Source: an uncultured Sphingomonas sp.
GTDB taxonomy: Bacteria; Pseudomonadota; Alphaproteobacteria; Sphingomonadales; Sphingomonadaceae
Assembly (NCBI GenBank): GCA_913777325.1
Contig: CAJYSA010000118.1
Location: 1 to 61,960 of the forward strand
DNA: 61,960 nt
Reading direction: 5' to 3'
Shown here: in pieces, positions 1 to 61,960 of the stretch
Layout: every line of letters starts with the position of its first letter
Position numbering within the stretch: the stretch's first letter is position 1
Made by a program: the position numbers and the translations under genes
The notes under the pieces: model-generated
The model's input: the letters and a program-made list of their open reading frames with translations, nothing else
Database searches by the model: none
Told to the model about the DNA's origin: nothing

Positions 1-697
1 GCGGCATCATGCTGGTCGCGATCTTGTTGGCGCCCGTCACGTCGCCGCCCATCGCCAGGATGAACGCCCGCGCGCGCCATGCGCCACGATCCGAGCGGCG
101 CAACAGCGTATCGATCTCCGACAGCGCCTCTTCCTGCCGCCCGGAAATGGCCAGCGACAAGGCATAGCGGCGGCGGATTTCGTCGATTTCCGCCCCGTCG
201 CGACCACCTTGCGCCAGCGCCAGGCGATAATCCTGTTGCGCGCGCTCCTGTTCGCCGATCAGGTCATAGGCCAGTCCACGGTCGTCGGCATAGGTCGCCA
301 TCGGCGCGCCGTGCCGTTGCGCCTGATCGAAGTAGCGCAGCGCCTCGCCCGGGCGCTCGCCATTCACAAGGATGCGCGCGATCCCGGCCTTCACCCGCCC
401 GTTGTTGGGGTCGATCGCCTCGGCGCGCTTGTAGAAGGCGGCGGCGGCGGTGGCATCGCCCAGCGTGAACGACAGGTCGCCCGCCTCGATCAGCGCCGAC
501 AGGTCACGCGGCGCGCTGCCCAGCCGCCGGACGACATCGGCCAGCCGGTCGGCGTCTGGGTTCGGGGTCGCCACCACTTCCTGCGCCGCCGCGCTGCTGC
601 CGCCGGCCACGCCCGCCAGCGGCAGGGCGACGATGGCGAGCGCCAGGGACCGGGCGACCCAGGGGCGTCCCGATCGCGGTCGAGGGACGTCGATCAT
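1..697 (-). CDS. Exported tetratricopeptide-repeat protein (3' end outside window)
   Basis: An open minus-strand frame starts at ATG 697 and runs off the left edge without a stop, giving about 232 residues. The N-terminus has basic residues followed by a hydrophobic stretch (LALAIVALPLAGVAG) and a small-residue stretch ending in AAAQE, which looks like a Sec signal peptide. The rest contains helical pairs typical of TPR motifs, for example GDATAAAAFYKRAEAIDPNN, then RPGEALRYFDQAQRHG and GEQERAQQDYRLALAQG. A purine-rich GGGGAG lies about 12 bases before the start. It lies downstream of ftsZ in the same direction but is separated by about 250 bp. The role is unknown; TPR proteins usually act as scaffolds. 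Start and frame are fairly sure, function is not. Confidence 0.75.
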   Translation of the reverse strand, partial: MIDVPRPRSGRPWVARSLALAIVALPLAGVAGGSSAAAQEVVATPNPDADRLADVVRRLGSAPRDLSALIEAGDLSFTLGDATAAAAFYKRAEAIDPNNGRVKAGIARILVNGERPGEALRYFDQAQRHGAPMATYADDRGLAYDLIGEQERAQQDYRLALAQGGRDGAEIDEIRRRYALSLAISGRQEEALSEIDTLLRRSDRGAWRARAFILAMGGDVTGANKIATSMMP

Positions 698-950
698 GCA
701 ACATGCTCCCCGCCGCAAGCGCGCATCGCGGCCGGGCGGATCGAAGGGAAGGAGGGGCGCGGCCACCGCTGGCGCCGCCGCGCGTCGCTCATCACGGCCC
801 CCGCCGGGGCGAAGTGGACGGACGACAACGCATCGCGCCATAGAGCCGCTCGGCGGTGAACCGGCAATGACGCGCGCGGCCCGCCTGCGACGAAACGAGC
901 CTGCGCGGCGATGCGTGGCCGATGCCCGCACCGCCGCACAGGCTGGCGTG

Positions 951-2462
951 TTACTGGTTGTTCTGGCGGTGCAGGAAGCGCGGCAGGTCGCCCGGTTCGC
1001 GACCCTCGTCGTCTGCCGCGCGGCCACCGGCATTGCGCGTGGCGTTCTGCATCCGCTCGAACAGCGTACCGCCCAGCTTCACGCGCGGCGCGGCGGGCGG
1101 GGTCTCTTCCGCCGCGCCACCCGGCGACAGGAACCGCCGACGTTGCGCGTCGCCCGCGGCTGGCGTCTCGGCAGCCGGCGCCGGCATCAGCGAGTCGGCG
1201 CCCAGCACCAGCTCATCCTCTGCGGGGCGCGCGGGCGACGGATCGATCCCGGCGCCGGCATTGGCCGGGGGCACGCCCTCCGCCATCGCGCTGGCGGCGG
1301 CGCCGCTCGGCTGCTGTGCCGGGACCGCCGGTGCCGGCTCATAGGCCGCCGGCTGCGGCGCGGTGCTCGCCTGCGGGGCCGGCGCGGACGCGGGGGCCGG
1401 CGCCGGGGTCGCGTCGGTGCGACGCGGCGCGGAGAAGCTGAACGTGCGCGGCGGCTCGGACGGCGCGCTCGCGGCGAGGGGCGCCGCGACCTGTCCGGTG
1501 CTCTCGATGCCCGTGGCGACCACCGACACGCGGATCTTGCCTTCCAGCTCCGGGTTGAACGCCGAGCCCCAGATGATGTTGGCGTCCGGATCGACCAGTT
1601 CGCGGATGTGATTGGCGGCCTCGTCGACCTCCAGCAGGCGCATGTCGTCGCCGCCGGTGATCGAGACGATCACGCCCTTGGCGCCCTGCATCGACACGCC
1701 GTCGAGCAGCGGGTTGGCGATCGCCTTCTGCGCGGCGATCAGCGCGCGGTCGTCGCCTTCCGCCTCGCCGGTGCCCATCATCGCCTTGCCCATCTCCTGC
1801 ATCACCGAACGGACGTCGGCGAAGTCGAGGTTGATGAGCCCCGGCATCACCATCAGGTCGGTGATGCCGCGCACGCCCTGCTGCAGCACCTCGTCCGCCA
1901 TCTCGAACGCCTGCTTGAACGTGGTGTTGGCGTTGGCGACCAGGAACAGATTCTGGTTCGGAATCACGATCAGCGTGTCGACGAACTTCTGCAGCTCCTC
2001 GATGCCCGCATCCGCCGACTTGGAGCGGCGATTGCCCTCGAAGCTGAACGGCTTGGTCACGACGCCCACCGTCAGGATGCCCATGTCGCGTGCCGCCTTG
2101 GCGATCACCGGGGCCGCGCCGGTGCCGGTGCCGCCGCCCATGCCGGCGGCGATGAAGCACATGTGGCTGCCCTCCAGCAGGCGCGACAGCTCGTCGATCG
2201 TCTCCTCGGCGGCGGCACGACCGATCTCGGGGCGGCTGCCCGCGCCCAGGCCCTGCGTGATCTTGGCGCCGAGCTGGATCTTCTGCTCGGCCTCCGAGGT
2301 CTTCAGCGCCTGCGCGTCGGTGTTGGCGACCAGGAAGTTCACGCCCTGCACGTCGGCGCGCATCATGTTGGCGATCGCGTTTCCGCCCGCGCCGCCGACA
2401 CCGATCACGGTGATCCGCGGGGTCAGATCGTCGAGATCGGGCGTGATGAATTCGATGCTCAT
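951..2462 (-). CDS. ftsZ: Cell division GTPase FtsZ
   Basis: This is the tubulin-like GTPase that polymerises into the Z-ring at midcell. The 503-residue protein begins [17 protein letters not shown], carries the nucleotide-binding GVGGAGGNA near residue 22 and the tubulin signature [10 protein letters not shown] near residue 108. After the globular part (about residue 320) comes a long Pro/Ala-rich linker, usual for alphaproteobacteria, and a C-terminal peptide DLPRFLHRQ that should bind FtsA and other partners. It is the last gene of the dcw cluster, 116 bp after ftsA, a gap long enough for its own promoter. The start is supported by GGAG about 11 bases upstream. Confidence 0.98.
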
Positions 2463-2497
2463 CGCAAACTTACTCCGTCCGCCCGCGTGGCATGGTT

Positions 2498-2526
2498 CAT
2501 AACGGGCCGTTTACACCGATGTGCAA
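2498..2526 (-). promoter_or_regulatory. Candidate ftsZ promoter
   Basis: In the ftsA-ftsZ gap, read on the minus strand, there is TTGCAC (2526-2521), a 17-base spacer and GTTATG (2503-2498). This fits a housekeeping -35/-10 pair and would give a leader of roughly 30 bases before the ftsZ ATG at 2462. ftsZ is often transcribed separately from the rest of the dcw cluster. The match is by eye only and the -10 is weak. Confidence 0.35.
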
Positions 2527-2578
2527 CATGCGGGCGCGCGGCGAAAGAGGAAACACCGCCAACCGCCCTGTTGCTGCG

Positions 2579-3838
2579 TCAATAATTCGCCTTGGCGGCC
2601 TGGACGAGCTTCCAGAAGCCGCGCAGGCCGCGCTGGCGGTGGACCATCTGCGGCGTCGGCGCCAGCCCGCGCAGGTCGATCGGGTCGCTCGCCGCGAAGA
2701 ATGCGAGTCCCGCCAGCGTCGCGAACCCCGGTCCGGCATGCGCCTCCGGCAGCCCGGTCAGCCCGCGCGGGCGGCCGACGCGCACCGAGCGGCCCAGCGC
2801 CTGCTGCGCGTAATCGGCGATCCCCTTCAATTCGGCCCCGCCGCCGGTCAGCACCACCTGCCGCCCGACCGGTCCTTCGAACTTCAGCTCCTTCAGCGCC
2901 GCCTGGATCTCGCCGACAAGATGTTCCAGCCGCTGGCGGATCACCGCGATCAGCGCCGCCTTGGTGATCTGCAGCGCCTCCGAATCCTCTTCCTGCGTCC
3001 GTTCGCGGATCGTCACCATCTCGTGATTGTCGCGCGGGGAGGCGTTGGCGGACCCGTGGAAGCACTTGATCCGCTCCGCCTGCAACCGCGTCGTCCCGAA
3101 CGCGCTGGCGATATCGTCGGTGATGTCCGCCGCGCCGAACGGGATCGACTTCAGCCCGACCAGCATCGACCCCGCGAACAGCGAGACGTTGGTGATCCCC
3201 GCCCCGATCTCGACCAGCGCCACGCCCAGGTCGCGCTCCTCGCCCGTCAAGCAGGCGAGCCCAGTGGCGACCGGCGCGGCGATGATCGACTTCACCTCCA
3301 GATGCGCGGAGCGCACGCACAGGTCCAGGTTGCGCACCGGCGATCCGTCGGCGGCGATCACGTGGATGTGCACGCCCAGCCGGTCGGCGTGCAGCCCCAG
3401 CGGCTTCTTGACCCCGGTCAGCCCATCGAGCGTGTAGAGCGCCGGCTGGGCGTGGAGCACCATCCGCCCCTGCGGATCGATCGACTGGCGCCCTTCGTGG
3501 AGCAGCGCGTCGAGATCGGCCTGCTCAATGCGCATGCCCCCCAGTTCGGCCTCGATGAACGCCTCGTCGCTGACGAGGCCGCCCGCCGAGAAGCCCGCCC
3601 AGACGTTCTCGATGTTGAAACCGGCGATCCGCTCGGCCTGTTCCACCGCCTCGCGCACCGCCACCTCGGTCGCGTCCATGTCGGCGATATAGCCACGCTT
3701 GACGCCGCGGCTCTCGCGCTGCCCGGTGCCCAGCACCACCAGCTCGCCGCCATCGCCCTTTTGCGCGATCATCGCCGATACCTTGGACGATCCGATGTCC
3801 AGCGCGGTAATCAGGCCGTCGGGTGCCACCTTCGCCAT
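2579..3838 (-). CDS. ftsA: Cell division protein FtsA
   Basis: This is the actin-like ATPase that tethers FtsZ filaments to the inner membrane and recruits later divisome proteins. The 419-residue product begins MAKVAPDGLITALDIGSSK, the phosphate-1 loop of the actin fold. It contains the SHS2-like insert region and the second phosphate loop GAGITN near residue 218, followed by the adenosine motif LTGGGAELKG near residue 333. The C-terminus ends in a short amphipathic stretch (FWKLVQAAKANY), the expected membrane-targeting helix. It begins 11 bases after the ftsQ stop and precedes ftsZ, the canonical order. Confidence 0.97.
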   Translation of the reverse strand: MAKVAPDGLITALDIGSSKVSAMIAQKGDGGELVVLGTGQRESRGVKRGYIADMDATEVAVREAVEQAERIAGFNIENVWAGFSAGGLVSDEAFIEAELGGMRIEQADLDALLHEGRQSIDPQGRMVLHAQPALYTLDGLTGVKKPLGLHADRLGVHIHVIAADGSPVRNLDLCVRSAHLEVKSIIAAPVATGLACLTGEERDLGVALVEIGAGITNVSLFAGSMLVGLKSIPFGAADITDDIASAFGTTRLQAERIKCFHGSANASPRDNHEMVTIRERTQEEDSEALQITKAALIAVIRQRLEHLVGEIQAALKELKFEGPVGRQVVLTGGGAELKGIADYAQQALGRSVRVGRPRGLTGLPEAHAGPGFATLAGLAFFAASDPIDLRGLAPTPQMVHRQRGLRGFWKLVQAAKANY

Positions 3839-3849
3839 CGTCTACCCCC

Positions 3850-4857
3850 TCATGCTTCGCCGGAACGCAGCGCTTCCCCGGCGCGCGCCTCGGTGATCCT
3901 GTTTCCGGTGACACCGACGTTGTCGCCGATCACGTTGCTCGCGGCCGCCGCCGCGGCGTCGGCGGGCGGATCGTTGCGCCCGTCGTCGGCGACCTGCTGC
4001 TTGTCCTGCCCCGCGCGCCGCGCGTACATCTTGGCCGGATCGCGCATGTCGAACCGCAGCCAGCCCTTGCCGAGCAGCGGATCGGCGCCGTCCATCTGCG
4101 CGAACTTGATCAGCGCCTGCGGCGCGCCATCCTGCGGCAGCGCCAGCGTCTCGCCGGTCGTGAAGGTCAGATCCCAGCGCCGGTTGCCCACCCAGGTCGC
4201 GGCGCGGATGCGCGGGCGCAACGCGGGCGCGGCGGCGAGGAGCGCCTGATAGCCCGGCTCCTGCGCGTTCGCGCCCGGCCCGATCACCAGCGGCAGGTCG
4301 GGCATCCGCCCCGCCTCGACCGGCGCCAGCAGCCGCCCGGTCGCATCGATCAGCGTCAATTGCCCGTGATCCTGCCAGATCGCCGCCGGATCGCGCTCGG
4401 TAATGTGGATCACCAGCCGATCGGGCAGCCGGCGCGCGACATAGGCGTCGGCGATCCAGCCATAAGCGAGCAGCCGCTCGCGCACCCGCTCCAGGTCGAC
4501 GCGCAGCATCGCGCGAGTCGACTGGTCCTCCAGCGCGATCGCATAGACCGTCTCGCGGTCCATCCGCTTCAGGCCCGTGATGTCGACCTGCTCGACGCGC
4601 AGCCCGGCGCGCCCCGCCGCATCGGCCACGCCGTTGCCGATCGCCTGCGGCACGCCCAGCAGGTTGGCGACGAACAACGTCGCCACGCCGACGCCGCCCA
4701 GCACCGTCCACGTCACCGCCTTGCGCAGCGTGTCCTCGTCGATCGGCAGCTTCGCGAGCAGCCGGTCGCCCAGCGACGCCTTCTGCACGCGCCGGCGGTT
4801 GGGCGCGGGCCGGCGAGACGGTGGCGCGGCGGACCCGCGCTTGATCGTGCGGCTCAT
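3850..4857 (-). CDS. ftsQ: Cell division protein FtsQ
   Basis: This is a bitopic divisome protein linking early and late division proteins. The 335-residue product has a basic cytoplasmic N-terminus, one membrane segment near residues 47-70 (VTWTVLGGVGVATLFVANLLG), and a POTRA-like domain beginning near residue 88 (LRVEQVDITGLKRM). The FtsQ beta domain follows (TERDPAAIWQDHGQLTLIDA). The last 55 or so residues form a polar, Ala-rich tail that is longer than usual. The ATG overlaps the stop of the murB-ddl gene (ATGA at 4857-4854), indicating translational coupling. The ftsA gene follows after 11 bases. Confidence 0.93.
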   Translation of the reverse strand: MSRTIKRGSAAPPSRRPAPNRRRVQKASLGDRLLAKLPIDEDTLRKAVTWTVLGGVGVATLFVANLLGVPQAIGNGVADAAGRAGLRVEQVDITGLKRMDRETVYAIALEDQSTRAMLRVDLERVRERLLAYGWIADAYVARRLPDRLVIHITERDPAAIWQDHGQLTLIDATGRLLAPVEAGRMPDLPLVIGPGANAQEPGYQALLAAAPALRPRIRAATWVGNRRWDLTFTTGETLALPQDGAPQALIKFAQMDGADPLLGKGWLRFDMRDPAKMYARRAGQDKQQVADDGRNDPPADAAAAAASNVIGDNVGVTGNRITEARAGEALRSGEA

Positions 4858-6794
4858 GCGCGCCCCGCCTCCGCCATCGCCTCGTCGACGATCGCCTGCA
4901 CCAGTTGCGGATAGCTCATGCCGGTATGCCGCGCCTGTTCGGGGACGAGGCTCAGCGGGGTCATCCCCGGCTGGGTGTTCACCTCCAGCAGGAACAGACC
5001 ATCGACGCCGCGCTCGTCATCCCAGCGGAAGTCGGAGCGGCTCGTCCCCCGGCATCCCAGCACCCGGTGCGCCTGAAGCGCGAGCGCCATGCACGCCTGC
5101 GCCACGTCGTCGGGGATCTCCGCCGGGAAGATATGGTCTGTCATCCCGTCGGTATATTTGGCGTCGTAATCGTACCAGCCCGACTTGGGGCGCAACTCGG
5201 TCACACCCAGCGCCCGATCGCCCAGCACCGCCGTCGTCAGCTCCCGCCCGCGCACATAGGGCTCGGCCAGCAGTTCGTCGAACTCCTGCCACGGCCCGCG
5301 CGCGTCGCGCGCGATCGGGTTGCCGTAATTGCCCGCGTCGGTGACGATCGCGACGCCGACCGAGGACCCCTCGTTGACCGGCTTCAGCACATAAGGGCGC
5401 GGCAAGGGATCGGCATCGTGCACGTCGGCGGACTTCACGATCCGCCCGCCCGGCATCGGCACGCCCGCCGGCACCAGCACCTGCTTGGTCAGCACCTTGT
5501 CGATCGCGATCACCGACGTCGCCAGCCCCGAATGGGTGTAGCGCACGCCCATCAGGTCCATCAGCCCCTGCACGCTGCCGTCCTCGCCCGGCGTGCCGTG
5601 CAGCGCGTTGAAGACCAGATCGGGCGCGGCCGCCGCCAGCTTCGCCGCGACATCACGCCCCATGTCGATCCGCGTGACGCGGTGGCCCAGCGACTCGAGC
5701 GCATCGGCCACGCCGTTGCCGGAGGAGAGCGAGACCTCCCGCTCCGCCGACCAGCCACCCATCAGGACGGCGATGTGCAACCCTGCTCCCTCTCCCCCCC
5801 GGGGAGAGGGCCGGGGTGAGGGGTCGGTGTCTCGCAGAGAGTCCAGGCTCGGTGAGACATCGGCCCCTCCCCCAACCCCCTTCCCATCGGGGCGGGGGCT
5901 TTCGTCACGCACCAAACCCACGCGCTGAATCTCCCATTCCAGTTCCACGCCGCTCGCGGCCTTCACCCGCGCGCGCACGTCCTCGCCCAGCGCCTCGATA
6001 TCGGCGCTCGTCGCCGCGCCCAGATTGAGCAGGAAGTTGGTGTGCTTCTCGCTCACCTGCGCGTCGCCGCGCCGCAGCCCCCGGCACCCGGCGGCATCGA
6101 CCAGCGCCCACGCCTTGTGCCCGTCGGGGTTCTTGAACGTTGATCCACCGGTCTTTGACCGCAGCGGCTGCGACGCCTCGCGCGCCGCCGCGATCCGGTC
6201 CATCTCGGCCTGAATGTCGGCGGACAGGCCCGGCTCGCCCCGGAAGGTCGCCGATATCACCACCGCCCCCTCGGGCAGCGCCGAGTGACGATAGGTATAC
6301 CCCAATTCGTCGACCGCCAGCGTCCGCCGCGCGCCCGAGCGCAACACGACCTCGGCCTCGATCAGCACGTCGGCGGTCTCGCGGCCATAGGCGCCACCGT
6401 TCATCCGCACGAACCCGCCGACCGTGCCGGGGATCGAACGGAGGAACTCCAGCCCCGCCACGCCGGCATCACGCGCAGTGGAGGAGACGAGGATGCCGCT
6501 CGCCCCGCCGCCACAGCGCAACGTCACGTCGTCCAGCGCGGTCACGCCCGCGAACGGCTTGCCCAGCCGAATCACGACCCCCGGCACCCCGCCATCGCGG
6601 ACGATCAGGTTCGACCCCAGCCCCAGCGCCATCACCGGCACCGCCGGGTCCAGCGCGCGCAGGAAGTCGCTCAGATCGTCGGCATCCGCCGGCTCGAACA
6701 GCCACTGCGCCGCCCCGCCCGCCTTGAACCAGACAAGCGGCGCCAGCGGAGCCTGTTGGGTCAGCCGACCACGGACGGCGGGCATGTCGGTCAC
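4854..6794 (-). CDS. murB-ddl: Fused UDP-N-acetylenolpyruvoylglucosamine reductase / D-alanine-D-alanine ligase
   Basis: One uninterrupted frame encodes two lipid II precursor enzymes. The N-terminal part (about residues 1-290) is MurB, which reduces UDP-GlcNAc-enolpyruvate with FAD: LGLGSNLIVRDGG, IPGTVGGFVRMNGGAYGRE and GSTFKNPDG are present. The C-terminal part (about 336-643) is Ddl, the ATP-grasp D-Ala-D-Ala ligase: MGGWSAEREVSL, ALHGTPGEDG, KPVNEGSSVG and LLEVNTQPGMT. The 45-residue linker is Pro/Gly/Arg-rich and is encoded by a palindromic GC-rich repeat, so a repeat insertion probably removed the murB stop. The start is GTG 6794 (GTGA overlap with the upstream small gene) or ATG 6785. 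A TTG at 5780 with GAGGGAG upstream could still start a separate 308-residue Ddl. The families are certain; whether the protein is fused in the cell is not. Confidence 0.9.
   Translation of the reverse strand: MTDMPAVRGRLTQQAPLAPLVWFKAGGAAQWLFEPADADDLSDFLRALDPAVPVMALGLGSNLIVRDGGVPGVVIRLGKPFAGVTALDDVTLRCGGGASGILVSSTARDAGVAGLEFLRSIPGTVGGFVRMNGGAYGRETADVLIEAEVVLRSGARRTLAVDELGYTYRHSALPEGAVVISATFRGEPGLSADIQAEMDRIAAAREASQPLRSKTGGSTFKNPDGHKAWALVDAAGCRGLRRGDAQVSEKHTNFLLNLGAATSADIEALGEDVRARVKAASGVELEWEIQRVGLVRDESPRPDGKGVGGGADVSPSLDSLRDTDPSPRPSPRGGEGAGLHIAVLMGGWSAEREVSLSSGNGVADALESLGHRVTRIDMGRDVAAKLAAAAPDLVFNALHGTPGEDGSVQGLMDLMGVRYTHSGLATSVIAIDKVLTKQVLVPAGVPMPGGRIVKSADVHDADPLPRPYVLKPVNEGSSVGVAIVTDAGNYGNPIARDARGPWQEFDELLAEPYVRGRELTTAVLGDRALGVTELRPKSGWYDYDAKYTDGMTDHIFPAEIPDDVAQACMALALQAHRVLGCRGTSRSDFRWDDERGVDGLFLLEVNTQPGMTPLSLVPEQARHTGMSYPQLVQAIVDEAMAEAGRA
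5778..5780 (-). promoter_or_regulatory. Possible internal TTG start for separate Ddl
   Basis: The minus strand reads a purine-rich GAGGGAGCAGGG and then TTG CAC ATC GCC, exactly where a free-standing Ddl would begin (xHIAVLMGGWSAERE). The Shine-Dalgarno-like stretch is itself part of the inserted repeat. Initiation here would give a normal-length Ddl of 308 residues alongside the fusion. This is an inference from position and base composition. Confidence 0.3.
5782..5905. repeat. Palindromic GC-rich intergenic-type repeat inside the murB-ddl frame
   Basis: The stretch contains a perfect inverted repeat, CCCTCTCCCC (5788-5797) and GGGGAGAGGG (5801-5810), with a three-base loop. The sequence GCCGGGGTGAGGGG follows, then at 5862-5900 a second C-rich/G-rich imperfect hairpin. 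The translated minus-strand peptide includes PSPRPSPRGGEG, a type of sequence known from dispersed extragenic palindromes in many proteobacteria. It lies exactly between the last conserved MurB residues (WEIQRVG) and the first Ddl residues. I see no second full copy in this window. It resembles a REP-type element inserted at a gene junction. Confidence 0.7.
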
Positions 6795-6988
6795 GGGGCG
6801 ATGCGCGACAATTGCGCCCACGCCTGCCACGCGGCCCAGTTCGCCTCGGCGGCGCGACGCGACGCTTCCTGTGCCGCGACCAGCGCCGCACCCGCGTCAT
6901 GTGCGTGACGTCCAGCCTCCAGCGCGGTCCGCTGCGTATCTAGCAGTTGCTTCTGCCAGTTGATCGCGGCGTCGAACAAATTGGTCAT
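6791..6988 (-). CDS. Small helical protein of unknown function in the dcw cluster
   Basis: This 65-residue gene sits between murC and murB. Its ATG (6988) overlaps the murC stop as ATGA and its TGA overlaps the murB GTG as GTGA, so it is embedded in the coupled operon. The product is rich in Ala, Gln and Trp (four Trp), with no signal peptide or membrane segment. It should form one or two amphipathic helices; the end reads [16 protein letters not shown]. The composition recalls short phasin-like helices, but I do not recognise the family. Overlap coupling on both sides argues that it is real and expressed in step with murC and murB. Confidence 0.7.
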
Positions 6989-8403
6989 GCGCGGTCTCCG
7001 ATCGCGGCGGCGAGGCCGGCGGCCCATTTGGTGATGTCGCCCGCGCCCAGGCAGATCACCTGATCGCCCGCGCGCAACTCGTCCGCCAGCACATCGGCCA
7101 GCGCGGCGGCATCCGCCACCACCGCCGCCTGCCGGTGTCCGCGATCCTGCAATCCCGCCACCAGCGCCTCGGCGTCGACGCCGGGCACCGGCGCCTCGCC
7201 CGCCGCATAAACGGGGGTGACATAGACCTGATCGGCGTCGTTGAAGGCGCCGCGGAAGTCCTCCATCAGATTGCCGAGCCGCGAGTAACGGTGCGGCTGC
7301 ACCACCGCGATCACGCGACCCTGCGCCGATTCGCGCGCGGCGGCCAGCACCGCGCGGATCTCGACCGGATGGTGGCCATAATCGTCGATGATCGTGGCGA
7401 CCGCCCCCCCATCGAAGGTTATCTCACCCACCTTGGTGAAGCGCCGCTTGACGCCGCTGAACCGCTCGAACCCCTTGCTGATCGTCGCATCGTCGATGCC
7501 GAGCTCCAGCGCAACGCCGATCGCGGCCAGCGCGTTCTGGACGTTGTGCCGCCCCGGCATCGGCAGGTCGATGCCCTCGATCGACCGCACCCCGCCGTCC
7601 CGCGCGCGGATCAGCGCCTCGAACCGGTTGCCGCCCGGATACGGGGTCACGTTCACCCCGCGCACGTCCGCCGACGCCGCGAAGCCATAGGTCACGATGC
7701 GGCGATCGCGGACACGCGGGATCAGCGCCTGCACCTCCGGGTGGTCGAGGCACAGCAGCGCCGCGCCATAGAAGGGCACGTTCTCGACGAACTCGACATA
7801 CGCGTCCTTGGCGCGCTCGAAGCTGCCGTAATGGTCGAGATGCTCGGGATCGATATTGGTGACGACCGCGATCGTGCCGTCCAGCCGCAGGAAGCTGCCG
7901 TCGCTCTCGTCGGCCTCCACCACCATCCAGTCGCTCGCGCCCAGTCGCGCGTTCGAGCCATAGCTGTTGATGATCCCGCCGTTGATGACGGTCGGGTCGA
8001 CCCCGCCAGCATCCAGCAGCGCGGCGACCATCGACGTCGTCGTCGTCTTGCCATGCGTGCCCGCGACCGCGACGGTCGATTTCAGCCGCATCAGCTCGGC
8101 GAGCATCTCGGCGCGCCGCACCACGGGGATGCGGTTGCGCAGCGCCGCCTCGACCTCGGGGTTGCCGCGCTTCACCGCCGTCGAGGTGACGACCACCGCG
8201 ACGCCATCGACATTGGCGGCGTCATGGCCGATCGTCACCGCGATGCCGCGCGTGCGCAGCCCCTCGATCACATAGCCCTCGGCGACGTCCGACCCCTGCA
8301 CCTTGTAGCCCAGGTTGTGCATCACCTCGGCGATGCCGGACATGCCGATCCCGCCGATCCCGACGAAGTGGATCGTGCCGATATCGGTAGCGACACCTTT
8401 CAT
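6985..8403 (-). CDS. murC: UDP-N-acetylmuramate--L-alanine ligase
   Basis: This cytoplasmic ATP-dependent ligase adds the first amino acid, L-Ala, to UDP-MurNAc. The start at ATG 8403 ([20 protein letters not shown]) overlaps the murG stop as ATGA and gives 472 residues, the family's usual length. The N-terminal Rossmann motif [10 protein letters not shown] binds UDP. The ATP loop [10 protein letters not shown] lies near residue 118, with the Mur ligase motif EADESDGSF near 175 and [10 protein letters not shown] after it. The C-terminal domain carries [10 protein letters not shown]. It is followed by the 65-residue gene and then murB, the next enzyme group. Confidence 0.97.
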
Positions 8404-9560
8404 GCGAACGCCTTCTTGGTCGTGGCCGCGCCCACCATCACCCGCGCCTTGGGCGCGTCGAGGCTCTCCACCAGATCGGCCAGGTCGGTGACGGCATGCG
8501 GCGCCCCGCACGAGCGGGCGCGGGTGGCGGCATTGCCCAGGGCTTCGGGATCGAGTCCGAGTTTCTGCATCTGCTTGGCGAGTTCCGGCGGCGTGAAGGC
8601 CGATTGCTGGATCGTGCGCGCGCCGCCGGCGGCGGTGATCTCGCGCGCGTTGGCGGTCTGGTGATCGTCGGTCGCCGACGGCAGCGGCACGAGGATCGCG
8701 GGGCGCCCGGCGGCGGTCAGCTCGGCGATCGTCGACGCGCCCGCGCGCGCGATCACCAGATGCGACCAGCCGAGCTGCTCGGGCAGGTCGGGCAGATAGG
8801 TGGCCAGATCGGCCGCGATATCGAGCTGCGCATATTTCTCGCGCACCGCGTCGATGTCCTCGATCCGCGCCTGGTGGGTCACCTGCAGGCGGCGGCGGAA
8901 GGCGACCGGCAATAATGCGAGACCATCCGGCACCACCTGGCTCAGAATCGACGCGCCCTGGCTACCGCCGGTGACAAGTACGCGGAATATTCCGTCTTCT
9001 TCTGGCACCGGATAGGGTTTTGCGCGCAACGCCAGTACGCTTTCGCGCACCGGATTGCCGATCAGATGCGCCTTGAACCGGTGCCGCGACTTCAGCCGCT
9101 CGGTCTCGGCATAGCTGGTCGCGATCGCATCGACGCGCCCCGCCACCAGGCGGTTGACGCGTCCCAGCACCGCATTCTGCTCGTGGACCGCGGTCGGAAT
9201 GCCTGCCGCGAACGCTGCCGAAAGCGCTGGAAACGCGGGATAACCGCCGAAACCGATCACCGCCGCCGGGCGGAAGGTGCGGTACAGCTCGCGCGCCATG
9301 CCGCGCCCCTGCACCATCAGCCGCGCCGCCTTCGCCCAGCCCAGCGGCCCGCCCGCGAACCGCCCGGCCGGGATCACATGCGTCTGAATTCCCTCGAACA
9401 GTCCCGGAAACCGCACCCCCCGCGCGTCACTGACCAGCGCAACCCTATGACCACGCTTGGTTAATTCGGCGGCGAGCGCTGCGGCGGGCACCATATGCCC
9501 GCCCGTCCCACCGGCGGCGAGCACATAGTGGCGGGGGCGGAAATCGCGAACCTGCGTCAT
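8400..9560 (-). CDS. murG: Lipid II synthase, GlcNAc transferase MurG
   Basis: This peripheral membrane GT-B glycosyltransferase adds GlcNAc from UDP-GlcNAc to lipid I, making lipid II. The start is ATG 9560 ([22 protein letters not shown]), which overlaps the ftsW stop as ATGA and gives 386 residues. The first glycine loop [10 protein letters not shown] is near residue 16 and the second, TGGSQGA, near 190. The donor-binding region has [11 protein letters not shown]-like residues ([24 protein letters not shown] is split by a conserved Pro) around 265-290. It lies between ftsW and murC in canonical order. Confidence 0.96.
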
Positions 9561-10786
9561 TCGGCGCTCCAGCGTTGCTGCGCGATATAGGGGCTGCGCA
9601 ACAGGAACGGATTGCGGCGCGTGAACGCCAGCAGCAATCCCATTCCCATCGACAGCGCGATCATCGACGACCCGCCATAACTGATGAAGGGCAGCGTCAT
9701 CCCCTTGGACGGCGCCAGCCCGGTGTTGACCGCCATCGAGATCAGCGCCTGCGCCCCGAACTGCACCGCCAGCCCCGACGCGGCGAGCAGCCGGAAAGGA
9801 TCCTGTTCGTCCAGCAACTTCACGAACACGCGCACCACCACCGCCAGGAACACCAGCGCGACGATCATGCACGCCAGCAGCCCGAATTCCTCCCCAATCA
9901 CCGAGAAGATATAGTCGGTGTGCGCCTCGGGCAGGCCGAATTTCACCGTTCCCGCGCCCGGCCCGGTCCCGAACCACCCGCCGGAGGTGAGCGTGTTGTG
10001 CGCGGCGTTGGTCTGGAAATGATCCGCCGCGCCGTCGCCTTCGACACCCGGAAACAGGAAGGCGTCGATCCGCTTGCGGGCGGTGCCGTAGAAGACATAG
10101 GCCGCGACCAGCGCGACCGGGATCATCGACAGAAAGCCCAGGATCACCCGCGTCGGCGTGCCCGCGATCACCACCAGCGCCAGCCAAATCGTGCAGAAGA
10201 TCACCGTCTGCCCGAAATCGGGCTGCAGCATCAACAGCACCGCGATCAACCCGGTCAGCCCGGCAGTGATCGCGGTGACCGGCAGATCGGCGTCTCGCGA
10301 CTTGAACGACAGCAGCCACGCCACCGTCACCACGAAGAACGGCTTCAGGAATTCGGAAGGCTGGAACTGCGCGAAGCCGAACCCTACCCAGCGCCGCGCG
10401 CCGTTCACGCTGACGCCGACAAACGGCACGAACACCATCAACGCGACACACACCGCCGCCCCGATCAACGACATGCGTCGTGCCATCGTCAGCGGCAGCA
10501 TCGACACGCCGAACAGCACCGGCAACGACACCGCGACCCACATCGTCTGGCGCCAGAAATAATGCAGCGGCGCGAAATGCACATGCTCGCCCGAATAACG
10601 GACCGCCGTGGCGGGCGACCCCGCCGCGACGGCGATCAGTCCGATCGCGATCAGGAACAGCGCCAGCAGCAGCAGCACACGATCGATATCCCAGAACCAC
10701 GTGCCGAGCGGTGACGGATCGCCGCGCCCGCCGCGATTGCGCAGCGGCACCGCGGGGCGCGTGCGATCGGTGCGCGTCCCGCTCAT
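9557..10786 (-). CDS. ftsW: Septal peptidoglycan polymerase FtsW (SEDS family)
   Basis: This polytopic inner-membrane glycosyltransferase polymerises lipid II at the septum together with FtsI. The start at ATG 10786 ([11 protein letters not shown]) overlaps the murD stop as ATGA and gives 409 residues. About ten hydrophobic segments follow a short cytoplasmic tail. SEDS landmarks include GARRWVGFGFAQFQPSE near residue 140, the catalytic-loop region SGGWFGTGPGAGTVKFGLPEAHTD in the middle (read in two parts), and PFISYGGSS near the C-terminus. The family and place in the cluster, between murD and murG, leave little doubt. Confidence 0.95.
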   Translation of the reverse strand: MSGTRTDRTRPAVPLRNRGGRGDPSPLGTWFWDIDRVLLLLALFLIAIGLIAVAAGSPATAVRYSGEHVHFAPLHYFWRQTMWVAVSLPVLFGVSMLPLTMARRMSLIGAAVCVALMVFVPFVGVSVNGARRWVGFGFAQFQPSEFLKPFFVVTVAWLLSFKSRDADLPVTAITAGLTGLIAVLLMLQPDFGQTVIFCTIWLALVVIAGTPTRVILGFLSMIPVALVAAYVFYGTARKRIDAFLFPGVEGDGAADHFQTNAAHNTLTSGGWFGTGPGAGTVKFGLPEAHTDYIFSVIGEEFGLLACMIVALVFLAVVVRVFVKLLDEQDPFRLLAASGLAVQFGAQALISMAVNTGLAPSKGMTLPFISYGGSSMIALSMGMGLLLAFTRRNPFLLRSPYIAQQRWSAE

Positions 10787-12093
10787 GCCAGTTCCTCCAC
10801 CGCCGCGCGGAACGCGAGGCCACGCGCCTCGAAATCGCGGAACTGATCGAATGAGGCCGCCGCGGGCGACAGCAGCACGACATCGCCACGCTCCGCCTCC
10901 TGCGCCGCCAGCTTCACCGCACGCTCCAGCGTTTCGACCTCGGCGACGGGCACCTGCCCGCGCAGCACCGCGGCAAAGCGCGGGCCGCCCTCGCCGATCG
11001 TATAGGCGCGCACCACGTTGCCCAGATGCGGCACACACGCGTCGAGATCACCGCCCTTCACCTTTCCGCCCAGGATCCAGTGGATGCGCGGGAAGGCGGC
11101 GAGCGCGGGGGCGGCGCTTTCGGGGTTGGTCGCCTTGCTGTCGTTGACCCATGCGACACCGTTCAGCGTCGCGACCCGCTCCATGCGATGCGGCAGGCCG
11201 ATGAAGGTCTCCAGAGCCCGCTCGATCGTGGCGGTGTCGATGCCCAGTGCCTCCGCCACCGCGACCGCGGCCTTGGCATTCTGCGCGTTGTGCGGGCCTT
11301 GCAGCGAAGGCCAGCGCGCCTGCTCGCCGGGCAGCGGCACGCCGTCGATGAAGCGGACGCTCATCCCCTCGGGCGCATCGTCCAGCACGCCGAACTCCGC
11401 CTCCGCCTCGTAATCGACGACGGCGAGGTGCGCGCGGGACTGCATCGCGAACAGCCGCGCCTTGCTGGCGGCATAGCCGCCCAGCCCGTTATAACGTTCG
11501 AGATGGTCGGGTGTGACGTTGAGCAACACCGCGACCTCGCAGTCGAGCGTCCGCGTCAGGTCGATCTGGTAGCTCGACAGCTCCAGTACGTAGACGCCAC
11601 CCGCCGGCAACGATGGCTGCGCGAGGATCGGCAGCCCGATGTTCCCACCCATTTGCGCGGGCACGCCGGCGGTATCGAGGATGTGGTGGATCAGCGCGGT
11701 CGTGGTCGATTTGCCGTTGGTGCCGGTGATCCCGACCACCTTGTGGGGCGGCAGGTCGGCGCGGGCCTGCGCGAACAATTCGATATCGCCGATGACCGGC
11801 ACACCCGCCGCGCGCGCTTTCGCCGCCAGCGGATGCGTGTTGAGCGGCACGCCGGGCGACACGATGATCGCGTCCAGCGTCATCTCGGTCCATTGCGTGA
11901 AATCGGTAACGATCAGACTCGATCCGGCACCCGGAATGCCGTGGTCGCCGATCGCGCTGCGCCGCGCATCGTCATCGTCCCACGCCACGACGAACGCGCC
12001 GCCCGCGAGCAGCGCACGAACGGTCGCGGCGCCCGAGCGTGCCAGCCCGAGCACCGCATATGTCTTCCCCGTCCAGGCGCGTGAGGTCATCAT
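10783..12093 (-). CDS. murD: UDP-N-acetylmuramoylalanine--D-glutamate ligase
   Basis: This cytoplasmic Mur ligase adds D-Glu to UDP-MurNAc-L-Ala using ATP. The 436-residue product begins [21 protein letters not shown], with a UDP-binding Rossmann turn. The ATP loop [14 protein letters not shown] is near residue 116, ELSSYQID near 168, and [24 protein letters not shown] near 300 (two conserved blocks, HRxE and NDSKATN). The ATGATG start overlaps the mraY stop. It is followed by ftsW through another ATGA overlap. Confidence 0.96.
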
Positions 12094-13160
12094 CGCAGCT
12101 TCAACGTCGATAGGCCTGCCAGCGCCAGCACCAGCGCGATGATCCAGAACCGGATCACCACGGTCGGTTCGCTCCAGCCCAGTTGTTCGAAATGGTGGTG
12201 GATCGGCGCCATGCGGAAGATGCGCTTGCCAGTGCGCTTGTACCAGAACACCTGGATGATGACCGATAGCGCTTCGACCACGAACAGCCCGCCGATGATC
12301 CCCAGCACGATCTCGTGATGCGCGACCACCGCGATCGTGCCGAGCGCGCCGCCTAGCGCAAGGCTGCCGGTGTCGCCCATGAACACCGCCGCCGGGGGCG
12401 CGTTATACCACAGGAAGGCGAGCCCGCCGCCGATCACCGCGCCGCAGAAGATCGCCAGCTCGCCCGCGCGCGGCACGTGCGGGATGCCGAGGTAATCGGC
12501 GAACTTCACGTTGCCCGCCAGATACACGATCAGCATGAACGCGACGCTGGCGATGATGACGGGCATCGTCGCCAGCCCGTCGAGACCGTCGGTCAGGTTC
12601 ACCGCATTGCCGAACGCGACGATCGTGAACGCCGCGAAGATCGGATAGAAGTAGCCGAGGTCGATGAAATAGCGGCTGGTGAACGGGAAATAGAGTCCCG
12701 ACCCGTTCTCCTGCATCACGATCCACGCCGCCACGCCCGCGATCCCGAATTCCAGCAGGAGGCGGACGCGGCCTGACACGCCCGCGGTGCTGGCCTTGCG
12801 CACCTTGTCGTAATCGTCGAGGAACCCGATCGCGCCGAAGCCGAGCGTGACGAACAGGCACGCCCAGACAAAGGGATTGCGCAGGTCCATCCAGATCATC
12901 ACCGACAGCACCAGGCTGGTCAGGATCATCAGCCCGCCCATCGTCGGCGTACCGCGCTTGGCCAGATGAGTCTGCGGGCCGTCGGCACGGATCGGCTGCC
13001 CCTTGCCCTGTCGCACGCGCAGCCAGCCGATGAAGCGCGGCCCGATGATCAGGCCGATCAGCAGCGCGGTCGCCACCGCCGCACCGGCGCGAAACGTCTG
13101 ATAGCGGATCAGATTGAACCCGCCCTCGAAACCGAGTTGTTCGGCGATCCAGTACAGCAA
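12090..13160 (-). CDS. mraY: Phospho-N-acetylmuramoyl-pentapeptide-transferase MraY
   Basis: This integral membrane enzyme transfers phospho-MurNAc-pentapeptide to undecaprenyl phosphate, making lipid I. The 356-residue product has about ten membrane segments. The Mg-binding aspartates are in [10 protein letters not shown] near residue 117, and [10 protein letters not shown] near 190 and APIHHHFE near 318 are family signatures. The only usable start is TTG at 13160, because an in-frame TGA lies four codons upstream. This places it one base after the murF stop. A TTG start could lower MraY expression relative to its neighbours, which is inference. Confidence 0.95.
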
Positions 13161-13161
13161 C

Positions 13162-14532
13162 TCAACTCATCCCGTTCGCGAGGCCGCTCACCAGCCGCGA
13201 CAGGCCGACTCCGTTCGACCCCTTGACCAGCACCACGTCGCCGGGGCGCACCCGCGCGCGCAGCCGATCGAGCGCCTGGGTTGCGTCGGGCACATGGACG
13301 AAATCGAGCCGCCCCTCAAGCGCCTCGGCCAGTGGCCGCATCGCCTGACCGACCAGCACGGCCGCTTCGACGCGCGCGGCGATCACGTCGTCGGCCAGTC
13401 CGGCATGGAACGCCGCCGAGCCATCGCCCAATTCGCGCATCTCGCCCAGCACCGCCAGATGCCGCCCGCTCTCCTGTGCCAGCACGGCGAGCGTCGCGCG
13501 CATCGATGCGGGGTTGGCGTTGTAGCTCTCGTCGATCACGACCGCGTCGCCGTCCCCGACGCGGACCGTGACGCGCGCGCCACGCCCCGGCAACCCGCCC
13601 AGTTCGCCAAGGGCCAGCCCGGCGAGCGCAAGGTCGGCGCCCACCGCATCGGCCACCGCCAAGACCGCCAGCGCATTGGACACCCAGTGGCGCCCGGGCT
13701 GGGCGATCGTGAAGCTCAGTTGCCGCCCCCCGACGCGAGCGCTGACGAAGCTGCCCCCACCGCGCACCGTCATCGCATCGGCGGCGTTCACGTCGGCCTC
13801 GCGGTTCATCCCGAAGGTGACGATCCGCCCGGCATAGGGCTTGGCCGCCGCGATCAGGCGATCACGATGCGGGCTGTCGAAGGGGATGATCGCAGTGCCG
13901 CCTGGCTCCAGACCCTGGAAAATCTCGCCCTTGGCATCGGCGATCGCGCTTTCGTCCGGGAAAAATTCGGTGTGCGCGGGCGCTATCGCGGTCACCAGTG
14001 CAACGTGCGGACGGACCAGGGTGGTCAGGTGCGCCAACTCGCCCGGATGGTTCATGCCCATCTCCAGCACCGCCAGATCGGTGTCGGCGGGCATCCGTGC
14101 CAGGCTCAGCGGCACGCCGGTATGATTGTTGTAGCTCTTCACCGAACGATGCGCGCGAATTCCCGGCGCGCGGCTCAACGCGGCGAACAACGCCTCCTTG
14201 GTGGACGTCTTGCCCACCGATCCGGTGACCCCGATCACCTTGCCCGCTACCCGCGCGCGCGCGGCGCGGGCAAGGTTCTCCAGCGCGGCAAACGTGTCGT
14301 CGACCCGCACCGCCGGATGCGTGGCCGGCTGCGACACGATCGCGCCGCTCGCGCCCTGCGCGAAGGCCTGATCCAGGAAGCGGTGGCCGTCGGTCTGCTC
14401 GCCGGTCAGCGCGACGAACAGGTCGCGTTCGCCCACTTCGCGCGAGTCGAACGCCACGCCGTCCACCGCGAAGTCCGTCGTCGCGGAGCCGCCGGTCGCG
14501 GCAGCAATCTCGTCGGCGGTCCACAGCGTCAT
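13162..14532 (-). CDS. murF: UDP-MurNAc-tripeptide--D-alanyl-D-alanine ligase
   Basis: This Mur ligase joins the D-Ala-D-Ala dipeptide to the UDP-MurNAc-tripeptide, finishing the cytoplasmic precursor. The 456-residue product begins [15 protein letters not shown]. The ATP loop [15 protein letters not shown] lies near residue 105, [10 protein letters not shown] near 160 and [13 protein letters not shown] near 335, all typical of MurF. The ATG overlaps the murE stop as ATGA. The mraY TTG follows one base after its TGA. Confidence 0.96.
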
Positions 14533-15944
14533 GCAGCCACCTCGCGCGCGACCGCCACGTCGTCGAACGGCAGCACGAGGTCGCCGATGATCTGTCCTTG
14601 CTCGTGCCCCTTGCCGGCGATCAGCACGATGTCGCCGGCGCGCGCCTCGGCCACCGCCGCTGCGATCGCGGCACGCCGGTCGCCGATCTCGCGGGCCGCC
14701 GGCGCGCCTTCCAGCAGCGCGCGGCGGATCGTCGCCGGATCTTCGCTGCGCGGATTGTCGTCGGTCACGATCACCAGATCGGCACTGGCCGTCGCCACCT
14801 GCCCCATCGGCACCCGCTTGCCCGCATCGCGGTCACCACCGGCGCCCAGCACCAGGATCAGTCGCCCTTCCACATGCGGGCGCAGCGCCTCGCACGCCGC
14901 CTCGATCGCGTCGGGCGTATGTGCGTAATCGACATAGATCGGCGCCCCGCTCGCGGCGATCGCGGCGCGCTCAAGCCGGCCGCGCACCGGCTGGAGCCGT
15001 GCCAGCCCGGCGATCGTCGTCGCGATGTCACCCCCTGTCGCGATCACGAGCCCGGCGGCGACCAGCGCGTTGGCGGCCTGATAACCGCCGATCAGCGGCA
15101 AGGTCACGCCGTGATCGATGCCACCCGCGTGGATCGTCAGCCCCTGCCCCAGCAGGGTCGGTGCGCGCGCGACCAGCCGAAGGTCGTCACCATGCTCGCC
15201 GACGGTGAACAGCCGGTTGCCGCGCTCGCGCGCCAGGTCCAGCACGCGTTCGGAATTGGGATCGTCCACCCACACCACCGCCGTGCCACTGTCGCTCAGC
15301 ACCTGCGCGAACAGCCGCAGCTTGGCGGTGAAATACGCCGCCATGTCGCCATGATAATCGAGGTGATCGCGGCTCAGGTTCGTGAACGCCGCCGCTGTCA
15401 CCGGCAGTCCCTCGGTGCGATACTGGCTGAGCCCGTGGCTCGACGCCTCGAACGCGACATGGGTCACGCCCTCGCGCGCCAGCCCCGCGACGTTCGACAG
15501 GAACGTGACGACATCGGGGGTGGTCAGTCCGGTAACGACCCGTTCGTCGGCGGTCGCGACGCCGAGCGTCCCGATCGACGCGGCATGATACCCCGCCATC
15601 CGCCACAATTGCCGCGTCATTTCGACGGTCGACGTCTTGCCGTTGGTGCCGGTCACCGCGACGGCGGTTCCCGGGAACGGCGCGAAGAAGCGGGCGGCCA
15701 ACCGCGCGAACGCCTCACGTGGGTTGTCGTCGCGGATATGCAGCGCACCCTGGACGGTCGCCTCGGGACGCGCGACCACCGCGATCGCACCGGCCTCGAT
15801 CGCGGCGGGGATGAAGTCCTCCCCGTTGACCCGAGCGCCCTCGAACGCGCCGAAGATCGTTCCCGGCGCGACCTTTCGATGGTCGATCGCGAAACCGGTA
15901 ACGCCCGAACCGTCACCATGTGGGACCAGTTGCGACAACTTCAT
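14529..15944 (-). CDS. murE: UDP-MurNAc-L-Ala-D-Glu--meso-2,6-diaminopimelate ligase
   Basis: This Mur ligase adds the third stem-peptide residue. The start at ATG 15944 (MKLSQLVPHGDGSGV) is preceded by GAGGGA and lies 10 bases after the ftsI stop, giving 471 residues. The ATP loop AVTGTNGKTSTVE is near residue 100 and EASSHGLSQYR near 170. The motif DNPRSEDP near residue 395 is the one that selects meso-diaminopimelate, so a Gram-negative type cross-bridge is expected. The frame extends upstream of the ATG, but that part is antisense-like noise inside ftsI. Confidence 0.96.
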   Translation of the reverse strand: MKLSQLVPHGDGSGVTGFAIDHRKVAPGTIFGAFEGARVNGEDFIPAAIEAGAIAVVARPEATVQGALHIRDDNPREAFARLAARFFAPFPGTAVAVTGTNGKTSTVEMTRQLWRMAGYHAASIGTLGVATADERVVTGLTTPDVVTFLSNVAGLAREGVTHVAFEASSHGLSQYRTEGLPVTAAAFTNLSRDHLDYHGDMAAYFTAKLRLFAQVLSDSGTAVVWVDDPNSERVLDLARERGNRLFTVGEHGDDLRLVARAPTLLGQGLTIHAGGIDHGVTLPLIGGYQAANALVAAGLVIATGGDIATTIAGLARLQPVRGRLERAAIAASGAPIYVDYAHTPDAIEAACEALRPHVEGRLILVLGAGGDRDAGKRVPMGQVATASADLVIVTDDNPRSEDPATIRRALLEGAPAAREIGDRRAAIAAAVAEARAGDIVLIAGKGHEQGQIIGDLVLPFDDVAVAREVAA

Positions 15945-15954
15945 GCCGCGTCCC

Positions 15955-17670
15955 TCACTGTCCACCGCTCTTGGGCACGCGATCCGGATCCTCCCACAGC
16001 GTCGGCACGATGTCCGACACGTCGATGTCGCGATGGTCGTCGGGCACCACACCCAGGATCGCCCCCACCCGCGCGATCGTCCGCCCGACCACTGGCGCGG
16101 CATTCCATGCGGCGGTCTTCCAACCGAAGGTCTCCTTGGTGCCCAGCGGCGAGTCCAGCATCGCGACGACGACATAACGCGGGGAGTCCATCGGGAAGGC
16201 CGCCGCGAAGGTGGCCACGTTGCGCGACCGGTCATACCCGCCGGCGACCGCCGCCTCGGCGGTGCCGGTCTTGCCGCCGACCCTGTAGCCCGGCGCATCG
16301 CCCTTGCGGCCCGTGCCGCGCAAGACGATCAACCGCAGCATCTGCCGCATCCGCGCGCTCGTCGCCTCGCTGATCACGCGCCGTCCAGCCGGGGCATGTC
16401 CCGGCGCGACCTTCAGCAAAGTCGCTGGCCGCCACGTCCCGCCGTTCACCAACGCGGCGTAGGCGTTGGCGAGGTGCAGCGGCGTCACCGCGATGCCATG
16501 GCCGTAGGCGGTGGTCATCGTCGTGGTGCGGGCCCAGAAGGTCGGCCACAATGGGCGCCCCTTCTCCCGCACTTCGATATCGGGACGCGTGTCGAAACCG
16601 AGCTTCTTGAACATCGCCTGCATCCGCTCCGGCCCGACCTCGTCGGCGACGCGCGCGGTCGCGACGTTCGAGGAATAGATCAGCGTCTCGGCCATGTTCA
16701 GCCAGCGCTTTGGATCGCCGCGCTCGTCATGGATCGTGAACCGCCCTACCTGCAGCGGATGCGTCGCGTCGAAGCGCCGCTCCATCGAGGTCACGACACC
16801 ATTGTCGATCGCCGCGGCCATCGTGATCGGCTTGAAGGTGGAACCCAGCTCGAACACGCTCTGCGTCGTGATGTTGCGCAGCTGGTCGGTCCCGGACATG
16901 CCGACGCGGTTCGGATTGAACGTCGGCAGCGACACCATCGCGATCACCTCGCCGGTCGCCACGTCGAGCACGATCCCGCCGCCGCCGCGCGCGGAGAAAG
17001 TGGTCATCGCGCGGCCCAGCTCGCTCTCCATCGCCGCCTGGACGCGGGTGTCGATCGACAATTGTACCGGCTGGTTGATCGTCGCCGGGTTTGTCAGCCG
17101 CTCGTCGAGGGCACGCTCCATCCCGCTCATGCCGTGCCCGCCGCTGATGAAGCCCAGCACATGCGCCGCCATCGAGGATTGCGGATACAGCCGCTGCGTC
17201 TCACGCTCGAACACGATCCCCGGCTCGCCGATCGCGTTGACCGCCTCTACCAGCGCGGGGCTGGCGCGACGATTGAGGTAGGTGAAGCTGACCGGCCGCG
17301 TGATCTGCGCATAGAACCATGCCTGATCGCCACGGTCGGGCATCAGGTCGGCCAGCTTCTGCGCGATTTGGACCGGATCGCCGAGCAGCTTTTTCGGGTG
17401 GACGCCGATCGTCCAGGCATCGATCGTGCGTGCCAGCGGTGCACCGTTGCGGTCGACGATGTCGCCGCGCGGGGCCGCCAGCGTCGTGGCCGCACCGCGC
17501 TCACCCCCCTCCAGCACGCCGAGCATCGCCAACCGCCCGATGACGATAAACACCGCCGCCGCGAACAGCAGCAGCAGGATCATCAGGCGCAGGTGTTGCG
17601 TCGCCAGCAATTGCTGGCGCTGGTCGCCCGAGCGGCCGGCGCGAAGCGGTCGGGCGACGAGCGTGGTCAC
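15955..17670 (-). CDS. ftsI: Septal peptidoglycan transpeptidase FtsI (PBP3)
   Basis: This bitopic class B penicillin-binding protein cross-links septal peptidoglycan with FtsW. The 571-residue product has one membrane segment near residues 28-50 (LMILLLLFAAAVFIVIG) and a PBP dimerisation domain with RGDIVDRNG near 68. The transpeptidase domain carries SxxK as GSTFKPIT near 280, SxN as YSSNVATA near 334 and KTG as GGKTGTAEA near 470. The start is GTG 17670, which overlaps the ftsL stop as GTGA. murE follows after 10 bases. Confidence 0.96.
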   Translation of the reverse strand: MTTLVARPLRAGRSGDQRQQLLATQHLRLMILLLLFAAAVFIVIGRLAMLGVLEGGERGAATTLAAPRGDIVDRNGAPLARTIDAWTIGVHPKKLLGDPVQIAQKLADLMPDRGDQAWFYAQITRPVSFTYLNRRASPALVEAVNAIGEPGIVFERETQRLYPQSSMAAHVLGFISGGHGMSGMERALDERLTNPATINQPVQLSIDTRVQAAMESELGRAMTTFSARGGGGIVLDVATGEVIAMVSLPTFNPNRVGMSGTDQLRNITTQSVFELGSTFKPITMAAAIDNGVVTSMERRFDATHPLQVGRFTIHDERGDPKRWLNMAETLIYSSNVATARVADEVGPERMQAMFKKLGFDTRPDIEVREKGRPLWPTFWARTTTMTTAYGHGIAVTPLHLANAYAALVNGGTWRPATLLKVAPGHAPAGRRVISEATSARMRQMLRLIVLRGTGRKGDAPGYRVGGKTGTAEAAVAGGYDRSRNVATFAAAFPMDSPRYVVVAMLDSPLGTKETFGWKTAAWNAAPVVGRTIARVGAILGVVPDDHRDIDVSDIVPTLWEDPDRVPKSGGQ

Positions 17671-18278
17671 CGCAGGCGGCTCCGTTCGGCCCGCGCGCCG
17701 CTCAGCAGATCGCCGAGCGTGTTCTCGCTCAGCAAGCCGCGATCGAGCATCGCGACCTTCGCCACCTTCACCGGAGCGGCGACCGCGCGCACCGCCACCT
17801 TGGTAACGGTGACGGGCGGCGTGGCGGCGGCGACCTGAACCGCGGCGACCTTCACGACGGTGGCAGGTGCCACGCTGGCGGTGGCGACCGCGGGTACGCT
17901 CGGCGTGGCGGCAACCGGCGCGGACGGTACGATCAGCTGTGCGGTCTGTACCGGCACGTCGCGACCCGGCACCGGCACGCCCTGCACCGGCGACAGCGCG
18001 GCGAGCGCGCGCTCATCCGCCACGAACTGCTGCGCCGTCGGCACCGTCAGCGCCAGCGTGTTGCCGTTCCACCGCTCCAGCTGTGCAAGGTTGGCGCGCA
18101 CGTCGAACTCGGTTTCCAGCGCGCGAATATCGCGCTCGGCGCTGGCGATGCGACGATCGACCTGCTCCAGCCGCTTGCGTTCCGCGGCGACCTGCGACGA
18201 CACGAGATAGAAGCCGATCGCCACGATCGCGCAACCGGTCAGCCAGCCCAGCCCCTTCAACCGATAAATCGCCGCCAT
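17667..18278 (-). CDS. ftsL: Cell division protein FtsL
   Basis: This small bitopic divisome protein pairs with FtsB and FtsQ. The 203-residue product begins MAAIYRLKGLGWL, has a membrane helix near residues 11-28, and then a coiled coil of about 50 residues (AAERKRLEQVDRRIASAERD). The start at ATG 18278 lies two bases after the rsmH stop. The C-terminal 90 residues are a Val/Ala/Pro/Thr-rich segment that is long compared with the 110-120 residues common in the family. The assignment rests mainly on position and topology, since FtsL sequences diverge quickly. Confidence 0.85.
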   Translation of the reverse strand: MAAIYRLKGLGWLTGCAIVAIGFYLVSSQVAAERKRLEQVDRRIASAERDIRALETEFDVRANLAQLERWNGNTLALTVPTAQQFVADERALAALSPVQGVPVPGRDVPVQTAQLIVPSAPVAATPSVPAVATASVAPATVVKVAAVQVAAATPPVTVTKVAVRAVAAPVKVAKVAMLDRGLLSENTLGDLLSGARAERSRLR

Positions 18279-18280
18279 CG

Positions 18281-19216
18281 TTACGCCTCCAAACGCCAAG
18301 GGGCCGCCCCGGTACGCCGGGCGGTACGAAGAGTGGCGGAGCGGGCGCGCGGATTGGCCGCCAGCTCCGTGTCGCTCGCGCGGATCGCACGGGCGGTGAT
18401 CTCGAAGGTTGCGGCGCGCGATGCGCCGCTGACCGGCAGGTGACGCGACCCACCGGGCGCCGCGCCCGAACGGTCGCGCAGGAAGCGCTTGACGATGCGA
18501 TCCTCCAGCGAGTGGAAGGTCACGATCGCCAGCCGGCCGCCCGGTTTCAGCACGCGCTCGGCGGCTCCCAGCCCACGGGCCAACTCGTCCAGCTCGCCGT
18601 TGACGTGGATGCGCACCGCCTGGAACGCCCGGGTCGCGGGGTCCTTCTTGTCGTGCGGTCGGTGACCCAGCGCCTTGCGCACGACGTTGGCGAATTGCGC
18701 GGTCGTGGTCAGCGGGCGCGCCGCGACCACCGCGCGCGCGATGCGGCGCGATTTCGGCTCCTCGCCATATTGGTAGAGGACGTCGGCGATCGCCTCTTCA
18801 TCCGCCTCGTTCAGGAAGTCGGCGGCGGACATCCCGTCCTGGCTCATCCGCATGTCGAGCGGCCCGTCCGACTGGAACGAGAAGCCGCGCTCGGCCTGGT
18901 CGAGTTGCATCGACGACACGCCGATATCCATCGTCACGCCGTCCACCGGCACCGCGTCACGCGCCGCCAGTTCGGCCTCCAGCGCCGAGAAGGTCGCCGG
19001 CACGAGCGTCAGGTCGGCCTCCGCCTCCAAGGCGCGACCGTTGGCGATCGCATCCGGGTCGCGATCGAACGCGATCACCGCCGCGCCGGTCGCGAGGATG
19101 GCGCGCGTATAGCCGCCCGCACCGAACGTCGCATCGACATGGCGCTCGCCGGGGGCGGGGGCGAGGGCGGCGAGGACTTCGTCGAGCAGGACGGGGATGT
19201 GGGGGACACCGCTCAT
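18281..19216 (-). CDS. rsmH: 16S rRNA (cytosine-1402-N4)-methyltransferase RsmH
   Basis: This SAM-dependent enzyme methylates C1402 in the decoding centre of 16S rRNA. It was formerly called MraW and is a regular dcw member. The 311-residue product begins [18 protein letters not shown] and has the SAM-binding motif [14 protein letters not shown] near residue 28. [19 protein letters not shown] near 98 and [14 protein letters not shown] near 205 are family blocks, and the C-terminus carries [10 protein letters not shown]. Its ATG overlaps the mraZ stop as ATGA. Confidence 0.96.
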
Positions 19217-19716
19217 GACAAGGCGATCCCTTTGTCTTCGCAGGTGAATTCGACATATTCCTTCAGGAACGGGTCGATGCCCGGTGTCTCGATCAGCACG
19301 TGCGGTGCCCAGATCGTGATCCAGTTGAACGCGCCCAGGAACACCGCCGCGCCCGAAATACGGGCGTAGCGACGCTCAAATACCGGCATAATGAAGCGTC
19401 CGGAGCCATCGAACGGCAACGGTTCGGCCCCGCCGGCGCGATCGAGGATATTGTAATCGACCCGGCCGCTGGTCGCGAACTGCGCGGCGTCCAGCGCCTC
19501 CAGCCTCGCCTTCCATACGCCGACGAACCCGGGATCGTAGGCGATCAGGCAGCGATGCTCGGGATGGGGCGCGATGATGACGGTGCCGCCATCCTTGCCG
19601 TCGTCGCGCGGCGCATTCTTGGCCAGCGTCGCGCGCAGGGTGTTGGGAATCGCGACCCGGCCCTTGTCGTCGACAAGACCAAGCCCCTTTCCCTGATAAT
19701 CCACCCTGTCGATCAC
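19213..19716 (-). CDS. mraZ: Division/cell wall cluster transcriptional repressor MraZ
   Basis: MraZ is an AbrB-fold DNA-binding protein that forms ring oligomers and represses its own dcw promoter in studied bacteria. I place the start at GTG 19716, with GAGGT six bases upstream, giving 167 residues. Both family DxxxR motifs are visible: DDKGRVAIP near residue 16 and DGSGRFIMP near 108. An upstream in-frame extension exists but lacks similarity to the family. It is the first gene of the cluster. A 10-bp-periodic GGG array at 19838-19880 is the likely operator. Confidence 0.9.
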
Positions 19717-20087
19717 GCCCACCTCGCACCCGGAGCGCACGACCCTCCTGCCCGGCGCACGGCCATCGCCGCGCGCCGACGTTGCCGTCAGCAAACAACA
19801 GTGGTCCTGCCCCCAATGTCGTGGCCATGACGTATCAGGGTTAAGCAGGGATGAGAAGGGATATTCGGGGAAATCCGGGGATCAGCCCGGCGGATCGCCA
19901 AAATGCGCGGAAAACCGACCCAACCGCCCCAACCGCACGCCAGTACAAACGCGGACGGATGGCAGAATCGACCGGATCGCCCCGCGATTTTCCGGCGAAT
20001 GGCACGCGTTCCCCGATTCTCCCCGGCGAGTCCGCGACGGGGCGACGAGGCAGGCGGCAGCCGCGGTCGGTCGCCGCGGCGAGCGGG
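19717..20087. other. Intergenic region upstream of the dcw cluster
   Basis: These 371 bases hold no convincing gene. Open frames here are short, overlap in several frames and lack ribosome-binding sites. The part near mraZ contains the five-copy GGG array. The far part has a perfect inverted repeat GCCGCGG / CCGCGGC (20060-20080) just after the stop of the minus-strand gene at 20088, without a T-run. The dcw promoter should lie in this stretch, but I cannot point to a clear -35/-10 pair. Confidence 0.6.
19838..19880 (+). promoter_or_regulatory. Probable MraZ operator: five GGG boxes with 10-bp period
   Basis: On the plus strand GGG occurs at 19838, 19848, 19858, 19868 and 19878, exactly 10 bp apart. 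Boxes two to five read aGGGA or gGGGA with A/T-rich spacers. MraZ from Escherichia coli is known to bind direct TGGGN repeats with five-base spacers, which is the same period, so all boxes face one side of the helix. Here the G-rich strand is opposite to the mraZ coding strand, and the array ends about 120 bp before the mraZ start. Autorepression of the cluster is the expected role. Confidence 0.65.
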
Positions 20088-20447
20088 TCACAGGTTGCCG
20101 CTGCTGGCGGCGGGCGCCGGCTGCGGCGCGGGGGGGACCGGCGCATCGGCGGAAGGCTGCGGCGTGGGCGCCGCGCCGGGCGTGACACCCATTTCGGCGA
20201 GCGGCTCGTTGGTGGGCAGTGCCGAGGGAGCGGACGCGGGGGCGCTCATGTTGGCGACCAGTTCCGGTTGCGCCGCGCCCGTGACGCTGACGGGCTGCTG
20301 CTGGTTGACCGAAGAGAAGATCGCGCTGGCCAGGCCGATCAGCAGCACGACCGCCGCCAGCCCGATCATGCCGACCCGCACGCGCTGGCGCGATTGCTCT
20401 GCCTGCCGGCGTTCGGCGGCGGCCTTGTCTTGAGGAGGAGCCTTCAT
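20088..20447 (-). CDS. Single-pass membrane protein with Pro/Ala-rich tail, unknown function
   Basis: This 119-residue protein starts MKAPPQDKAAAERRQAEQSR, a charged cytoplasmic segment. One membrane helix follows near residues 25-45 (GMIGLAAVVLLIGLASAIF), then a periplasmic low-complexity tail of Ala, Pro and Ser ending in ASSGNL. I do not recognise a family. It lies between the dcw promoter region and the cysteine synthase gene and points the same way as both. The start has no strong Shine-Dalgarno sequence. It is probably a real gene because the frame has a coherent topology. Confidence 0.6.
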   Translation of the reverse strand: MKAPPQDKAAAERRQAEQSRQRVRVGMIGLAAVVLLIGLASAIFSSVNQQQPVSVTGAAQPELVANMSAPASAPSALPTNEPLAEMGVTPGAAPTPQPSADAPVPPAPQPAPAASSGNL

Positions 20448-20494
20448 CGGTCGCGCGTATCTAACCGATCGTCGCGGGACTGTCGATCAATTCG

Positions 20495-21469
20495 TTAACG
20501 TCGCACCAGCCCCTTGGCCGCCAGCCAGGCCGGATCGTAGAGCGTCGAGAGATATCGGAACCCCGTGTCGCACAGGATCGTCGCGATCCGCTTGCCCGGC
20601 CCCAGCCGTTCCGCCAGCCGCACCGCGCCCGCCACGTTGATTCCCGAGGACAGCCCCAGGCACAGCCCTTCCTCGCGCAGCAGGCGATCGGTCCAGTCCA
20701 GCCCCTCCTGATCGGCGATCCGGAATTGCGCATCGACTGGTGCGCCCTCCAGGTTGGCGGTGATCCGCCCCTGCCCGATCCCCTCGGCCACCGACGATCC
20801 CTCCGCGCGCAGTTCGCCGCAGGCATAATATTCGTACAAGGCCGCGCCGTGCGGATCGCTGAGCGCGATACAGACGTCGGGATCGTGCGCCTTGAGGCCC
20901 AGCCCGACCCCCGCGAAGGTGCCGCCGGTGCCGACCGCACAGGTGAAGCCGTCGATCCGCCCCTCCATCTGCGTCCAGATCTCCTCGGCGGTGCCCATGA
21001 TGTGCGCGCGGCGATTGGCGATATTGTCGAACTGGTTGGCCCAGATCGCGCCCGGCGTCTCCTCGGCGATCCGGCGCGAGGTGTGGACGAAATGGCATGG
21101 GGACGAATAAGGCGCCGCCGGCACCGTCACCAGCTCCGCCCCCAGCGCGCGCAACGTGTCCATCTTTTCCTTCGACTGGGTGTCGGGCATCACGATGATC
21201 GTCCGATAGCCCTTGGCATTGGCGACCAGCGCCAGCCCGATGCCGGTGTTGCCCGCCGTGCCCTCCACGATCGTGCCGCCGGGCTGCAAAACGCCGCGCT
21301 CTTCCGCATCGTTGACGATGTAGAGCGCGGCGCGATCCTTCACGCTGGCCCCCGGATTGGCGAATTCGCATTTCCCGAAGATGTCGCAGCCGGTCGCCTC
21401 GCTCGGCCCCTTCAACCGGACGAGCGGGGTGTTGCCGATCAGGGAAAGCGTGTCGGTGGTGGTAAGCAT
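20495..21469 (-). CDS. cysK: Cysteine synthase, PLP-dependent
   Basis: This 324-residue PLP enzyme should replace the acetyl group of O-acetylserine with sulfide to give cysteine. The PLP lysine is in NPGASVKDRAA near residue 44. The phosphate-binding loop GTAGNTGIG lies near 70, VGTGGTFAGVG near 178 and the cofactor serine region LSSGINVAGA near 272. The insert HTSRRIAEETPGAIWANQFDN is typical of a CysK/CBS-like subgroup common in alphaproteobacteria, so exact substrate preference is open. It is a single gene on the minus strand, divergent from the polymerase gene. Confidence 0.85.
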   Translation of the reverse strand: MLTTTDTLSLIGNTPLVRLKGPSEATGCDIFGKCEFANPGASVKDRAALYIVNDAEERGVLQPGGTIVEGTAGNTGIGLALVANAKGYRTIIVMPDTQSKEKMDTLRALGAELVTVPAAPYSSPCHFVHTSRRIAEETPGAIWANQFDNIANRRAHIMGTAEEIWTQMEGRIDGFTCAVGTGGTFAGVGLGLKAHDPDVCIALSDPHGAALYEYYACGELRAEGSSVAEGIGQGRITANLEGAPVDAQFRIADQEGLDWTDRLLREEGLCLGLSSGINVAGAVRLAERLGPGKRIATILCDTGFRYLSTLYDPAWLAAKGLVRR

Positions 21470-21638
21470 GACGCGTAGATGCGGGCGGCGGCCTCCAACC
21501 GCAAGCGAATGAAACTATCCCGCGCCCTGCCGCGCCTTGAAGCGCCATGCCGCTCGCCAAGCGCCCGCTTCTCTGCCATGTTCCCGTTTCGTTTTCATCG
21601 TGACGAGTCGCTTGTCCGTGTCCCCCGCACCCCCGCCG

Positions 21639-22925
21639 ATGATGCCCGACCTGCCGCCTCGCCCGTTGCGATGGCTGTTCCTCGACCTGAACAGCTATTT
21701 CGCCAGCGTCGAGCAGCAGGTGCAGCCCGCGCTGCGCGGGCGGCCGATCATCGTCGCCCCGGTGGGATCGGACACGACGGTGGCGATCGCTGCTTCGGTG
21801 GAGGCCAAGCGGTACGGCATTTCGACCGGCACGCCGGTGTGGGAGGCCAGGCAGCGGTGCCGCGAGCTGATCGTGACCCCCGCGCGCCACGAACGCTATG
21901 TCGCGTTCCATCAGGCGATCGTCGCGGAGATCGAGCGGCACATCCCGGTGACCAGGATCTGTTCGATCGACGAGGTGGCCTGTCGCCTGCTCGACAATGA
22001 GAACAGCCGCGACCAGGCCGAAGCGCTGGCGCGGCGGATCAAGTTGGGGATCCGCGACCGCGTCGGTGCGTGCCTGACCTCCTCGGTGGGGATCGCGCCG
22101 AACCGGCTGCTCGCCAAGCTCGCCTCCGACCTGCAGAAGCCGGACGGGCTGGTGGTGTTCGAGGCCGCCGACCTGCCGCACGCGCTATATCCGCTGGCGC
22201 TGCGTGAGATTGCGGGGATCGGCGCGAAGATGGAGCGACGGCTGGCCCGCGACGGGGTCAACGACATCGCGCAACTGCTCGCCCGCCGCCCGCGCGACGC
22301 CGGCCACGCCTGGGGCGGGACGAACGGCGATCGGCTCTGGTATCTGCTCCACGGCGTCGACCTGCCCGACAAACCGACGCAGAGCCGTACGATCGGGCAC
22401 AGCCACGTCCTGTCGCCGGGCAAGCGGGGCTATGCCGCGGTGCGCCTGACCGCGCGGCGCCTCGCGCTGAAGGCGGCGAGCCGGCTGCGCCGCAAGGACT
22501 ATCGCGCCCGCCTGCTGGTGCTGCATGCGCGGTTCGAGGACGACAAGAGCGTGTGGCGCACCTCCGCGAAGCTGCCCGCGACGCAGGACAGTTTCGCGAT
22601 GCTGGCGATCCTCGACACGCTGTTGCCGCGACTGCGCGCGCAAGAGGCGGTACATCGCAGCGGATGCCGGATGATCGGGGTGACGCTGGCCGAGATCGAG
22701 CCGGTCGCGGGCGAGCAGCATTCGCTGTTCGCGCACCTGCCCGCCGACGATCCGCTGGCCCGCGAAACGCGCGGGCTGGCGCTCAGCCGCGCGATGGACC
22801 GGATCAACGAGCGATTCGGCCGCCATGCGGTGTCGGTCGGCGCGACGCATGGCGGCCGGCTGGACCGGGTGGGCACCAAGATCGCGTTCGGGCGGATCCC
22901 GGACCTTCAGGAATTCCACGAATGA
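21639..22925 (+). CDS. Y-family DNA polymerase (DinB/UmuC-like)
   Basis: This is a translesion-type polymerase. The palm motif LFLDLNSYFASVEQQ is near residue 12, with the first catalytic Asp. The second catalytic pair is in CSIDEVACR near 110. The thumb HhH region LREIAGIGAKMERRLARDGV near 188 and a little-finger domain follow, ending with a tail of 90 or so residues. The start is uncertain: ATG 21639 (MMPDLPPRP) gives 428 residues, but GTG 21618 is also possible and neither has a good ribosome site. It lacks ImuB-type company (no imuA or dnaE2 nearby). Such proteins are often mislabelled ImpB. Confidence 0.85.
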   Translation: MMPDLPPRPLRWLFLDLNSYFASVEQQVQPALRGRPIIVAPVGSDTTVAIAASVEAKRYGISTGTPVWEARQRCRELIVTPARHERYVAFHQAIVAEIERHIPVTRICSIDEVACRLLDNENSRDQAEALARRIKLGIRDRVGACLTSSVGIAPNRLLAKLASDLQKPDGLVVFEAADLPHALYPLALREIAGIGAKMERRLARDGVNDIAQLLARRPRDAGHAWGGTNGDRLWYLLHGVDLPDKPTQSRTIGHSHVLSPGKRGYAAVRLTARRLALKAASRLRRKDYRARLLVLHARFEDDKSVWRTSAKLPATQDSFAMLAILDTLLPRLRAQEAVHRSGCRMIGVTLAEIEPVAGEQHSLFAHLPADDPLARETRGLALSRAMDRINERFGRHAVSVGATHGGRLDRVGTKIAFGRIPDLQEFHE

Positions 22926-22996
22926 GCTTGCTTCTGATGCAGCGCAACAAACCGTGACTTGACGGAGTAAACGCCATCGGCGAAGCGACATGCACT

Positions 22997-23383
22997 ATGC
23001 AGAAGCTTCTTCCCCTCTCGGTGGCCGCCGCCCTGCTGGCACTGTCGGCCTGCAACTCCGAACCGTCCTCGCCGCAGGTGCTGGACAGCAACCCCGATCC
23101 CATGGCCTCGACGCTCGCCAATGCCGCGCCGGTCGAACTGCCGCCCGCGATCAAGGCCGACAAGACCATGCGCTGCAAGGATCAGAGCCTGGCCTATGTC
23201 ACCTTCTTCGATGGCGACAAGCAGGCCGTCGTCCGCACCGAGAAGGGCGGCGCCGCGACCATGCTGAAGGCCGAGAAGTCGGGCGATCCGCTGGTCGCCG
23301 AGGGCGGCTGGAAGATGACCGGCACCACCAGCGAGATCAAGCTGACCCGCCCGGGCAAGCCCGAACTGGTCTGCCATTCCTGA
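22997..23383 (+). CDS. Small lipoprotein, possibly MliC-like
   Basis: The 128-residue product has a lipoprotein signal: LPLSVAAALLALSAC, with the lipobox LSAC and Cys near residue 19. The mature part has two Cys (RCKDQ and LVCHS) that could form a disulfide, and a stretch (VRTEKGGAATMLKAEKSGD, then LTRPGKPELVC) that resembles the beta-barrel of membrane-bound C-type lysozyme inhibitors. That resemblance is by eye only. It is followed by a strong hairpin at 23391-23424. It should sit in the cell envelope. Confidence 0.7.
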   Translation: MQKLLPLSVAAALLALSACNSEPSSPQVLDSNPDPMASTLANAAPVELPPAIKADKTMRCKDQSLAYVTFFDGDKQAVVRTEKGGAATMLKAEKSGDPLVAEGGWKMTGTTSEIKLTRPGKPELVCHS

Positions 23384-23390
23384 TCCCGAT

Positions 23391-23424
23391 CGATCCGGGG
23401 CGACGCCTGAGCGGCCCCGGATCG
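23391..23424 (+). terminator. Hairpin after the lipoprotein gene
   Basis: A perfect 11-bp inverted repeat, CGATCCGGGGC (23391-23401) and GCCCCGGATCG (23414-23424), with a 12-base loop, begins eight bases after the lipoprotein stop. There is no T-run after it, so it may be a weak or Rho-assisted terminator, or a transcript-stabilising hairpin. Confidence 0.5.
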
Positions 23425-23530
23425 CCTTACTGACCCGTATCGACGATTTCGCATCGGCGCGGTGGCGCCGCGATTCAAACCTGCATCATCTTCCTTGCCC
23501 CGGCCGCACGCGCCCCGTAGCGTCGCGGAC

Positions 23531-24238
23531 ATGACCACGGTGGCGATCTACAGCCTGAAGGGTGGCGTCGGAAAGACGACGCTGGCGATCAACCTCGCCT
23601 ATTGCGCGGCGACGCATTCGGCGCGGCGCACGCTGCTGTGGGATCTCGATCCACAGGGGTCGGCCACCTGGCTGCTGGGTGACGGGCGCGCGCACGACCG
23701 TGCCGGTGCGCTGTTCGCGCGCGGGGTCTCGCCCGCCAAGCTGATCGCGCCGACCGCGTTCGAGCGGCTCGACCTGCTGCCCGCCGACGCGTCGTTGCGC
23801 GATCTCAACCACCAGCTTCGCGAGATGGACAAGAAGCGCCGGCTGCGCAAACTCGTGGCCGAACTGGGCGACTACGACAATGTCGTGCTCGATTGCCCGC
23901 CGGGGCTGACCGAAACCGCCGACCAGGTGATCCGCGCCGCCGACCTGCTGGTGGTGCCGGTCGTCCCCTCCGCCTTCGCGCAACAGGCGTTCGCGACGCT
24001 CGATCGCGAATTCGGCGGGCAGGTGCCGATGTTGCCGGTGCACATGATGGTGGACCGGCGGCGCGCGCTCCACGCCGCCGCGATCGCGCGCGACCCGGAC
24101 TGGCCGGTGATCCCGATGACCAGCGCGGTCGAGAACGCCACGGCGCAGCGGCTGCCGGTGGGCGCGGCCGCGCCGCGCAGCCCCGCCGCCGACGCCTTCG
24201 CGCACCTGTGGCGGGCGATCGAGCAGCGCCGTACTTGA
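23531..24238 (+). CDS. ParA-family ATPase, stand-alone
   Basis: The 235-residue product begins MTTVAIYSLKGGVGKTTLAINLAY, a deviant Walker A motif typical of ParA/MinD. It also has Walker B-like LWDLDPQGSATW near residue 38 and VVLDCPPGLTE near 116. No ParB gene or parS-like site is next to it, and the stop overlaps the aat start (TTGA), so it is co-translated with aat. Chromosome partition is unlikely from context. Orphan ParA proteins often position other complexes. The upstream in-frame extension to 23462 is not needed. Confidence 0.8.
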   Translation: MTTVAIYSLKGGVGKTTLAINLAYCAATHSARRTLLWDLDPQGSATWLLGDGRAHDRAGALFARGVSPAKLIAPTAFERLDLLPADASLRDLNHQLREMDKKRRLRKLVAELGDYDNVVLDCPPGLTETADQVIRAADLLVVPVVPSAFAQQAFATLDREFGGQVPMLPVHMMVDRRRALHAAAIARDPDWPVIPMTSAVENATAQRLPVGAAAPRSPAADAFAHLWRAIEQRRT

Positions 24239-24963
24239 GCGCGGCGGGCGTACTCGATCCCGCCCTGCTGCTGGGTGCCTATTCGGTCGGCGTGTTTCCG
24301 ATGGCCGACAGCCGCGAGGCGCGCAGCATCTATTGGGTCGAGCCGCGCCGGCGCGCGATCCTGCCGCTCGACGGCTTCCACCTGTCGCGCTCGTTGCGCC
24401 GCACGATCGCCGCCGACCGCTTCCGCGTCACCGTCGACCGGGCGTTCGACCGGATCATCGCGCTCTGCGCCGAGGCGGTCGAGGGACGCCCGGACACGTG
24501 GATCAACGCGATGATCGAGGATGCCTTCCTCCGGCTCCACGCGCTTGGCCATGCCCATTCGGTGGAATGCTGGGACGGCGACCGGCTGGTGGGCGGGCTG
24601 TACGGGCTGGCGCTGGGCCGCGCGTTCTTCGGCGAAAGCATGGTCAGCCGCGCGACCGACGCGTCGAAGGTGGCGATCGCCGCGCTGGTCGCGCGGTTGA
24701 CGGCGGGCGGCTACACGCTGCTCGATTGCCAGTTCATGACCACGCATCTCGCCTCGCTGGGCGCGTGCGAGATCGATCGCGCCGATTACATGGCGTTGCT
24801 GGGCGCGGCGCTTTCCTCGACCGGTTCGTCGGCGGGCGTGTCCTCGCCGGGGTCGGCGGCGGGCGCGGCGGCAGGCGATTTCTTCGCGCTCGACGCGCGG
24901 GCCGGCGCCGATGGCGCGGTGTCCGGAAACGTGGTCGTGCAGCTCTTGGGCCAGACGTCGTAG
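24235..24963 (+). CDS. aat: Leucyl/phenylalanyl-tRNA--protein transferase
   Basis: Aat adds Leu or Phe to N-terminal Arg or Lys of proteins, marking them for ClpS/ClpAP degradation. The product has AYSVGVFPMAD near residue 15, WVEPRRRAILPLDGFHLSRSLRR near 32 (two adjacent blocks), GLYGLALGRAFFGESMVS near 122 and LLDCQFMTTHLASLGA near 160. The only in-frame start by the ParA stop is TTG 24235, giving 242 residues. The last 50 residues are Ser/Ala/Gly-rich and lie opposite the 3' end of the DUF2155 gene, overlapping it by 178 bp. The conserved part ends near 24810. Confidence 0.88.
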   Translation: MSAAGVLDPALLLGAYSVGVFPMADSREARSIYWVEPRRRAILPLDGFHLSRSLRRTIAADRFRVTVDRAFDRIIALCAEAVEGRPDTWINAMIEDAFLRLHALGHAHSVECWDGDRLVGGLYGLALGRAFFGESMVSRATDASKVAIAALVARLTAGGYTLLDCQFMTTHLASLGACEIDRADYMALLGAALSSTGSSAGVSSPGSAAGAAAGDFFALDARAGADGAVSGNVVVQLLGQTS

Positions 24964-25457
24964 ACCGGGTGGATCACGACGTTCAGCGCCGGGCGCTCCT
25001 TGTAGAGCCAGCCCGAGAAGGCGCGGCGCCAGTGCGCATCGGCCCCGCGAACGTCGAGCTGGACGAAGGCGCCGGTCAGTTGCTCGGGCTCCCACGGCGC
25101 GGTCTTCTCGCACGCGCGCAGCCGGACGATGACGTCGCCGATCCGCCCCGCCTGCCCCGGCTTCAGCGTGATGTCGCGGCTGACGCCGTTGCGCTTGTTG
25201 AGCACCCCCAGCACCGCGACGCGCGCCGCCATCGGGGTGGTGCCCGCGTCGGTGGCGGCGTCCTGCGGGTCCGCGCTCACCTCGTCGGCGGCGGGGCGCG
25301 CGGGCGCCGTATCGGGCACGTCCTTGCTCACGATCGTGGGGTCGCGCGGCGCATCGGACGCGGCCGGGCGATCCCCCGCGCGCAGGCTCAGCCCCGCCCA
25401 GGTCGCTCCCGCCGCCGCCACCAGAACCAGCCCGCCGATCGCGAGCGGACGCTTCAC
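24786..25457 (-). CDS. DUF2155 family exported protein
   Basis: This 223-residue protein starts at GTG 25457, which overlaps the NDUFA12 stop as GTGA. It has an N-terminal signal anchor (LAIGGLVLVAAAGATWAGL). The conserved region runs from AVLGVLNKRNGVSRD near residue 81 to HPVYDVWPKSC near 173, with two Cys (RACEK and KSC), matching DUF2155 proteins of alphaproteobacteria. The last 50 residues are low-complexity Ala/Pro/Glu and lie antisense to the end of aat. The function of the family is not known; the link to NDUFA12 suggests envelope or respiratory context. Confidence 0.85.
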   Translation of the reverse strand: MKRPLAIGGLVLVAAAGATWAGLSLRAGDRPAASDAPRDPTIVSKDVPDTAPARPAADEVSADPQDAATDAGTTPMAARVAVLGVLNKRNGVSRDITLKPGQAGRIGDVIVRLRACEKTAPWEPEQLTGAFVQLDVRGADAHWRRAFSGWLYKERPALNVVIHPVYDVWPKSCTTTFPDTAPSAPARASSAKKSPAAAPAADPGEDTPADEPVEESAAPSNAM

Positions 25458-25849
25458 GCGTCAGGGCTCCACGCCTCGTAATCGCCGGTCGCCGCGGCGC
25501 GGTGGCCGCCCTTCTCCAGCGCGCCCTGCGGGCGATAGGCATAAGCGGTGCCGGTCATGTTCGGCACCGCCGGCTTCTCCCACTGGCGCGGGGCGGGCAG
25601 CACCTCGGTCGGCACGCCGTCCACCTGCCGGTGCAGCCAGCTGAACCACTCGGGCGGGACGCGGCTGACGTCGTTGGCGCCGGCGAAGATCACCCAGCGG
25701 CGCGGTTCGCCCGCGGTGTCCCGGCCACCCTGCCAATAGGTGTTGCCCAGCGAATCCTCGCCCACCTGGCGCTTGCCGCGCAGACCATACAGGACGGTGC
25801 CCCAGCTTGCGCCGTTCCACCAGGTGAAGGGGTTGAGATTGATGCCCAT
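25454..25849 (-). CDS. NADH:ubiquinone oxidoreductase accessory subunit NDUFA12
   Basis: This 131-residue protein is the bacterial form of a complex I accessory subunit found in alphaproteobacteria and mitochondria. It begins MGINLNPFTWWNGASWGTVLYG. Family blocks are GNTYWQGG near residue 35, RRWVIFAGANDVSRVPPEWFSWLH near 48 (two parts) and MTGTAYAYRPQG near 96. It should attach at the junction of the matrix and membrane arms of complex I. The start at ATG 25849 is preferred over an upstream in-frame codon because the family begins there. It is coupled to the DUF2155 gene. Confidence 0.9.
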   Translation of the reverse strand: MGINLNPFTWWNGASWGTVLYGLRGKRQVGEDSLGNTYWQGGRDTAGEPRRWVIFAGANDVSRVPPEWFSWLHRQVDGVPTEVLPAPRQWEKPAVPNMTGTAYAYRPQGALEKGGHRAAATGDYEAWSPDA

Positions 25850-25906
25850 CGTGGCGCCTCGCTTACCCGCCCGCGCCCGCGCGTTCAACACCCCGCGTGC
25901 GGTGCG

Positions 25907-26512
25907 TCATTCGGGCGTGGCCACCCCGACCGCCAGCGGCCCCTTGCGCCCCTGCACCACCCGCGCGCGCAACCGTTGCTCGGGCTCGACATCGGCGATC
26001 CCGGCGCGGCGCAGCGTTTCCATGTGGACGAAGATGTCGCCGGGCCGCGCCAGCGCCACCAGAAAGCCGTAGCCCTTGACGCGGTTGAACCATTTGACGC
26101 TGACGTCTTCCCAATCCGCCTGCGCCGTCATCTCGTCGGGCGCGACCTCGGGCGCGATTCGGGCGCGGTCGCGGTCGCGCACGACATCGGTGGCCGCCGC
26201 CAAATCGAGCGCGGAGATCGCCACCGCCTGCCACCCGCGCGGCCCCTGCGCCGCACGCCCCTCGACGCGCGTACCCTCCGGCAGGGTACGGCGGCCATAG
26301 GCCTGCAGCACACTGAAATGCAGCAGGACATCGCCCATGTCGGGGTCGTCGGAGACGACGAAGCCGAACCCGCGCGTGGCGTCGAACCACTTGAGCACGC
26401 CGACCAGGGCGACCGACGGCACATCGTCCGTGATCACGCCGGCGCGGCTTTCCCCGCTGTCGGTCGCTGCTCCCGCCCCGTGCTGCACCTCGCGACGCTT
26501 CCCTTTCTTCAT
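25907..26512 (-). CDS. Protein with two cold-shock domains
   Basis: The product has two CspA-type domains, each a five-strand RNA/DNA-binding barrel. The first has [18 protein letters not shown] and [11 protein letters not shown]; the second has [18 protein letters not shown] and [12 protein letters not shown]. Both keep the aromatic RNP1 and RNP2-type residues. A basic N-terminus (MKKGKRRE) precedes them and a charged linker of about 40 residues joins them. Double-CSD proteins are typical of alphaproteobacteria and may act as RNA chaperones. ATG 26512 gives 201 residues; an in-frame ATG at 26533 would add seven. Confidence 0.88.
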
Positions 26513-26564
26513 CCCCGGTTCACATCGGTGCACCGCACCATGACCGAAAGCAAGCCGCGATCGC

Positions 26565-27095
26565 TCACTCCGCCGTGGGAAGCTGACCCGGGTCGCACTC
26601 GACCACGCGTCGCGCGGTGTCCATGTCGTGCCCCGCGCGCAAGAGCGTCGCCACCTGCCGCTCGCGGTCGCGCGGATCGGCGCGCGCCGCCGCGAACGGG
26701 CCGATCCGCTTGCGCCGCGCCAGTTTCAGCGCGCTGTCGAGCGCCCCAGCCCTCGCCTCCGCCACCACGCCAGCGCGATCCTCCTCCGCCAGACCGGCGG
26801 CGCGCAGCGTTTCCGCGACCCGCCGCGCGCCATAGCCGCGCCGCGCCAATGCCGCGCCCTTCATCTCCGCGAAGCCGCGATCGTCGACATAGCCCGCGTC
26901 CGCCATCCGCTGCGCCACGGCGTGCGGATCGGCGGACGGCCCGTCCCACCCACGCTCGCGAACCTTGCGCGCGAGATACTGCGCCAGCTTTCCGCGCGAG
27001 GTCGCGAACCGCTCGACATAGCGCAACGCCAGCCGCTCCAACGCGGCGGCATCGAGCGGGGGCGGCGGGCGACGCGGAGCTCTGGGTTCGGGCAC
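26565..27095 (-). CDS. recX: RecX-family regulatory protein
   Basis: RecX binds RecA filaments and limits recombination. The 176-residue product consists of repeated three-helix units: [19 protein letters not shown], then [20 protein letters not shown] and [19 protein letters not shown]. The blocks YVDDRGFAE and GYGARRV are characteristic. I prefer GTG 27095 because AAGG lies five bases upstream. The frame extends to ATG 27164, but that part runs through an AT-rich segment. There is no recA next to it. It is divergent from the acyl-AMP ligase gene. Confidence 0.85.
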
Positions 27096-27215
27096 GCCTT
27101 GATTGTGCCACACTGACCATGGATTTTGAGGGTCAAATTTTAACCTAGGCCGGCAAACCGCCATTTTTGCCGATCAACCATTGCGCCCGCGTTACAGGTG
27201 CGACAGGAACACAGG

Positions 27216-28979
27216 ATGACGATCGACCCCGCCCCGATGACCGCCCCCGCGCCGACCGCGCCGACGGCCACCCCGACGGACGACCGGCTGCCGCGCCGCT
27301 TTTCCGACTTCGCGACGCTGGGCGACGCGCTGGATTATGCCGCGCAGGGGCAGCGCGGGCTGAACTTCCATGACGCGCGCGGCACGCTGGTGCGCAGCTA
27401 TCCCTTCGCCCGGATGCGCGCCGACGCGCATGACGCGGCGCTGCGGCTGATCGCCGAAGGTGTGGCGCCGGGCGACCGGATCGCGTTGGTCGCGGAAACG
27501 AGCGCGGAATTCGGCGCGCTGTTCTTCGGCGCGGTGCTGGCGGGTGCGTGGCCGGTGCCGCTGCCGCTGCCGACCTCGTTCGGCGGCCGCGAATCGTACA
27601 TCGACCAGTTGCGCGTTCAGTTGGCGAGCTGCGATCCCAAGTTGCTGATCTATCCGGCAGAACTGGCGCAGATGGCCGGTGCGGCGGCCGAGGCCGCCGG
27701 CGTGGCCGGGATCGACTGGGCCGAGTTCGCGACGCGCGCGGCCCCGGACGCGCCGCTGCCGAAGGCCAGCGCCGACGACGTGTGCTACCTGCAATATTCC
27801 AGCGGCTCGACCCGCTTCCCGCACGGCGTGGCGATCACGCACCGCGCGCTGCTCAGCAACCTCGCGGCGCATGCGCATGGCGTGCAGATCATCGATACCG
27901 ATCGCTGCGTATCGTGGCTGCCGTGGTATCACGACATGGGGCTGGTCGGCTGCTTCCTGTCGCCGGTCGCCAATCAGGTGTCGACCGATTACCTGAAGAC
28001 CGAGGATTTCGCGCGCCGCCCACTGTCGTGGCTGGACCTGATCAGCCGCAACCAGGGCACCTCGCTCAGCTATTCGCCGACCTTCGGCTATGACATTTGC
28101 GCACGCCGTATCTCGTCGCAGACCAAGGCGTCGGACCGGTTCGACCTGTCGCGCTGGCGCGTCGCGGGCAACGGCGCGGACATGATCCGCCCCGACGTGA
28201 TGCAGGCGTTCGTCGATGCCTTCGCCGACGCCGGGTTCCAGGCGACCGCCTTCCTGCCCAGCTATGGCCTGGCCGAGGCGACGCTGGCGGTGTCGCTGAT
28301 GCCGCCGGGCGAGGGCATCCGGGTCGAGCTGGTCGAGGAGACCGAGCTGTCGGGCGCGCAGCATGGCGAGGATCGTCCGCAGCGATATCGTGCGATCGTG
28401 AACTGCGGCAAGGCGGTGCGCGACATGGAGATCGCGGTGCGCGAGGAAGACGGCACCCCGCTGCCCGATGGCGCGATCGGCAAGGTGTGGTGTCGCGGCC
28501 CCAGCGTCATGGTCGGCTATTTCCGCGATCAGGCGTCCACCGAGGCGTGCCTGGTCGACGGATGGCTGGATACCGGCGACATGGGCTATATGTCGGACGG
28601 CTACATCTTCATCGTTGGCCGCGCCAAGGACATGATCATCATCAACGGCCGCAACCACTGGCCGCAGGATATCGAATGGGCGGTGGAGCAATTGCCCGGC
28701 TTCAAGGCGGGTGACATCGCCGCCTTCGCGATCACCACGCCCGGCGGCGAGGAAACGCCCGCCGTGCTGGTGCAGTGCCGCAGTTCGGACGAGGCGGAAC
28801 GCGTCCGCCTGCGCGACGAGATCCGCGACCGGGTGCGTTCGGTGACCGGCATGAATTGCGTGGTCGAGCTGATCCCCCCCCGCACGCTGCCGCGCACCAG
28901 CTCGGGCAAGCTGAGCCGCGCCAAGGCGCGCAACCTGTATCTGAACGGCGAGATCAAGCCCTACGATCTTGCCGCCTGA
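27216..28979 (+). CDS. Fatty acyl-AMP ligase (FAAL family)
   Basis: This adenylate-forming enzyme of 587 residues should activate a fatty acid to acyl-AMP. The P-loop is YLQYSSGSTRFPHGV near residue 190, with the A5-like motif SYGLAEATLAVS near 350 and WLDTGDMGYM near 450. IIINGRNHWPQDIEWAVE near 475 carries the hallmark of FAALs rather than acyl-CoA ligases. The C-terminus has LPRTSSGKLSRAKAR with the catalytic Lys. A Shine-Dalgarno AGGA lies eight bases before ATG 27216. No acyl carrier protein, polyketide synthase or peptide synthetase gene is adjacent, so the acyl acceptor is unknown. Confidence 0.88.
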   Translation: MTIDPAPMTAPAPTAPTATPTDDRLPRRFSDFATLGDALDYAAQGQRGLNFHDARGTLVRSYPFARMRADAHDAALRLIAEGVAPGDRIALVAETSAEFGALFFGAVLAGAWPVPLPLPTSFGGRESYIDQLRVQLASCDPKLLIYPAELAQMAGAAAEAAGVAGIDWAEFATRAAPDAPLPKASADDVCYLQYSSGSTRFPHGVAITHRALLSNLAAHAHGVQIIDTDRCVSWLPWYHDMGLVGCFLSPVANQVSTDYLKTEDFARRPLSWLDLISRNQGTSLSYSPTFGYDICARRISSQTKASDRFDLSRWRVAGNGADMIRPDVMQAFVDAFADAGFQATAFLPSYGLAEATLAVSLMPPGEGIRVELVEETELSGAQHGEDRPQRYRAIVNCGKAVRDMEIAVREEDGTPLPDGAIGKVWCRGPSVMVGYFRDQASTEACLVDGWLDTGDMGYMSDGYIFIVGRAKDMIIINGRNHWPQDIEWAVEQLPGFKAGDIAAFAITTPGGEETPAVLVQCRSSDEAERVRLRDEIRDRVRSVTGMNCVVELIPPRTLPRTSSGKLSRAKARNLYLNGEIKPYDLAA

Positions 28980-29168
28980 AGCGCGGTAAAATTATCGACG
29001 GACCGGGACGGACCGCCATAGGCGCGCCGCGCCGGTGGTAACCGCCGTCGCGGCAAGCATTTACCCGAATGATCGCGGTTCCCGGCGCATGCGGCAACCC
29101 GCTGCCGGGCGGGGGCAGAAGCGTGCCGGGCAACGCTTCGTCAACCTGCGTGCGGCTATGACGACGGG

Positions 29169-31520
29169 GTGACCGCCCCCGCCCCCTCCTCGCTGCCGCA
29201 CCGCCCGCCCCTCCGCGCCTTGCTCGGCCTGCGCGATGGCGACGATCCCGATTTGTGGGGTCGCATCCGCGCCGCGCAATTGCTGGCCGGACGGCAGCGC
29301 GCGCTGTTGTTGCTCGCCGCCAATCTGGTGGGCGCGACCATGGTCGTCATGCTGCTGGAGGGGCGCGTCGCATTCGCCCGGCTCGCCTGCTGGGCGATCG
29401 CGACCGGCGGTGTCGCGATCGCCATCGCGATCCGACGCCTGCGCGGCCCCGCGCATGTCGGCAGCTATGCCGATCTGTCGGAGATGCGCCCGCTGCTGCT
29501 GGAGGGGCTGGCACTCGGCCTGACATGGGGTGCGGTGCCGATCGTGTTCGGCGAGCATATCGACATGGCGACCGGGCTGATGCTGCATGTCGTCGTCGGC
29601 GTGCTGATGGCGACCGCCGCGCTGGCGCTGGTGTCGCTGTTGATGGCGGCGGTGGGCTTCATCGGCATCACCGCGATCGCGGCGGCGGTGTCGATGCTGC
29701 TCGCCGACAGCCCGGTCGCGGCGATCGCCGAGCTGCTGTTCGCCACCGTCCTGTGCGTCGCGACCTTCGACCGGTCGCGCGCGTTGGCGATGCTGCACGC
29801 CGCGGCCATATCGCTCGATGATCGTGACGGGACGATCGGGCTGTTGCTGCGCGATTTCGACGAAAGCGCCGCCGACTGGCTGTGGCAGATCGATGCCGGA
29901 CGCCGGATCGTCGATCCGAGCGCGCGCTTCGCCGCCGCATGCGGGATGGAGCGCGATGCCCTGGCGGGGCGTCCGTTGCTGGAAATCCTGGCGGGGGCGG
30001 GATGGGAGAGCGGACGCGTCGCCCCGGTGCTGCGCGATCTCAATCTCCGGCTTCAGAACCGGGAGAGCGTGCGCGATCTCGATCTGCCGGTGACGATCGC
30101 GGGCGAGCAGCGCTGGTGGCGGATCGCCGCCTCGCCGCGCCGCGATGCCGACGGCCATTTCGGCGGTTATCGCGGCGTCGCCTCCGACATCACCGCCGAG
30201 CGCGCCTCGGCGGAGAAGATCGCGAAGCTCGCGCGCTTCGATACGCTGACTGGGCTGCCGAACCGGCTGTTCGTCAACGAGGCGCTGGCCGACGCGGTCG
30301 CCAGGGCGGAGCAGCACCGCACCCGCTCCGCCTTCATGATGATCGACCTGGATCGCTTCAAGGCGGTCAACGACACGCTGGGTCATCCGGTGGGCGATCG
30401 GTTGCTGAGCCGCGTATCGGAGCGGCTGGCCACGCTGGTCGGCGCCAACGAGGTGGTCGGGCGGCTGGGTGGCGACGAATTCGCGGTGGTGGTGCGCGAC
30501 GCCACCGATCCGACGCGGGTCGAGCGGCTGGCGCACACGATCATCGAGGCATTGTCGCGCCCCTATGAGGTGGATCAGCATACCCTGTATATCGGCGCCT
30601 CGGTCGGGGTGGCGACCTCACCGCGCGACGGGCGCAGCGCGGAAACGCTGATCCGCTCCGCCGATCTCGCGCTCTACCGGTCGAAGGATCAGGGCGGCGG
30701 GGTGTTCCACGCCTATGAGCCGCAACTCCACGCCGAGGCGGAAGAGCGGCGCGTGCTGGAAATGGCACTGCGCCAGGCGCTCGACCGCCGCGAACTGTCG
30801 CTCGAATATCAGCCGGTGGTGGATGCGCGTTCCGGCGCGCTGCGCGGGTTCGAGGCGCTGCTGCGCTGGCATCATCCGGCGTTCGGGCAGATCCCCCCCG
30901 CCAAGTTCATCCCGATCGCCGAGGAGGCACGGCTGATCTCCGCGATCGGCGACTGGGTGGTGCACACCGCCTGCGCGGAAGCGGCGGGCTGGCCGGACGA
31001 CATCCATGTCGCGGTCAACGTCTCCCCCGAACAGCTTCACCATCCGCGCTTCGTGACGGTCGTCGCGGGGGCATTGGCCGACAGCAAGCTGGCACCGCGC
31101 CGCCTGGAGCTGGAGGTGACCGAAAGCGTGTTCCTGCGCGAGGGAACCGGCGCCACGCGCGTGCTGGGCGACATCCTCGACCTGGGGGTGGGCCTGAGCC
31201 TCGACGATTTCGGCACGGGTTATTCCTCGCTCGGCTATCTCAGTTCCACGCGCTTCTCGTCGATCAAGATCGACCGCAGCTTCGTGCAGACCGCCGCGGC
31301 GGGGCGCGCGGAAGCGGTGGCGATCATCCGCGCCGTGGTGGCGATGGCCGACAGCCTCGACATGACCACCACCGCCGAGGGCGTGGAAACCGAGGCGCAG
31401 GTGCGCATGGTGCAGGACCTGGGGTGCCGCAGCATCCAGGGCTATTATTTCGGGCGACCGTTGCCCGTGGCCGAGGCGCGCGCGCTGGCGATGCGTCAAC
31501 CCGGGACGCGCGCGGCGTAA
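29169..31520 (+). CDS. Membrane GGDEF-EAL protein (cyclic-di-GMP turnover)
   Basis: The 783-residue protein has five or six hydrophobic helices within residues 40-200, a PAS-like region about 230-350, a GGDEF domain and an EAL domain. The GGDEF active site is intact (GRLGGDEFAVVV near residue 434), but no RxxD inhibitory site is seen just before it. The EAL domain has FEALLRWHHP near 560, EVTESVF, LDDFGTGYSSLGYL, KIDRSF and AEGVETEAQ, so phosphodiesterase residues look complete. Either activity may dominate. The start is GTG 29169, without a strong ribosome site. It points the same way as the FAAL gene but is 190 bp away. Confidence 0.93.
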   Translation: MTAPAPSSLPHRPPLRALLGLRDGDDPDLWGRIRAAQLLAGRQRALLLLAANLVGATMVVMLLEGRVAFARLACWAIATGGVAIAIAIRRLRGPAHVGSYADLSEMRPLLLEGLALGLTWGAVPIVFGEHIDMATGLMLHVVVGVLMATAALALVSLLMAAVGFIGITAIAAAVSMLLADSPVAAIAELLFATVLCVATFDRSRALAMLHAAAISLDDRDGTIGLLLRDFDESAADWLWQIDAGRRIVDPSARFAAACGMERDALAGRPLLEILAGAGWESGRVAPVLRDLNLRLQNRESVRDLDLPVTIAGEQRWWRIAASPRRDADGHFGGYRGVASDITAERASAEKIAKLARFDTLTGLPNRLFVNEALADAVARAEQHRTRSAFMMIDLDRFKAVNDTLGHPVGDRLLSRVSERLATLVGANEVVGRLGGDEFAVVVRDATDPTRVERLAHTIIEALSRPYEVDQHTLYIGASVGVATSPRDGRSAETLIRSADLALYRSKDQGGGVFHAYEPQLHAEAEERRVLEMALRQALDRRELSLEYQPVVDARSGALRGFEALLRWHHPAFGQIPPAKFIPIAEEARLISAIGDWVVHTACAEAAGWPDDIHVAVNVSPEQLHHPRFVTVVAGALADSKLAPRRLELEVTESVFLREGTGATRVLGDILDLGVGLSLDDFGTGYSSLGYLSSTRFSSIKIDRSFVQTAAAGRAEAVAIIRAVVAMADSLDMTTTAEGVETEAQVRMVQDLGCRSIQGYYFGRPLPVAEARALAMRQPGTRAA

Positions 31521-31523
31521 TCG

Positions 31524-31552
31524 ACTTGACGAACGGCCCCGATCCGTTCAAC
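31524..31552 (+). promoter_or_regulatory. Candidate tRNA-Trp promoter
   Basis: TTGACG (31524-31529), a 17-base spacer and CAACAG (31547-31552) precede tRNA-Trp, with a predicted start about eight bases before the mature 5' end. The -35 is close to consensus; the -10 is weak. Confidence 0.45.
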
Positions 31553-31566
31553 AGCAGCGCCCGCAC

Positions 31567-31642
31567 AGGAGTGTAGCTCAGTTGGTAGAGCATCGGTCTC
31601 CAAAACCGAGGGCCCACGGTTCGAGTCCGTGCACTCCTGCCA
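31567..31642 (+). tRNA. tRNA-Trp (CCA anticodon)
   Basis: The 76-base gene folds as a full cloverleaf. The acceptor arms are AGGAGTG and CACTCCT, the D-arm includes AGCTCAGTTGGTAGAGC, and the anticodon loop CTCCAAA gives anticodon CCA. The T-loop is GGTTCGAGTCC. The CCA end is encoded. tRNA-Trp upstream of secE-nusG is a widely conserved arrangement in proteobacteria. Confidence 0.97.
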
Positions 31643-31742
31643 GCATTCTTTTGTAAGAACCGGACCCAATACGCGGCTTGCGTGTTGTGCATTGCGGCGC
31701 CATAGCGCGATCTGGGTTAAACACCTCAAGGGAGTTCTTCAC

Positions 31743-31976
31743 ATGCGTTCGATCCTCGCCGGCGCCGCCGCGCTCAGCCTCATCGCCACCCCGGCGCTCG
31801 CCGCCACCAGCAACCCGGCGTCGAGCCTGTCGGTCGCGCAGTCGCGCGCCGCGACCCCGTCGGCCAAGAAGAACGAGCTGGCCGGTGCCGGCATCTTCGC
31901 CGCGATCATCGCCGCCGGCATCGCCGCGATCGGTGTCATCGCGATCGTGAACGACGACAATTCCGACAGCAACTGA
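31743..31976 (+). CDS. Small exported protein with one membrane segment
   Basis: The 77-residue product starts at ATG 31743, with GGGAG about nine bases upstream. The signal peptide is clear (RSILAGAAALSLIATPALAA). A second hydrophobic helix, AGIFAAIIAAGIAAIGVIAIV, lies near residues 49-69 and the end is acidic (NDDNSDSN). I do not recognise a family; similar tiny exported proteins with a Gly/Ala/Ile-rich helix are common in sphingomonads. It lies between tRNA-Trp and a strong terminator, so it is an independent unit or is co-transcribed with the tRNA. Confidence 0.75.
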   Translation: MRSILAGAAALSLIATPALAATSNPASSLSVAQSRAATPSAKKNELAGAGIFAAIIAAGIAAIGVIAIVNDDNSDSN

Positions 31977-32023
31977 TCGGATGTCGCGCGCGGCCTGACG
32001 GCTGTGGCGCGATCGTCGACGAA

Positions 32024-32055
32024 GGGGTCGGGCGCGCCGCGTCCGGCCCCTTTTT
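32024..32055 (+). terminator. Rho-independent terminator
   Basis: A GC-rich stem pairs GGGGTCGGGCGC (32024-32035) with GCGTCCGGCCCC (32039-32050) around a three-base loop, using two G-T wobbles, and is followed by TTTTT (32051-32055). This is the clearest intrinsic terminator in the window and ends the unit with the small exported protein. Confidence 0.88.
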
Positions 32056-32117
32056 CGTGTGCGCGGTCGCGGCGTACGTCGCCCGCCGCACCGCAGCGGG
32101 GCCGCCGGACCGCCCGC

Positions 32118-32146
32118 TTGCCTTTTCGCGGGCACGATCCTATGTC
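32118..32146 (+). promoter_or_regulatory. Candidate secE-nusG promoter
   Basis: TTGCCT (32118-32123), a 17-base spacer and TATGTC (32141-32146) lie after the terminator and about 130 bases before secE. The spacing is ideal and the position fits the start of the secE-nusG unit. Confidence 0.5.
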
Positions 32147-32181
32147 GTTCGACACATCCGACAGCGCGGACGGCTTGCCAA

Positions 32182-32210
32182 CCGCTCCCGGGCCATCGCC
32201 CGGGTAGCGG
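32182..32210 (+). promoter_or_regulatory. Hairpin in the secE leader
   Basis: CCGCTCCCGGGC and GCCCGGGTAGCGG pair over 12 bp with one bulged base around a CATC loop. The hairpin is in the presumed secE leader transcript and has no T-run. It may be an RNase processing site or a stability element. Confidence 0.4.
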
Positions 32211-32279
32211 TAGCGGGCCCATGCCGGGACTTTTCATTCAGGCTCAATCAGGGCCAGGGCTCAACGAAGGCGCAGATCC

Positions 32280-32477
32280 GTGGCGAAGACGACCCCGCTG
32301 GAATTCATCCGTCAGGTCCGCACCGAAACCGCGAAGGTCGTATGGCCGACCGGGCGCGAGACGGTGATGACGGGCGTGATGGTCGTCATCATGACGACGG
32401 TGCTGGCGCTGTTCTTCCTCTCGGTCGATTCGATCTTCAACGCCGTGGTCAAGGCGTTGCTGAGCCTGGCGCAGTAA
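32280..32477 (+). CDS. secE: Preprotein translocase subunit SecE
   Basis: SecE is the essential small subunit that clamps SecY in the protein-export channel. The 65-residue product begins at GTG 32280 (MAKTTPLEFIRQVRTETAKVVWP), with the conserved amphipathic helix motif VxWP. One membrane helix near residues 31-52 (VMVVIMTTVLALFFLSV) follows, which is the minimal single-span form. AAGG lies about ten bases upstream. nusG follows after 17 bases, the near-universal partner. Confidence 0.95.
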   Translation: MAKTTPLEFIRQVRTETAKVVWPTGRETVMTGVMVVIMTTVLALFFLSVDSIFNAVVKALLSLAQ

Positions 32478-32494
32478 GGACGGAATTACAGACG

Positions 32495-33031
32495 ATGGCG
32501 CGCTGGTACATCATCCACGCCTACTCGGGTTTCGAGGGCAAGGTTCGCGATTCGATCATGGCCGAGGCGACCCGCATGGGCCTCGAGCAGCTGGTCGAGC
32601 AGATCGAAGTGCCGACCGAGACGGTCACCGAGGCGCGCCGTGGCAAGAAGATCGCGGTCGAGCGCAAGTTCATGCCGGGCTACGTGCTCGCCAAGCTGGC
32701 GATGAACGACGACGTCTATCACCTCGTCAAGAACACGCCCAAGGTCACCGGCTTCCTCGGTTCGTCGGGCAAGCCGCAGCCGATCTCCGACGCCGAGGCG
32801 GCGCGGATGCTCAACTCGAAGGAAGAGGCCGCCGCCGCGCCGAAGACCAAGGTCAAGGTCGATTACGAGATCGGCGACGCGGTGAAAGTGCTGGAAGGCC
32901 CGTTCGCCAGCTTCAACGGCACCGTCGAGGAGCTGGATTTCGACAAGTCGAAGGTCAAGGTCTCGGTCAGCATCTTCGGACGCGCCACGCCGGTCGAGCT
33001 CGATTTCGAACAGGTCGAGCGCAGCAAGTAA
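32495..33031 (+). CDS. nusG: Transcription termination/antitermination factor NusG
   Basis: NusG binds RNA polymerase and links it to Rho or ribosomes. The 178-residue product begins [17 protein letters not shown], with the NGN domain and the motif [10 protein letters not shown] near residue 60. The C-terminal KOW domain has [21 protein letters not shown] near 125 (two blocks). It is co-transcribed with secE. The usual next genes, rplK and rplA, follow only after an opposing regulator gene of 945 bp. Confidence 0.97.
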
Positions 33032-33039
33032 GCGGCGAC

Positions 33040-33065
33040 GCCCGCAGCGCGTCAGGCCTGCGGGC
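33040..33065. terminator. Inverted repeat between convergent nusG and the AraC gene
   Basis: GCCCGCAG (33040-33047) and CTGCGGGC (33058-33065) form a perfect 8-bp stem with a 10-base loop. It begins nine bases after the nusG stop and includes the stop codon of the opposing AraC gene. It could act in both directions, but there is no T-run on either side. Confidence 0.4.
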
Positions 33066-33996
33066 GAACCCCCTCCCCCTTCGCGCCAGCGTCTTCGTCG
33101 CGCCATGGCGCCGCCACGATGTGCGGCGCCAGCTCGACGCGCTTGCGTTGCTGGCGCACCTCCAGGCTGGGCGTGAACAGCATCGTCTCGGATCGCCGGA
33201 ACTGCGCCGGCGTCATCCCGACGAACTCGCGGAACTCGCGGTTCAGGTGCGACGCATCGTAGAAGCGCAGCTCCGCCAGCTCGTCGGCGGTCGGCACCGC
33301 CAGCCCGCGCATCACCGCCGCCATGTCCAGAAAGCGGCTGCGGCGTAGCACCGTCTTGGGCAGGTGACCGAAATGCGCGCGTACGGTGCGGTCCAGCCGC
33401 CGCCCCGACATGCCGAACTCGGCGGCAATGTCCGCGACCGGGCGAACCGGATCGACGCGCGCGATCCGCTCGAACGCGGCGCTGACCGGATCGATCGGCA
33501 CCGCGCGGATCACCACCCGCTCGCGCACCACCTGCTCCATCCGCGCAAACGTCTGTTCATGGTCGTAGACGTCGGCGGTCGCCCAACGCAGCGCCGCGCT
33601 CCAATCACCGTCCAACGGCACCAGCCGGTCCGCCATCCGGTCCGCCGGCTCGTCGCAGAAGGTCAACCAGGCGCCGGGCCGGATCGCGAACCCCGCCGCC
33701 AGCACCGGGCCGCGACACCGCACCGGAAAACGGCGCTGCTGCGGACCGAACAGCATCGGCCCCTCGTAGCCGACCCAATTTCCATCGATCAGCGTTTCCC
33801 ACGTCCCGACCAGCGGTACGCGGATATAGGCGTTTTCGTGGAACAGGAAATCATCGAGCAACTCGTCCGCCGGGCGTTCGATGACGGTAACGAAGAATCG
33901 TGCGACGTGCCCGGCAAGCGAATCAGGCGGTGTGCGGCTGAGCGACAGCGGTGCGCCGCCGCGCGATGCACCGGTTCTGGGGATGACGCTGCGCAT
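33052..33996 (-). CDS. AraC-family transcriptional regulator
   Basis: The 314-residue product has an N-terminal ligand-domain of the DUF6597 type (FLFHENAYIRVPLVGTWE near residue 50, RCRGPVLAAGFAIRPGAW near 93). The C-terminal AraC DNA-binding domain follows: two helix-turn-helix units with VADIAAEFGMSGRRLDRTVR near 187 and LAELRFYDASHLNREFREF near 240, then VGMTPAQFRR. It stands antisense between nusG and rplK. Its start is 245 bp from rplK, and a 24-bp inverted repeat lies in that divergent gap. The target genes are unknown. Placement within this ribosomal/transcription cluster is unusual. Confidence 0.88.
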   Translation of the reverse strand: MRSVIPRTGASRGGAPLSLSRTPPDSLAGHVARFFVTVIERPADELLDDFLFHENAYIRVPLVGTWETLIDGNWVGYEGPMLFGPQQRRFPVRCRGPVLAAGFAIRPGAWLTFCDEPADRMADRLVPLDGDWSAALRWATADVYDHEQTFARMEQVVRERVVIRAVPIDPVSAAFERIARVDPVRPVADIAAEFGMSGRRLDRTVRAHFGHLPKTVLRRSRFLDMAAVMRGLAVPTADELAELRFYDASHLNREFREFVGMTPAQFRRSETMLFTPSLEVRQQRKRVELAPHIVAAPWRDEDAGAKGEGVRPQA

Positions 33997-34044
33997 AAAG
34001 GCTGGTACGTCCGATCGCGCCCGCGAGCAACGATCCTTCAGAAA

Positions 34045-34068
34045 AATTGATCTCGATCAGCATCAATT
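34045..34068. promoter_or_regulatory. Inverted repeat in the AraC-rplK divergent region
   Basis: AATTGAT (34045-34051) and ATCAATT (34062-34068) are perfect 7-bp arms with a 10-base spacer, so their centres are 17 bp apart. It lies 49 bp upstream of the AraC start and 173 bp upstream of rplK, in an unusually AT-rich patch. An operator for the neighbouring regulator is a reasonable guess. Confidence 0.4.
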
Positions 34069-34087
34069 CGGTCGCGTTACGCGGGAG

Positions 34088-34116
34088 TTGCGTGGCGCGC
34101 GGCGATCGGCTAGAGG
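34088..34116 (+). promoter_or_regulatory. Candidate rplK promoter
   Basis: TTGCGT (34088-34093), 17 bases and TAGAGG (34111-34116) lie about 125 bp before rplK. A promoter is needed here because the AraC gene on the other strand separates rplK from nusG. The match is moderate. Confidence 0.4.
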
Positions 34117-34240
34117 CGCGCGCTTCCAGTCAGCAACGATCGGAACGTGCGGGAGGGCGTCGCCACGGCGAGGCCCGTCGAACCGCTAGACTTGAACCGG
34201 GCGCGTCCTTGTCGGCACGCCCCGTAACAGAGTGAGACGC

Positions 34241-34672
34241 ATGGCAAAGAAGATCACAGGCTATATCAAGCTGCAGGTCCCGGCCGGTTCCGCCAACCCG
34301 TCGCCGCCGATCGGCCCGGCGCTGGGTCAGCGCGGCGTGAACATCATGGAATTCTGCAAGGCGTTCAACGCGCAGACCGGCGACATGGAGAAGGGCGCGC
34401 CCCTCCCCACCGTCATCACCGTCTATGCGGACCGTTCCTTCTCGTTCGTCACGAAGACGCCGCCGGCGACCTTTCTGATCAAGAAGGCAGCAAACCTGAA
34501 GTCGGGCTCGAAGGAGCCGGGCAAGGTGTCCGCGGGCAAGATCAAGCGTTCGCAGCTGTCGGAAATCGCGCAGACCAAGATGAAGGATCTGAACGCGAAC
34601 GACATCGAGGCGGCGACGAAGATCATCGAAGGCTCGGCCCGCGCGATGGGCCTCGAAGTGGTGGAGGGCTGA
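34241..34672 (+). CDS. rplK: 50S ribosomal protein L11
   Basis: L11 binds 23S rRNA in the GTPase-associated centre of the large subunit. The 143-residue product begins at ATG 34241 ([20 protein letters not shown]), with the diagnostic block [22 protein letters not shown] near residue 22 (split in two). The C-terminal rRNA-binding domain has [25 protein letters not shown]. The upstream in-frame GTG at 34232 is less likely. It is followed by rplA after four bases. Confidence 0.97.
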
Positions 34673-34676
34673 GATC

Positions 34677-35369
34677 ATGGCGAAGCTGACCAAGAAGCAG
34701 AAGGCCATCACGGTCGATCGTGAGAAGCTGCACGGCGTGGACGAGGCGATCGCGCTGGCGAAGTCGGGAGCGACCTCGAAGTTCGACGAGACGATCGAGG
34801 TCGCGCTGAACCTGGGCGTCGACCCGCGTCACGCCGACCAGATGGTGCGCGGCGTCGTCACGCTGCCCGCCGGCACCGGCAAGACGGTGCGCGTCGGCGT
34901 GTTCGCGCGCGGTGCGAAGGCTGACGAAGCACGCGCCGCCGGCGCCGACGTCGTCGGTGCGGAAGACCTGATGGAGACCATCCAGGGCGGCACGATCGAC
35001 TTCGATCGCTGCATCGCGACCCCGGACATGATGGGTGTCGTCGGTCGCCTCGGCAAGGTGCTGGGCCCCAAGGGCCTGATGCCGAACCCGAAGCTGGGCA
35101 CGGTGACCATGAACGTCGCGGAAGCCGTGAAGGCGGCCAAGGGCGGTCAGGTCGAATATCGCGTCGAGAAGGCCGGCATCATCCACTCGGGCATCGGCAA
35201 GGCGTCGTTCGCGCAGGAAGACCTGCGTCGCAACTTCGACGCGCTGGTCGACGCGGTGGTGAAGGCCAAGCCGTCGGGCGCCAAGGGCAAGTATGTCCGC
35301 AAGGTCGCCGTCAGCTCGACGATGGGCCCGGGCATCAAGGTCGACGTCGCGGAAGTGGCCGGCGCGTAA
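34677..35369 (+). CDS. rplA: 50S ribosomal protein L1
   Basis: L1 forms the mobile stalk at the E site and represses its own mRNA in many bacteria. The 230-residue product has [19 protein letters not shown] near residue 39, [15 protein letters not shown] near 66 and the signature [21 protein letters not shown] near 127 (two adjacent parts). It is coupled to rplK. The usual rplJ-rplL genes do not follow; instead three perfect hairpins end the unit. Confidence 0.97.
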
Positions 35370-35377
35370 AACGCGCG

Positions 35378-35400
35378 CGCGGGTAGCGACGCTACCCGCG
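35378..35400. repeat. First of three hairpins after rplA
   Basis: CGCGGGTAGC (35378-35387) and GCTACCCGCG (35391-35400) pair perfectly over 10 bp around a GAC loop. It begins eight bases after the rplA stop. Confidence 0.6.
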
Positions 35401-35414
35401 GGGCACCCCGCACC

Positions 35415-35448
35415 GCCGGCGCGGGATCGACGACGATCCCGCGCCGGC
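35415..35448. repeat. Second of three hairpins after rplA
   Basis: GCCGGCGCGGGATCG (35415-35429) and CGATCCCGCGCCGGC (35434-35448) pair perfectly over 15 bp with a four-base loop. It is the longest perfect palindrome I noticed in the window and it has no T-run. It may protect the 3' end of the rplKA message. Confidence 0.6.
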
Positions 35449-35454
35449 TGCAAC

Positions 35455-35486
35455 GAAAGGCCGGGGCCGCGAGGCGCCGGCCTTTC
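35455..35486 (+). terminator. Third hairpin after rplA, terminator-like
   Basis: GAAAGGCCGG (35455-35464) and CCGGCCTTTC (35477-35486) pair over 10 bp around a 12-base loop, with the descending arm ending in TTTC. It follows the two other hairpins and is the most terminator-like of the three. Confidence 0.6.
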
Positions 35487-35575
35487 CTGCGTCCGGGCGG
35501 TGGCGAGACGGCGGGCATAGCCCATCGACAACGCGGCCATATGCCTTCACTCTCCGGCCCAGCCTGGAGAGGATC

Positions 35576-36739
35576 ATGCCGCATTACGGCGACGTACAGA
35601 ACGCGATCTATATCGCGGGCCTCTCGGGCGTCGTGCCCGAATGGCCGGTCGATCATGCCGGGCTGCGCGCGCGCGCCGAGGCGCATTGGCCCCCCTCGGT
35701 CCGCGATTATGTGATGGGCGGATGCGGCGACGAATGGACGCAGGACGTCAACGCCACCGCGTTCCGCCATTGGGGCATGGTGCCGCGCATGATGGTCGAC
35801 AGCGCCGCACGCGACCTGTCGACAACGTTGTTCGGCCGTGCCGTGCCCTCCCCGCTGTTCATGGCGCCAATCGGGGTGAACGGCATCTGCACCGACGACG
35901 GCCACGGCGACCTGGCCGCGGCGCGCGCCGCCGCGACGACGGGCGTGCCGTTCTGCGCATCGACGCTCGCCAACGATCCGCTCGAACAGGTCCACGGCGC
36001 CTGCGGTGCCACGCCCGCGATGTTCCAGCTCTATACGCCACGCGACCCGGATGTCGCGGCCAGCCTCGTGTCGCGCGCCGAGGGTGCGGGCTATGCCGCG
36101 CTGGTCGTGACGCTCGACACCTGGGTGACCGGCTGGCGACCGCGCGACCTGAACACCGGCAACTTCCCGCAACTGCGCGGGCATGTGCTCGCCAATTACT
36201 TCGCCGATCCGGCCTTTCGCGCGCTGCTGGCCCGCCCGCCCGAGGAGGATCCGCACACCGCAATCATGACATGGGCCGCCACGTTCGGTCGCGTGCTGAC
36301 GTGGGACGACATGGGCTGGCTGCGTTCGCTCACCGGGCTCCCGATCGTGCTGAAGGGCATTTGCCATCCCGATGATGCGCGTCGCGCGATCGATATGGGC
36401 GCCGATGCGATCTACGTCTCCAACCACGGGGGACGACAGGCGAACGGCGGCATCGCCGCGATCGACCTGCTGCCCGCCGTCGCCGACGCGGTGGCGGGGC
36501 GCGTGCCCGTGCTGTTCGACAGCGGCGTTCGATCGGGCACCGACGTGGTGAAGGCGATCGCGCTCGGCGCCGATCTGGTCGGGGTTGGGCGTCCGTATTG
36601 CTACGGGCTGGCGCTGGGTGGCGCGGCGGGCTGCGCGCACGTGCTGAGCAGCATCCTGGCGGAGGCCGACCTGCTGATGGCGGTCAACGGGTGGCCAACG
36701 CTGCGCGCGGTGCGTGACGCAGGCGCGCTGCGCGTCTGA
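35576..36739 (+). CDS. FMN-dependent alpha-hydroxy-acid oxidase, lactate 2-monooxygenase-like
   Basis: This 387-residue TIM-barrel flavoenzyme belongs to the L-lactate dehydrogenase / glycolate oxidase family. FMN-site and catalytic blocks are APIGVNGICTDDGHGDLA near residue 98, LVVTLDTWVTGWRPRDLN near 178, PIVLKGICHPDDA near 257 and VSNHGGRQANGG near 281 with the catalytic His and Arg. LFDSGVRSGTDVVKA near 308 binds phosphate. The length and the WVTGWRPRDL block suggest the lactate 2-monooxygenase branch. GGAGAGG lies seven bases before the ATG. It stands alone between the rplA hairpins and the DUF6456 gene. Confidence 0.85.
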   Translation: MPHYGDVQNAIYIAGLSGVVPEWPVDHAGLRARAEAHWPPSVRDYVMGGCGDEWTQDVNATAFRHWGMVPRMMVDSAARDLSTTLFGRAVPSPLFMAPIGVNGICTDDGHGDLAAARAAATTGVPFCASTLANDPLEQVHGACGATPAMFQLYTPRDPDVAASLVSRAEGAGYAALVVTLDTWVTGWRPRDLNTGNFPQLRGHVLANYFADPAFRALLARPPEEDPHTAIMTWAATFGRVLTWDDMGWLRSLTGLPIVLKGICHPDDARRAIDMGADAIYVSNHGGRQANGGIAAIDLLPAVADAVAGRVPVLFDSGVRSGTDVVKAIALGADLVGVGRPYCYGLALGGAAGCAHVLSSILAEADLLMAVNGWPTLRAVRDAGALRV

Positions 36740-36805
36740 AAAGCCGCTGTCCTACATCCTCCAACATCTGCGAGCCGGCTGAACATCGCAGACAAGGAGC
36801 AGCCG

Positions 36806-37261
36806 ATGCGGGAATTGGTGGAACAACGGGTCGATGCGCAAGGCCGGCCGCATGCCGACGGGCGACGCACCGTCACCGTCAACCGGCGCGAGTCGCCGCT
36901 CGCATGGCTGGCCGCGCGGCGGCTGGTGAGCGCGCGACAGGACGAGGCGGGGCGGCGATTGCAGGCCGATCATGAGCGAGCGGCCCTCTCGCCATCGGTG
37001 ACGATGCGCTGGACCGCGCGCGTCGATGGTGGCGCCGGCGCCACGCTCGATCCCGCCGAGGCGCAACTGGCCGCGAAGCGCCGGTTCGACGCCGCCATCG
37101 GCGCGGTCGGCCCCGGCCTGTCGGATGTGCTGTGGCGCGTGGTGTGCGCGGGCGAGAGCCTGCCCGACAGCGAGCGGGCGCTGGGCTGGCCGACGCGCAG
37201 CGGGCGGCTGGTGCTGACGCTCGCGCTCGATCGCCTCGCCGATCACTACCGGTTGCGCTGA
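36806..37261 (+). CDS. DUF6456 family protein
   Basis: The 151-residue basic protein has ESPLAWLAARRLVSARQDEAG near its N-terminus (two parts) and ends with LGWPTRSGRLVLTLALDRLADHY, the features I associate with DUF6456 in alphaproteobacteria. Some family members look like small helix-turn-helix regulators, but no function is known to me. AAGGAG is placed well before ATG 36806. It lies 62 bp before the DapF-family gene, so the two may be co-transcribed. Confidence 0.7.
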   Translation: MRELVEQRVDAQGRPHADGRRTVTVNRRESPLAWLAARRLVSARQDEAGRRLQADHERAALSPSVTMRWTARVDGGAGATLDPAEAQLAAKRRFDAAIGAVGPGLSDVLWRVVCAGESLPDSERALGWPTRSGRLVLTLALDRLADHYRLR

Positions 37262-37323
37262 TCGCCCACGCCGCCGCATCGTTGCCCCTTGCTCCGCGCC
37301 ATGCGCAGCCGCAGATAGCGGCG

Positions 37324-38268
37324 ATGGAATGCCGCTTCATCAAATGCCACGGCTCGGGCAACGACTTTCCGTTGATCGACGCCCGCACGCTCGACCTGTC
37401 CGATGACGACTGGGCGCGGCTGGCGCGCGCGCTGGCGGATCGGGCCGGGCCGGTCGGCGGTGACGGGTTGCTGGCGCTAACCGCCGGCGACGGGCAGGCG
37501 GCGTTCGGGATGCGCATGTTCAACAGCGACGGCTCGGAAGCGGAGACCTGCCTGAACGGGGTGCGGTGTGTCGCGCGCGCCGGGTTCGAGGCGCTGGGGA
37601 TCGACCAGGCGACCGTGCGGCTGAAGACCAGCCATGCGACCGCCGCGCTCGGCGCCCCGCTGGCCGAGGGTGTCTATACGATCGAGGAAACCGCCGGCCC
37701 CGCCACGCTCGATCTCGCGCGCTGGCCGCTGACGGGCGCGGGAGAGCGGCTGATCGACGCGCCGCTGCCGATGCTCACCCCGGATCGGTGCTTTACCGCG
37801 GTGGCGATCCCGAATCCGCATCTGGTGGCGTTCGTGACCACGATCGACGAGGGCGAGCTGGTACGCGTCGGCGAGCGGTGCGAGACCGCGCCCGACTGGC
37901 TGCCCAACCGCGCCAATGTGTCGTTCGTCGAGGTGCGCGACGCCGCGACCCTGTTCGTGCGCACCTTCGAACGCGGGGTGGGGCTGACCGATAGCTGCGG
38001 CAGCGCGATGGCGGCCTCCACCTACGCCGCCTGTCTGACGGGGCGGATCGCGTTCGACCGCGAGGTGACCGTGCTCAATCGTGGCGGGCTGGTGCGCGCG
38101 CGGGCGACGCCGGCCGCGATGGTAACGCTGCACGGCAACGCCACCTGGGAATGGGAAGGCGTGGCGACCGTCGATCTGGCACATGAACGCGCGGGCGACC
38201 TGCGGGTGCTGCGCCATTACGATGCGGAGATTGCGGCCTGGTCACGCGTGGCCGACACCGCGCGCTGA
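37324..38268 (+). CDS. dapF: Diaminopimelate epimerase-family protein
   Basis: DapF converts LL- to meso-diaminopimelate for lysine and peptidoglycan. The 314-residue product has KCHGSGNDFPLID near residue 7, FNSDGSEAETCLNGVRC near 64, IPNPHLVAF near 162, PNRANVSFVEV near 196 and TFERGVGLTDSCGSAMA near 213. Both catalytic Cys and the Asn/Glu/Arg ligands are in place, but Leu and Ala replace glycines right after the first Cys (usual CGNG) and after the second (usual CGSG or CGTG). It may be the main DapF or a divergent paralogue. It is convergent with the diguanylate cyclase gene. Confidence 0.75.
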   Translation: MECRFIKCHGSGNDFPLIDARTLDLSDDDWARLARALADRAGPVGGDGLLALTAGDGQAAFGMRMFNSDGSEAETCLNGVRCVARAGFEALGIDQATVRLKTSHATAALGAPLAEGVYTIEETAGPATLDLARWPLTGAGERLIDAPLPMLTPDRCFTAVAIPNPHLVAFVTTIDEGELVRVGERCETAPDWLPNRANVSFVEVRDAATLFVRTFERGVGLTDSCGSAMAASTYAACLTGRIAFDREVTVLNRGGLVRARATPAAMVTLHGNATWEWEGVATVDLAHERAGDLRVLRHYDAEIAAWSRVADTAR

Positions 38269-38275
38269 TCGCCGC

Positions 38276-39358
38276 TTACGCCGCGGTGCGTTCGATCCGG
38301 TTCTTGCCGGCGCCTTTCGCCGCATAGAGCGCCAGATCGGCGACGCGCAGCGTGTCCGCGCCGTCGACAGCGGCGACGCCGGCCGAAAAGGTGACATGAC
38401 CGATCGCCTGGCCGCTGTCCTGATGGACCAGCGAGCGCAGCGACAGCCGCTCCCGCACCTCGTCCAGCGCATGGCTCGCCTGATCCAGCGACACCGCCTG
38501 GAACAGGATCGCGAACTCCTCGCCGCCGTAGCGCGCGACCAGCACGTCGCGCGGCAATTGCGCGCGCAGGAAGCTGGCGACGAACTTCAGCACGCGGTCA
38601 CCCGCTTCATGGCCGAAGCGATCGTTGACCTGCTTGAAATCGTCGATGTCGATCAGCGCCACCACGGACGGCGTGTCGCGCTCCGCCGCCGCCGCCAGTC
38701 GCTCCTCGAAGCTGCGGCGATTGGGCAGGCCGGTCAGATGATCGTGCTCGGCGGCGCGGCGCGCGTTGCGCAGATCCTGGCGCAGCGCATCGGCTTCGTC
38801 GCGGGCGCGGTGGAGCTGCGCCTCGACCAGCCGCGACGCCTCCACCGCCGCCTCGGTCAGCGCGATGATCCGCGTCAGCGTGGCGCCGGGATCGCTGCGC
38901 AGGTTCCGCGCCTCGACGTGGAGCGCGCTGCCGAAGGTCTGGGCGGTGTCGCGCGAGGCGCCAACCGCCGCCAGACAGTCGCCGATCCGCGTCTCCAGCG
39001 CATCGGCGATGCGGCTGAGCGTGCTGGCCTGTTCCGCGTCGTTCGCGGTCGCGATGCCCGCCACGGCAGCGTCGGTCAGCGTCGCGGCGTTCAGATGCGC
39101 GGCCACCGCCGCCCCGGTTCGCGGATCCTCGCCGGAGACATAGGCGTGGAGTACGCCATAGATGCGCGGCGACGGCGTCAGGTCGTGCCGGAACAGCAGC
39201 GTGCCGATGTCGTCGAACAGCCGCCGGCGCACGGTCGTCCGCTGCTCGGCCACCGCCTGCGCGGTCCCGGCGTCCGTCGCCTCCGCGCCGCCGGCGAACC
39301 AGCCGAGCACCCGGTGACGGCGGCGGGCGGCGACGGGGATGGTGGAGGGCGCGATCAC
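38276..39358 (-). CDS. Diguanylate cyclase (GGEEF)
   Basis: The 360-residue soluble protein starts at GTG 39358, overlapping the HD-GYP gene stop as GTGA. Residues 1-190 are helical and unlike a known sensor to my eye. The GGDEF domain begins near 200 (HDHLTGLPNRRSFEERL), with metal site DIDDFKQVNDRFGH near 235 and the active-site loop ARYGGEEFAILF near 274. Active-site residues look intact, so it should make cyclic-di-GMP. It is coupled to a phosphodiesterase of the HD-GYP type, giving a make-and-break pair. Confidence 0.9.
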   Translation of the reverse strand: MIAPSTIPVAARRRHRVLGWFAGGAEATDAGTAQAVAEQRTTVRRRLFDDIGTLLFRHDLTPSPRIYGVLHAYVSGEDPRTGAAVAAHLNAATLTDAAVAGIATANDAEQASTLSRIADALETRIGDCLAAVGASRDTAQTFGSALHVEARNLRSDPGATLTRIIALTEAAVEASRLVEAQLHRARDEADALRQDLRNARRAAEHDHLTGLPNRRSFEERLAAAAERDTPSVVALIDIDDFKQVNDRFGHEAGDRVLKFVASFLRAQLPRDVLVARYGGEEFAILFQAVSLDQASHALDEVRERLSLRSLVHQDSGQAIGHVTFSAGVAAVDGADTLRVADLALYAAKGAGKNRIERTAA

Positions 39359-40608
39359 GACGGCATTCCTTTCGAGCGGGCGGGCGCGGTCGCCGATGGT
39401 GCGATCCCGGCGCGGACCGATGTCTCCAGCGCGGGCCAACGCTCGCCAAACCAGCGCGCCCCGCATTCCGCGCGGTGGACCGGGTCGACGTCACCGGCGG
39501 CGATCAGGTCGTGCGGCGCCAGGAAACGCTGCTCGGGAATGTCGTAGAAGACGCGCACCCGCGGCTGCGTGGGATCGCGGTCGTTGCCCTCGATCACCAG
39601 CGCCAGCCGGCTCGATCGCAGCCGCACCAGTGCGCCGACCGGGTGGATGCCGATGCTGTCGATGAACCGCGCCAGCAGATCGGGATCGAAATGCCCCGTC
39701 CACGACTGCATGCGCGACAGCGCGTCGCTGGGGGACCAGGCGCGCTTGTACGGGCGTTGCGAGGTGACCGCGTCATAGACGTCGCAGATCGCGCTCATCC
39801 GTACCGCCAGGCTCAGCTGGGCGCCGCTCAGCCCATGGGGATAGCCGCGCCCGTCGATCCGCTCGTGATGGTGCAGGCACACGTCCAGCACGACCTCGGG
39901 CAGCGGCGCGCCGCTCCTGAGCAGCGCATGCCCCTTTTCGGGATGATGGCGCAGCACCGCCATCTCGGGCGGGTCCAGCTTGCCCGGCTTGTCGAGCAGC
40001 ACCTTGGGCATCGCCATCTTGCCGATGTCGTGGAGCAGCCCGGCCATCGCCAGGTCGCGCACAAGCGCCTCGGGCAGTCGCAGCGCCTGCGCGAAGTGGA
40101 TCAGCAGCGCGGCGACCGCCACCGAATGGACGTAGGTATATTCGTCCTTCGTGCGCAGCCGCGTGACCGTCAGCATCGCCGAGGAGTCGCGTGTCACCGA
40201 ATCAATGATCTGATCCGCGACCGGCACCAGCATGTCGGCGCCCAGCGCCTTGCCCAGCCGCATCTGATCGAACATCGCGCGCACCACCTGCTTCGAGGCG
40301 TCGACGACCTCCTGCGCGCGCTGCTCGGCAGTGGCATGCGCACGGCGCCGGCGCGGCGCTGACGCGACATCGACCGTCGCGTCGATCGTCACCGGAAGCA
40401 CAAGCGCCTCGGGAGCCGGCGCGGGGGCGGCGCCCTTGGCGGTGTCGATCACAACCTCGCCGATTCCGGCCTCACGCAGCTTGCGAATCTCGCTGTCGCG
40501 GGTGATCGTGAAGTGCGGGCGCCAGAACGGGCTGGCCATCCAGCCACCGCCAACGGCGTGGATGAACATACCGACCCGCACGTCGTCCGTCTTGATTGAG
40601 ACCAGCAC
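39355..40608 (-). CDS. HD-GYP cyclic-di-GMP phosphodiesterase with DUF3391
   Basis: The 417-residue protein begins MLVSIKTDDVRVGMFIHAVGGGW, a DUF3391 region. A Pro/Ala linker follows, then the HD-GYP domain from about residue 125. HDIGKMAMPKVLLDKPGKL near 191 has the metal-binding HD, HHPEKGH lies near 220, and HHERIDGRGYPHGLSG near 246 carries the GYP motif. ICDVYDAVTSQRPYK follows. All metal ligands are present. It should hydrolyse cyclic-di-GMP to GMP. Its last bases overlap the diguanylate cyclase start. Confidence 0.92.
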   Translation of the reverse strand: MLVSIKTDDVRVGMFIHAVGGGWMASPFWRPHFTITRDSEIRKLREAGIGEVVIDTAKGAAPAPAPEALVLPVTIDATVDVASAPRRRRAHATAEQRAQEVVDASKQVVRAMFDQMRLGKALGADMLVPVADQIIDSVTRDSSAMLTVTRLRTKDEYTYVHSVAVAALLIHFAQALRLPEALVRDLAMAGLLHDIGKMAMPKVLLDKPGKLDPPEMAVLRHHPEKGHALLRSGAPLPEVVLDVCLHHHERIDGRGYPHGLSGAQLSLAVRMSAICDVYDAVTSQRPYKRAWSPSDALSRMQSWTGHFDPDLLARFIDSIGIHPVGALVRLRSSRLALVIEGNDRDPTQPRVRVFYDIPEQRFLAPHDLIAAGDVDPVHRAECGARWFGERWPALETSVRAGIAPSATAPARSKGMPS

Positions 40609-40762
40609 CTATCATGATCCCCGCGTCATGCCGGAACGATAGGTGGGGACTGATTAAGGTTGCGTGTCGATCACCCGGCGAGGATGTGCCGAGCCATAAG
40701 ATTTCCAAGCAAGTCCGGGCTTTTGCTCGCCGTGCCAGGGTGGTTGCCCGCCGTGCGGCGGA

Positions 40763-40848
40763 TGGTGGAAGGGGCTGGATTCGAACCAGCGTACACTTGC
40801 GTGGGCAGATTTACAGTCTGCTGCCTTTAACCACTCGGCCACCCTTCC
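40763..40848 (-). tRNA. tRNA-Tyr (GTA anticodon)
   Basis: The 86-base minus-strand gene has acceptor arms GGAAGGG and CCCTTCC, a D-arm GGCCGAGTGGTTAAAGGC, anticodon loop CTGTAAA with GTA, a long variable arm (CCCACGCAAGTGTACG) and T-loop GGTTCGAATCC. CCA is encoded. The long variable arm and GTA agree with tRNA-Tyr. Confidence 0.97.
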
Positions 40849-40876
40849 ACGAGCGGCGCTATCAAAGCGAGGGCGC

Positions 40877-40905
40877 CCAATGCCCGCGCGCTGCCGGCCT
40901 GTCAA
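40877..40905 (-). promoter_or_regulatory. Candidate tRNA-Tyr promoter
   Basis: On the minus strand a consensus TTGACA (40905-40900) is followed after 17 bases by CATTGG (40882-40877). This would start transcription about 20 bases before the tRNA. The -35 is perfect; the -10 is poor. Confidence 0.45.
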
Positions 40906-41067
40906 CGCCTGTGTCGCCGAGGCGCAACAATTTGCCGAAGGTTGCGCGACGCGTGCGTGGGACGCATAGCGTCCCTGCCCGCTCCTGCTCCATCGACAAC
41001 CACGGACCTTACCCGTCATGCGCCTTTCCGCCCCCGCCGCCTGCCCCACCCGCAAGGATCAGCACTG

Positions 41068-41835
41068 ATGGCGCGCCGCGGCCACCGCCCCAGCCAGACG
41101 CAGGGCAATCGTCCGCGATTGTGGGGGCGCCACCCGGTCACCGCCGCGCTCGCCAATCCCGAGCGGGTCGTGCGCAAGATCTGGGGCACGCGCGAGGCGC
41201 TGTCGGCACTGGACCTGCCACCGGTGCTGCCGGTCGTCTTTGCCGACGCCGCCGATCTCGGACGGCTGGTGCCCTCCGACGCGCCGCACCAGGGGCTGGT
41301 GGCGGAGGTCGATCCGCTGGAGGACGTGTGGCTTGGCGACCTGCTGGACCAGGGCGGCGCCGACGATCCCGAACGCCCGCGCCCGCTGGTCGTGCTGGAT
41401 CAGGTGACCGATCCGCACAATGTCGGCGCGATTCTGCGCTCCGCCGCCGCGTTCGACGCGCTCGGCATCATCACGCAGGACCGCCACGCACCGCCCGAAT
41501 CGGGCGCGCTCGCCCGCGCGGCGAGCGGCGCGCTGGAGACGGTGCCATGGGTGCGCGTCGTCAATCTGGCGCGCGCGCTGGAAGAGATCGCGGAGGCGGG
41601 CGCGTGGCGGATCGGGCTGACCGGCCATGCGCGTCAGACGCTGCCGCAGTCGCTGGCCGATATCGGCCCGTCGCGCCGCATCGCGATCGTGCTCGGGGCG
41701 GAAGGCGAAGGCATGCGTCAGAACACCGAGACGCATTGCGACGAGCTGGCAAAGCTGCCGATTTCGTCGCGCGTCGAAAGCCTCAACGTCTCGAACGCCG
41801 CCGCAATCGCGCTCTATGCGGTGACCGCGCGGTAG
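41068..41835 (+). CDS. rlmB: 23S rRNA (guanosine-2251-2'-O)-methyltransferase RlmB (SpoU family)
   Basis: This SPOUT methyltransferase modifies a ribose in the peptidyl-transferase region. The 255-residue product has an N-terminal substrate-binding domain (LWGRHPVTAALANPER near residue 20). The SPOUT motifs are LDQVTDPHNVGAILRSAAAF near 111 with the conserved Asn and Arg, IVLGAEGEGMR near 209 and LPISSRVESLNVSNAAAIAL near 230 (motif 3). The start at ATG 41068 has AAGGA ten bases upstream. A longer in-frame extension is disregarded. It is convergent with the phospholipase D gene, four bases apart. Confidence 0.92.
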   Translation: MARRGHRPSQTQGNRPRLWGRHPVTAALANPERVVRKIWGTREALSALDLPPVLPVVFADAADLGRLVPSDAPHQGLVAEVDPLEDVWLGDLLDQGGADDPERPRPLVVLDQVTDPHNVGAILRSAAAFDALGIITQDRHAPPESGALARAASGALETVPWVRVVNLARALEEIAEAGAWRIGLTGHARQTLPQSLADIGPSRRIAIVLGAEGEGMRQNTETHCDELAKLPISSRVESLNVSNAAAIALYAVTAR

Positions 41836-41838
41836 CGG

Positions 41839-43266
41839 TCACCGCCGCGACCGTCTCCGCAAGCGGCGCAGCAACCCGCGCTTGGCGAAGCTTTCGAACA
41901 TCTCCGCCGGGCCTTCGGGGTCGAGCACCTCGTTGTCGGCCAGCCATTTCTCGACCCCGGTCAGGTCGTCGATTTCATAGGGGATCAGCGTGCGGCCCTG
42001 CCCGCGCAGATCCTCGATCGTCGCGATCAGGCCGTCGCGCTCGATCCGCGCCGCGACATCGGCCGGATCGGCGCCCAGATGCTCGGCCAGCAAATCGGCG
42101 CGGATCGCCGCGATCGTCTCCGGCTCCTCGGTGATCGTCACGTCGCATTCGGTGTCGAGCCGCAGCGACCGGTTGTTGAAGTTCGACGATCCGATGCGAA
42201 CCGCCGCCTCGTCGATCACCGTCACCTTGGCATGGCAATAGATCGCGGCGCCGCGCTCGGTAACGGGATGATAGATCCGGAAGCGCCCGTGACGATCGCG
42301 CTTCTTCAATTCGGCGACCAGCCGCGCACGCGCGGTGTCCATCGCGATCGGCTCCAGCCAGCCTTGCGCCTTGACCGGATTGATGACAACGATTTCGGGC
42401 GGATCGTCCTCGACCAGCCGCTTCGCGATCGCCTCGGCGATCCGGCGCGAGGCGAAATACTGGCTCTCGGCATAGATGCGCTTCGTCGCCCCCGCGATCA
42501 GCGCCAGGTACAGCCGCTCGATCTCCAGCACCTCTTCCTGCCCGTCATGCTCGGGCTGGCTGCGCGAGATCGCGACATCGACATCGGTGAATTGCGGCGA
42601 CAGGCTTTCGGGCCAGCATCCGGGGTCACGCGCGGGCGGCGGGCTGATCGGCGCACCGCCAGCAATCTCCCAGCGATTGCGGCACAGATCGCCCAACGCC
42701 TTGGCCACCGGGCCTTGCAGCGCGGTGGTGACGTCGTGCCACGGCTTGTACGCGCGCCCGCCCGGCGAGCGGCGATGCGCGTCGTCGTCGCGGTGCGCGC
42801 GCGTGTCCCAGCGTTCGTCGGTCATGTCGATCCCGCCGCAGAACGCCAGGCAATCGTCGATCACGACGATCTTCTGGTGCTGCGACGCGGCGATCGGGTG
42901 ATGCCCGTCCAGCTTCAGGTGAATGCGCGGCTGGCGCCACCGCCAGTTGAGGAGCGTCCACAGCGTCTTGCCACGCCCCAGCGTCTTCATCGCGCCGGTG
43001 TCCCAGCGAAGGATATGCACCTGAAGCCCCGGCGTGCGCTTCACCAGCCAGGTGATGAACGCGCCGACGTCGGAGGGCGCCTCGGGATGATCGTCGTCCC
43101 ACGCCAGCCGGATGCGCGCGTCGAAATCCCAGCCGACCAACAAGATCTGGTGCTTCGCGTTCAGCATCGCCTGCCGCGCGGCGCGGAAGTAATTGTCCGC
43201 ATCGACGACCACGCTGGCGCGCGTCGCGCGCTCCACACGCCAATGCGCGTCGTCCGGCAGCCTCAC
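41839..43266 (-). CDS. Phospholipase D-family protein
   Basis: The 475-residue protein has two HKD motifs, HQKIVVIDD followed by AFCGGID and HAKVTVIDE followed by RIGSSNFNNRSL. Both are complete, so the catalytic dimer-like site should be active on phosphodiesters. The N-terminal region (LLVGWDFDARIRL) and the C-terminal tail (about 70 residues with LADNEVLDPEGPAEM) resemble bacterial PLDs of the cardiolipin-synthase-like group. I see no membrane helix. GTG 43266 overlaps the arsC stop as GTGA. The substrate is unknown; it is third in the phosphodiesterase-arsC-PLD unit. Confidence 0.88.
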   Translation of the reverse strand: MRLPDDAHWRVERATRASVVVDADNYFRAARQAMLNAKHQILLVGWDFDARIRLAWDDDHPEAPSDVGAFITWLVKRTPGLQVHILRWDTGAMKTLGRGKTLWTLLNWRWRQPRIHLKLDGHHPIAASQHQKIVVIDDCLAFCGGIDMTDERWDTRAHRDDDAHRRSPGGRAYKPWHDVTTALQGPVAKALGDLCRNRWEIAGGAPISPPPARDPGCWPESLSPQFTDVDVAISRSQPEHDGQEEVLEIERLYLALIAGATKRIYAESQYFASRRIAEAIAKRLVEDDPPEIVVINPVKAQGWLEPIAMDTARARLVAELKKRDRHGRFRIYHPVTERGAAIYCHAKVTVIDEAAVRIGSSNFNNRSLRLDTECDVTITEEPETIAAIRADLLAEHLGADPADVAARIERDGLIATIEDLRGQGRTLIPYEIDDLTGVEKWLADNEVLDPEGPAEMFESFAKRGLLRRLRRRSRR

Positions 43267-43583
43267 AGCAGCTCGCGAACGCGTTCGGGCGGACGCGCGA
43301 TGACCGCGCCCTTCTCGGTCTCGACGAACGGCCGCTCGATCGTGGCCGGGTCGCGCGCCATCAGGTCCAGCGCCGCCTCGTCGCTCGCCACCGGCGGCGC
43401 ATCCTTCCGCAATGCCGCGCGCGGGGCGATGCCGGCGCGGGCGCACAAACGCGCGATCGCCTCGCGCGATGGCGGTGTCTTCAGATACTCGACCACCGTC
43501 ACCGCGACGCCCGCTTCCTCAAGCAGCGCCAGCGCCTGACGCGACTTGGAGCAGCGCGGATTGTGCACGATCGTCGCGTTCAT
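43263..43583 (-). CDS. arsC: Arsenate reductase ArsC, glutaredoxin type
   Basis: The 106-residue product begins MNATIVHNPRCSKSRQALALL, with the catalytic Cys in NPRCSKSR. It continues with VVEYLKTPPSREAIARL and the FVETEKGAVIARPPERVRELL end typical of ArsC/Spx fold enzymes. It would reduce arsenate to arsenite with glutathione and glutaredoxin. The family also includes YfgD-type proteins, and there is no arsR or arsB here, so a role outside arsenic resistance is possible. Both its ends overlap neighbouring genes by four bases. Confidence 0.85.
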   Translation of the reverse strand: MNATIVHNPRCSKSRQALALLEEAGVAVTVVEYLKTPPSREAIARLCARAGIAPRAALRKDAPPVASDEAALDLMARDPATIERPFVETEKGAVIARPPERVRELL

Positions 43584-44950
43584 CGCGCCTGCTGTGACAG
43601 GGTGCGGCCTTGCGGTCCAGCGTTCAGCACCCCGCGGAACGGGCGATCGTCGCCATCCAGCCCCTGCCCCGCCGGCAGGCCGAGCAGATCGCGCAGCAGC
43701 GGCGCGACATCGACATTGTCGAAGGTCGGCAGGCGCTTGCCGGCGCGAAACGCCGGACCATTGGCGATGAACAGCGCGCGCATGTCCGGCGCGTCATTGT
43801 CGAAGCCGTGGCCGCCGTCGGACCTCGGCTGGGTCGGCGCGGTCTTGGCGATCGTCCAGGCGCCGTTCGGGCCATCCTCACCGAGGCAAAGGTACGGCGA
43901 AATCCGGGGATTGGTGCCATAGCGGAACCGCGCGGGGATCTGCGACCTGCGCCAGCATCGCATGTGCGGGTGCGGGCGCAGCAGCGCCGCGGCCACCGCG
44001 TCGTCGCGGCCGGGCAGCGACACGATCTTGGCATAGGAGCCGGCCTCCAGCACGCGCCCGTCGGTGGGGGACAGGATCGTGTCGAGCGCGATCGTGCGGC
44101 GCGTGTCGGTGGCGGCCATGCCATGATCGGATACGATGACGAGGTTCGCCGGCTGCCCAAGCGCGGCGAGGTCGCCGACCAACTGGCCGATCGCGGTGTC
44201 GACGGTCGACACCACCTGCGTGGTGCGCGGATCGGCGGGGCCATAGCTATGCCCGGCGGTGTCCACCGCGTCGAAATAGAGCGTCAGGAAGCGCGGGCGC
44301 GTCGCGGCGGGGCGCCGCAGCCAGTCGATAATGGCATCCACGCGCTGCCGGTTGTCCACCGCCTCGCCGAATTGCTGCCAGTCGCGCGGGCGGGTGCCGC
44401 CCGTGGTCACATGCGGCCACTCGCCGGCGCGCGTGCCGCCCCAGGCGACGTTGGAGCCGGGCCAGAACATCGTCGCGGTGCGGATGCCGGCGCGCTCCGC
44501 CGTCACCCAGATCGGCTCGGCGGCGTTCCACCAGAACGGATCGTCGGTCGCCATCGTGAAGGTCTCGCCGGGACGCGCCGGATCCTCCATCGTGTTGGCG
44601 ACGATGCCGTGATGATCGGGCACCAGCCCGGTTACCAGAGTCCAGTGATTCGGGAAGGTCTTGGACGGGAAGGACGGGCGCATCGCGGCGGACACGCCCC
44701 CCGCCGCCAACCGCGACAGGTTCGGCGTGACTCCGCGATCAAGATAATCGGGGCGGAAGCCGTCGATCGAGATCAGGATCGTGACGGGCGAACGCCGCTC
44801 GGTTTCGGTGGCGCTCGCGATGGGCGCGGGCGGCTGCGTCAGCGGCTGCGTCACTGGCTGCGTTACTGGGGGCAGCGCGGGCGGGGTGTGCGGATAGGCG
44901 CAGGCGGACAGCGCCGCACACACCGCAAGCAACATCGGGCGAAAGCTCAT
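43580..44950 (-). CDS. Ectonucleotide pyrophosphatase/phosphodiesterase-family lipoprotein
   Basis: The 456-residue product has a lipoprotein signal (MLLAVCAALSACAYP, Cys near residue 17). A short tandem Val-Thr-Gln-Pro repeat follows. The alkaline-phosphatase-fold domain begins ILISIDGFRPDYLDRG, with the nucleophile Thr in SFPSKTFPNHWTLVTG near 95. Metal ligands are in LYFDAVDTAGHSYGP near 222, IVSDHGMAAT near 270 and HGFDND near 388. It probably hydrolyses nucleotide or phospholipid head-group phosphodiesters in the periplasm. It is first in an overlapping unit with arsC and PLD. Confidence 0.87.
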   Translation of the reverse strand: MSFRPMLLAVCAALSACAYPHTPPALPPVTQPVTQPLTQPPAPIASATETERRSPVTILISIDGFRPDYLDRGVTPNLSRLAAGGVSAAMRPSFPSKTFPNHWTLVTGLVPDHHGIVANTMEDPARPGETFTMATDDPFWWNAAEPIWVTAERAGIRTATMFWPGSNVAWGGTRAGEWPHVTTGGTRPRDWQQFGEAVDNRQRVDAIIDWLRRPAATRPRFLTLYFDAVDTAGHSYGPADPRTTQVVSTVDTAIGQLVGDLAALGQPANLVIVSDHGMAATDTRRTIALDTILSPTDGRVLEAGSYAKIVSLPGRDDAVAAALLRPHPHMRCWRRSQIPARFRYGTNPRISPYLCLGEDGPNGAWTIAKTAPTQPRSDGGHGFDNDAPDMRALFIANGPAFRAGKRLPTFDNVDVAPLLRDLLGLPAGQGLDGDDRPFRGVLNAGPQGRTLSQQAR

Positions 44951-45040
44951 CGCCGCGCTCTACGCCGTCGATCTTGCAGATCAAAGACCCGTCGTGGCGC
45001 GCGTTTGGAACGTCGGATGCGCGTCGCGCTTTGTGACGCC

Positions 45041-45295
45041 ATGCGCCACCTGATCCTTCCCGTCTGTCTGTTGCTCGTCGCCTGCGGAAAGGGTGGCGAG
45101 GAGCAGGCGAAGACGGCCGATCCGGCACCAGCGCCGAGCCCCACCGCGCCCGCGCCGCGCACCCCGGTGATGCAGATCACGCCTGCCCCCGGCGACCAGC
45201 CGACGTGGCTGGCGCCGCGCCCCGCCAAGAGCGCGGCGGTCCAGGCGCCCTATGGCAATCTGTTGAACAAGCCGGTGGTCGAGGACGCGCGCTGA
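45041..45295 (+). CDS. Small Pro-rich lipoprotein
   Basis: The 84-residue product MRHLILPVCLLLVACGKGG has a lipoprotein signal with lipobox LVAC (Cys near residue 15). The rest is Pro/Ala-rich and ends NLLNKPVVEDAR. I do not recognise a family. An in-frame ATG at 45017 would add eight residues, but the signal fits the inner start better. It is divergent from the phosphodiesterase gene and convergent with ychF. Confidence 0.6.
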   Translation: MRHLILPVCLLLVACGKGGEEQAKTADPAPAPSPTAPAPRTPVMQITPAPGDQPTWLAPRPAKSAAVQAPYGNLLNKPVVEDAR

Positions 45296-45320
45296 CCCGT
45301 CACCAGGCCGGCGCGCGGGA

Positions 45321-46421
45321 TCAGACGTTGAAGCGGAACAGCATCACGTCGCCGTCGTGGACGACATATTCCTTGCCCTCTTGGCGCAGCTTGCCCGATT
45401 CGCGCGCGCCGGCCTCTCCGTTGCAGGCGACGTAATCGTCGAAGGCGATCGTCTCGGCACGGATGAAGCCGCGTTCGAAATCGGAGTGGATCGCCCCCGC
45501 CGCCTGCGGCGCCTTCGACCCGGCCTCGACCGTCCAGGCGCGCGCCTCCTTCGGCCCGACCGTGAAGAAGGTGAGCAGGTGGAGCAGCGCGTAACCGGCG
45601 CGGATCACGCGCGCGAGCCCTGTTTCCTCCAGCCCCAGTTCGGCCAGGAACTCGCCGCGATCCTCGTGCGGCATCGTCGCGATATCGGCCTCGATCGCCG
45701 CCGAGACGACCACGGCCTGCGCGCCTTCCGCCGCCGCCTTGTCGAACACCTTCTGCGACAGCGCATTGCCGTTCGCGGCATCCTCCTCGTTGACGTTGCA
45801 GACGTAGAGGACCGGTTTGGCGGTCAGCAACTGCGCCTGATCGAGGACGCGCTTCTCCTCGGCGTCGTGCGTCGCGGTCAGCCGCGCAGGCTTGCCGTCG
45901 CGCAACAGGTCGAGCGCGCGGCCCAGCACCAGCGCGCCGAGCTTGGCCTCCTTGTCGCCCTGCTGCCCCTTCTTGGCGAGGTTGGGGACTCGCTTTTCGA
46001 GGCTTTCGAGGTCGGAGAGCATCAGCTCGGTCTCGACCGTCTCGGCATCCGCGATCGGATCGACGCGGTTGTCGACGTGCTGGATGTCATCGTTCTCGAA
46101 GCAGCGCAGGACGTGGACGATCGCGTCCACCTCGCGGATGTTGCCCAGGAACTGGTTGCCCAGCCCTTCGCCCTTGCTGGCGCCGCGCACCAGACCGGCG
46201 ATGTCGACGAAGCCGAGCTGCGTCTCGATGATCTTCGCCGATCCGGCGATCGCGGCCAGCTTCGACAGGCGCGGATCGGGCACGCCGACGTTGCCGACGT
46301 TCGGCTCGATCGTGCAGAACGGATAGTTCGCCGCCTGCGCCGCGGCCGTCTCGGTCAGCGCGTTGAAGAGGGTGGACTTGCCGACGTTGGGCAGGCCCAC
46401 GATGCCGCAGCGGAAACCCAT
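45321..46421 (-). CDS. ychF: Redox-regulated ATPase YchF (Obg family)
   Basis: YchF is an Obg-type P-loop NTPase that prefers ATP and binds ribosomes. The 366-residue product begins MGFRCGIVGLPNVGKSTLFNAL with the P-loop. ATP preference is indicated by NVNEED in the place of the GTPase NKxD motif near residue 205. A coiled-coil insert lies between 130 and 180, and the TGS domain ends the protein (FFTVGPKEARAWTVEAG, then EGKEYVVHDGDVMLFRFNV in part). The gene stands alone. Confidence 0.96.
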   Translation of the reverse strand: MGFRCGIVGLPNVGKSTLFNALTETAAAQAANYPFCTIEPNVGNVGVPDPRLSKLAAIAGSAKIIETQLGFVDIAGLVRGASKGEGLGNQFLGNIREVDAIVHVLRCFENDDIQHVDNRVDPIADAETVETELMLSDLESLEKRVPNLAKKGQQGDKEAKLGALVLGRALDLLRDGKPARLTATHDAEEKRVLDQAQLLTAKPVLYVCNVNEEDAANGNALSQKVFDKAAAEGAQAVVVSAAIEADIATMPHEDRGEFLAELGLEETGLARVIRAGYALLHLLTFFTVGPKEARAWTVEAGSKAPQAAGAIHSDFERGFIRAETIAFDDYVACNGEAGARESGKLRQEGKEYVVHDGDVMLFRFNV

Positions 46422-46487
46422 GGGGAAAACCTGTGTGATCGAGGAAAGCGCGCCAGATAGGCCAGCGCGCGCGCCATGACTAGGGGG

Positions 46488-47789
46488 TCAGCCGACCGCC
46501 ATGCCCCACAACAGATAGCCGTTGAGCACCACGATCACCGCCGCGATCCCCCATGCCAGCACCGCCAGCCAGCGCGGCGCCGCGAACGTGCCCATCAACG
46601 CGCGATTGGATGTATACAGCACCAGCGGGATCACCGCGAACGGCAGTTGCAGGCTCAGCACCACTTGGCTGAGCACCAGCAGATCGGTCGCACCGCGATC
46701 GCCGGCGCTGGCGACCACCGCCACGGCGGGCACGATCGCCAACGCGCGCGTCACCAACCGCCGCAACCACGGCGCGAGCCGGATATCGAGGAATCCTTCC
46801 ATCACGATCTGCCCGGCCAGCGTGCCGGTGACTGTGGAATTCTGCCCGCTGGCCAGCAGCGCGACCGCGAACAGCACGCTGGCCGCGCCCACGCCCAGCA
46901 TCGGCGCGAGCAGCCGGTGGGCATCCTCGATCTCCGCGACCTCGAACCGCCCCGCGCTATGGAAGGTCGCCGCCGCAAGCATCAGGATCGCGGCGTTGAT
47001 GAAGAAGGCGAGGCCGAGGGCGACCGTCGAATCGATCGTCGCCAGCTTCAGCGCCTCGTGCCGGTCCCGCTCGTCGCTGCCATAGGCACGTGTCTGGACG
47101 ATCGAGGAATGCAGGTACAGATTGTGCGGCATCACGGTCGCACCGAGGATGCCGATCGCGATATACAGCATCGCCGGATTGGCGACGATCTGCGTCGAGG
47201 GCACCAGCCCCGCCGCCGCCGCGCCCCAGTCCGGTCGCGCCCAGAACAGCTCGACCGCGAAACAGACCGCGATCACGATCAGCAGCGCGGCGATGAACGC
47301 CTCCAGCCGGCGGAAGCCATAACGCTGGAGCGCGAGGATCAGGAACACGTCCAGTGCGGTGACCAGCACGCCGTAGAGCAGCGGCATCCCGAACAACAGC
47401 TTCAGCGCGATCGCGGTGCCCAGCACCTCGGCCAGATCGCACGCGACGATCGCCACCTCCGCCAGCGCCCACAACAGCCACGCCACCGGTCGCGACGAAT
47501 GGCGGCGGCACGCCTGCGCCAGATCCAGCCCGGCGCCCACGCCGAGGCGCGCCGACAGCGATTGCAGCACGATGGCCATCAGGTTGGACAGGAGGACGAC
47601 GCTGAGCAAGGTATAGCCGAACGCCGAGCCACCCGCGATGTCGGTCGCCCAATTGCCCGGATCCATATAGCCGACCGCGACCAGCCAGCCCGGCCCCACG
47701 AACGCCAGCAACTTGCGCCAGAAGCCGGCGTCCTTCGGGATGGGGACGGAGGCGAAGCTGTCGCCCAGCGAACGTGCGGGAGAGGTCAT
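46488..47789 (-). CDS. mntH: Nramp-type divalent metal transporter MntH
   Basis: This proton-coupled Mn/Fe importer has 11 membrane helices. The 433-residue product has the helix-1 metal motif [10 protein letters not shown] near residue 43 and the helix-6 motif [13 protein letters not shown] near 230, both complete. [18 protein letters not shown] near 310 is a further family block. I start it at ATG 47789 ([12 protein letters not shown]). ATG 47843 is also possible and neither has a strong ribosome site. I see no recognisable MntR or Mur box in the 166 bp upstream. Confidence 0.93.
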
Positions 47790-47955
47790 GCGGAAGGAGG
47801 AATGCGGGAGAAGCGCACCGGTTTCAACCACGTGCCTCGCCATCCAACCCCCGCCGCCCGCCGAGGCCATGCGACGAACACGAAAACGCGTCGCCGCCGA
47901 TAAGCATGCCGATCGTCCATTGCGCGTTCACGACTGATCTCCGATAGTTTCGCGC

Positions 47956-48375
47956 ATGCGTATCATGCTCCCCGCCGCGCTCGCGCTGCTCGCCGCCGCC
48001 GTCCCCTCGACGGCCTTCGCCGCCACCCCGATCGCCGGACGCTACGTCACGGAGGACGGAGCCGGGATCGTCACCGTCGGCCCGTGCGGCGGCAGCGTCT
48101 GCGGCAAGCTGACCACCATCCTGAAGAAGCGCCCCGGCGCGCCGGATACCGACGTCAACAACAGCGACGCGGCGCTGCGCAGCCGTCCCATTCTGGGAAT
48201 GCCGATCCTGTCGGAGTTCAAGGATGCGGGCAAGGACTGGCGCGGCAAGATCTACGACCCGCGCAACGGCAAGACCTACAAGTCGATCGTGGCGAAGAAC
48301 GCCGACGGCACGCTGGCGGTGAAGGGCTGCATCGCGTTCTTCTGCCAGACGCAGACCTGGCGCCCGGCGAAATAG
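47956..48375 (+). CDS. DUF2147 family exported protein
   Basis: The 139-residue product has a signal peptide (MLPAALALLAAAVPSTAFAAT). The mature part shows IAGRYVTEDGAGIVTVGPCGGSVCGKLT (in two blocks), WRGKIYDPRNGKTYKS and a C-terminal GCIAFFCQTQTW, which match DUF2147 beta-barrel-like proteins. Four Cys could make two disulfides. The function is unknown; relatives are associated with stress and the envelope. It is divergent from mntH and convergent with the degenerate GGDEF gene. Confidence 0.85.
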   Translation: MRIMLPAALALLAAAVPSTAFAATPIAGRYVTEDGAGIVTVGPCGGSVCGKLTTILKKRPGAPDTDVNNSDAALRSRPILGMPILSEFKDAGKDWRGKIYDPRNGKTYKSIVAKNADGTLAVKGCIAFFCQTQTWRPAK

Positions 48376-48382
48376 GCCGGGC

Positions 48383-49345
48383 TCACCCTTCGAGCTGATT
48401 GCCCCCGCGGCTGGCGGCCAGCGTGGCGTTCGCGCGGGAGGCGATCAGCGATTCCTCCTGCTGCCCCGGCCCGCCGATCGCGATTCCGGCGGAGGCGGTG
48501 ACCATGCCGATCGGCTCGCCCGATCCGCGTAGCCGCAGCCGCCGCGCCGCGAACGATTCCAGCGCCCGCTCGGTGCGCAGCCGTGCCGCGCTGGGGGGCA
48601 GGTCGCGGATGATGAACAGGAATTCGTTGCCGCTCCAGCGGATCAGCTCCTCGTCGTCGAACGTCTGCTGAAGCGTCGCGGCGAAGGCGTTGAGCACATT
48701 GTCGCCTACCGCGCGGCCATAACGATCGTTGATGAGGTCGAGCGCATCGACGCTGAACGTCAGGACGACATGCCCCTGCCCGCCCGCATCGGCGCGCGCC
48801 ATCACTTCCGCCGCCCCGCTCCGGTTCAGCGCGCGGGTCAGATTGTCGCGATCCACGTCCTCGGGCGGCGGCGCGGGCACGATATTGTCGCGCAATCGCA
48901 CCACCTCGCTGCGCAGCGCGGCCAGCTCGCGCTCGGCATCCGAAAGGCGCAGGACGAAATCGTTCGCGGTCGCGGGCAGGTCGCTCTCCGCCGCCCCGCC
49001 CGCCTGCGCGACCATCGCCCCCATGTCACGTTCCAGCGCCTGGGTCAGGTCATGCGCGTCGCTGGTCAGCGTGCCCAGCTCCTGCGCCTGGCGCATCACG
49101 GTCCGCTCGCGCCGGTCGAGCGTCTGTTCGCGCGGGGGCGAGAGATAGCGCTCGACCAGATGCTGCACCGCGGCCCCGGTCAGCCGCAGCCCGCCGTCGG
49201 TATGCGTCGCCACCGCCTCGGACAACGCCGATCCCGGCGCCGCGATCACCGCGAGCGCGAATTCGTAATGCGCGGGCGAGGGATCGAGTTGATGCAGTTC
49301 AAGGAAGTTGAGTGCGCGCCGCGCGCGATCGAACGCCGTTCTCAT
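48383..49345 (-). CDS. GGDEF-domain protein with degenerate active site
   Basis: The 320-residue cytoplasmic protein starts at ATG 49345 with AAGGGG upstream. Residues 1-150 are helical with a coiled-coil segment (LSDAERELAALRSEVVRLRDN). The GGDEF fold begins near 180 (DNLTRALNRSG) and keeps FSVDALDLINDRYG near 212, but the signature loop reads RWSGNEFLFI (near 235), where GGDEF is expected. With Gly-1 and the Asp changed, cyclase activity is doubtful. It may be a receptor or a protein-interaction domain. It is one of four cyclic-di-GMP type genes in the window. Confidence 0.82.
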   Translation of the reverse strand: MRTAFDRARRALNFLELHQLDPSPAHYEFALAVIAAPGSALSEAVATHTDGGLRLTGAAVQHLVERYLSPPREQTLDRRERTVMRQAQELGTLTSDAHDLTQALERDMGAMVAQAGGAAESDLPATANDFVLRLSDAERELAALRSEVVRLRDNIVPAPPPEDVDRDNLTRALNRSGAAEVMARADAGGQGHVVLTFSVDALDLINDRYGRAVGDNVLNAFAATLQQTFDDEELIRWSGNEFLFIIRDLPPSAARLRTERALESFAARRLRLRGSGEPIGMVTASAGIAIGGPGQQEESLIASRANATLAASRGGNQLEG

Positions 49346-49419
49346 CACGCCCCTTCCGCCACGCCTTTCGCTTCGCGCCTTATTCGCCCGTATCGTTAAA
49401 GCGGCGTAAACACCGTGCC

Positions 49420-50046
49420 TTACACCGGAGCGGCATCGGCCCCCGCGCCATAATGATGCCAGGTGAAGATCGCCGCCGCCCCACGATGCGGTCGCCACGG
49501 CTCGGCCAGTTCGCGGGTCAGCTTCTCGCTGGGGCGCGCGGGATGGCCCAGGATGCGCCCGGTCTCGATCTGCACCGCCAGATCGCCCGCCGGCCAGATG
49601 TCAGGCCGCCCCTCCGCGAACAGCAGATACACTTCCGCCGACCAGCGCCCGATGCCCTTCACCCGCACCAGTTGCGCGATCGCCTCCTCGTCGTCGGCGG
49701 GCAGGTGGTCGAGGTCGAGACGCCCGCTGGTCACCTCCTCCGCCAGACTGCGCGCATAGCCCGCCTTCTGGCGGGAGAAGCCGCACGCGCGCAGGCTATC
49801 GTCGTCCAGCCTGCCGATCACCGCCGGATCGGTGGGATCGCCCAGAGCCTCCAGCTTGCGCCACACCGCATCGGCGGCCTTCACGCTCACCTGCTGCCCC
49901 AGGATCGTGCGCAGCAAGGTGGCGTAGCCGCGCGCCCGGATGCGCGGCGCGGGATAGCCGACCCGTTCCAGCGCGGCGGCGAAGGCCGGTTCACGCGCGG
50001 CCAGCGCGTCCAGCCCGGCGTTGAGGTCGGCGGCGCTCAGCCCCAT
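49420..50046 (-). CDS. AlkA-like DNA-3-methyladenine glycosylase
   Basis: The 208-residue protein is a helix-hairpin-helix base-excision glycosylase. The hairpin is [20 protein letters not shown] near residue 128 and the catalytic Asp is in WPAGDLAVQ near 156. The block [22 protein letters not shown] near 44 (two parts) is typical of AlkA/MagIII-type proteins. It lacks the N-terminal beta domain of E. coli AlkA, as in many alphaproteobacterial forms. It is divergent from the ferredoxin gene with 53 bp between the starts. Confidence 0.85.
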
Positions 50047-50099
50047 TGCCAGGCGCCATGCTTGCCGTCATCAGCGGCGCGATCATCCGTGGAGTTCAT

Positions 50100-50417
50100 A
50101 TGGCCAAGCTTATCGTCGAGACGCGCAGCGGGGAAGAACGCGAACTGGAGGGCCAGGCGGGTTTTTCGGTGATGGAGGTGATCCGCGATGCCGGCATCGA
50201 CGAGATCCTGGCGCTGTGCGGCGGTTGCTGCAGCTGCGCGACGTGCCACGTCCACGTCGACCCGGCCTTTGCGGACAAGCTGCCGCCGATGAGCGAGGAT
50301 GAGAACGACCTGCTCGATTCCGCCGCCGAACGCGACGCGACCTCGCGGCTGTCGTGCCAGATCGAATTCGGCCCGGCGCTGGACGGGATGCGCGTGCGGA
50401 TCGCCGCCGAGGATTGA
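50100..50417 (+). CDS. Adrenodoxin-type [2Fe-2S] ferredoxin
   Basis: The 105-residue ferredoxin starts at ATG 50100, with GGAG seven bases upstream. The cluster ligands follow the C-x5-C-x2-C pattern in [15 protein letters not shown] near residues 39-48, with the fourth Cys in SRLSCQIEF near 85. The block DENDLLDSA is the acidic partner-binding region of adrenodoxin-like proteins. It should carry electrons to a P450 or to iron-sulfur assembly or other oxidoreductases. No partner gene is adjacent. Confidence 0.9.
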
Positions 50418-50454
50418 GGCGCCCTCCCGTGCCGGTATCCGGTACGCCGGCGAA

Positions 50455-50480
50455 GCCGCCCCCGCGCTGGCAGGGGCGGC
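50455..50480. terminator. Hairpin between convergent ferredoxin and PEP-CTERM genes
   Basis: GCCGCCCC (50455-50462) and GGGGCGGC (50473-50480) pair perfectly over 8 bp with a 10-base loop between two convergent genes. There is no clear T-run on either side, so it may be a shared weak terminator. Confidence 0.45.
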
Positions 50481-50487
50481 CCCGTTC

Positions 50488-51066
50488 TCAGGCGAAGCGT
50501 ACCGTGGTCGTCACCGCGGCGCTGCGCCGACGACGCAGCGCATAGCCCGCTGTGCCGAAGCCGATCAGCATCATCGCCCATGTCGCCGGTTCCGGCACCG
50601 CCGCGCTGGGCGTGAAGCGCAGCGTCGAGATGGCGAAATATCGGGGATTGGAGCTGGTGAACGAGAATTTGGTGATGCCGCTGCCTGAGAAGGCGCGAGT
50701 GGCGTTCACGTCTGCATTACCCGCAACATACGAGAAACTGTCGAGCAGCGTGGTTCCGGCATAGACGCTGAGCGTCGCGCTGCCGAAAGACGACAGCGCG
50801 AGATAGTCGACCGAGAGGGCGCTGATCGCGGTGGAAAAGTTAAAGTCGCTGGGATTGGCCCGCCCTGCGACGCCCTTGCCGTCGAAGGTGTCGCGCGAAT
50901 CGGTGTAGTAATACAGGTTGCTGCCGGTGAAGCCGTAGGATTGATATTGGTTGGTCACGCTGTCGCCGTTGTTCAACGCCACTTCGCCGAACGTCACCGT
51001 TGCTGCCGACGCCGGCACGCTCGCGATCGCGGCTGCCGCCGCGACCGACATCATCCAGTATTTCAT
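50488..51066 (-). CDS. PEPxxWA-CTERM sorting-domain protein
   Basis: The 192-residue protein has a signal peptide (SVAAAAAIASVPASAA) and a Ser/Thr/Tyr/Asn-rich beta-type body. The C-terminal sorting tail reads VPEPATWAMMLIGFGTAGYALRRRR: PEP motif, hydrophobic helix and basic end. Such tails are handled by an exosortase and are linked to extracellular polysaccharide in bacteria that have the system. No exosortase gene is in this window. GGGGAAAAGAG precedes the ATG. The body is less GC-rich than neighbouring genes. Confidence 0.9.
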   Translation of the reverse strand: MKYWMMSVAAAAAIASVPASAATVTFGEVALNNGDSVTNQYQSYGFTGSNLYYYTDSRDTFDGKGVAGRANPSDFNFSTAISALSVDYLALSSFGSATLSVYAGTTLLDSFSYVAGNADVNATRAFSGSGITKFSFTSSNPRYFAISTLRFTPSAAVPEPATWAMMLIGFGTAGYALRRRRSAAVTTTVRFA

Positions 51067-51195
51067 GCTCTTTTCCCCCGGTTCGTGATGAACCGCGCCC
51101 CGACGTAGAGCAAAGATGCCGCCCGCACCCTACTCCATTTGGATGATGCAACACGTTGATGACGCGCCGCCACTGTCCCGCTACAGGGCAGCGCC

Positions 51196-53408
<2,213 letters not shown>

Positions 53409-53412
<4 letters not shown>

Positions 53413-54599
53413 GCGGCGACACGGCCCCCGCCCCGCCCCGCATCGTCGCGCTGGACTTCCTGCGCGGCGCGGCGGTGCTGGGGATCCTCGTCGCCAATCT
53501 GCCCGGCTTCGCGCTGCCGGGCGCGGCCTATTTCTCCCCCGCCGCCTGGGGCGGCACGTCGCGCGCCGACATCGCCGCCTGGGCACTCACCTTCGTGTTG
53601 ATCGAGGGCAAGATGCGCGGACTGTTCGCGATGCTGTTCGGCGCGTCGATGCTGCTCGTCATCCAGCGCGCCGATGCCCGCGGGGAGAATGGCGCCGCGC
53701 TGCATCTCCGCCGCATGGGCACGCTGTTCGCCATCGGCTGCGTCCATGCCTATGGCGTATGGAGCGGCGACATCCTGAGCCTGTACGCGATGGTCGGCTG
53801 CGTCGCGCTGCTCTTCACCGGCGCCGGGACGCGGTTGCTGCTGTTCGCCGCCACCGCCGCGTTCGTGCTGGCCTTGCTCAACGGCGTCGCGCTGCTCGGA
53901 TTGGGCGATGTGCTGGAGCGGGTGTTCGGTCGCTCCACGCCGTCCGCGCTCGCCCGCGAAATCGCGGCGCTGCGCGGGCCGTGGCGCGCCAACGTCGCGT
54001 GGCGCTGGCATGACGAGGCAGGGCCGCTCACCGCCTTCCTCGCCAATGGCCCCGAGACTCTGGGCTATATGCTGCTCGGGATGGCGGGCCTGCGCACCGG
54101 TTTCCTGACCGGCACCTGGCCGCGTCGTCGCTACGGCGCGATCGCCGCCGTCGCGCTGGGCCTGACTCTGCCGATCGACGGCGCGCTCGCTTGGCGGACG
54201 ATCGCGCATCAGTTCGACGCGCACGCCGTGGTGCTGGCGAGTTTCGTGCTGACCCCGCCCCTGCGGCCGCTCACCGTCATCGGCTATGCCGCACTGCTGC
54301 TGTGCGTGGCGCGCGAGGGGCGCGTCGCCGATGCGGGTCGGGTCGCGCTCAGCAACTACCTGCTGTGCAGCATTGCTGCGACCGCGCTCTTCTATGGCTG
54401 GGGCGCCGGGCAGTTCGCGCGCTGGGATCGCGCGACGCTCTATGTGCTGCTCCTGCCGGCATGGTTCGCGATGCTGACGTGGTCGCACTGGTGGCGAGCT
54501 CGATTCACCCACGGCCCCGCCGAATGGGCGTGGCGTTGCGCGACCCAGCGCCGGTGGATCGCACTTCGTCGCAAAAGATGCGAACGCGACGCAATTTAG
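53409..54599 (+). CDS. DUF418 family membrane protein
   Basis: The frame encodes a polytopic membrane protein with the DUF418 N-terminus ([20 protein letters not shown]) and a C-terminal block ([20 protein letters not shown], then [20 protein letters not shown]). About ten hydrophobic helices are visible. No ATG, GTG or TTG lies between the purL stop and the first conserved residues. The nearest upstream options are ATA at 53409, overlapping the purL TAA, or ATT 53343 and CTG 53334 inside purL. GTG 53475 would cut into the conserved N-terminus. The start given is therefore a guess. Function unknown. Confidence 0.75.
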
Positions 54600-54601
54600 C
54601 T

Positions 54602-54616
54602 TGCGACCCATTCGCA
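54602..54616. promoter_or_regulatory. Fur-box-like palindrome upstream of bfd
   Basis: TGCGA (54602-54606), five bases and TCGCA (54612-54616) form a palindrome within TTGCGACCCATTCGCAG. It resembles the TGCGAATnATTCGCA type of Fur site, with mismatches in the centre, and lies 36 bp before the bfd start. Iron control of the bfd-bfr pair would make sense. It is a visual match only. Confidence 0.35.
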
Positions 54617-54651
54617 GTAGCGGTACGTTACTTTCATCGGGAGGAACCGCG

Positions 54652-54822
54652 ATGGTCGTGTGCGTTTGCAATGCGATACGGGAATGCCAGGTGCGCGAGG
54701 CCGCGCGCGGCGGTGCGACGACTGCCTGTCAGGCCTATCGATGCTATGGCCTTCAAGCCAAATGCGGGCAGTGCGTCGCGTTCGCACGAGAGATTATCGA
54801 CGAGGAACGCGCCGCCGCGTGA
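54652..54822 (+). CDS. bfd: Bacterioferritin-associated [2Fe-2S] ferredoxin Bfd
   Basis: The 56-residue product begins MVVCVCNAIRECQVREAARGG. The [2Fe-2S] ligands are the paired Cys of VCVCN near residue 4-6 and of AKCGQC near 39-42, the BFD fold arrangement. Bfd docks on bacterioferritin and donates electrons to release stored iron. GGGAGGA sits eight bases before ATG 54652. The bfr gene follows after 89 bp, the expected partner, and a Fur-like palindrome lies upstream. Confidence 0.9.
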   Translation: MVVCVCNAIRECQVREAARGGATTACQAYRCYGLQAKCGQCVAFAREIIDEERAAA

Positions 54823-54911
54823 TACTGTAAACGCCCGTAAATAGAGTTTTCGCCCTTTCGCGTTCGACGCGACATCTGTATCCCGCCGCCATTCCATTGG
54901 AGGCAGGCACG

Positions 54912-55427
54912 ATGAAGGGTGACCCGAAAGTCATCGAATTTTTGAACGAGTCGCTCAGGAACGAGCTGACCGCGATCAATCAATATTGGTTGCATTACCG
55001 CCTCTTCGATCACTGGGGCGTCTACAAGCTCGCCGAGTTCGAGCGCCACGAATCGATCGACGAGATGAAGCACGCCGACTGGCTGGCGGAGCGGATCCTG
55101 TTTCTCGACGGGCTGCCGAACTTCCAGTTGCTCGGTCGGCTGCGCATCGGCGAGACGGTCGAGGAAGCGCTCAAGGCCGATCTCGCGATGGAGATCGAAG
55201 CGGTCGCGCAGCTCAAGGCGGCGATCGCTTATTGCGAAGAGGTCAAGGACTTCGTCAGCCGCGAGCTGTTCGCGCGCATCCTCGCCAGCGAGGAAGAGCA
55301 TGTCGACACGCTGGAGCGCCAGTTCGAGATGATCGAGCGGATGGGCATCCACAATTACGTGCAGCTCAACTCGATCAGCGAGCACGACAAGCCCGAGAGC
55401 GGCGCTGCACCCTATCTGAAGGGCTGA
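54912..55427 (+). CDS. bfr: Bacterioferritin
   Basis: This 24-mer iron-storage protein oxidises Fe(II) and stores it as mineral. The 171-residue product begins MKGDPKVIEFLNESLRNELTAINQYW. Ferroxidase ligands are visible in NELTAINQYWLHYR (Glu18), RHESIDEMKHADWLAERI (Glu51, His54 region), MEIEAVAQL (Glu94) and SEEEHVDTLERQ (Glu127, His130). The Met of IDEMKHAD is at the haem-binding position. GGAGG lies before ATG 54912. It is followed by a strong hairpin. Confidence 0.95.
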   Translation: MKGDPKVIEFLNESLRNELTAINQYWLHYRLFDHWGVYKLAEFERHESIDEMKHADWLAERILFLDGLPNFQLLGRLRIGETVEEALKADLAMEIEAVAQLKAAIAYCEEVKDFVSRELFARILASEEEHVDTLERQFEMIERMGIHNYVQLNSISEHDKPESGAAPYLKG

Positions 55428-55431
55428 ACGT

Positions 55432-55464
55432 CCGGGGCGGTGGGCATTTGCCCGCCGCCCCCGG
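55432..55464. terminator. Hairpin after bfr
   Basis: A long GC-rich stem pairs CCGGGGCGGTGGGC with GCCCGCCGCCCCCGG around an ATTT loop, with one bulge and one wobble. It lies four bases after the bfr stop and 16 bases before the end of the convergent Hpt gene. No long T-run is seen, but the stem is strong enough to serve both genes. Confidence 0.55.
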
Positions 55465-55479
55465 CACGTCCTTGCGCGG

Positions 55480-55959
55480 TCAGCCCTGCTTACGCCCGAA
55501 GCCGCCCGGTCCACGCGGACGGACCGGCATCACCGGGCGCGGCATGGGCGCGGCGGCGGCCGGCGGTGCCACCGTCGTCACCGGTGCCGATACCGCCACG
55601 GGATCGCGCTCCAGCAGCGCCAGCGTCTGCAACAGCAACGGGCGCAACGCCACGACATCCTCGATCGCAGCCTCGGGCGAATCGCGATGCTCGATGCACA
55701 GCCGCGCGTGATCCTCGATCTTCTCGGCCAGCGCGCCCAGCGCAAAGGCGCCGAACTGCCGCGCCTCGCCCTTCAGCGTGTGCGCCGGAATGACCATCGC
55801 CACCGCATTGTCCTTGCGCACGGCCTCTTCCAGCGCGCTCAGCGACTTGATGCCATCCTCGCGGAAATAGCCGAGAATGCGGGCGAAACCGGTCCCCAGC
55901 TCGGCGCGCGCCTTCATCAGCGCCCCTTCATCGACCAGCTTGCTCGTTTCCACCGACAC
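55480..55959 (-). CDS. Hpt-domain protein with Pro-rich tail
   Basis: The 159-residue product is a histidine phosphotransfer protein. The helical bundle carries AHTLKGEARQFGAFALG near residue 64, where the His of HTLKGEA is the phosphorylation site. The helix before it (ARILGYFREDGIKSLSALE) and the one after complete the bundle. The last 40 residues are Pro/Val/Ala/Arg-rich. GTG 55959 has GGGAG upstream. It points the same way as der, 75 bp downstream. No response regulator or kinase is nearby, so it must serve a phosphorelay coded elsewhere. Confidence 0.8.
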   Translation of the reverse strand: MSVETSKLVDEGALMKARAELGTGFARILGYFREDGIKSLSALEEAVRKDNAVAMVIPAHTLKGEARQFGAFALGALAEKIEDHARLCIEHRDSPEAAIEDVVALRPLLLQTLALLERDPVAVSAPVTTVAPPAAAAPMPRPVMPVRPRGPGGFGRKQG

Positions 55960-56033
55960 CGTCGTCTCCCGCCGCCCCCCTCGGACACCCTGGCCCGGAA
56001 ATAGCGTCCAACGGTAAACGCGGAGTAAGCGTT

Positions 56034-57401
56034 TTACTTGTCGAACGGATTCTTGGGCGCGCGCAGCATCAGCCGCACCGGCACCGCGCCGAAGCCCAAA
56101 TCGCGCCGGATGCCATTGATGAGATAGCGCTGGTAGCTGGTCGGCAGTTCGTCGACGCGCGTCCCGAACAGCACGAAGCCGGGCGGACGCGTCTTGGCCT
56201 GCGTCAGATACCGCAGCTTGATACGCTTGCCGCCGGGTGCGGGCGGCGGGTTCGCCTCGATCGCACGCTCGAACCAGCGGTTCAGCTCGCCGGTGCCCAC
56301 GCGCCGCGACCATGCATCGCGCGTCTCGAACGCCGCCGCGATCAACTGGTCGATCCCCTTGCCGGTGGCCGCCGATACCGCCAGCAACGGCACGCCCTTC
56401 ACCTGCGCCAGCCCTTCATCGAGCGCCTTCTTCACGCCGTTGAACAGGCTGGAGGCGTTTTCCGCCACGTCCCATTTGTTCAGCGCGATCACCAGCGCGC
56501 GGCCTTCCTCCAGCACGCGGTCGGCGATGCGCAGATCCTGCGCCTCCAACCCTAGCGTCGCATCGAGCAGCAGCACCACGACCTCGGCGAAATCGACCGC
56601 GTGCAGCGCATCGGCCACCGACAGCTTCTCCAGCTTGTCCTGCACCTTGGCGCGCTTGCGCATCCCGGCGGTATCGATCAGCCGCACGTCGCGCGGGCCA
56701 TCGATCCCGCCATGCCAAACCCAGTCGATCGCGATCGAATCGCGCGTGATCCCGGCTTCCGGCCCGGTGATCATGCGATCTTCGCCCAGCATCCGGTTGA
56801 CCAGCGTCGACTTGCCGGCGTTCGGGCGCCCGACGATCGCCAGCTTCAGCGGCGCGTCCGGGCTGTCGATATCGATCGGCGCCTCCGGCTCGGGCTGCAG
56901 CGGGTCGAGGTGCGGCAGCAACGCCTCGAACAGCTCGACCACGCCCTCGCCATGTTCGGCGGAAAAGGCCACCGGATCGCCGAACCCCAGCGCCATCGCC
57001 TCGTACAGCCCGCTCTCGCCCGCGCGTCCCTCGGCCTTGTTGGCCATCAGCACGATCGGCGTGTCGGAGCCGCGCAGCCAACGCGCGATTTCCTCGTCCA
57101 GCGGCACGATCCCCGCGCGCGCGTCCACGACGAACAACGCGACATCGGCGGCGTCCACCGCCGCCTGCGTCTGCTGGCGCATCCGGCCCGGCAGCGTGTC
57201 GGGATCCTCGTCCTCATAGCCGGCGGTGTCGATCACGCGGAAATCCAGCCCGATCAGATGCGCCTCGCCCTCGCGACGATCGCGCGTCACGCCGGGACGG
57301 TCGTCGACCAGCGCCAGCTTTTTGCCGACGAGACGATTGAACAGCGTCGACTTGCCGACATTGGGGCGGCCGACGATCGCGACGGTGGGAAGACGGGACA
57401 T
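56034..57401 (-). CDS. der: Ribosome biogenesis GTPase Der (EngA)
   Basis: Der has two GTPase domains in tandem and is needed to assemble the 50S subunit. The 455-residue product has P-loops GRPNVGKSTLFNRL near residue 10 and GRPNAGKSTLVNRM near 190. The NKxD motifs are MANKAEG near 117 and ALNKWDVAE near 308, with DTAG/DTAGM motifs in both. The KH-like C-terminal domain carries IKLRYLTQAKTRPPGFVLF. In many alphaproteobacteria der follows bamB, as here, with 101 bp between. Confidence 0.97.
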   Translation of the reverse strand: MSRLPTVAIVGRPNVGKSTLFNRLVGKKLALVDDRPGVTRDRREGEAHLIGLDFRVIDTAGYEDEDPDTLPGRMRQQTQAAVDAADVALFVVDARAGIVPLDEEIARWLRGSDTPIVLMANKAEGRAGESGLYEAMALGFGDPVAFSAEHGEGVVELFEALLPHLDPLQPEPEAPIDIDSPDAPLKLAIVGRPNAGKSTLVNRMLGEDRMITGPEAGITRDSIAIDWVWHGGIDGPRDVRLIDTAGMRKRAKVQDKLEKLSVADALHAVDFAEVVVLLLDATLGLEAQDLRIADRVLEEGRALVIALNKWDVAENASSLFNGVKKALDEGLAQVKGVPLLAVSAATGKGIDQLIAAAFETRDAWSRRVGTGELNRWFERAIEANPPPAPGGKRIKLRYLTQAKTRPPGFVLFGTRVDELPTSYQRYLINGIRRDLGFGAVPVRLMLRAPKNPFDK

Positions 57402-57502
57402 GCGCGTGACCTAAAGATTTATCGGCGCGCGCGATAGTGCGCACGCCGCCCCGGCGACGGGGGACGTCGACCGCTCGATCGAAGCGGGCCGGGCGGGACG
57501 CG

Positions 57503-58828
57503 TTAGCGCCAGGCGGTGATCACGCCCTTCTCGTCCAGCGTGTAGAGCGTCTGGTTGGCGACGACCGGCGCCATCGAGAATTGGTCGCCCGCCGCGATCG
57601 TGGTCTGCACGCTGCCGTCGGTGATCGAGGCGCCCACCATCTCGCCGCGCGAATTGGTAAGCCACAGCCGATCGCCGGCCAGCACCGGGCCGAACCAGTT
57701 ATACGGATCGGTGCGCTTTTCCTCGTTCTTGAACGCGCGCAGCTGACTGATCCAGCGCAGCTTGCCGTTGGCACGCGACAGGCACACCAACCGCGAATCG
57801 TCGGTCACCAGGAAGATCCAGTCGCCGACGATCCATGGCGTGGAAATCCCCGCCAGATTCTGCTCCCATGTGCGTTGACCGGTGGCGATTTCCAGCGCGA
57901 CCATCCGCCCGCCCTCGCCGATCGAATAGACGCGGCCATCGTCGATCACCGGATCGGCATCGATATCGGCGAGGCTCGACACCGACGTCGTGATCGAGGT
58001 GCGCGACAGCGCGTCCTGCCACAGCGTCCGTCCATTCTCGTAGCGATAGGCGTTCAGCTCGCCGCTGGAGAAGCCCGCGACGATCGTTCCCGAGCTAGCC
58101 GCCGGCGCCGCCACCCCGAACACGCCCTGCGTCTCCAGGCTGGCGGATTGGGTCCACACCACCTTGCCGTCGGTCTGGCCGAGCGCGAAGATCTGATTGT
58201 CCTGGCTCAGGACATAGACTTGCCCGTTGGCGACCGTCGGCGCGCCGCGCAACGGACCGCCCGGCTTCGCGCGCCACAGCACCGCGCCGTCGGCGGCATT
58301 CACCGCAACGACGTCGCCCAGTCCGTCGGTGGCGTACAATTTGCCGTCGTCATAGCTGACGCCGCCGCCGAAGCGCGCACTGCGATCCTCGTCGTTTTCG
58401 GGCAGCGCCCGCGTCCAGAGCTTGGCGCCGGTATCGGCGGCGAAGGCGTGCAGCGCCGCATCGACGTCCACGGCGAACAGCTTGTTCTCGGCAACCACCG
58501 GCGTGGCTGCCAGCCGCGCGCGATTGCTGCCGCCGTTGATCTGCGCGCTCCACACCTTGGCGGGGGTCGCCGAGGCGAGCAGCAGATTGCCCATCGACTT
58601 GGCGGCGTTGCCGCCCGGCTGCGTCCAGGCATCGTTCGCCACCGCGGTGGGCAGCGTGACGGGCACGCTCTCCAGCCCCTTGTCGACGGTCGCCTGGTTC
58701 TCCGACATCAGGATCGGCACGCGCTGCCCCACGGTCGGGGTCTTCTTGGGCGCACCCTTGAAGATACCGCAGCCGCTCAAGCTCACCAGCGCGACGAGCG
58801 CCAGGCCGGTCGCCGTCCGTGTCGTCAT
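57503..58828 (-). CDS. bamB: Outer membrane protein assembly factor BamB
   Basis: BamB is the lipoprotein beta-propeller of the outer-membrane protein insertion machine. The 441-residue product has a lipoprotein signal (LALVALVSLSGCG, Cys near residue 20). Repeated PQQ-like blades follow, each with an A-x-D-x-x-x-G-x-x-W type strand, for example VDAALHAFAADTGAKLW, then VNAADGAVLWRA and ALEIATGQRTWEQ. The ATG overlaps the stop of the YfgM-like gene as ATGA. The neighbour der gene follows. Confidence 0.92.
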   Translation of the reverse strand: MTTRTATGLALVALVSLSGCGIFKGAPKKTPTVGQRVPILMSENQATVDKGLESVPVTLPTAVANDAWTQPGGNAAKSMGNLLLASATPAKVWSAQINGGSNRARLAATPVVAENKLFAVDVDAALHAFAADTGAKLWTRALPENDEDRSARFGGGVSYDDGKLYATDGLGDVVAVNAADGAVLWRAKPGGPLRGAPTVANGQVYVLSQDNQIFALGQTDGKVVWTQSASLETQGVFGVAAPAASSGTIVAGFSSGELNAYRYENGRTLWQDALSRTSITTSVSSLADIDADPVIDDGRVYSIGEGGRMVALEIATGQRTWEQNLAGISTPWIVGDWIFLVTDDSRLVCLSRANGKLRWISQLRAFKNEEKRTDPYNWFGPVLAGDRLWLTNSRGEMVGASITDGSVQTTIAAGDQFSMAPVVANQTLYTLDEKGVITAWR

Positions 58829-59532
58829 CGCGTCGTCTTACCTTCGTTGGCTGCCGGGGCGGCGGGGGGAATGTCCAATACGCCCGCCATCTGAACCGCA
58901 CGTTGACGCAGCGAACGCGGCACCTGCGCGTCGGCGGCGATCCGCGCGAACACCTGCCCGGCCAGATCGCGGCGCCCTTGTTGCAGATAGGCGGCGGCCA
59001 TCAACTCGCCCGCGCTGCCCAACCAGGGATTGCCCGCCACCGCCAGCGGACGCATCCGCTCCACGATCACCTCGGGCTTCAGCGTGTCGAATTCGGCGCT
59101 GGTCTGACGGATCAGCGCCAGATCGCGGAACGGCTGCGCCACCGACGCGTCCTGCGCGACGGACGCGAACTTGGCCGCCGCACCCTTCAGGTCGTTCTTC
59201 TGGAGCAGGACGTCGGCCTGGGTGAAGATCGCCAGTACGCGGTAGCCCTCGCGGTGCGACTGCGCCAGCGTGGCGAGCGGGCCGGCGGCCGCCTTCGTAT
59301 CGTTGGCGGCCAGCGCGTCATAGGCGGATTGCAGTTGCTCGCCCTCGCGCCCCGCGTCCTGCTCCTGCCGATACTGCCAGAACAGATACGCGCCGAACGC
59401 CGCCAGCGCCACGACGAGCGCTGCGATCAGCGCCTTGCCGTAGCGGCGCCAGACGTGCAGCGCCTGGTCACGGCGCAGCTCGTCGTCGACCTCGCGCAGG
59501 AACGCTTCATTGTTTTGCGGCGTCAGGGCCAC
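58825..59532 (-). CDS. YfgM-like membrane-anchored TPR protein
   Basis: The 235-residue product begins MALTPQNNEAFLREVDDELRRDQ at GTG 59532. One membrane helix lies near residues 32-52 (GKALIAALVVALAAFGAYLFW), followed by a periplasmic TPR-like helical domain. This matches YfgM, the SecYEG-associated chaperone-like protein in E. coli, where the order yfgM-bamB-der is also found. The stop overlaps the bamB start. Involvement in handing exported proteins to the periplasm is inferred from the family. Confidence 0.85.
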   Translation of the reverse strand: MALTPQNNEAFLREVDDELRRDQALHVWRRYGKALIAALVVALAAFGAYLFWQYRQEQDAGREGEQLQSAYDALAANDTKAAAGPLATLAQSHREGYRVLAIFTQADVLLQKNDLKGAAAKFASVAQDASVAQPFRDLALIRQTSAEFDTLKPEVIVERMRPLAVAGNPWLGSAGELMAAAYLQQGRRDLAGQVFARIAADAQVPRSLRQRAVQMAGVLDIPPAAPAANEGKTTR

Positions 59533-59601
59533 CGAATACTCCGGGCTTCACGGAAAAACGCCCGGCGTGTAGCCGGTCGCCGATCCAAACGGAAGGGCCG
59601 G

Positions 59602-60480
59602 TTATTCCTTCGGCGCGTAGAGTTGCTCCGCGCCGGGAAAGTGGCGGGTGCGCACCTCCTCGGCATATTGCTGCGCGCGCTCCGCGACGAACGCCGCCAT
59701 GTCGCCGTACCGCTTCACGAAACGCGGGGTGCGTTCGAACAGGCCCAGCATGTCCTCGGCCACTAGCACCTGTCCGTCGCACTGCGCGGAGGCGCCGATG
59801 CCGATCGTCGGAATGTTGATGCCGCGCGTGATCTCCACCGCGATCGGCTCCACCACGCCCTCGATCACCAGCGCGAACGCGCCCGCCTCGGCGATCGCGC
59901 GCGCGTCCGCGACGATCTTGCGCGCCTCCGCCGGGGTGCGCCCGCGCGCGCCATAGCCGCCCAGCGCGTTCACCGCCTGCGGCGTCAGCCCAATATGGCC
60001 GCACACAGGAATGCCGCGTTCGGACAGAAACGCCACGGTTGGCGCCATCGCCGTCCCGCCCTCCAGCTTCACCGCCGCCGCGCCCGTCTCCTTCATCAGC
60101 CGCGCCGCGCTCTCGAACGCCTGGGCGGGCGATGCCTCGTAGCTGCCGAACGGCATGTCGACGACGACGGTGGCGTGGTGACTGCCGCGCACCACCGCCG
60201 CGCCGTGCGCCGCCATCATCTCCAGCGTGACCGGCACCGTCGACGGCAGGCCGTAGATCACCTGCCCCAGGCTGTCGCCGACCAGCAGCATGTCGCAATG
60301 CGGGTCCATCAACTGCGCCATGCGCACGGTATAGGCGGTCAGCATCACCAGCGGCGCGCCGGTGCCGGCGGCGATCGCGGCCTTGCGCGCGCGGATCGCG
60401 GGAACGGTCAGCCGCTTCATCGGCGCGGAAACCGGGGTCGCGCGGCTGGTGGCGGTGTCGATCGTGAAGGTCGTGGACAT
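59602..60480 (-). CDS. panB: 3-methyl-2-oxobutanoate hydroxymethyltransferase
   Basis: PanB makes ketopantoate, the first committed step of pantothenate and coenzyme A synthesis. The 292-residue product has [13 protein letters not shown] near residue 47, [14 protein letters not shown] near 65, [11 protein letters not shown] near 105, AVKLEGG near 136 and [15 protein letters not shown] near 161. The metal- and substrate-binding Asp, Lys and Glu are present. About 25 residues precede the conserved start (TVPAIRARK). The panC gene is not next to it. Confidence 0.96.
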
Positions 60481-60504
60481 GCCCGGCGTGCTACGCCACC
60501 TGCG

Positions 60505-60942
60505 TCACGCGATCCAGCCACGTCGGCGCGCGACATGCGCCAGTTGCAGCGCCAGCGCGCCGATCGCGAGGATCAACAGCGGGAAGTACAGCACGTACGG
60601 CCCCTTCACCGCGATGATGTCGGTCATCAGGAACATCCACCCGAACTGGATCATGACCGCGATCAGCGAGACGGTCAGCAGCGGGGCCGCGTGGCGCGAC
60701 CGCAGCAGCAGCGCCACCGCCCCCGCCAGCATCGCGCCCGTCGCGACCGCGTAATCCAGCCGATACCATAGCGGCAATTGTGCGAAGAGCGCGCGGTCGT
60801 AATCGCTGGCCGCGCCCATCGCCTCGGCGCCGTACCACAATTGCGTGGCGCACGCCCACGCCCCCATCGCGCCCCACAGCAGCAGGAGCAGTGTCGCGAG
60901 GCGGAACCACCACGGCCTGCGCCGTTCCGACGTTTCGATCAT
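60505..60942 (-). CDS. Four-helix membrane protein, unknown function
   Basis: The 145-residue product has four hydrophobic helices: LATLLLLLWGAMGAWAC, YAVATGAMLAGAVALLL, TVSLIAVMIQFGWMFLM and YFPLLILAIGALALQL. The N-terminus is basic (ERRRPWWFR). I do not recognise a named family; similar small membrane proteins occur beside regulators in sphingomonads. It begins three bases after the Crp/Fnr gene stop, so the two form one operon. The regulator may control it or share its signal. Confidence 0.75.
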   Translation of the reverse strand: MIETSERRRPWWFRLATLLLLLWGAMGAWACATQLWYGAEAMGAASDYDRALFAQLPLWYRLDYAVATGAMLAGAVALLLRSRHAAPLLTVSLIAVMIQFGWMFLMTDIIAVKGPYVLYFPLLILAIGALALQLAHVARRRGWIA

Positions 60943-60945
60943 GGC

Positions 60946-61692
60946 TCAGCCGATATCCTGGGCGGGCACCATGGGCGAGGTATAATCCGCCAGCCCGGCG
61001 AGTTCCTCGGCGCGCAGCAACGTCACCTTGCGCCCCGCCAGTTCGATCAACCCCTGCTGGCGCATCGCCTGCAAGGTGCGGTTGACGTGGACGCTGGTCA
61101 GCCCGAGCGTATCGGCCAGCATCTCCTGCGTCAGCGGCAGGTCGAACCGCGTCGTGCTGGCCAGCCCGATCGCGAGCAACCGGTCGCGCAATTCCAGCAG
61201 CAGGTGCGCGAACCGCTCGATCGCGGATTGCCGCCCCAGCCGTGCGATTGCCCCCAGCAGATAGCGGATCGATTCGCGCCCATGCCGCCGCACCATCTCG
61301 TCCAGCCCCGCCGGCTCGCCCAGCCACAGCCCGTCCAGGTCGATCACCGTGGCGGCGTTGAGCGCCATGATCGTTGCCGGATACGGCCCGCCCCGGTCGA
61401 GCGGCAGCGGGTCGCCGGGCAGCAGCAGATGCTGGATCTGTCGCCGGCCGTCGGCGAAGTGGCGAACGTGCGCCGCCCAGCCGGAGCGCAGCACCCACAG
61501 CCCGGACGGCATGTCGCCCTCGTGCACGATCTCGCGGCGCGGACGCGCGCTGCGCGACGCGAACCGCCGCGCGCGCGGCGCGATGGCATCGGCAAGCCCC
61601 GGCATCAGCCGCTCGATTCGCCGGCGTACCGGGTCGTTCTCCGCGATTCCCAGGCGCGGCGCGGGGCCACTATCGGCGCCGGGCATGTTCAT
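60946..61692 (-). CDS. Crp/Fnr-family transcriptional regulator
   Basis: The 248-residue protein has a cyclic-nucleotide-binding fold (SARPRREIVHEGDMPSGLWVLRSGW near residue 50, in two parts; LLLPGDPLPLDRGGP near 88). The C-terminal winged helix has LTQEMLADTLGLTSVHVNRTLQAMRQQGLI near 190 (two parts). The N-terminus has no cysteines, so it is not an FNR-type oxygen sensor. The effector is unknown. A 22-bp inverted repeat lies 139 bp upstream of the ATG and could be an autoregulatory site. Confidence 0.9.
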   Translation of the reverse strand: MNMPGADSGPAPRLGIAENDPVRRRIERLMPGLADAIAPRARRFASRSARPRREIVHEGDMPSGLWVLRSGWAAHVRHFADGRRQIQHLLLPGDPLPLDRGGPYPATIMALNAATVIDLDGLWLGEPAGLDEMVRRHGRESIRYLLGAIARLGRQSAIERFAHLLLELRDRLLAIGLASTTRFDLPLTQEMLADTLGLTSVHVNRTLQAMRQQGLIELAGRKVTLLRAEELAGLADYTSPMVPAQDIG

Positions 61693-61830
61693 GGCGATGG
61701 CGGCGACATGGCCGCGGCGGCAGCAAGGCGGGCGGCGGATGATCGCATCTCGTCCTCCGCAGCGGGCGCCGAAGGGTCATCGCCCCAGCCCGCGACTCGA
61801 TGTCGCGGCCACAAGCCCCGTTGCAATCAA

Positions 61831-61852
61831 CATCTTAGCATAGAGCAAGATG
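61831..61852. promoter_or_regulatory. Inverted repeat upstream of the Crp/Fnr gene
   Basis: CATCTT (61831-61836) and AAGATG (61847-61852) are perfect 6-bp arms with a 10-base spacer, in an AT-richer stretch between the regulator and tRNA-Pro. It could be an operator or part of the promoter. The evidence is only the symmetry and position. Confidence 0.3.
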
Positions 61853-61884
61853 CGGATCAGACGAATAATGCCGACTGTAAATCT

Positions 61885-61960
61885 TGGTCGGGGCGACAGG
61901 ATTCGAACCTGCGACCCCCACACCCCCAGTGTGATGCGCTACCAGGCTGCGCTACGCCCC
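61885..61960 (-). tRNA. tRNA-Pro (GGG anticodon), missing its first base
   Basis: The minus-strand gene runs to the right edge. The 3' arm CGCCCCG, discriminator A and CCA are present, and the 5' arm GGGGCG lacks only its first base, which would lie at 61961. The anticodon loop CTGGGGG gives GGG, with the stem TCACA/TGTGG. The D-arm GCGCAGCCTGGTAGCGC and T-loop GGTTCGAATCC fit tRNA-Pro. Confidence 0.95.

Follow-up and report, generated by a model that had tools for sequence, protein, structure and literature searches.

Fusion proteins uniting two enzymes of the Mur pathway have been described in several combinations, namely MurE/F, MurB/C, MurG/C, MurC/Ddl and MraY/MurG in the list given by the available text of PMC6420597; MurB/Ddl is absent from that list. 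In the accessible part of PMC4803751 the MurB/C fusion is described and the MurC/Ddl fusion of Chlamydia is cited. Examples from these sources are MurC-Ddl of Chlamydia trachomatis, MurB/C of Verrucomicrobium spinosum and MurE-MurF of Bordetella pertussis (PMC4803751, PMC6420597).

Palindromic sequences within coding regions are known as well. According to the available text of PMC2229807, the RPEs are palindromes of 105-146 bp, some lying in frame within conserved protein genes and others in intergenic positions; they occur in 19 Rickettsia reading frames, and a guanylate kinase stays active with its insert. Intragenic REPs have been found in several species, some of them in genes of known function, and are often arranged as head-to-head dimers (PMC3733652, as far as its text was available). 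A word search of the main text of PMC3733652 did not find "Sphingomonas".

Here we analysed a stretch of 61,960 nucleotides from an uncultured Sphingomonas sp. (termed the window), in which murB and ddl form one gene. Like the bifunctional Mur fusion enzymes, its product would combine two cytoplasmic peptidoglycan enzymes with complete domains in one open frame, and no separate copies were found in the genome. Unlike the fusions named in the above sources, the pair is MurB and Ddl, the linker is a dispersed palindrome, and unfused close relatives exist. The palindrome resembles the RPEs, as they are described in the available text, in its size and in its occurrence both in frame in conserved genes and between genes, a likeness drawn from their description; unlike them it is very GC-rich, resides in a free-living host and is also found in an operon junction, where it gave rise to protein tails and a fusion. 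With the GTAG/CGTC REPs, as far as these are characterised there, it shares short hairpins in inverted pairs, a likeness that concerns the layout of the hairpins. The initial annotation had considered a MurB-Ddl fusion to be undescribed, and we likewise found no report of one in the open-licence literature as far as it was available, other Mur fusions and in-frame palindromes being known; nor was a report of coding palindromes in sphingomonads found there.

The fused frame and its linker

The minus-strand frame is free of stop codons from position 6830 down to the stop at 4854-4856, and the likely start is the GTG at 6794, which overlaps the stop codon of a small 65-codon open reading frame upstream of murB-ddl (Table 1). 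The plus-strand frame at the same place is interrupted by stops. Searched against NCBIfam, residues 14-305 of the protein P0001 matched the MurB model NF010480 with 365.7 bits (curated cut-off 259) and residues 351-653 matched the Ddl model NF002378 with 379.3 bits (curated cut-off 243). Both domains were also recovered by Pfam, and the top PDB match of the fused protein was MurB (9dtk), followed by Ddl enzymes. The AF2 model (mean pLDDT 85.0, pTM 0.51) contains two confident domains and a disordered stretch between them. One open frame thus unites complete MurB and Ddl, as had been claimed from the sequence, and the fusion of the frame is real. The source genome is a draft of 123 contigs, the fused locus being located on contig C118. 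No second murB or ddl was found in this genome, which is 99.91% complete, in a search at E 0.001; the six further matches all lay at repeat copies.

Table 1. Positions of the features of the murB-ddl locus in the window
Feature	Position	Strand	Remarks
Fused murB-ddl ORF	4854..6794	minus	646 codons + stop; open up to 6830
MurB part	5913..6794	minus	residues 13-306 of P0001; NF010480 and TIGR00179 above cut-off
Linker	5781..5912	minus	44 codons (residues 307-350); disorder predicted for residues 310-347 (pLDDT under 50)
Palindromic element	5787..5901	none	115 bp; inverted pair of REP-like hairpins; 26 copies in the genome stretches read
Terminal hairpin	5788..5810	none	10-bp perfect arms 5788-5797 / 5801-5810
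SD-like GAGGGAG	5786..5792	minus	first five bases paired in hairpin stem (local RNA fold)
TTG	5778..5780	minus	possible, unproven internal Ddl start; relatives' ATGA near here
Ddl part	4854..5780	minus	residues 351-658 + stop; NF002378 and TIGR01205 above cut-off
ftsQ	3850..4857	minus	ATG overlaps the stop of the fused gene (ATGA)

The linker had been annotated as a REP-like palindromic junction of 45 codons. It is indeed formed by a dispersed palindrome, and its length is 44 codons. The two perfect arms of its terminal hairpin are present as annotated and are separated by a loop of 3 nt. Since the 115-bp unit occurs as 26 diverged copies in the stretches of the genome that were read, the palindrome is not due to chance. 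An Rfam scan of positions 4500-7000 yielded seven matches, mostly of microRNA types and every one below its gathering score, which we took as chance likeness to GC-rich hairpins.

A dispersed palindrome in coding regions

The 26 copies were identified with a profile, constructed from the linker repeat, in 24 sequences of the window's own genome (23 loci plus the window); one of the 23 loci, L157, did not contain a copy. Each copy matches on both strands because the repeat unit itself is symmetrical. The copies are 90-128 bp long in 22 cases and shorter in the remaining four. From the alignment of the 26 copies the plan of the repeat is a short hairpin CCCTCTCCCC-nnn-GGGGAGAGGG with a TTGGGTGAGGGG tail, two of which face each other. 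Most copies hold two hairpins head to head, some hold one only. At least two of the six frames are free of stops in 19 of the 20 copies of at least 100 bp, and an open frame alone is therefore weak evidence for coding.

Seven of the 26 copies lie in frame inside open genes, namely in MurB-Ddl, IleRS, ValRS, RNase R, a biotin carboxylase/PCC-alpha-like protein, a 2-oxoacid dehydrogenase E2 and GlyRS-beta, whereas 19 are intergenic or, in L153, located at a gene start. The gene context was assigned with a home-made codon score, and the genic copies were then checked with Pfam or NCBIfam. RNase R scored below the cut-off of TIGR02063 and above that of TIGR00358; for the E2 and biotin carboxylase proteins, Pfam cut-offs were exceeded but no NCBIfam cut-off was. 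The copy at the glycine cleavage gene (L153) was not counted as genic, the overlap probably being a mere upstream extension of the frame. The GlyRS-beta copy is truncated by the end of its contig, which starts there with an adapter-like string.

For three of these genes the insertion site could be compared with relatives. In ValRS the site is empty, with 12-13 amino acids, in 20 of the 25 relatives read (26 fetched), and comprises 51 amino acids in the window's own genome. The other five relatives have 45-50 amino acids at this site and carry other palindromic inserts: those of L281, L282, L283 and L294 are, judged by eye, GC-rich hairpins, and that of L290 is a quite different inverted repeat with 25-base arms matching at 24 of 25 positions. 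The IleRS loop, read in 16 of 26 relatives, is 15-29 residues long in eight and 41-50 in eight, compared with 69 in the own genome, and several of the long loops contain repeat-like peptides. The RNase R loop ranges from 16 to 105 residues (13 of 26 loci read, from 12 genomes). Inspected by eye, the sequences on either side of the insertions in ValRS, IleRS and RNase R are too diverged to show a target site duplication of the kind expected of a MITE. Unlike REPs or REPINs accompanied by a RAYT, no match to the Y1_Tnp family (PF01797) was found in this Sphingomonas genome, the control being positive in five of 14 genomes including E. coli. From its distribution the repeat family appears to behave as a protein-coding palindromic element.

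The junction in relatives and a second fused group

The closest named loci are those of S. endophytica NS334, Sphingomonas sp. 8AM and S. phyllosphaerae FA2. Many relatives have murB directly next to ddl or overlapping it, as ATGA or GTGA. Two relatives, L048 and L054, lack the repeat, and their murB ends with the peptide ASDHGEAA or ASDHGGAA at an ATGA. In L020, L021, L049 and L050 the repeat is present at the same point as in the window and, being read through, extends MurB by 42, 63, 43 and 43 residues, respectively. These four loci nevertheless keep the overlapping murB stop and ddl start, ATGA. The window carries GAGCAGGG where the repeat-bearing relatives carry GAGCATGAC, and the ATGA is lost. 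Its hairpin loop creates seven consecutive Gs, compared with four in most repeat-bearing relatives, the total length being equal.

The initial annotation had supposed that the insertion of the repeat deleted the murB stop; the four repeat-bearing relatives, in which murB still ends in ATGA, contradict this. The alignment with related sphingomonads that it had suggested was informative in both directions: L048 and L054 are without the repeat and have the murB stop, but the four repeat-bearing relatives have the repeat and yet keep the stop. The linker would therefore stem from the repeat, and the fusion from another, small change. A mosaic origin of the window was suspected, as its Ddl is 98% but its MurB only 92% alike to L048. 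DNA identity to L048 in bins of 150 nt is 78-96%, with one bin at 99%, and does not switch sharply; recombination is not needed.

Fused genes were found in seven of 295 genomes of the genus (G000, G037, G086, G226, G042, G009 and G067), counted as a single stop-free match above a strict threshold, so that fusions with odd linkers could escape. In addition the junction was read directly at 113 of 119 loci, representing 112 genomes of a 121-genome sample (six loci unread; G007, G035 and G062 left out). Six of these junctions are fused, 61 have a spacer of at most 60 nt and 46 a longer one; in 13 of the unfused junctions MurB has a tail of at least 20 residues. The six genomes fused in the direct reading all belong to the seven, and no others were seen. 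No further stop-free fusion was detected at E 1e-200 (strict) among 397 genomes of the family, a sample which includes the window's own genome and part of the genus. Among 385 genomes of the class (E 1e-120, strict) one more was found, in G978 of another family, with no linker at all. As this distant alphaproteobacterium is fused without a repeat, the repeat is not required for a MurB-Ddl fusion. A count of perfect hairpins with a stem of at least 9 (one of the six fused, 17 of the 46 long unfused and none of the 61 short junctions) was discarded as too strict for the second clade.

This second clade, the S. citri group, consists of six genomes, all of them fused: L010 (= L039), L011, L013, L040 (= L121), L041 (= L176) and L042 (= L178). 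Their murB-ddl spacers measure 33, 144 or 150 nt. L013, L040, L041 and L042 do not contain an in-frame ATG, GTG or TTG from the terminal GTG of murB to the first conserved residues of Ddl; in L042 a GTG is present two codons into Ddl. In L010 a TTG lies between the terminal GTG of murB and Ddl, and in L011 there is a GTG 60 nt upstream. The case for fusion in this group rests on the missing start codons because linker lengths are a weak argument about the frame, with few indel events and several stop-free frames in most linkers. For the L013 linker, each of the group's six genomes gave at least 23 to 80 matches (counting both strands, with no more than 40 candidates scored per genome) and, judged by these matches, this linker is a dispersed repeat too. 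Five or more linkers of the group resemble another dispersed repeat, the 33-nt spacers of L041 and L042 not being taken on their own in this comparison. The linker sequences of the window and the S. citri group differ.

Proposed origin and product of the fusion

We consider it likely that the repeat landed at the murB-ddl junction, that a small later change fused the genes and that one bifunctional MurB-Ddl is made. The succession of events, the resulting protein and its activity are our inference, as follows. In an ancestor, an element of about 115 bp with two head-to-head REP-like hairpins would have inserted where the murB stop overlaps the ddl ATG. As several frames of such an element are free of stops, the only effect on murB would have been an added tail of at least 42 residues, a state that relatives still display. 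In the lineage of the window a small deletion or replacement would then have destroyed the ATGA and put murB and ddl in one frame, the predicted product being a bifunctional MurB-Ddl with a disordered linker. On the tree, the distribution of the repeat within the clade takes two changes, either one gain followed by a loss or two gains, which does not settle the sequence of events. The pentapeptide precursor draws on both MurB, which forms UDP-MurNAc, and Ddl, which makes D-Ala-D-Ala, but the two steps do not follow each other directly. A disordered linker should allow both enzymes to act; channelling would not be expected.

Alternatively, the frame could be open and ribosomes could restart at the TTG, so that much free Ddl is made beside the long product, or mainly free Ddl. 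GAGGGAG lies five bases before this TTG, and the ddl start of the relatives is at nearly the same place. GAGGGAG alone would pair with the anti-SD at -7.7 kcal/mol, which is similar to the -6.6 to -10.0 kcal/mol calculated for the 20 nt before the real ddl starts of five relatives. A value of -10.0 kcal/mol for the 20 nt before the TTG was rejected since what pairs there is the run of Gs some 12 nt upstream and not GAGGGAG. Initiation at the TTG is thus possible on sequence grounds. It had been claimed that the insertion supplied a Shine-Dalgarno sequence before the TTG. GAGGGAG does belong to the end of the repeat, with the TTG after it, but it is common to L020, L021, L049 and L050, and a similar GGAGAGG or GGAGGGG precedes the ddl start in the repeat-less L048 and L054. 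Against a restart, the GAGGG core is paired in the 10-bp hairpin stem, with an unpaired probability near 0 in the local RNA fold, and without a stop codon there is no termination-reinitiation; four of the six S. citri-group genomes do not have a comparable upstream start and are still fused. We therefore regard extensive restarting as rather unlikely. Most likely, mainly the long MurB-Ddl product is to be expected, perhaps with a little separate Ddl from the TTG.

In the lineage of the window the fusion is seen in one genome, and a strong hairpin has its foot at the junction. A sequencing or assembly error at this GC-rich hairpin, the true gene having the ATGA of the relatives, would fit the draft assembly with its adapter-like remnant at one contig end, the seven-G run just before the junction and the single fused genome of this lineage. 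However, the junction bases are lost and changed relative to the relatives, beyond a mere difference in run length, the hairpin segment is neither longer nor shorter than in L020, L049 and L050, and an error would leave the second fused clade of six genomes unexplained. We judge an error to be improbable.

On the phylogenetic tree the window is placed beside the unfused NS334 (95/91). Placing every fused row in a single clade is disfavoured (p-AU 0.023), and one group was obtained in 0% of 200 bootstrap trees; at least two changes of the fusion trait are needed. Judged from this tree, the fusion of the S. citri group is independent of that in the window. One ancestral fusion, later split again in the relatives of the window, is very improbable: both fused groups do lie in one well supported 16-row clade (99/95), but several re-inventions of stop and start would be required where the tree needs two changes only, the nearest row to the second group, L022, is unfused (88/83), and the linkers are not the same.

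These findings suggest a route by which a dispersed non-coding repeat may become protein: an overlap of stop and start takes up a largely stop-free palindrome, a tail results, and a fused enzyme is one small deletion away. For annotators this is a warning that "REP" peptides in the core proteins of sphingomonads may be real. On balance we lean, by a small measure, towards the wider reading that in free-living sphingomonads several unrelated palindrome families repeatedly enter, in frame, the same loops of the essential enzymes ValRS, IleRS and RNase R as well as the murB-ddl junction. They would constitute a genus-wide counterpart of the Rickettsia elements and a source of new linkers and tails, and on two or more occasions of a bifunctional MurB-Ddl. 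As the empty site, the tail and the fusion coexist in living species, the steps of a gene fusion are directly testable in this genus.

The murB neighbourhood in the window and in other loci

A small open reading frame lies directly upstream of the fused murB-ddl frame, and its stop codon overlaps the GTG of murB.

Small open reading frame upstream of murB
Feature	Position	Strand	Context
65-codon ORF, small protein	6791-6988	minus	between murC and murB

In the Sphingomonas loci L026-L035 and L174, MurB is unfused but extended at its C-terminus by 31-47 residues that seem to be encoded by a repeat. At locus L112 the murB frame, which is not that of ddl, continues beyond the point where ddl begins and reaches its stop 486 nt past the core; this represents either a long overlap of genes in different frames or an error in the sequence. 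In a distant alphaproteobacterium (L335, genome G978) a single frame spans MurB and Ddl without a linker, and an in-frame ATG is situated at the join. Two records named S. endophytica, NS334 (L048, without the repeat) and DSM 101535 (L049, with it), fall on different branches of the MurB+Ddl tree.

The palindromic element within core enzymes

In the assembly's own genome, in-frame copies of the palindromic element were found in IleRS, ValRS, RNase R, an E2 subunit, a biotin carboxylase and GlyRS-beta (loci L007, L006, L144, L146, L155 and L156). The contig at L156 opens, adjoining a repeat copy, with a string that we take to be Illumina-adapter-like (L156:1-22), probably an assembly remnant.

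The ValRS loop that houses the element also holds an insert in five relatives. GC-rich hairpins are seen in four of them (L281, L282, L283, L294), and the fifth (L290) shows an unrelated inverted repeat. The loop is possibly an insertion hot spot.
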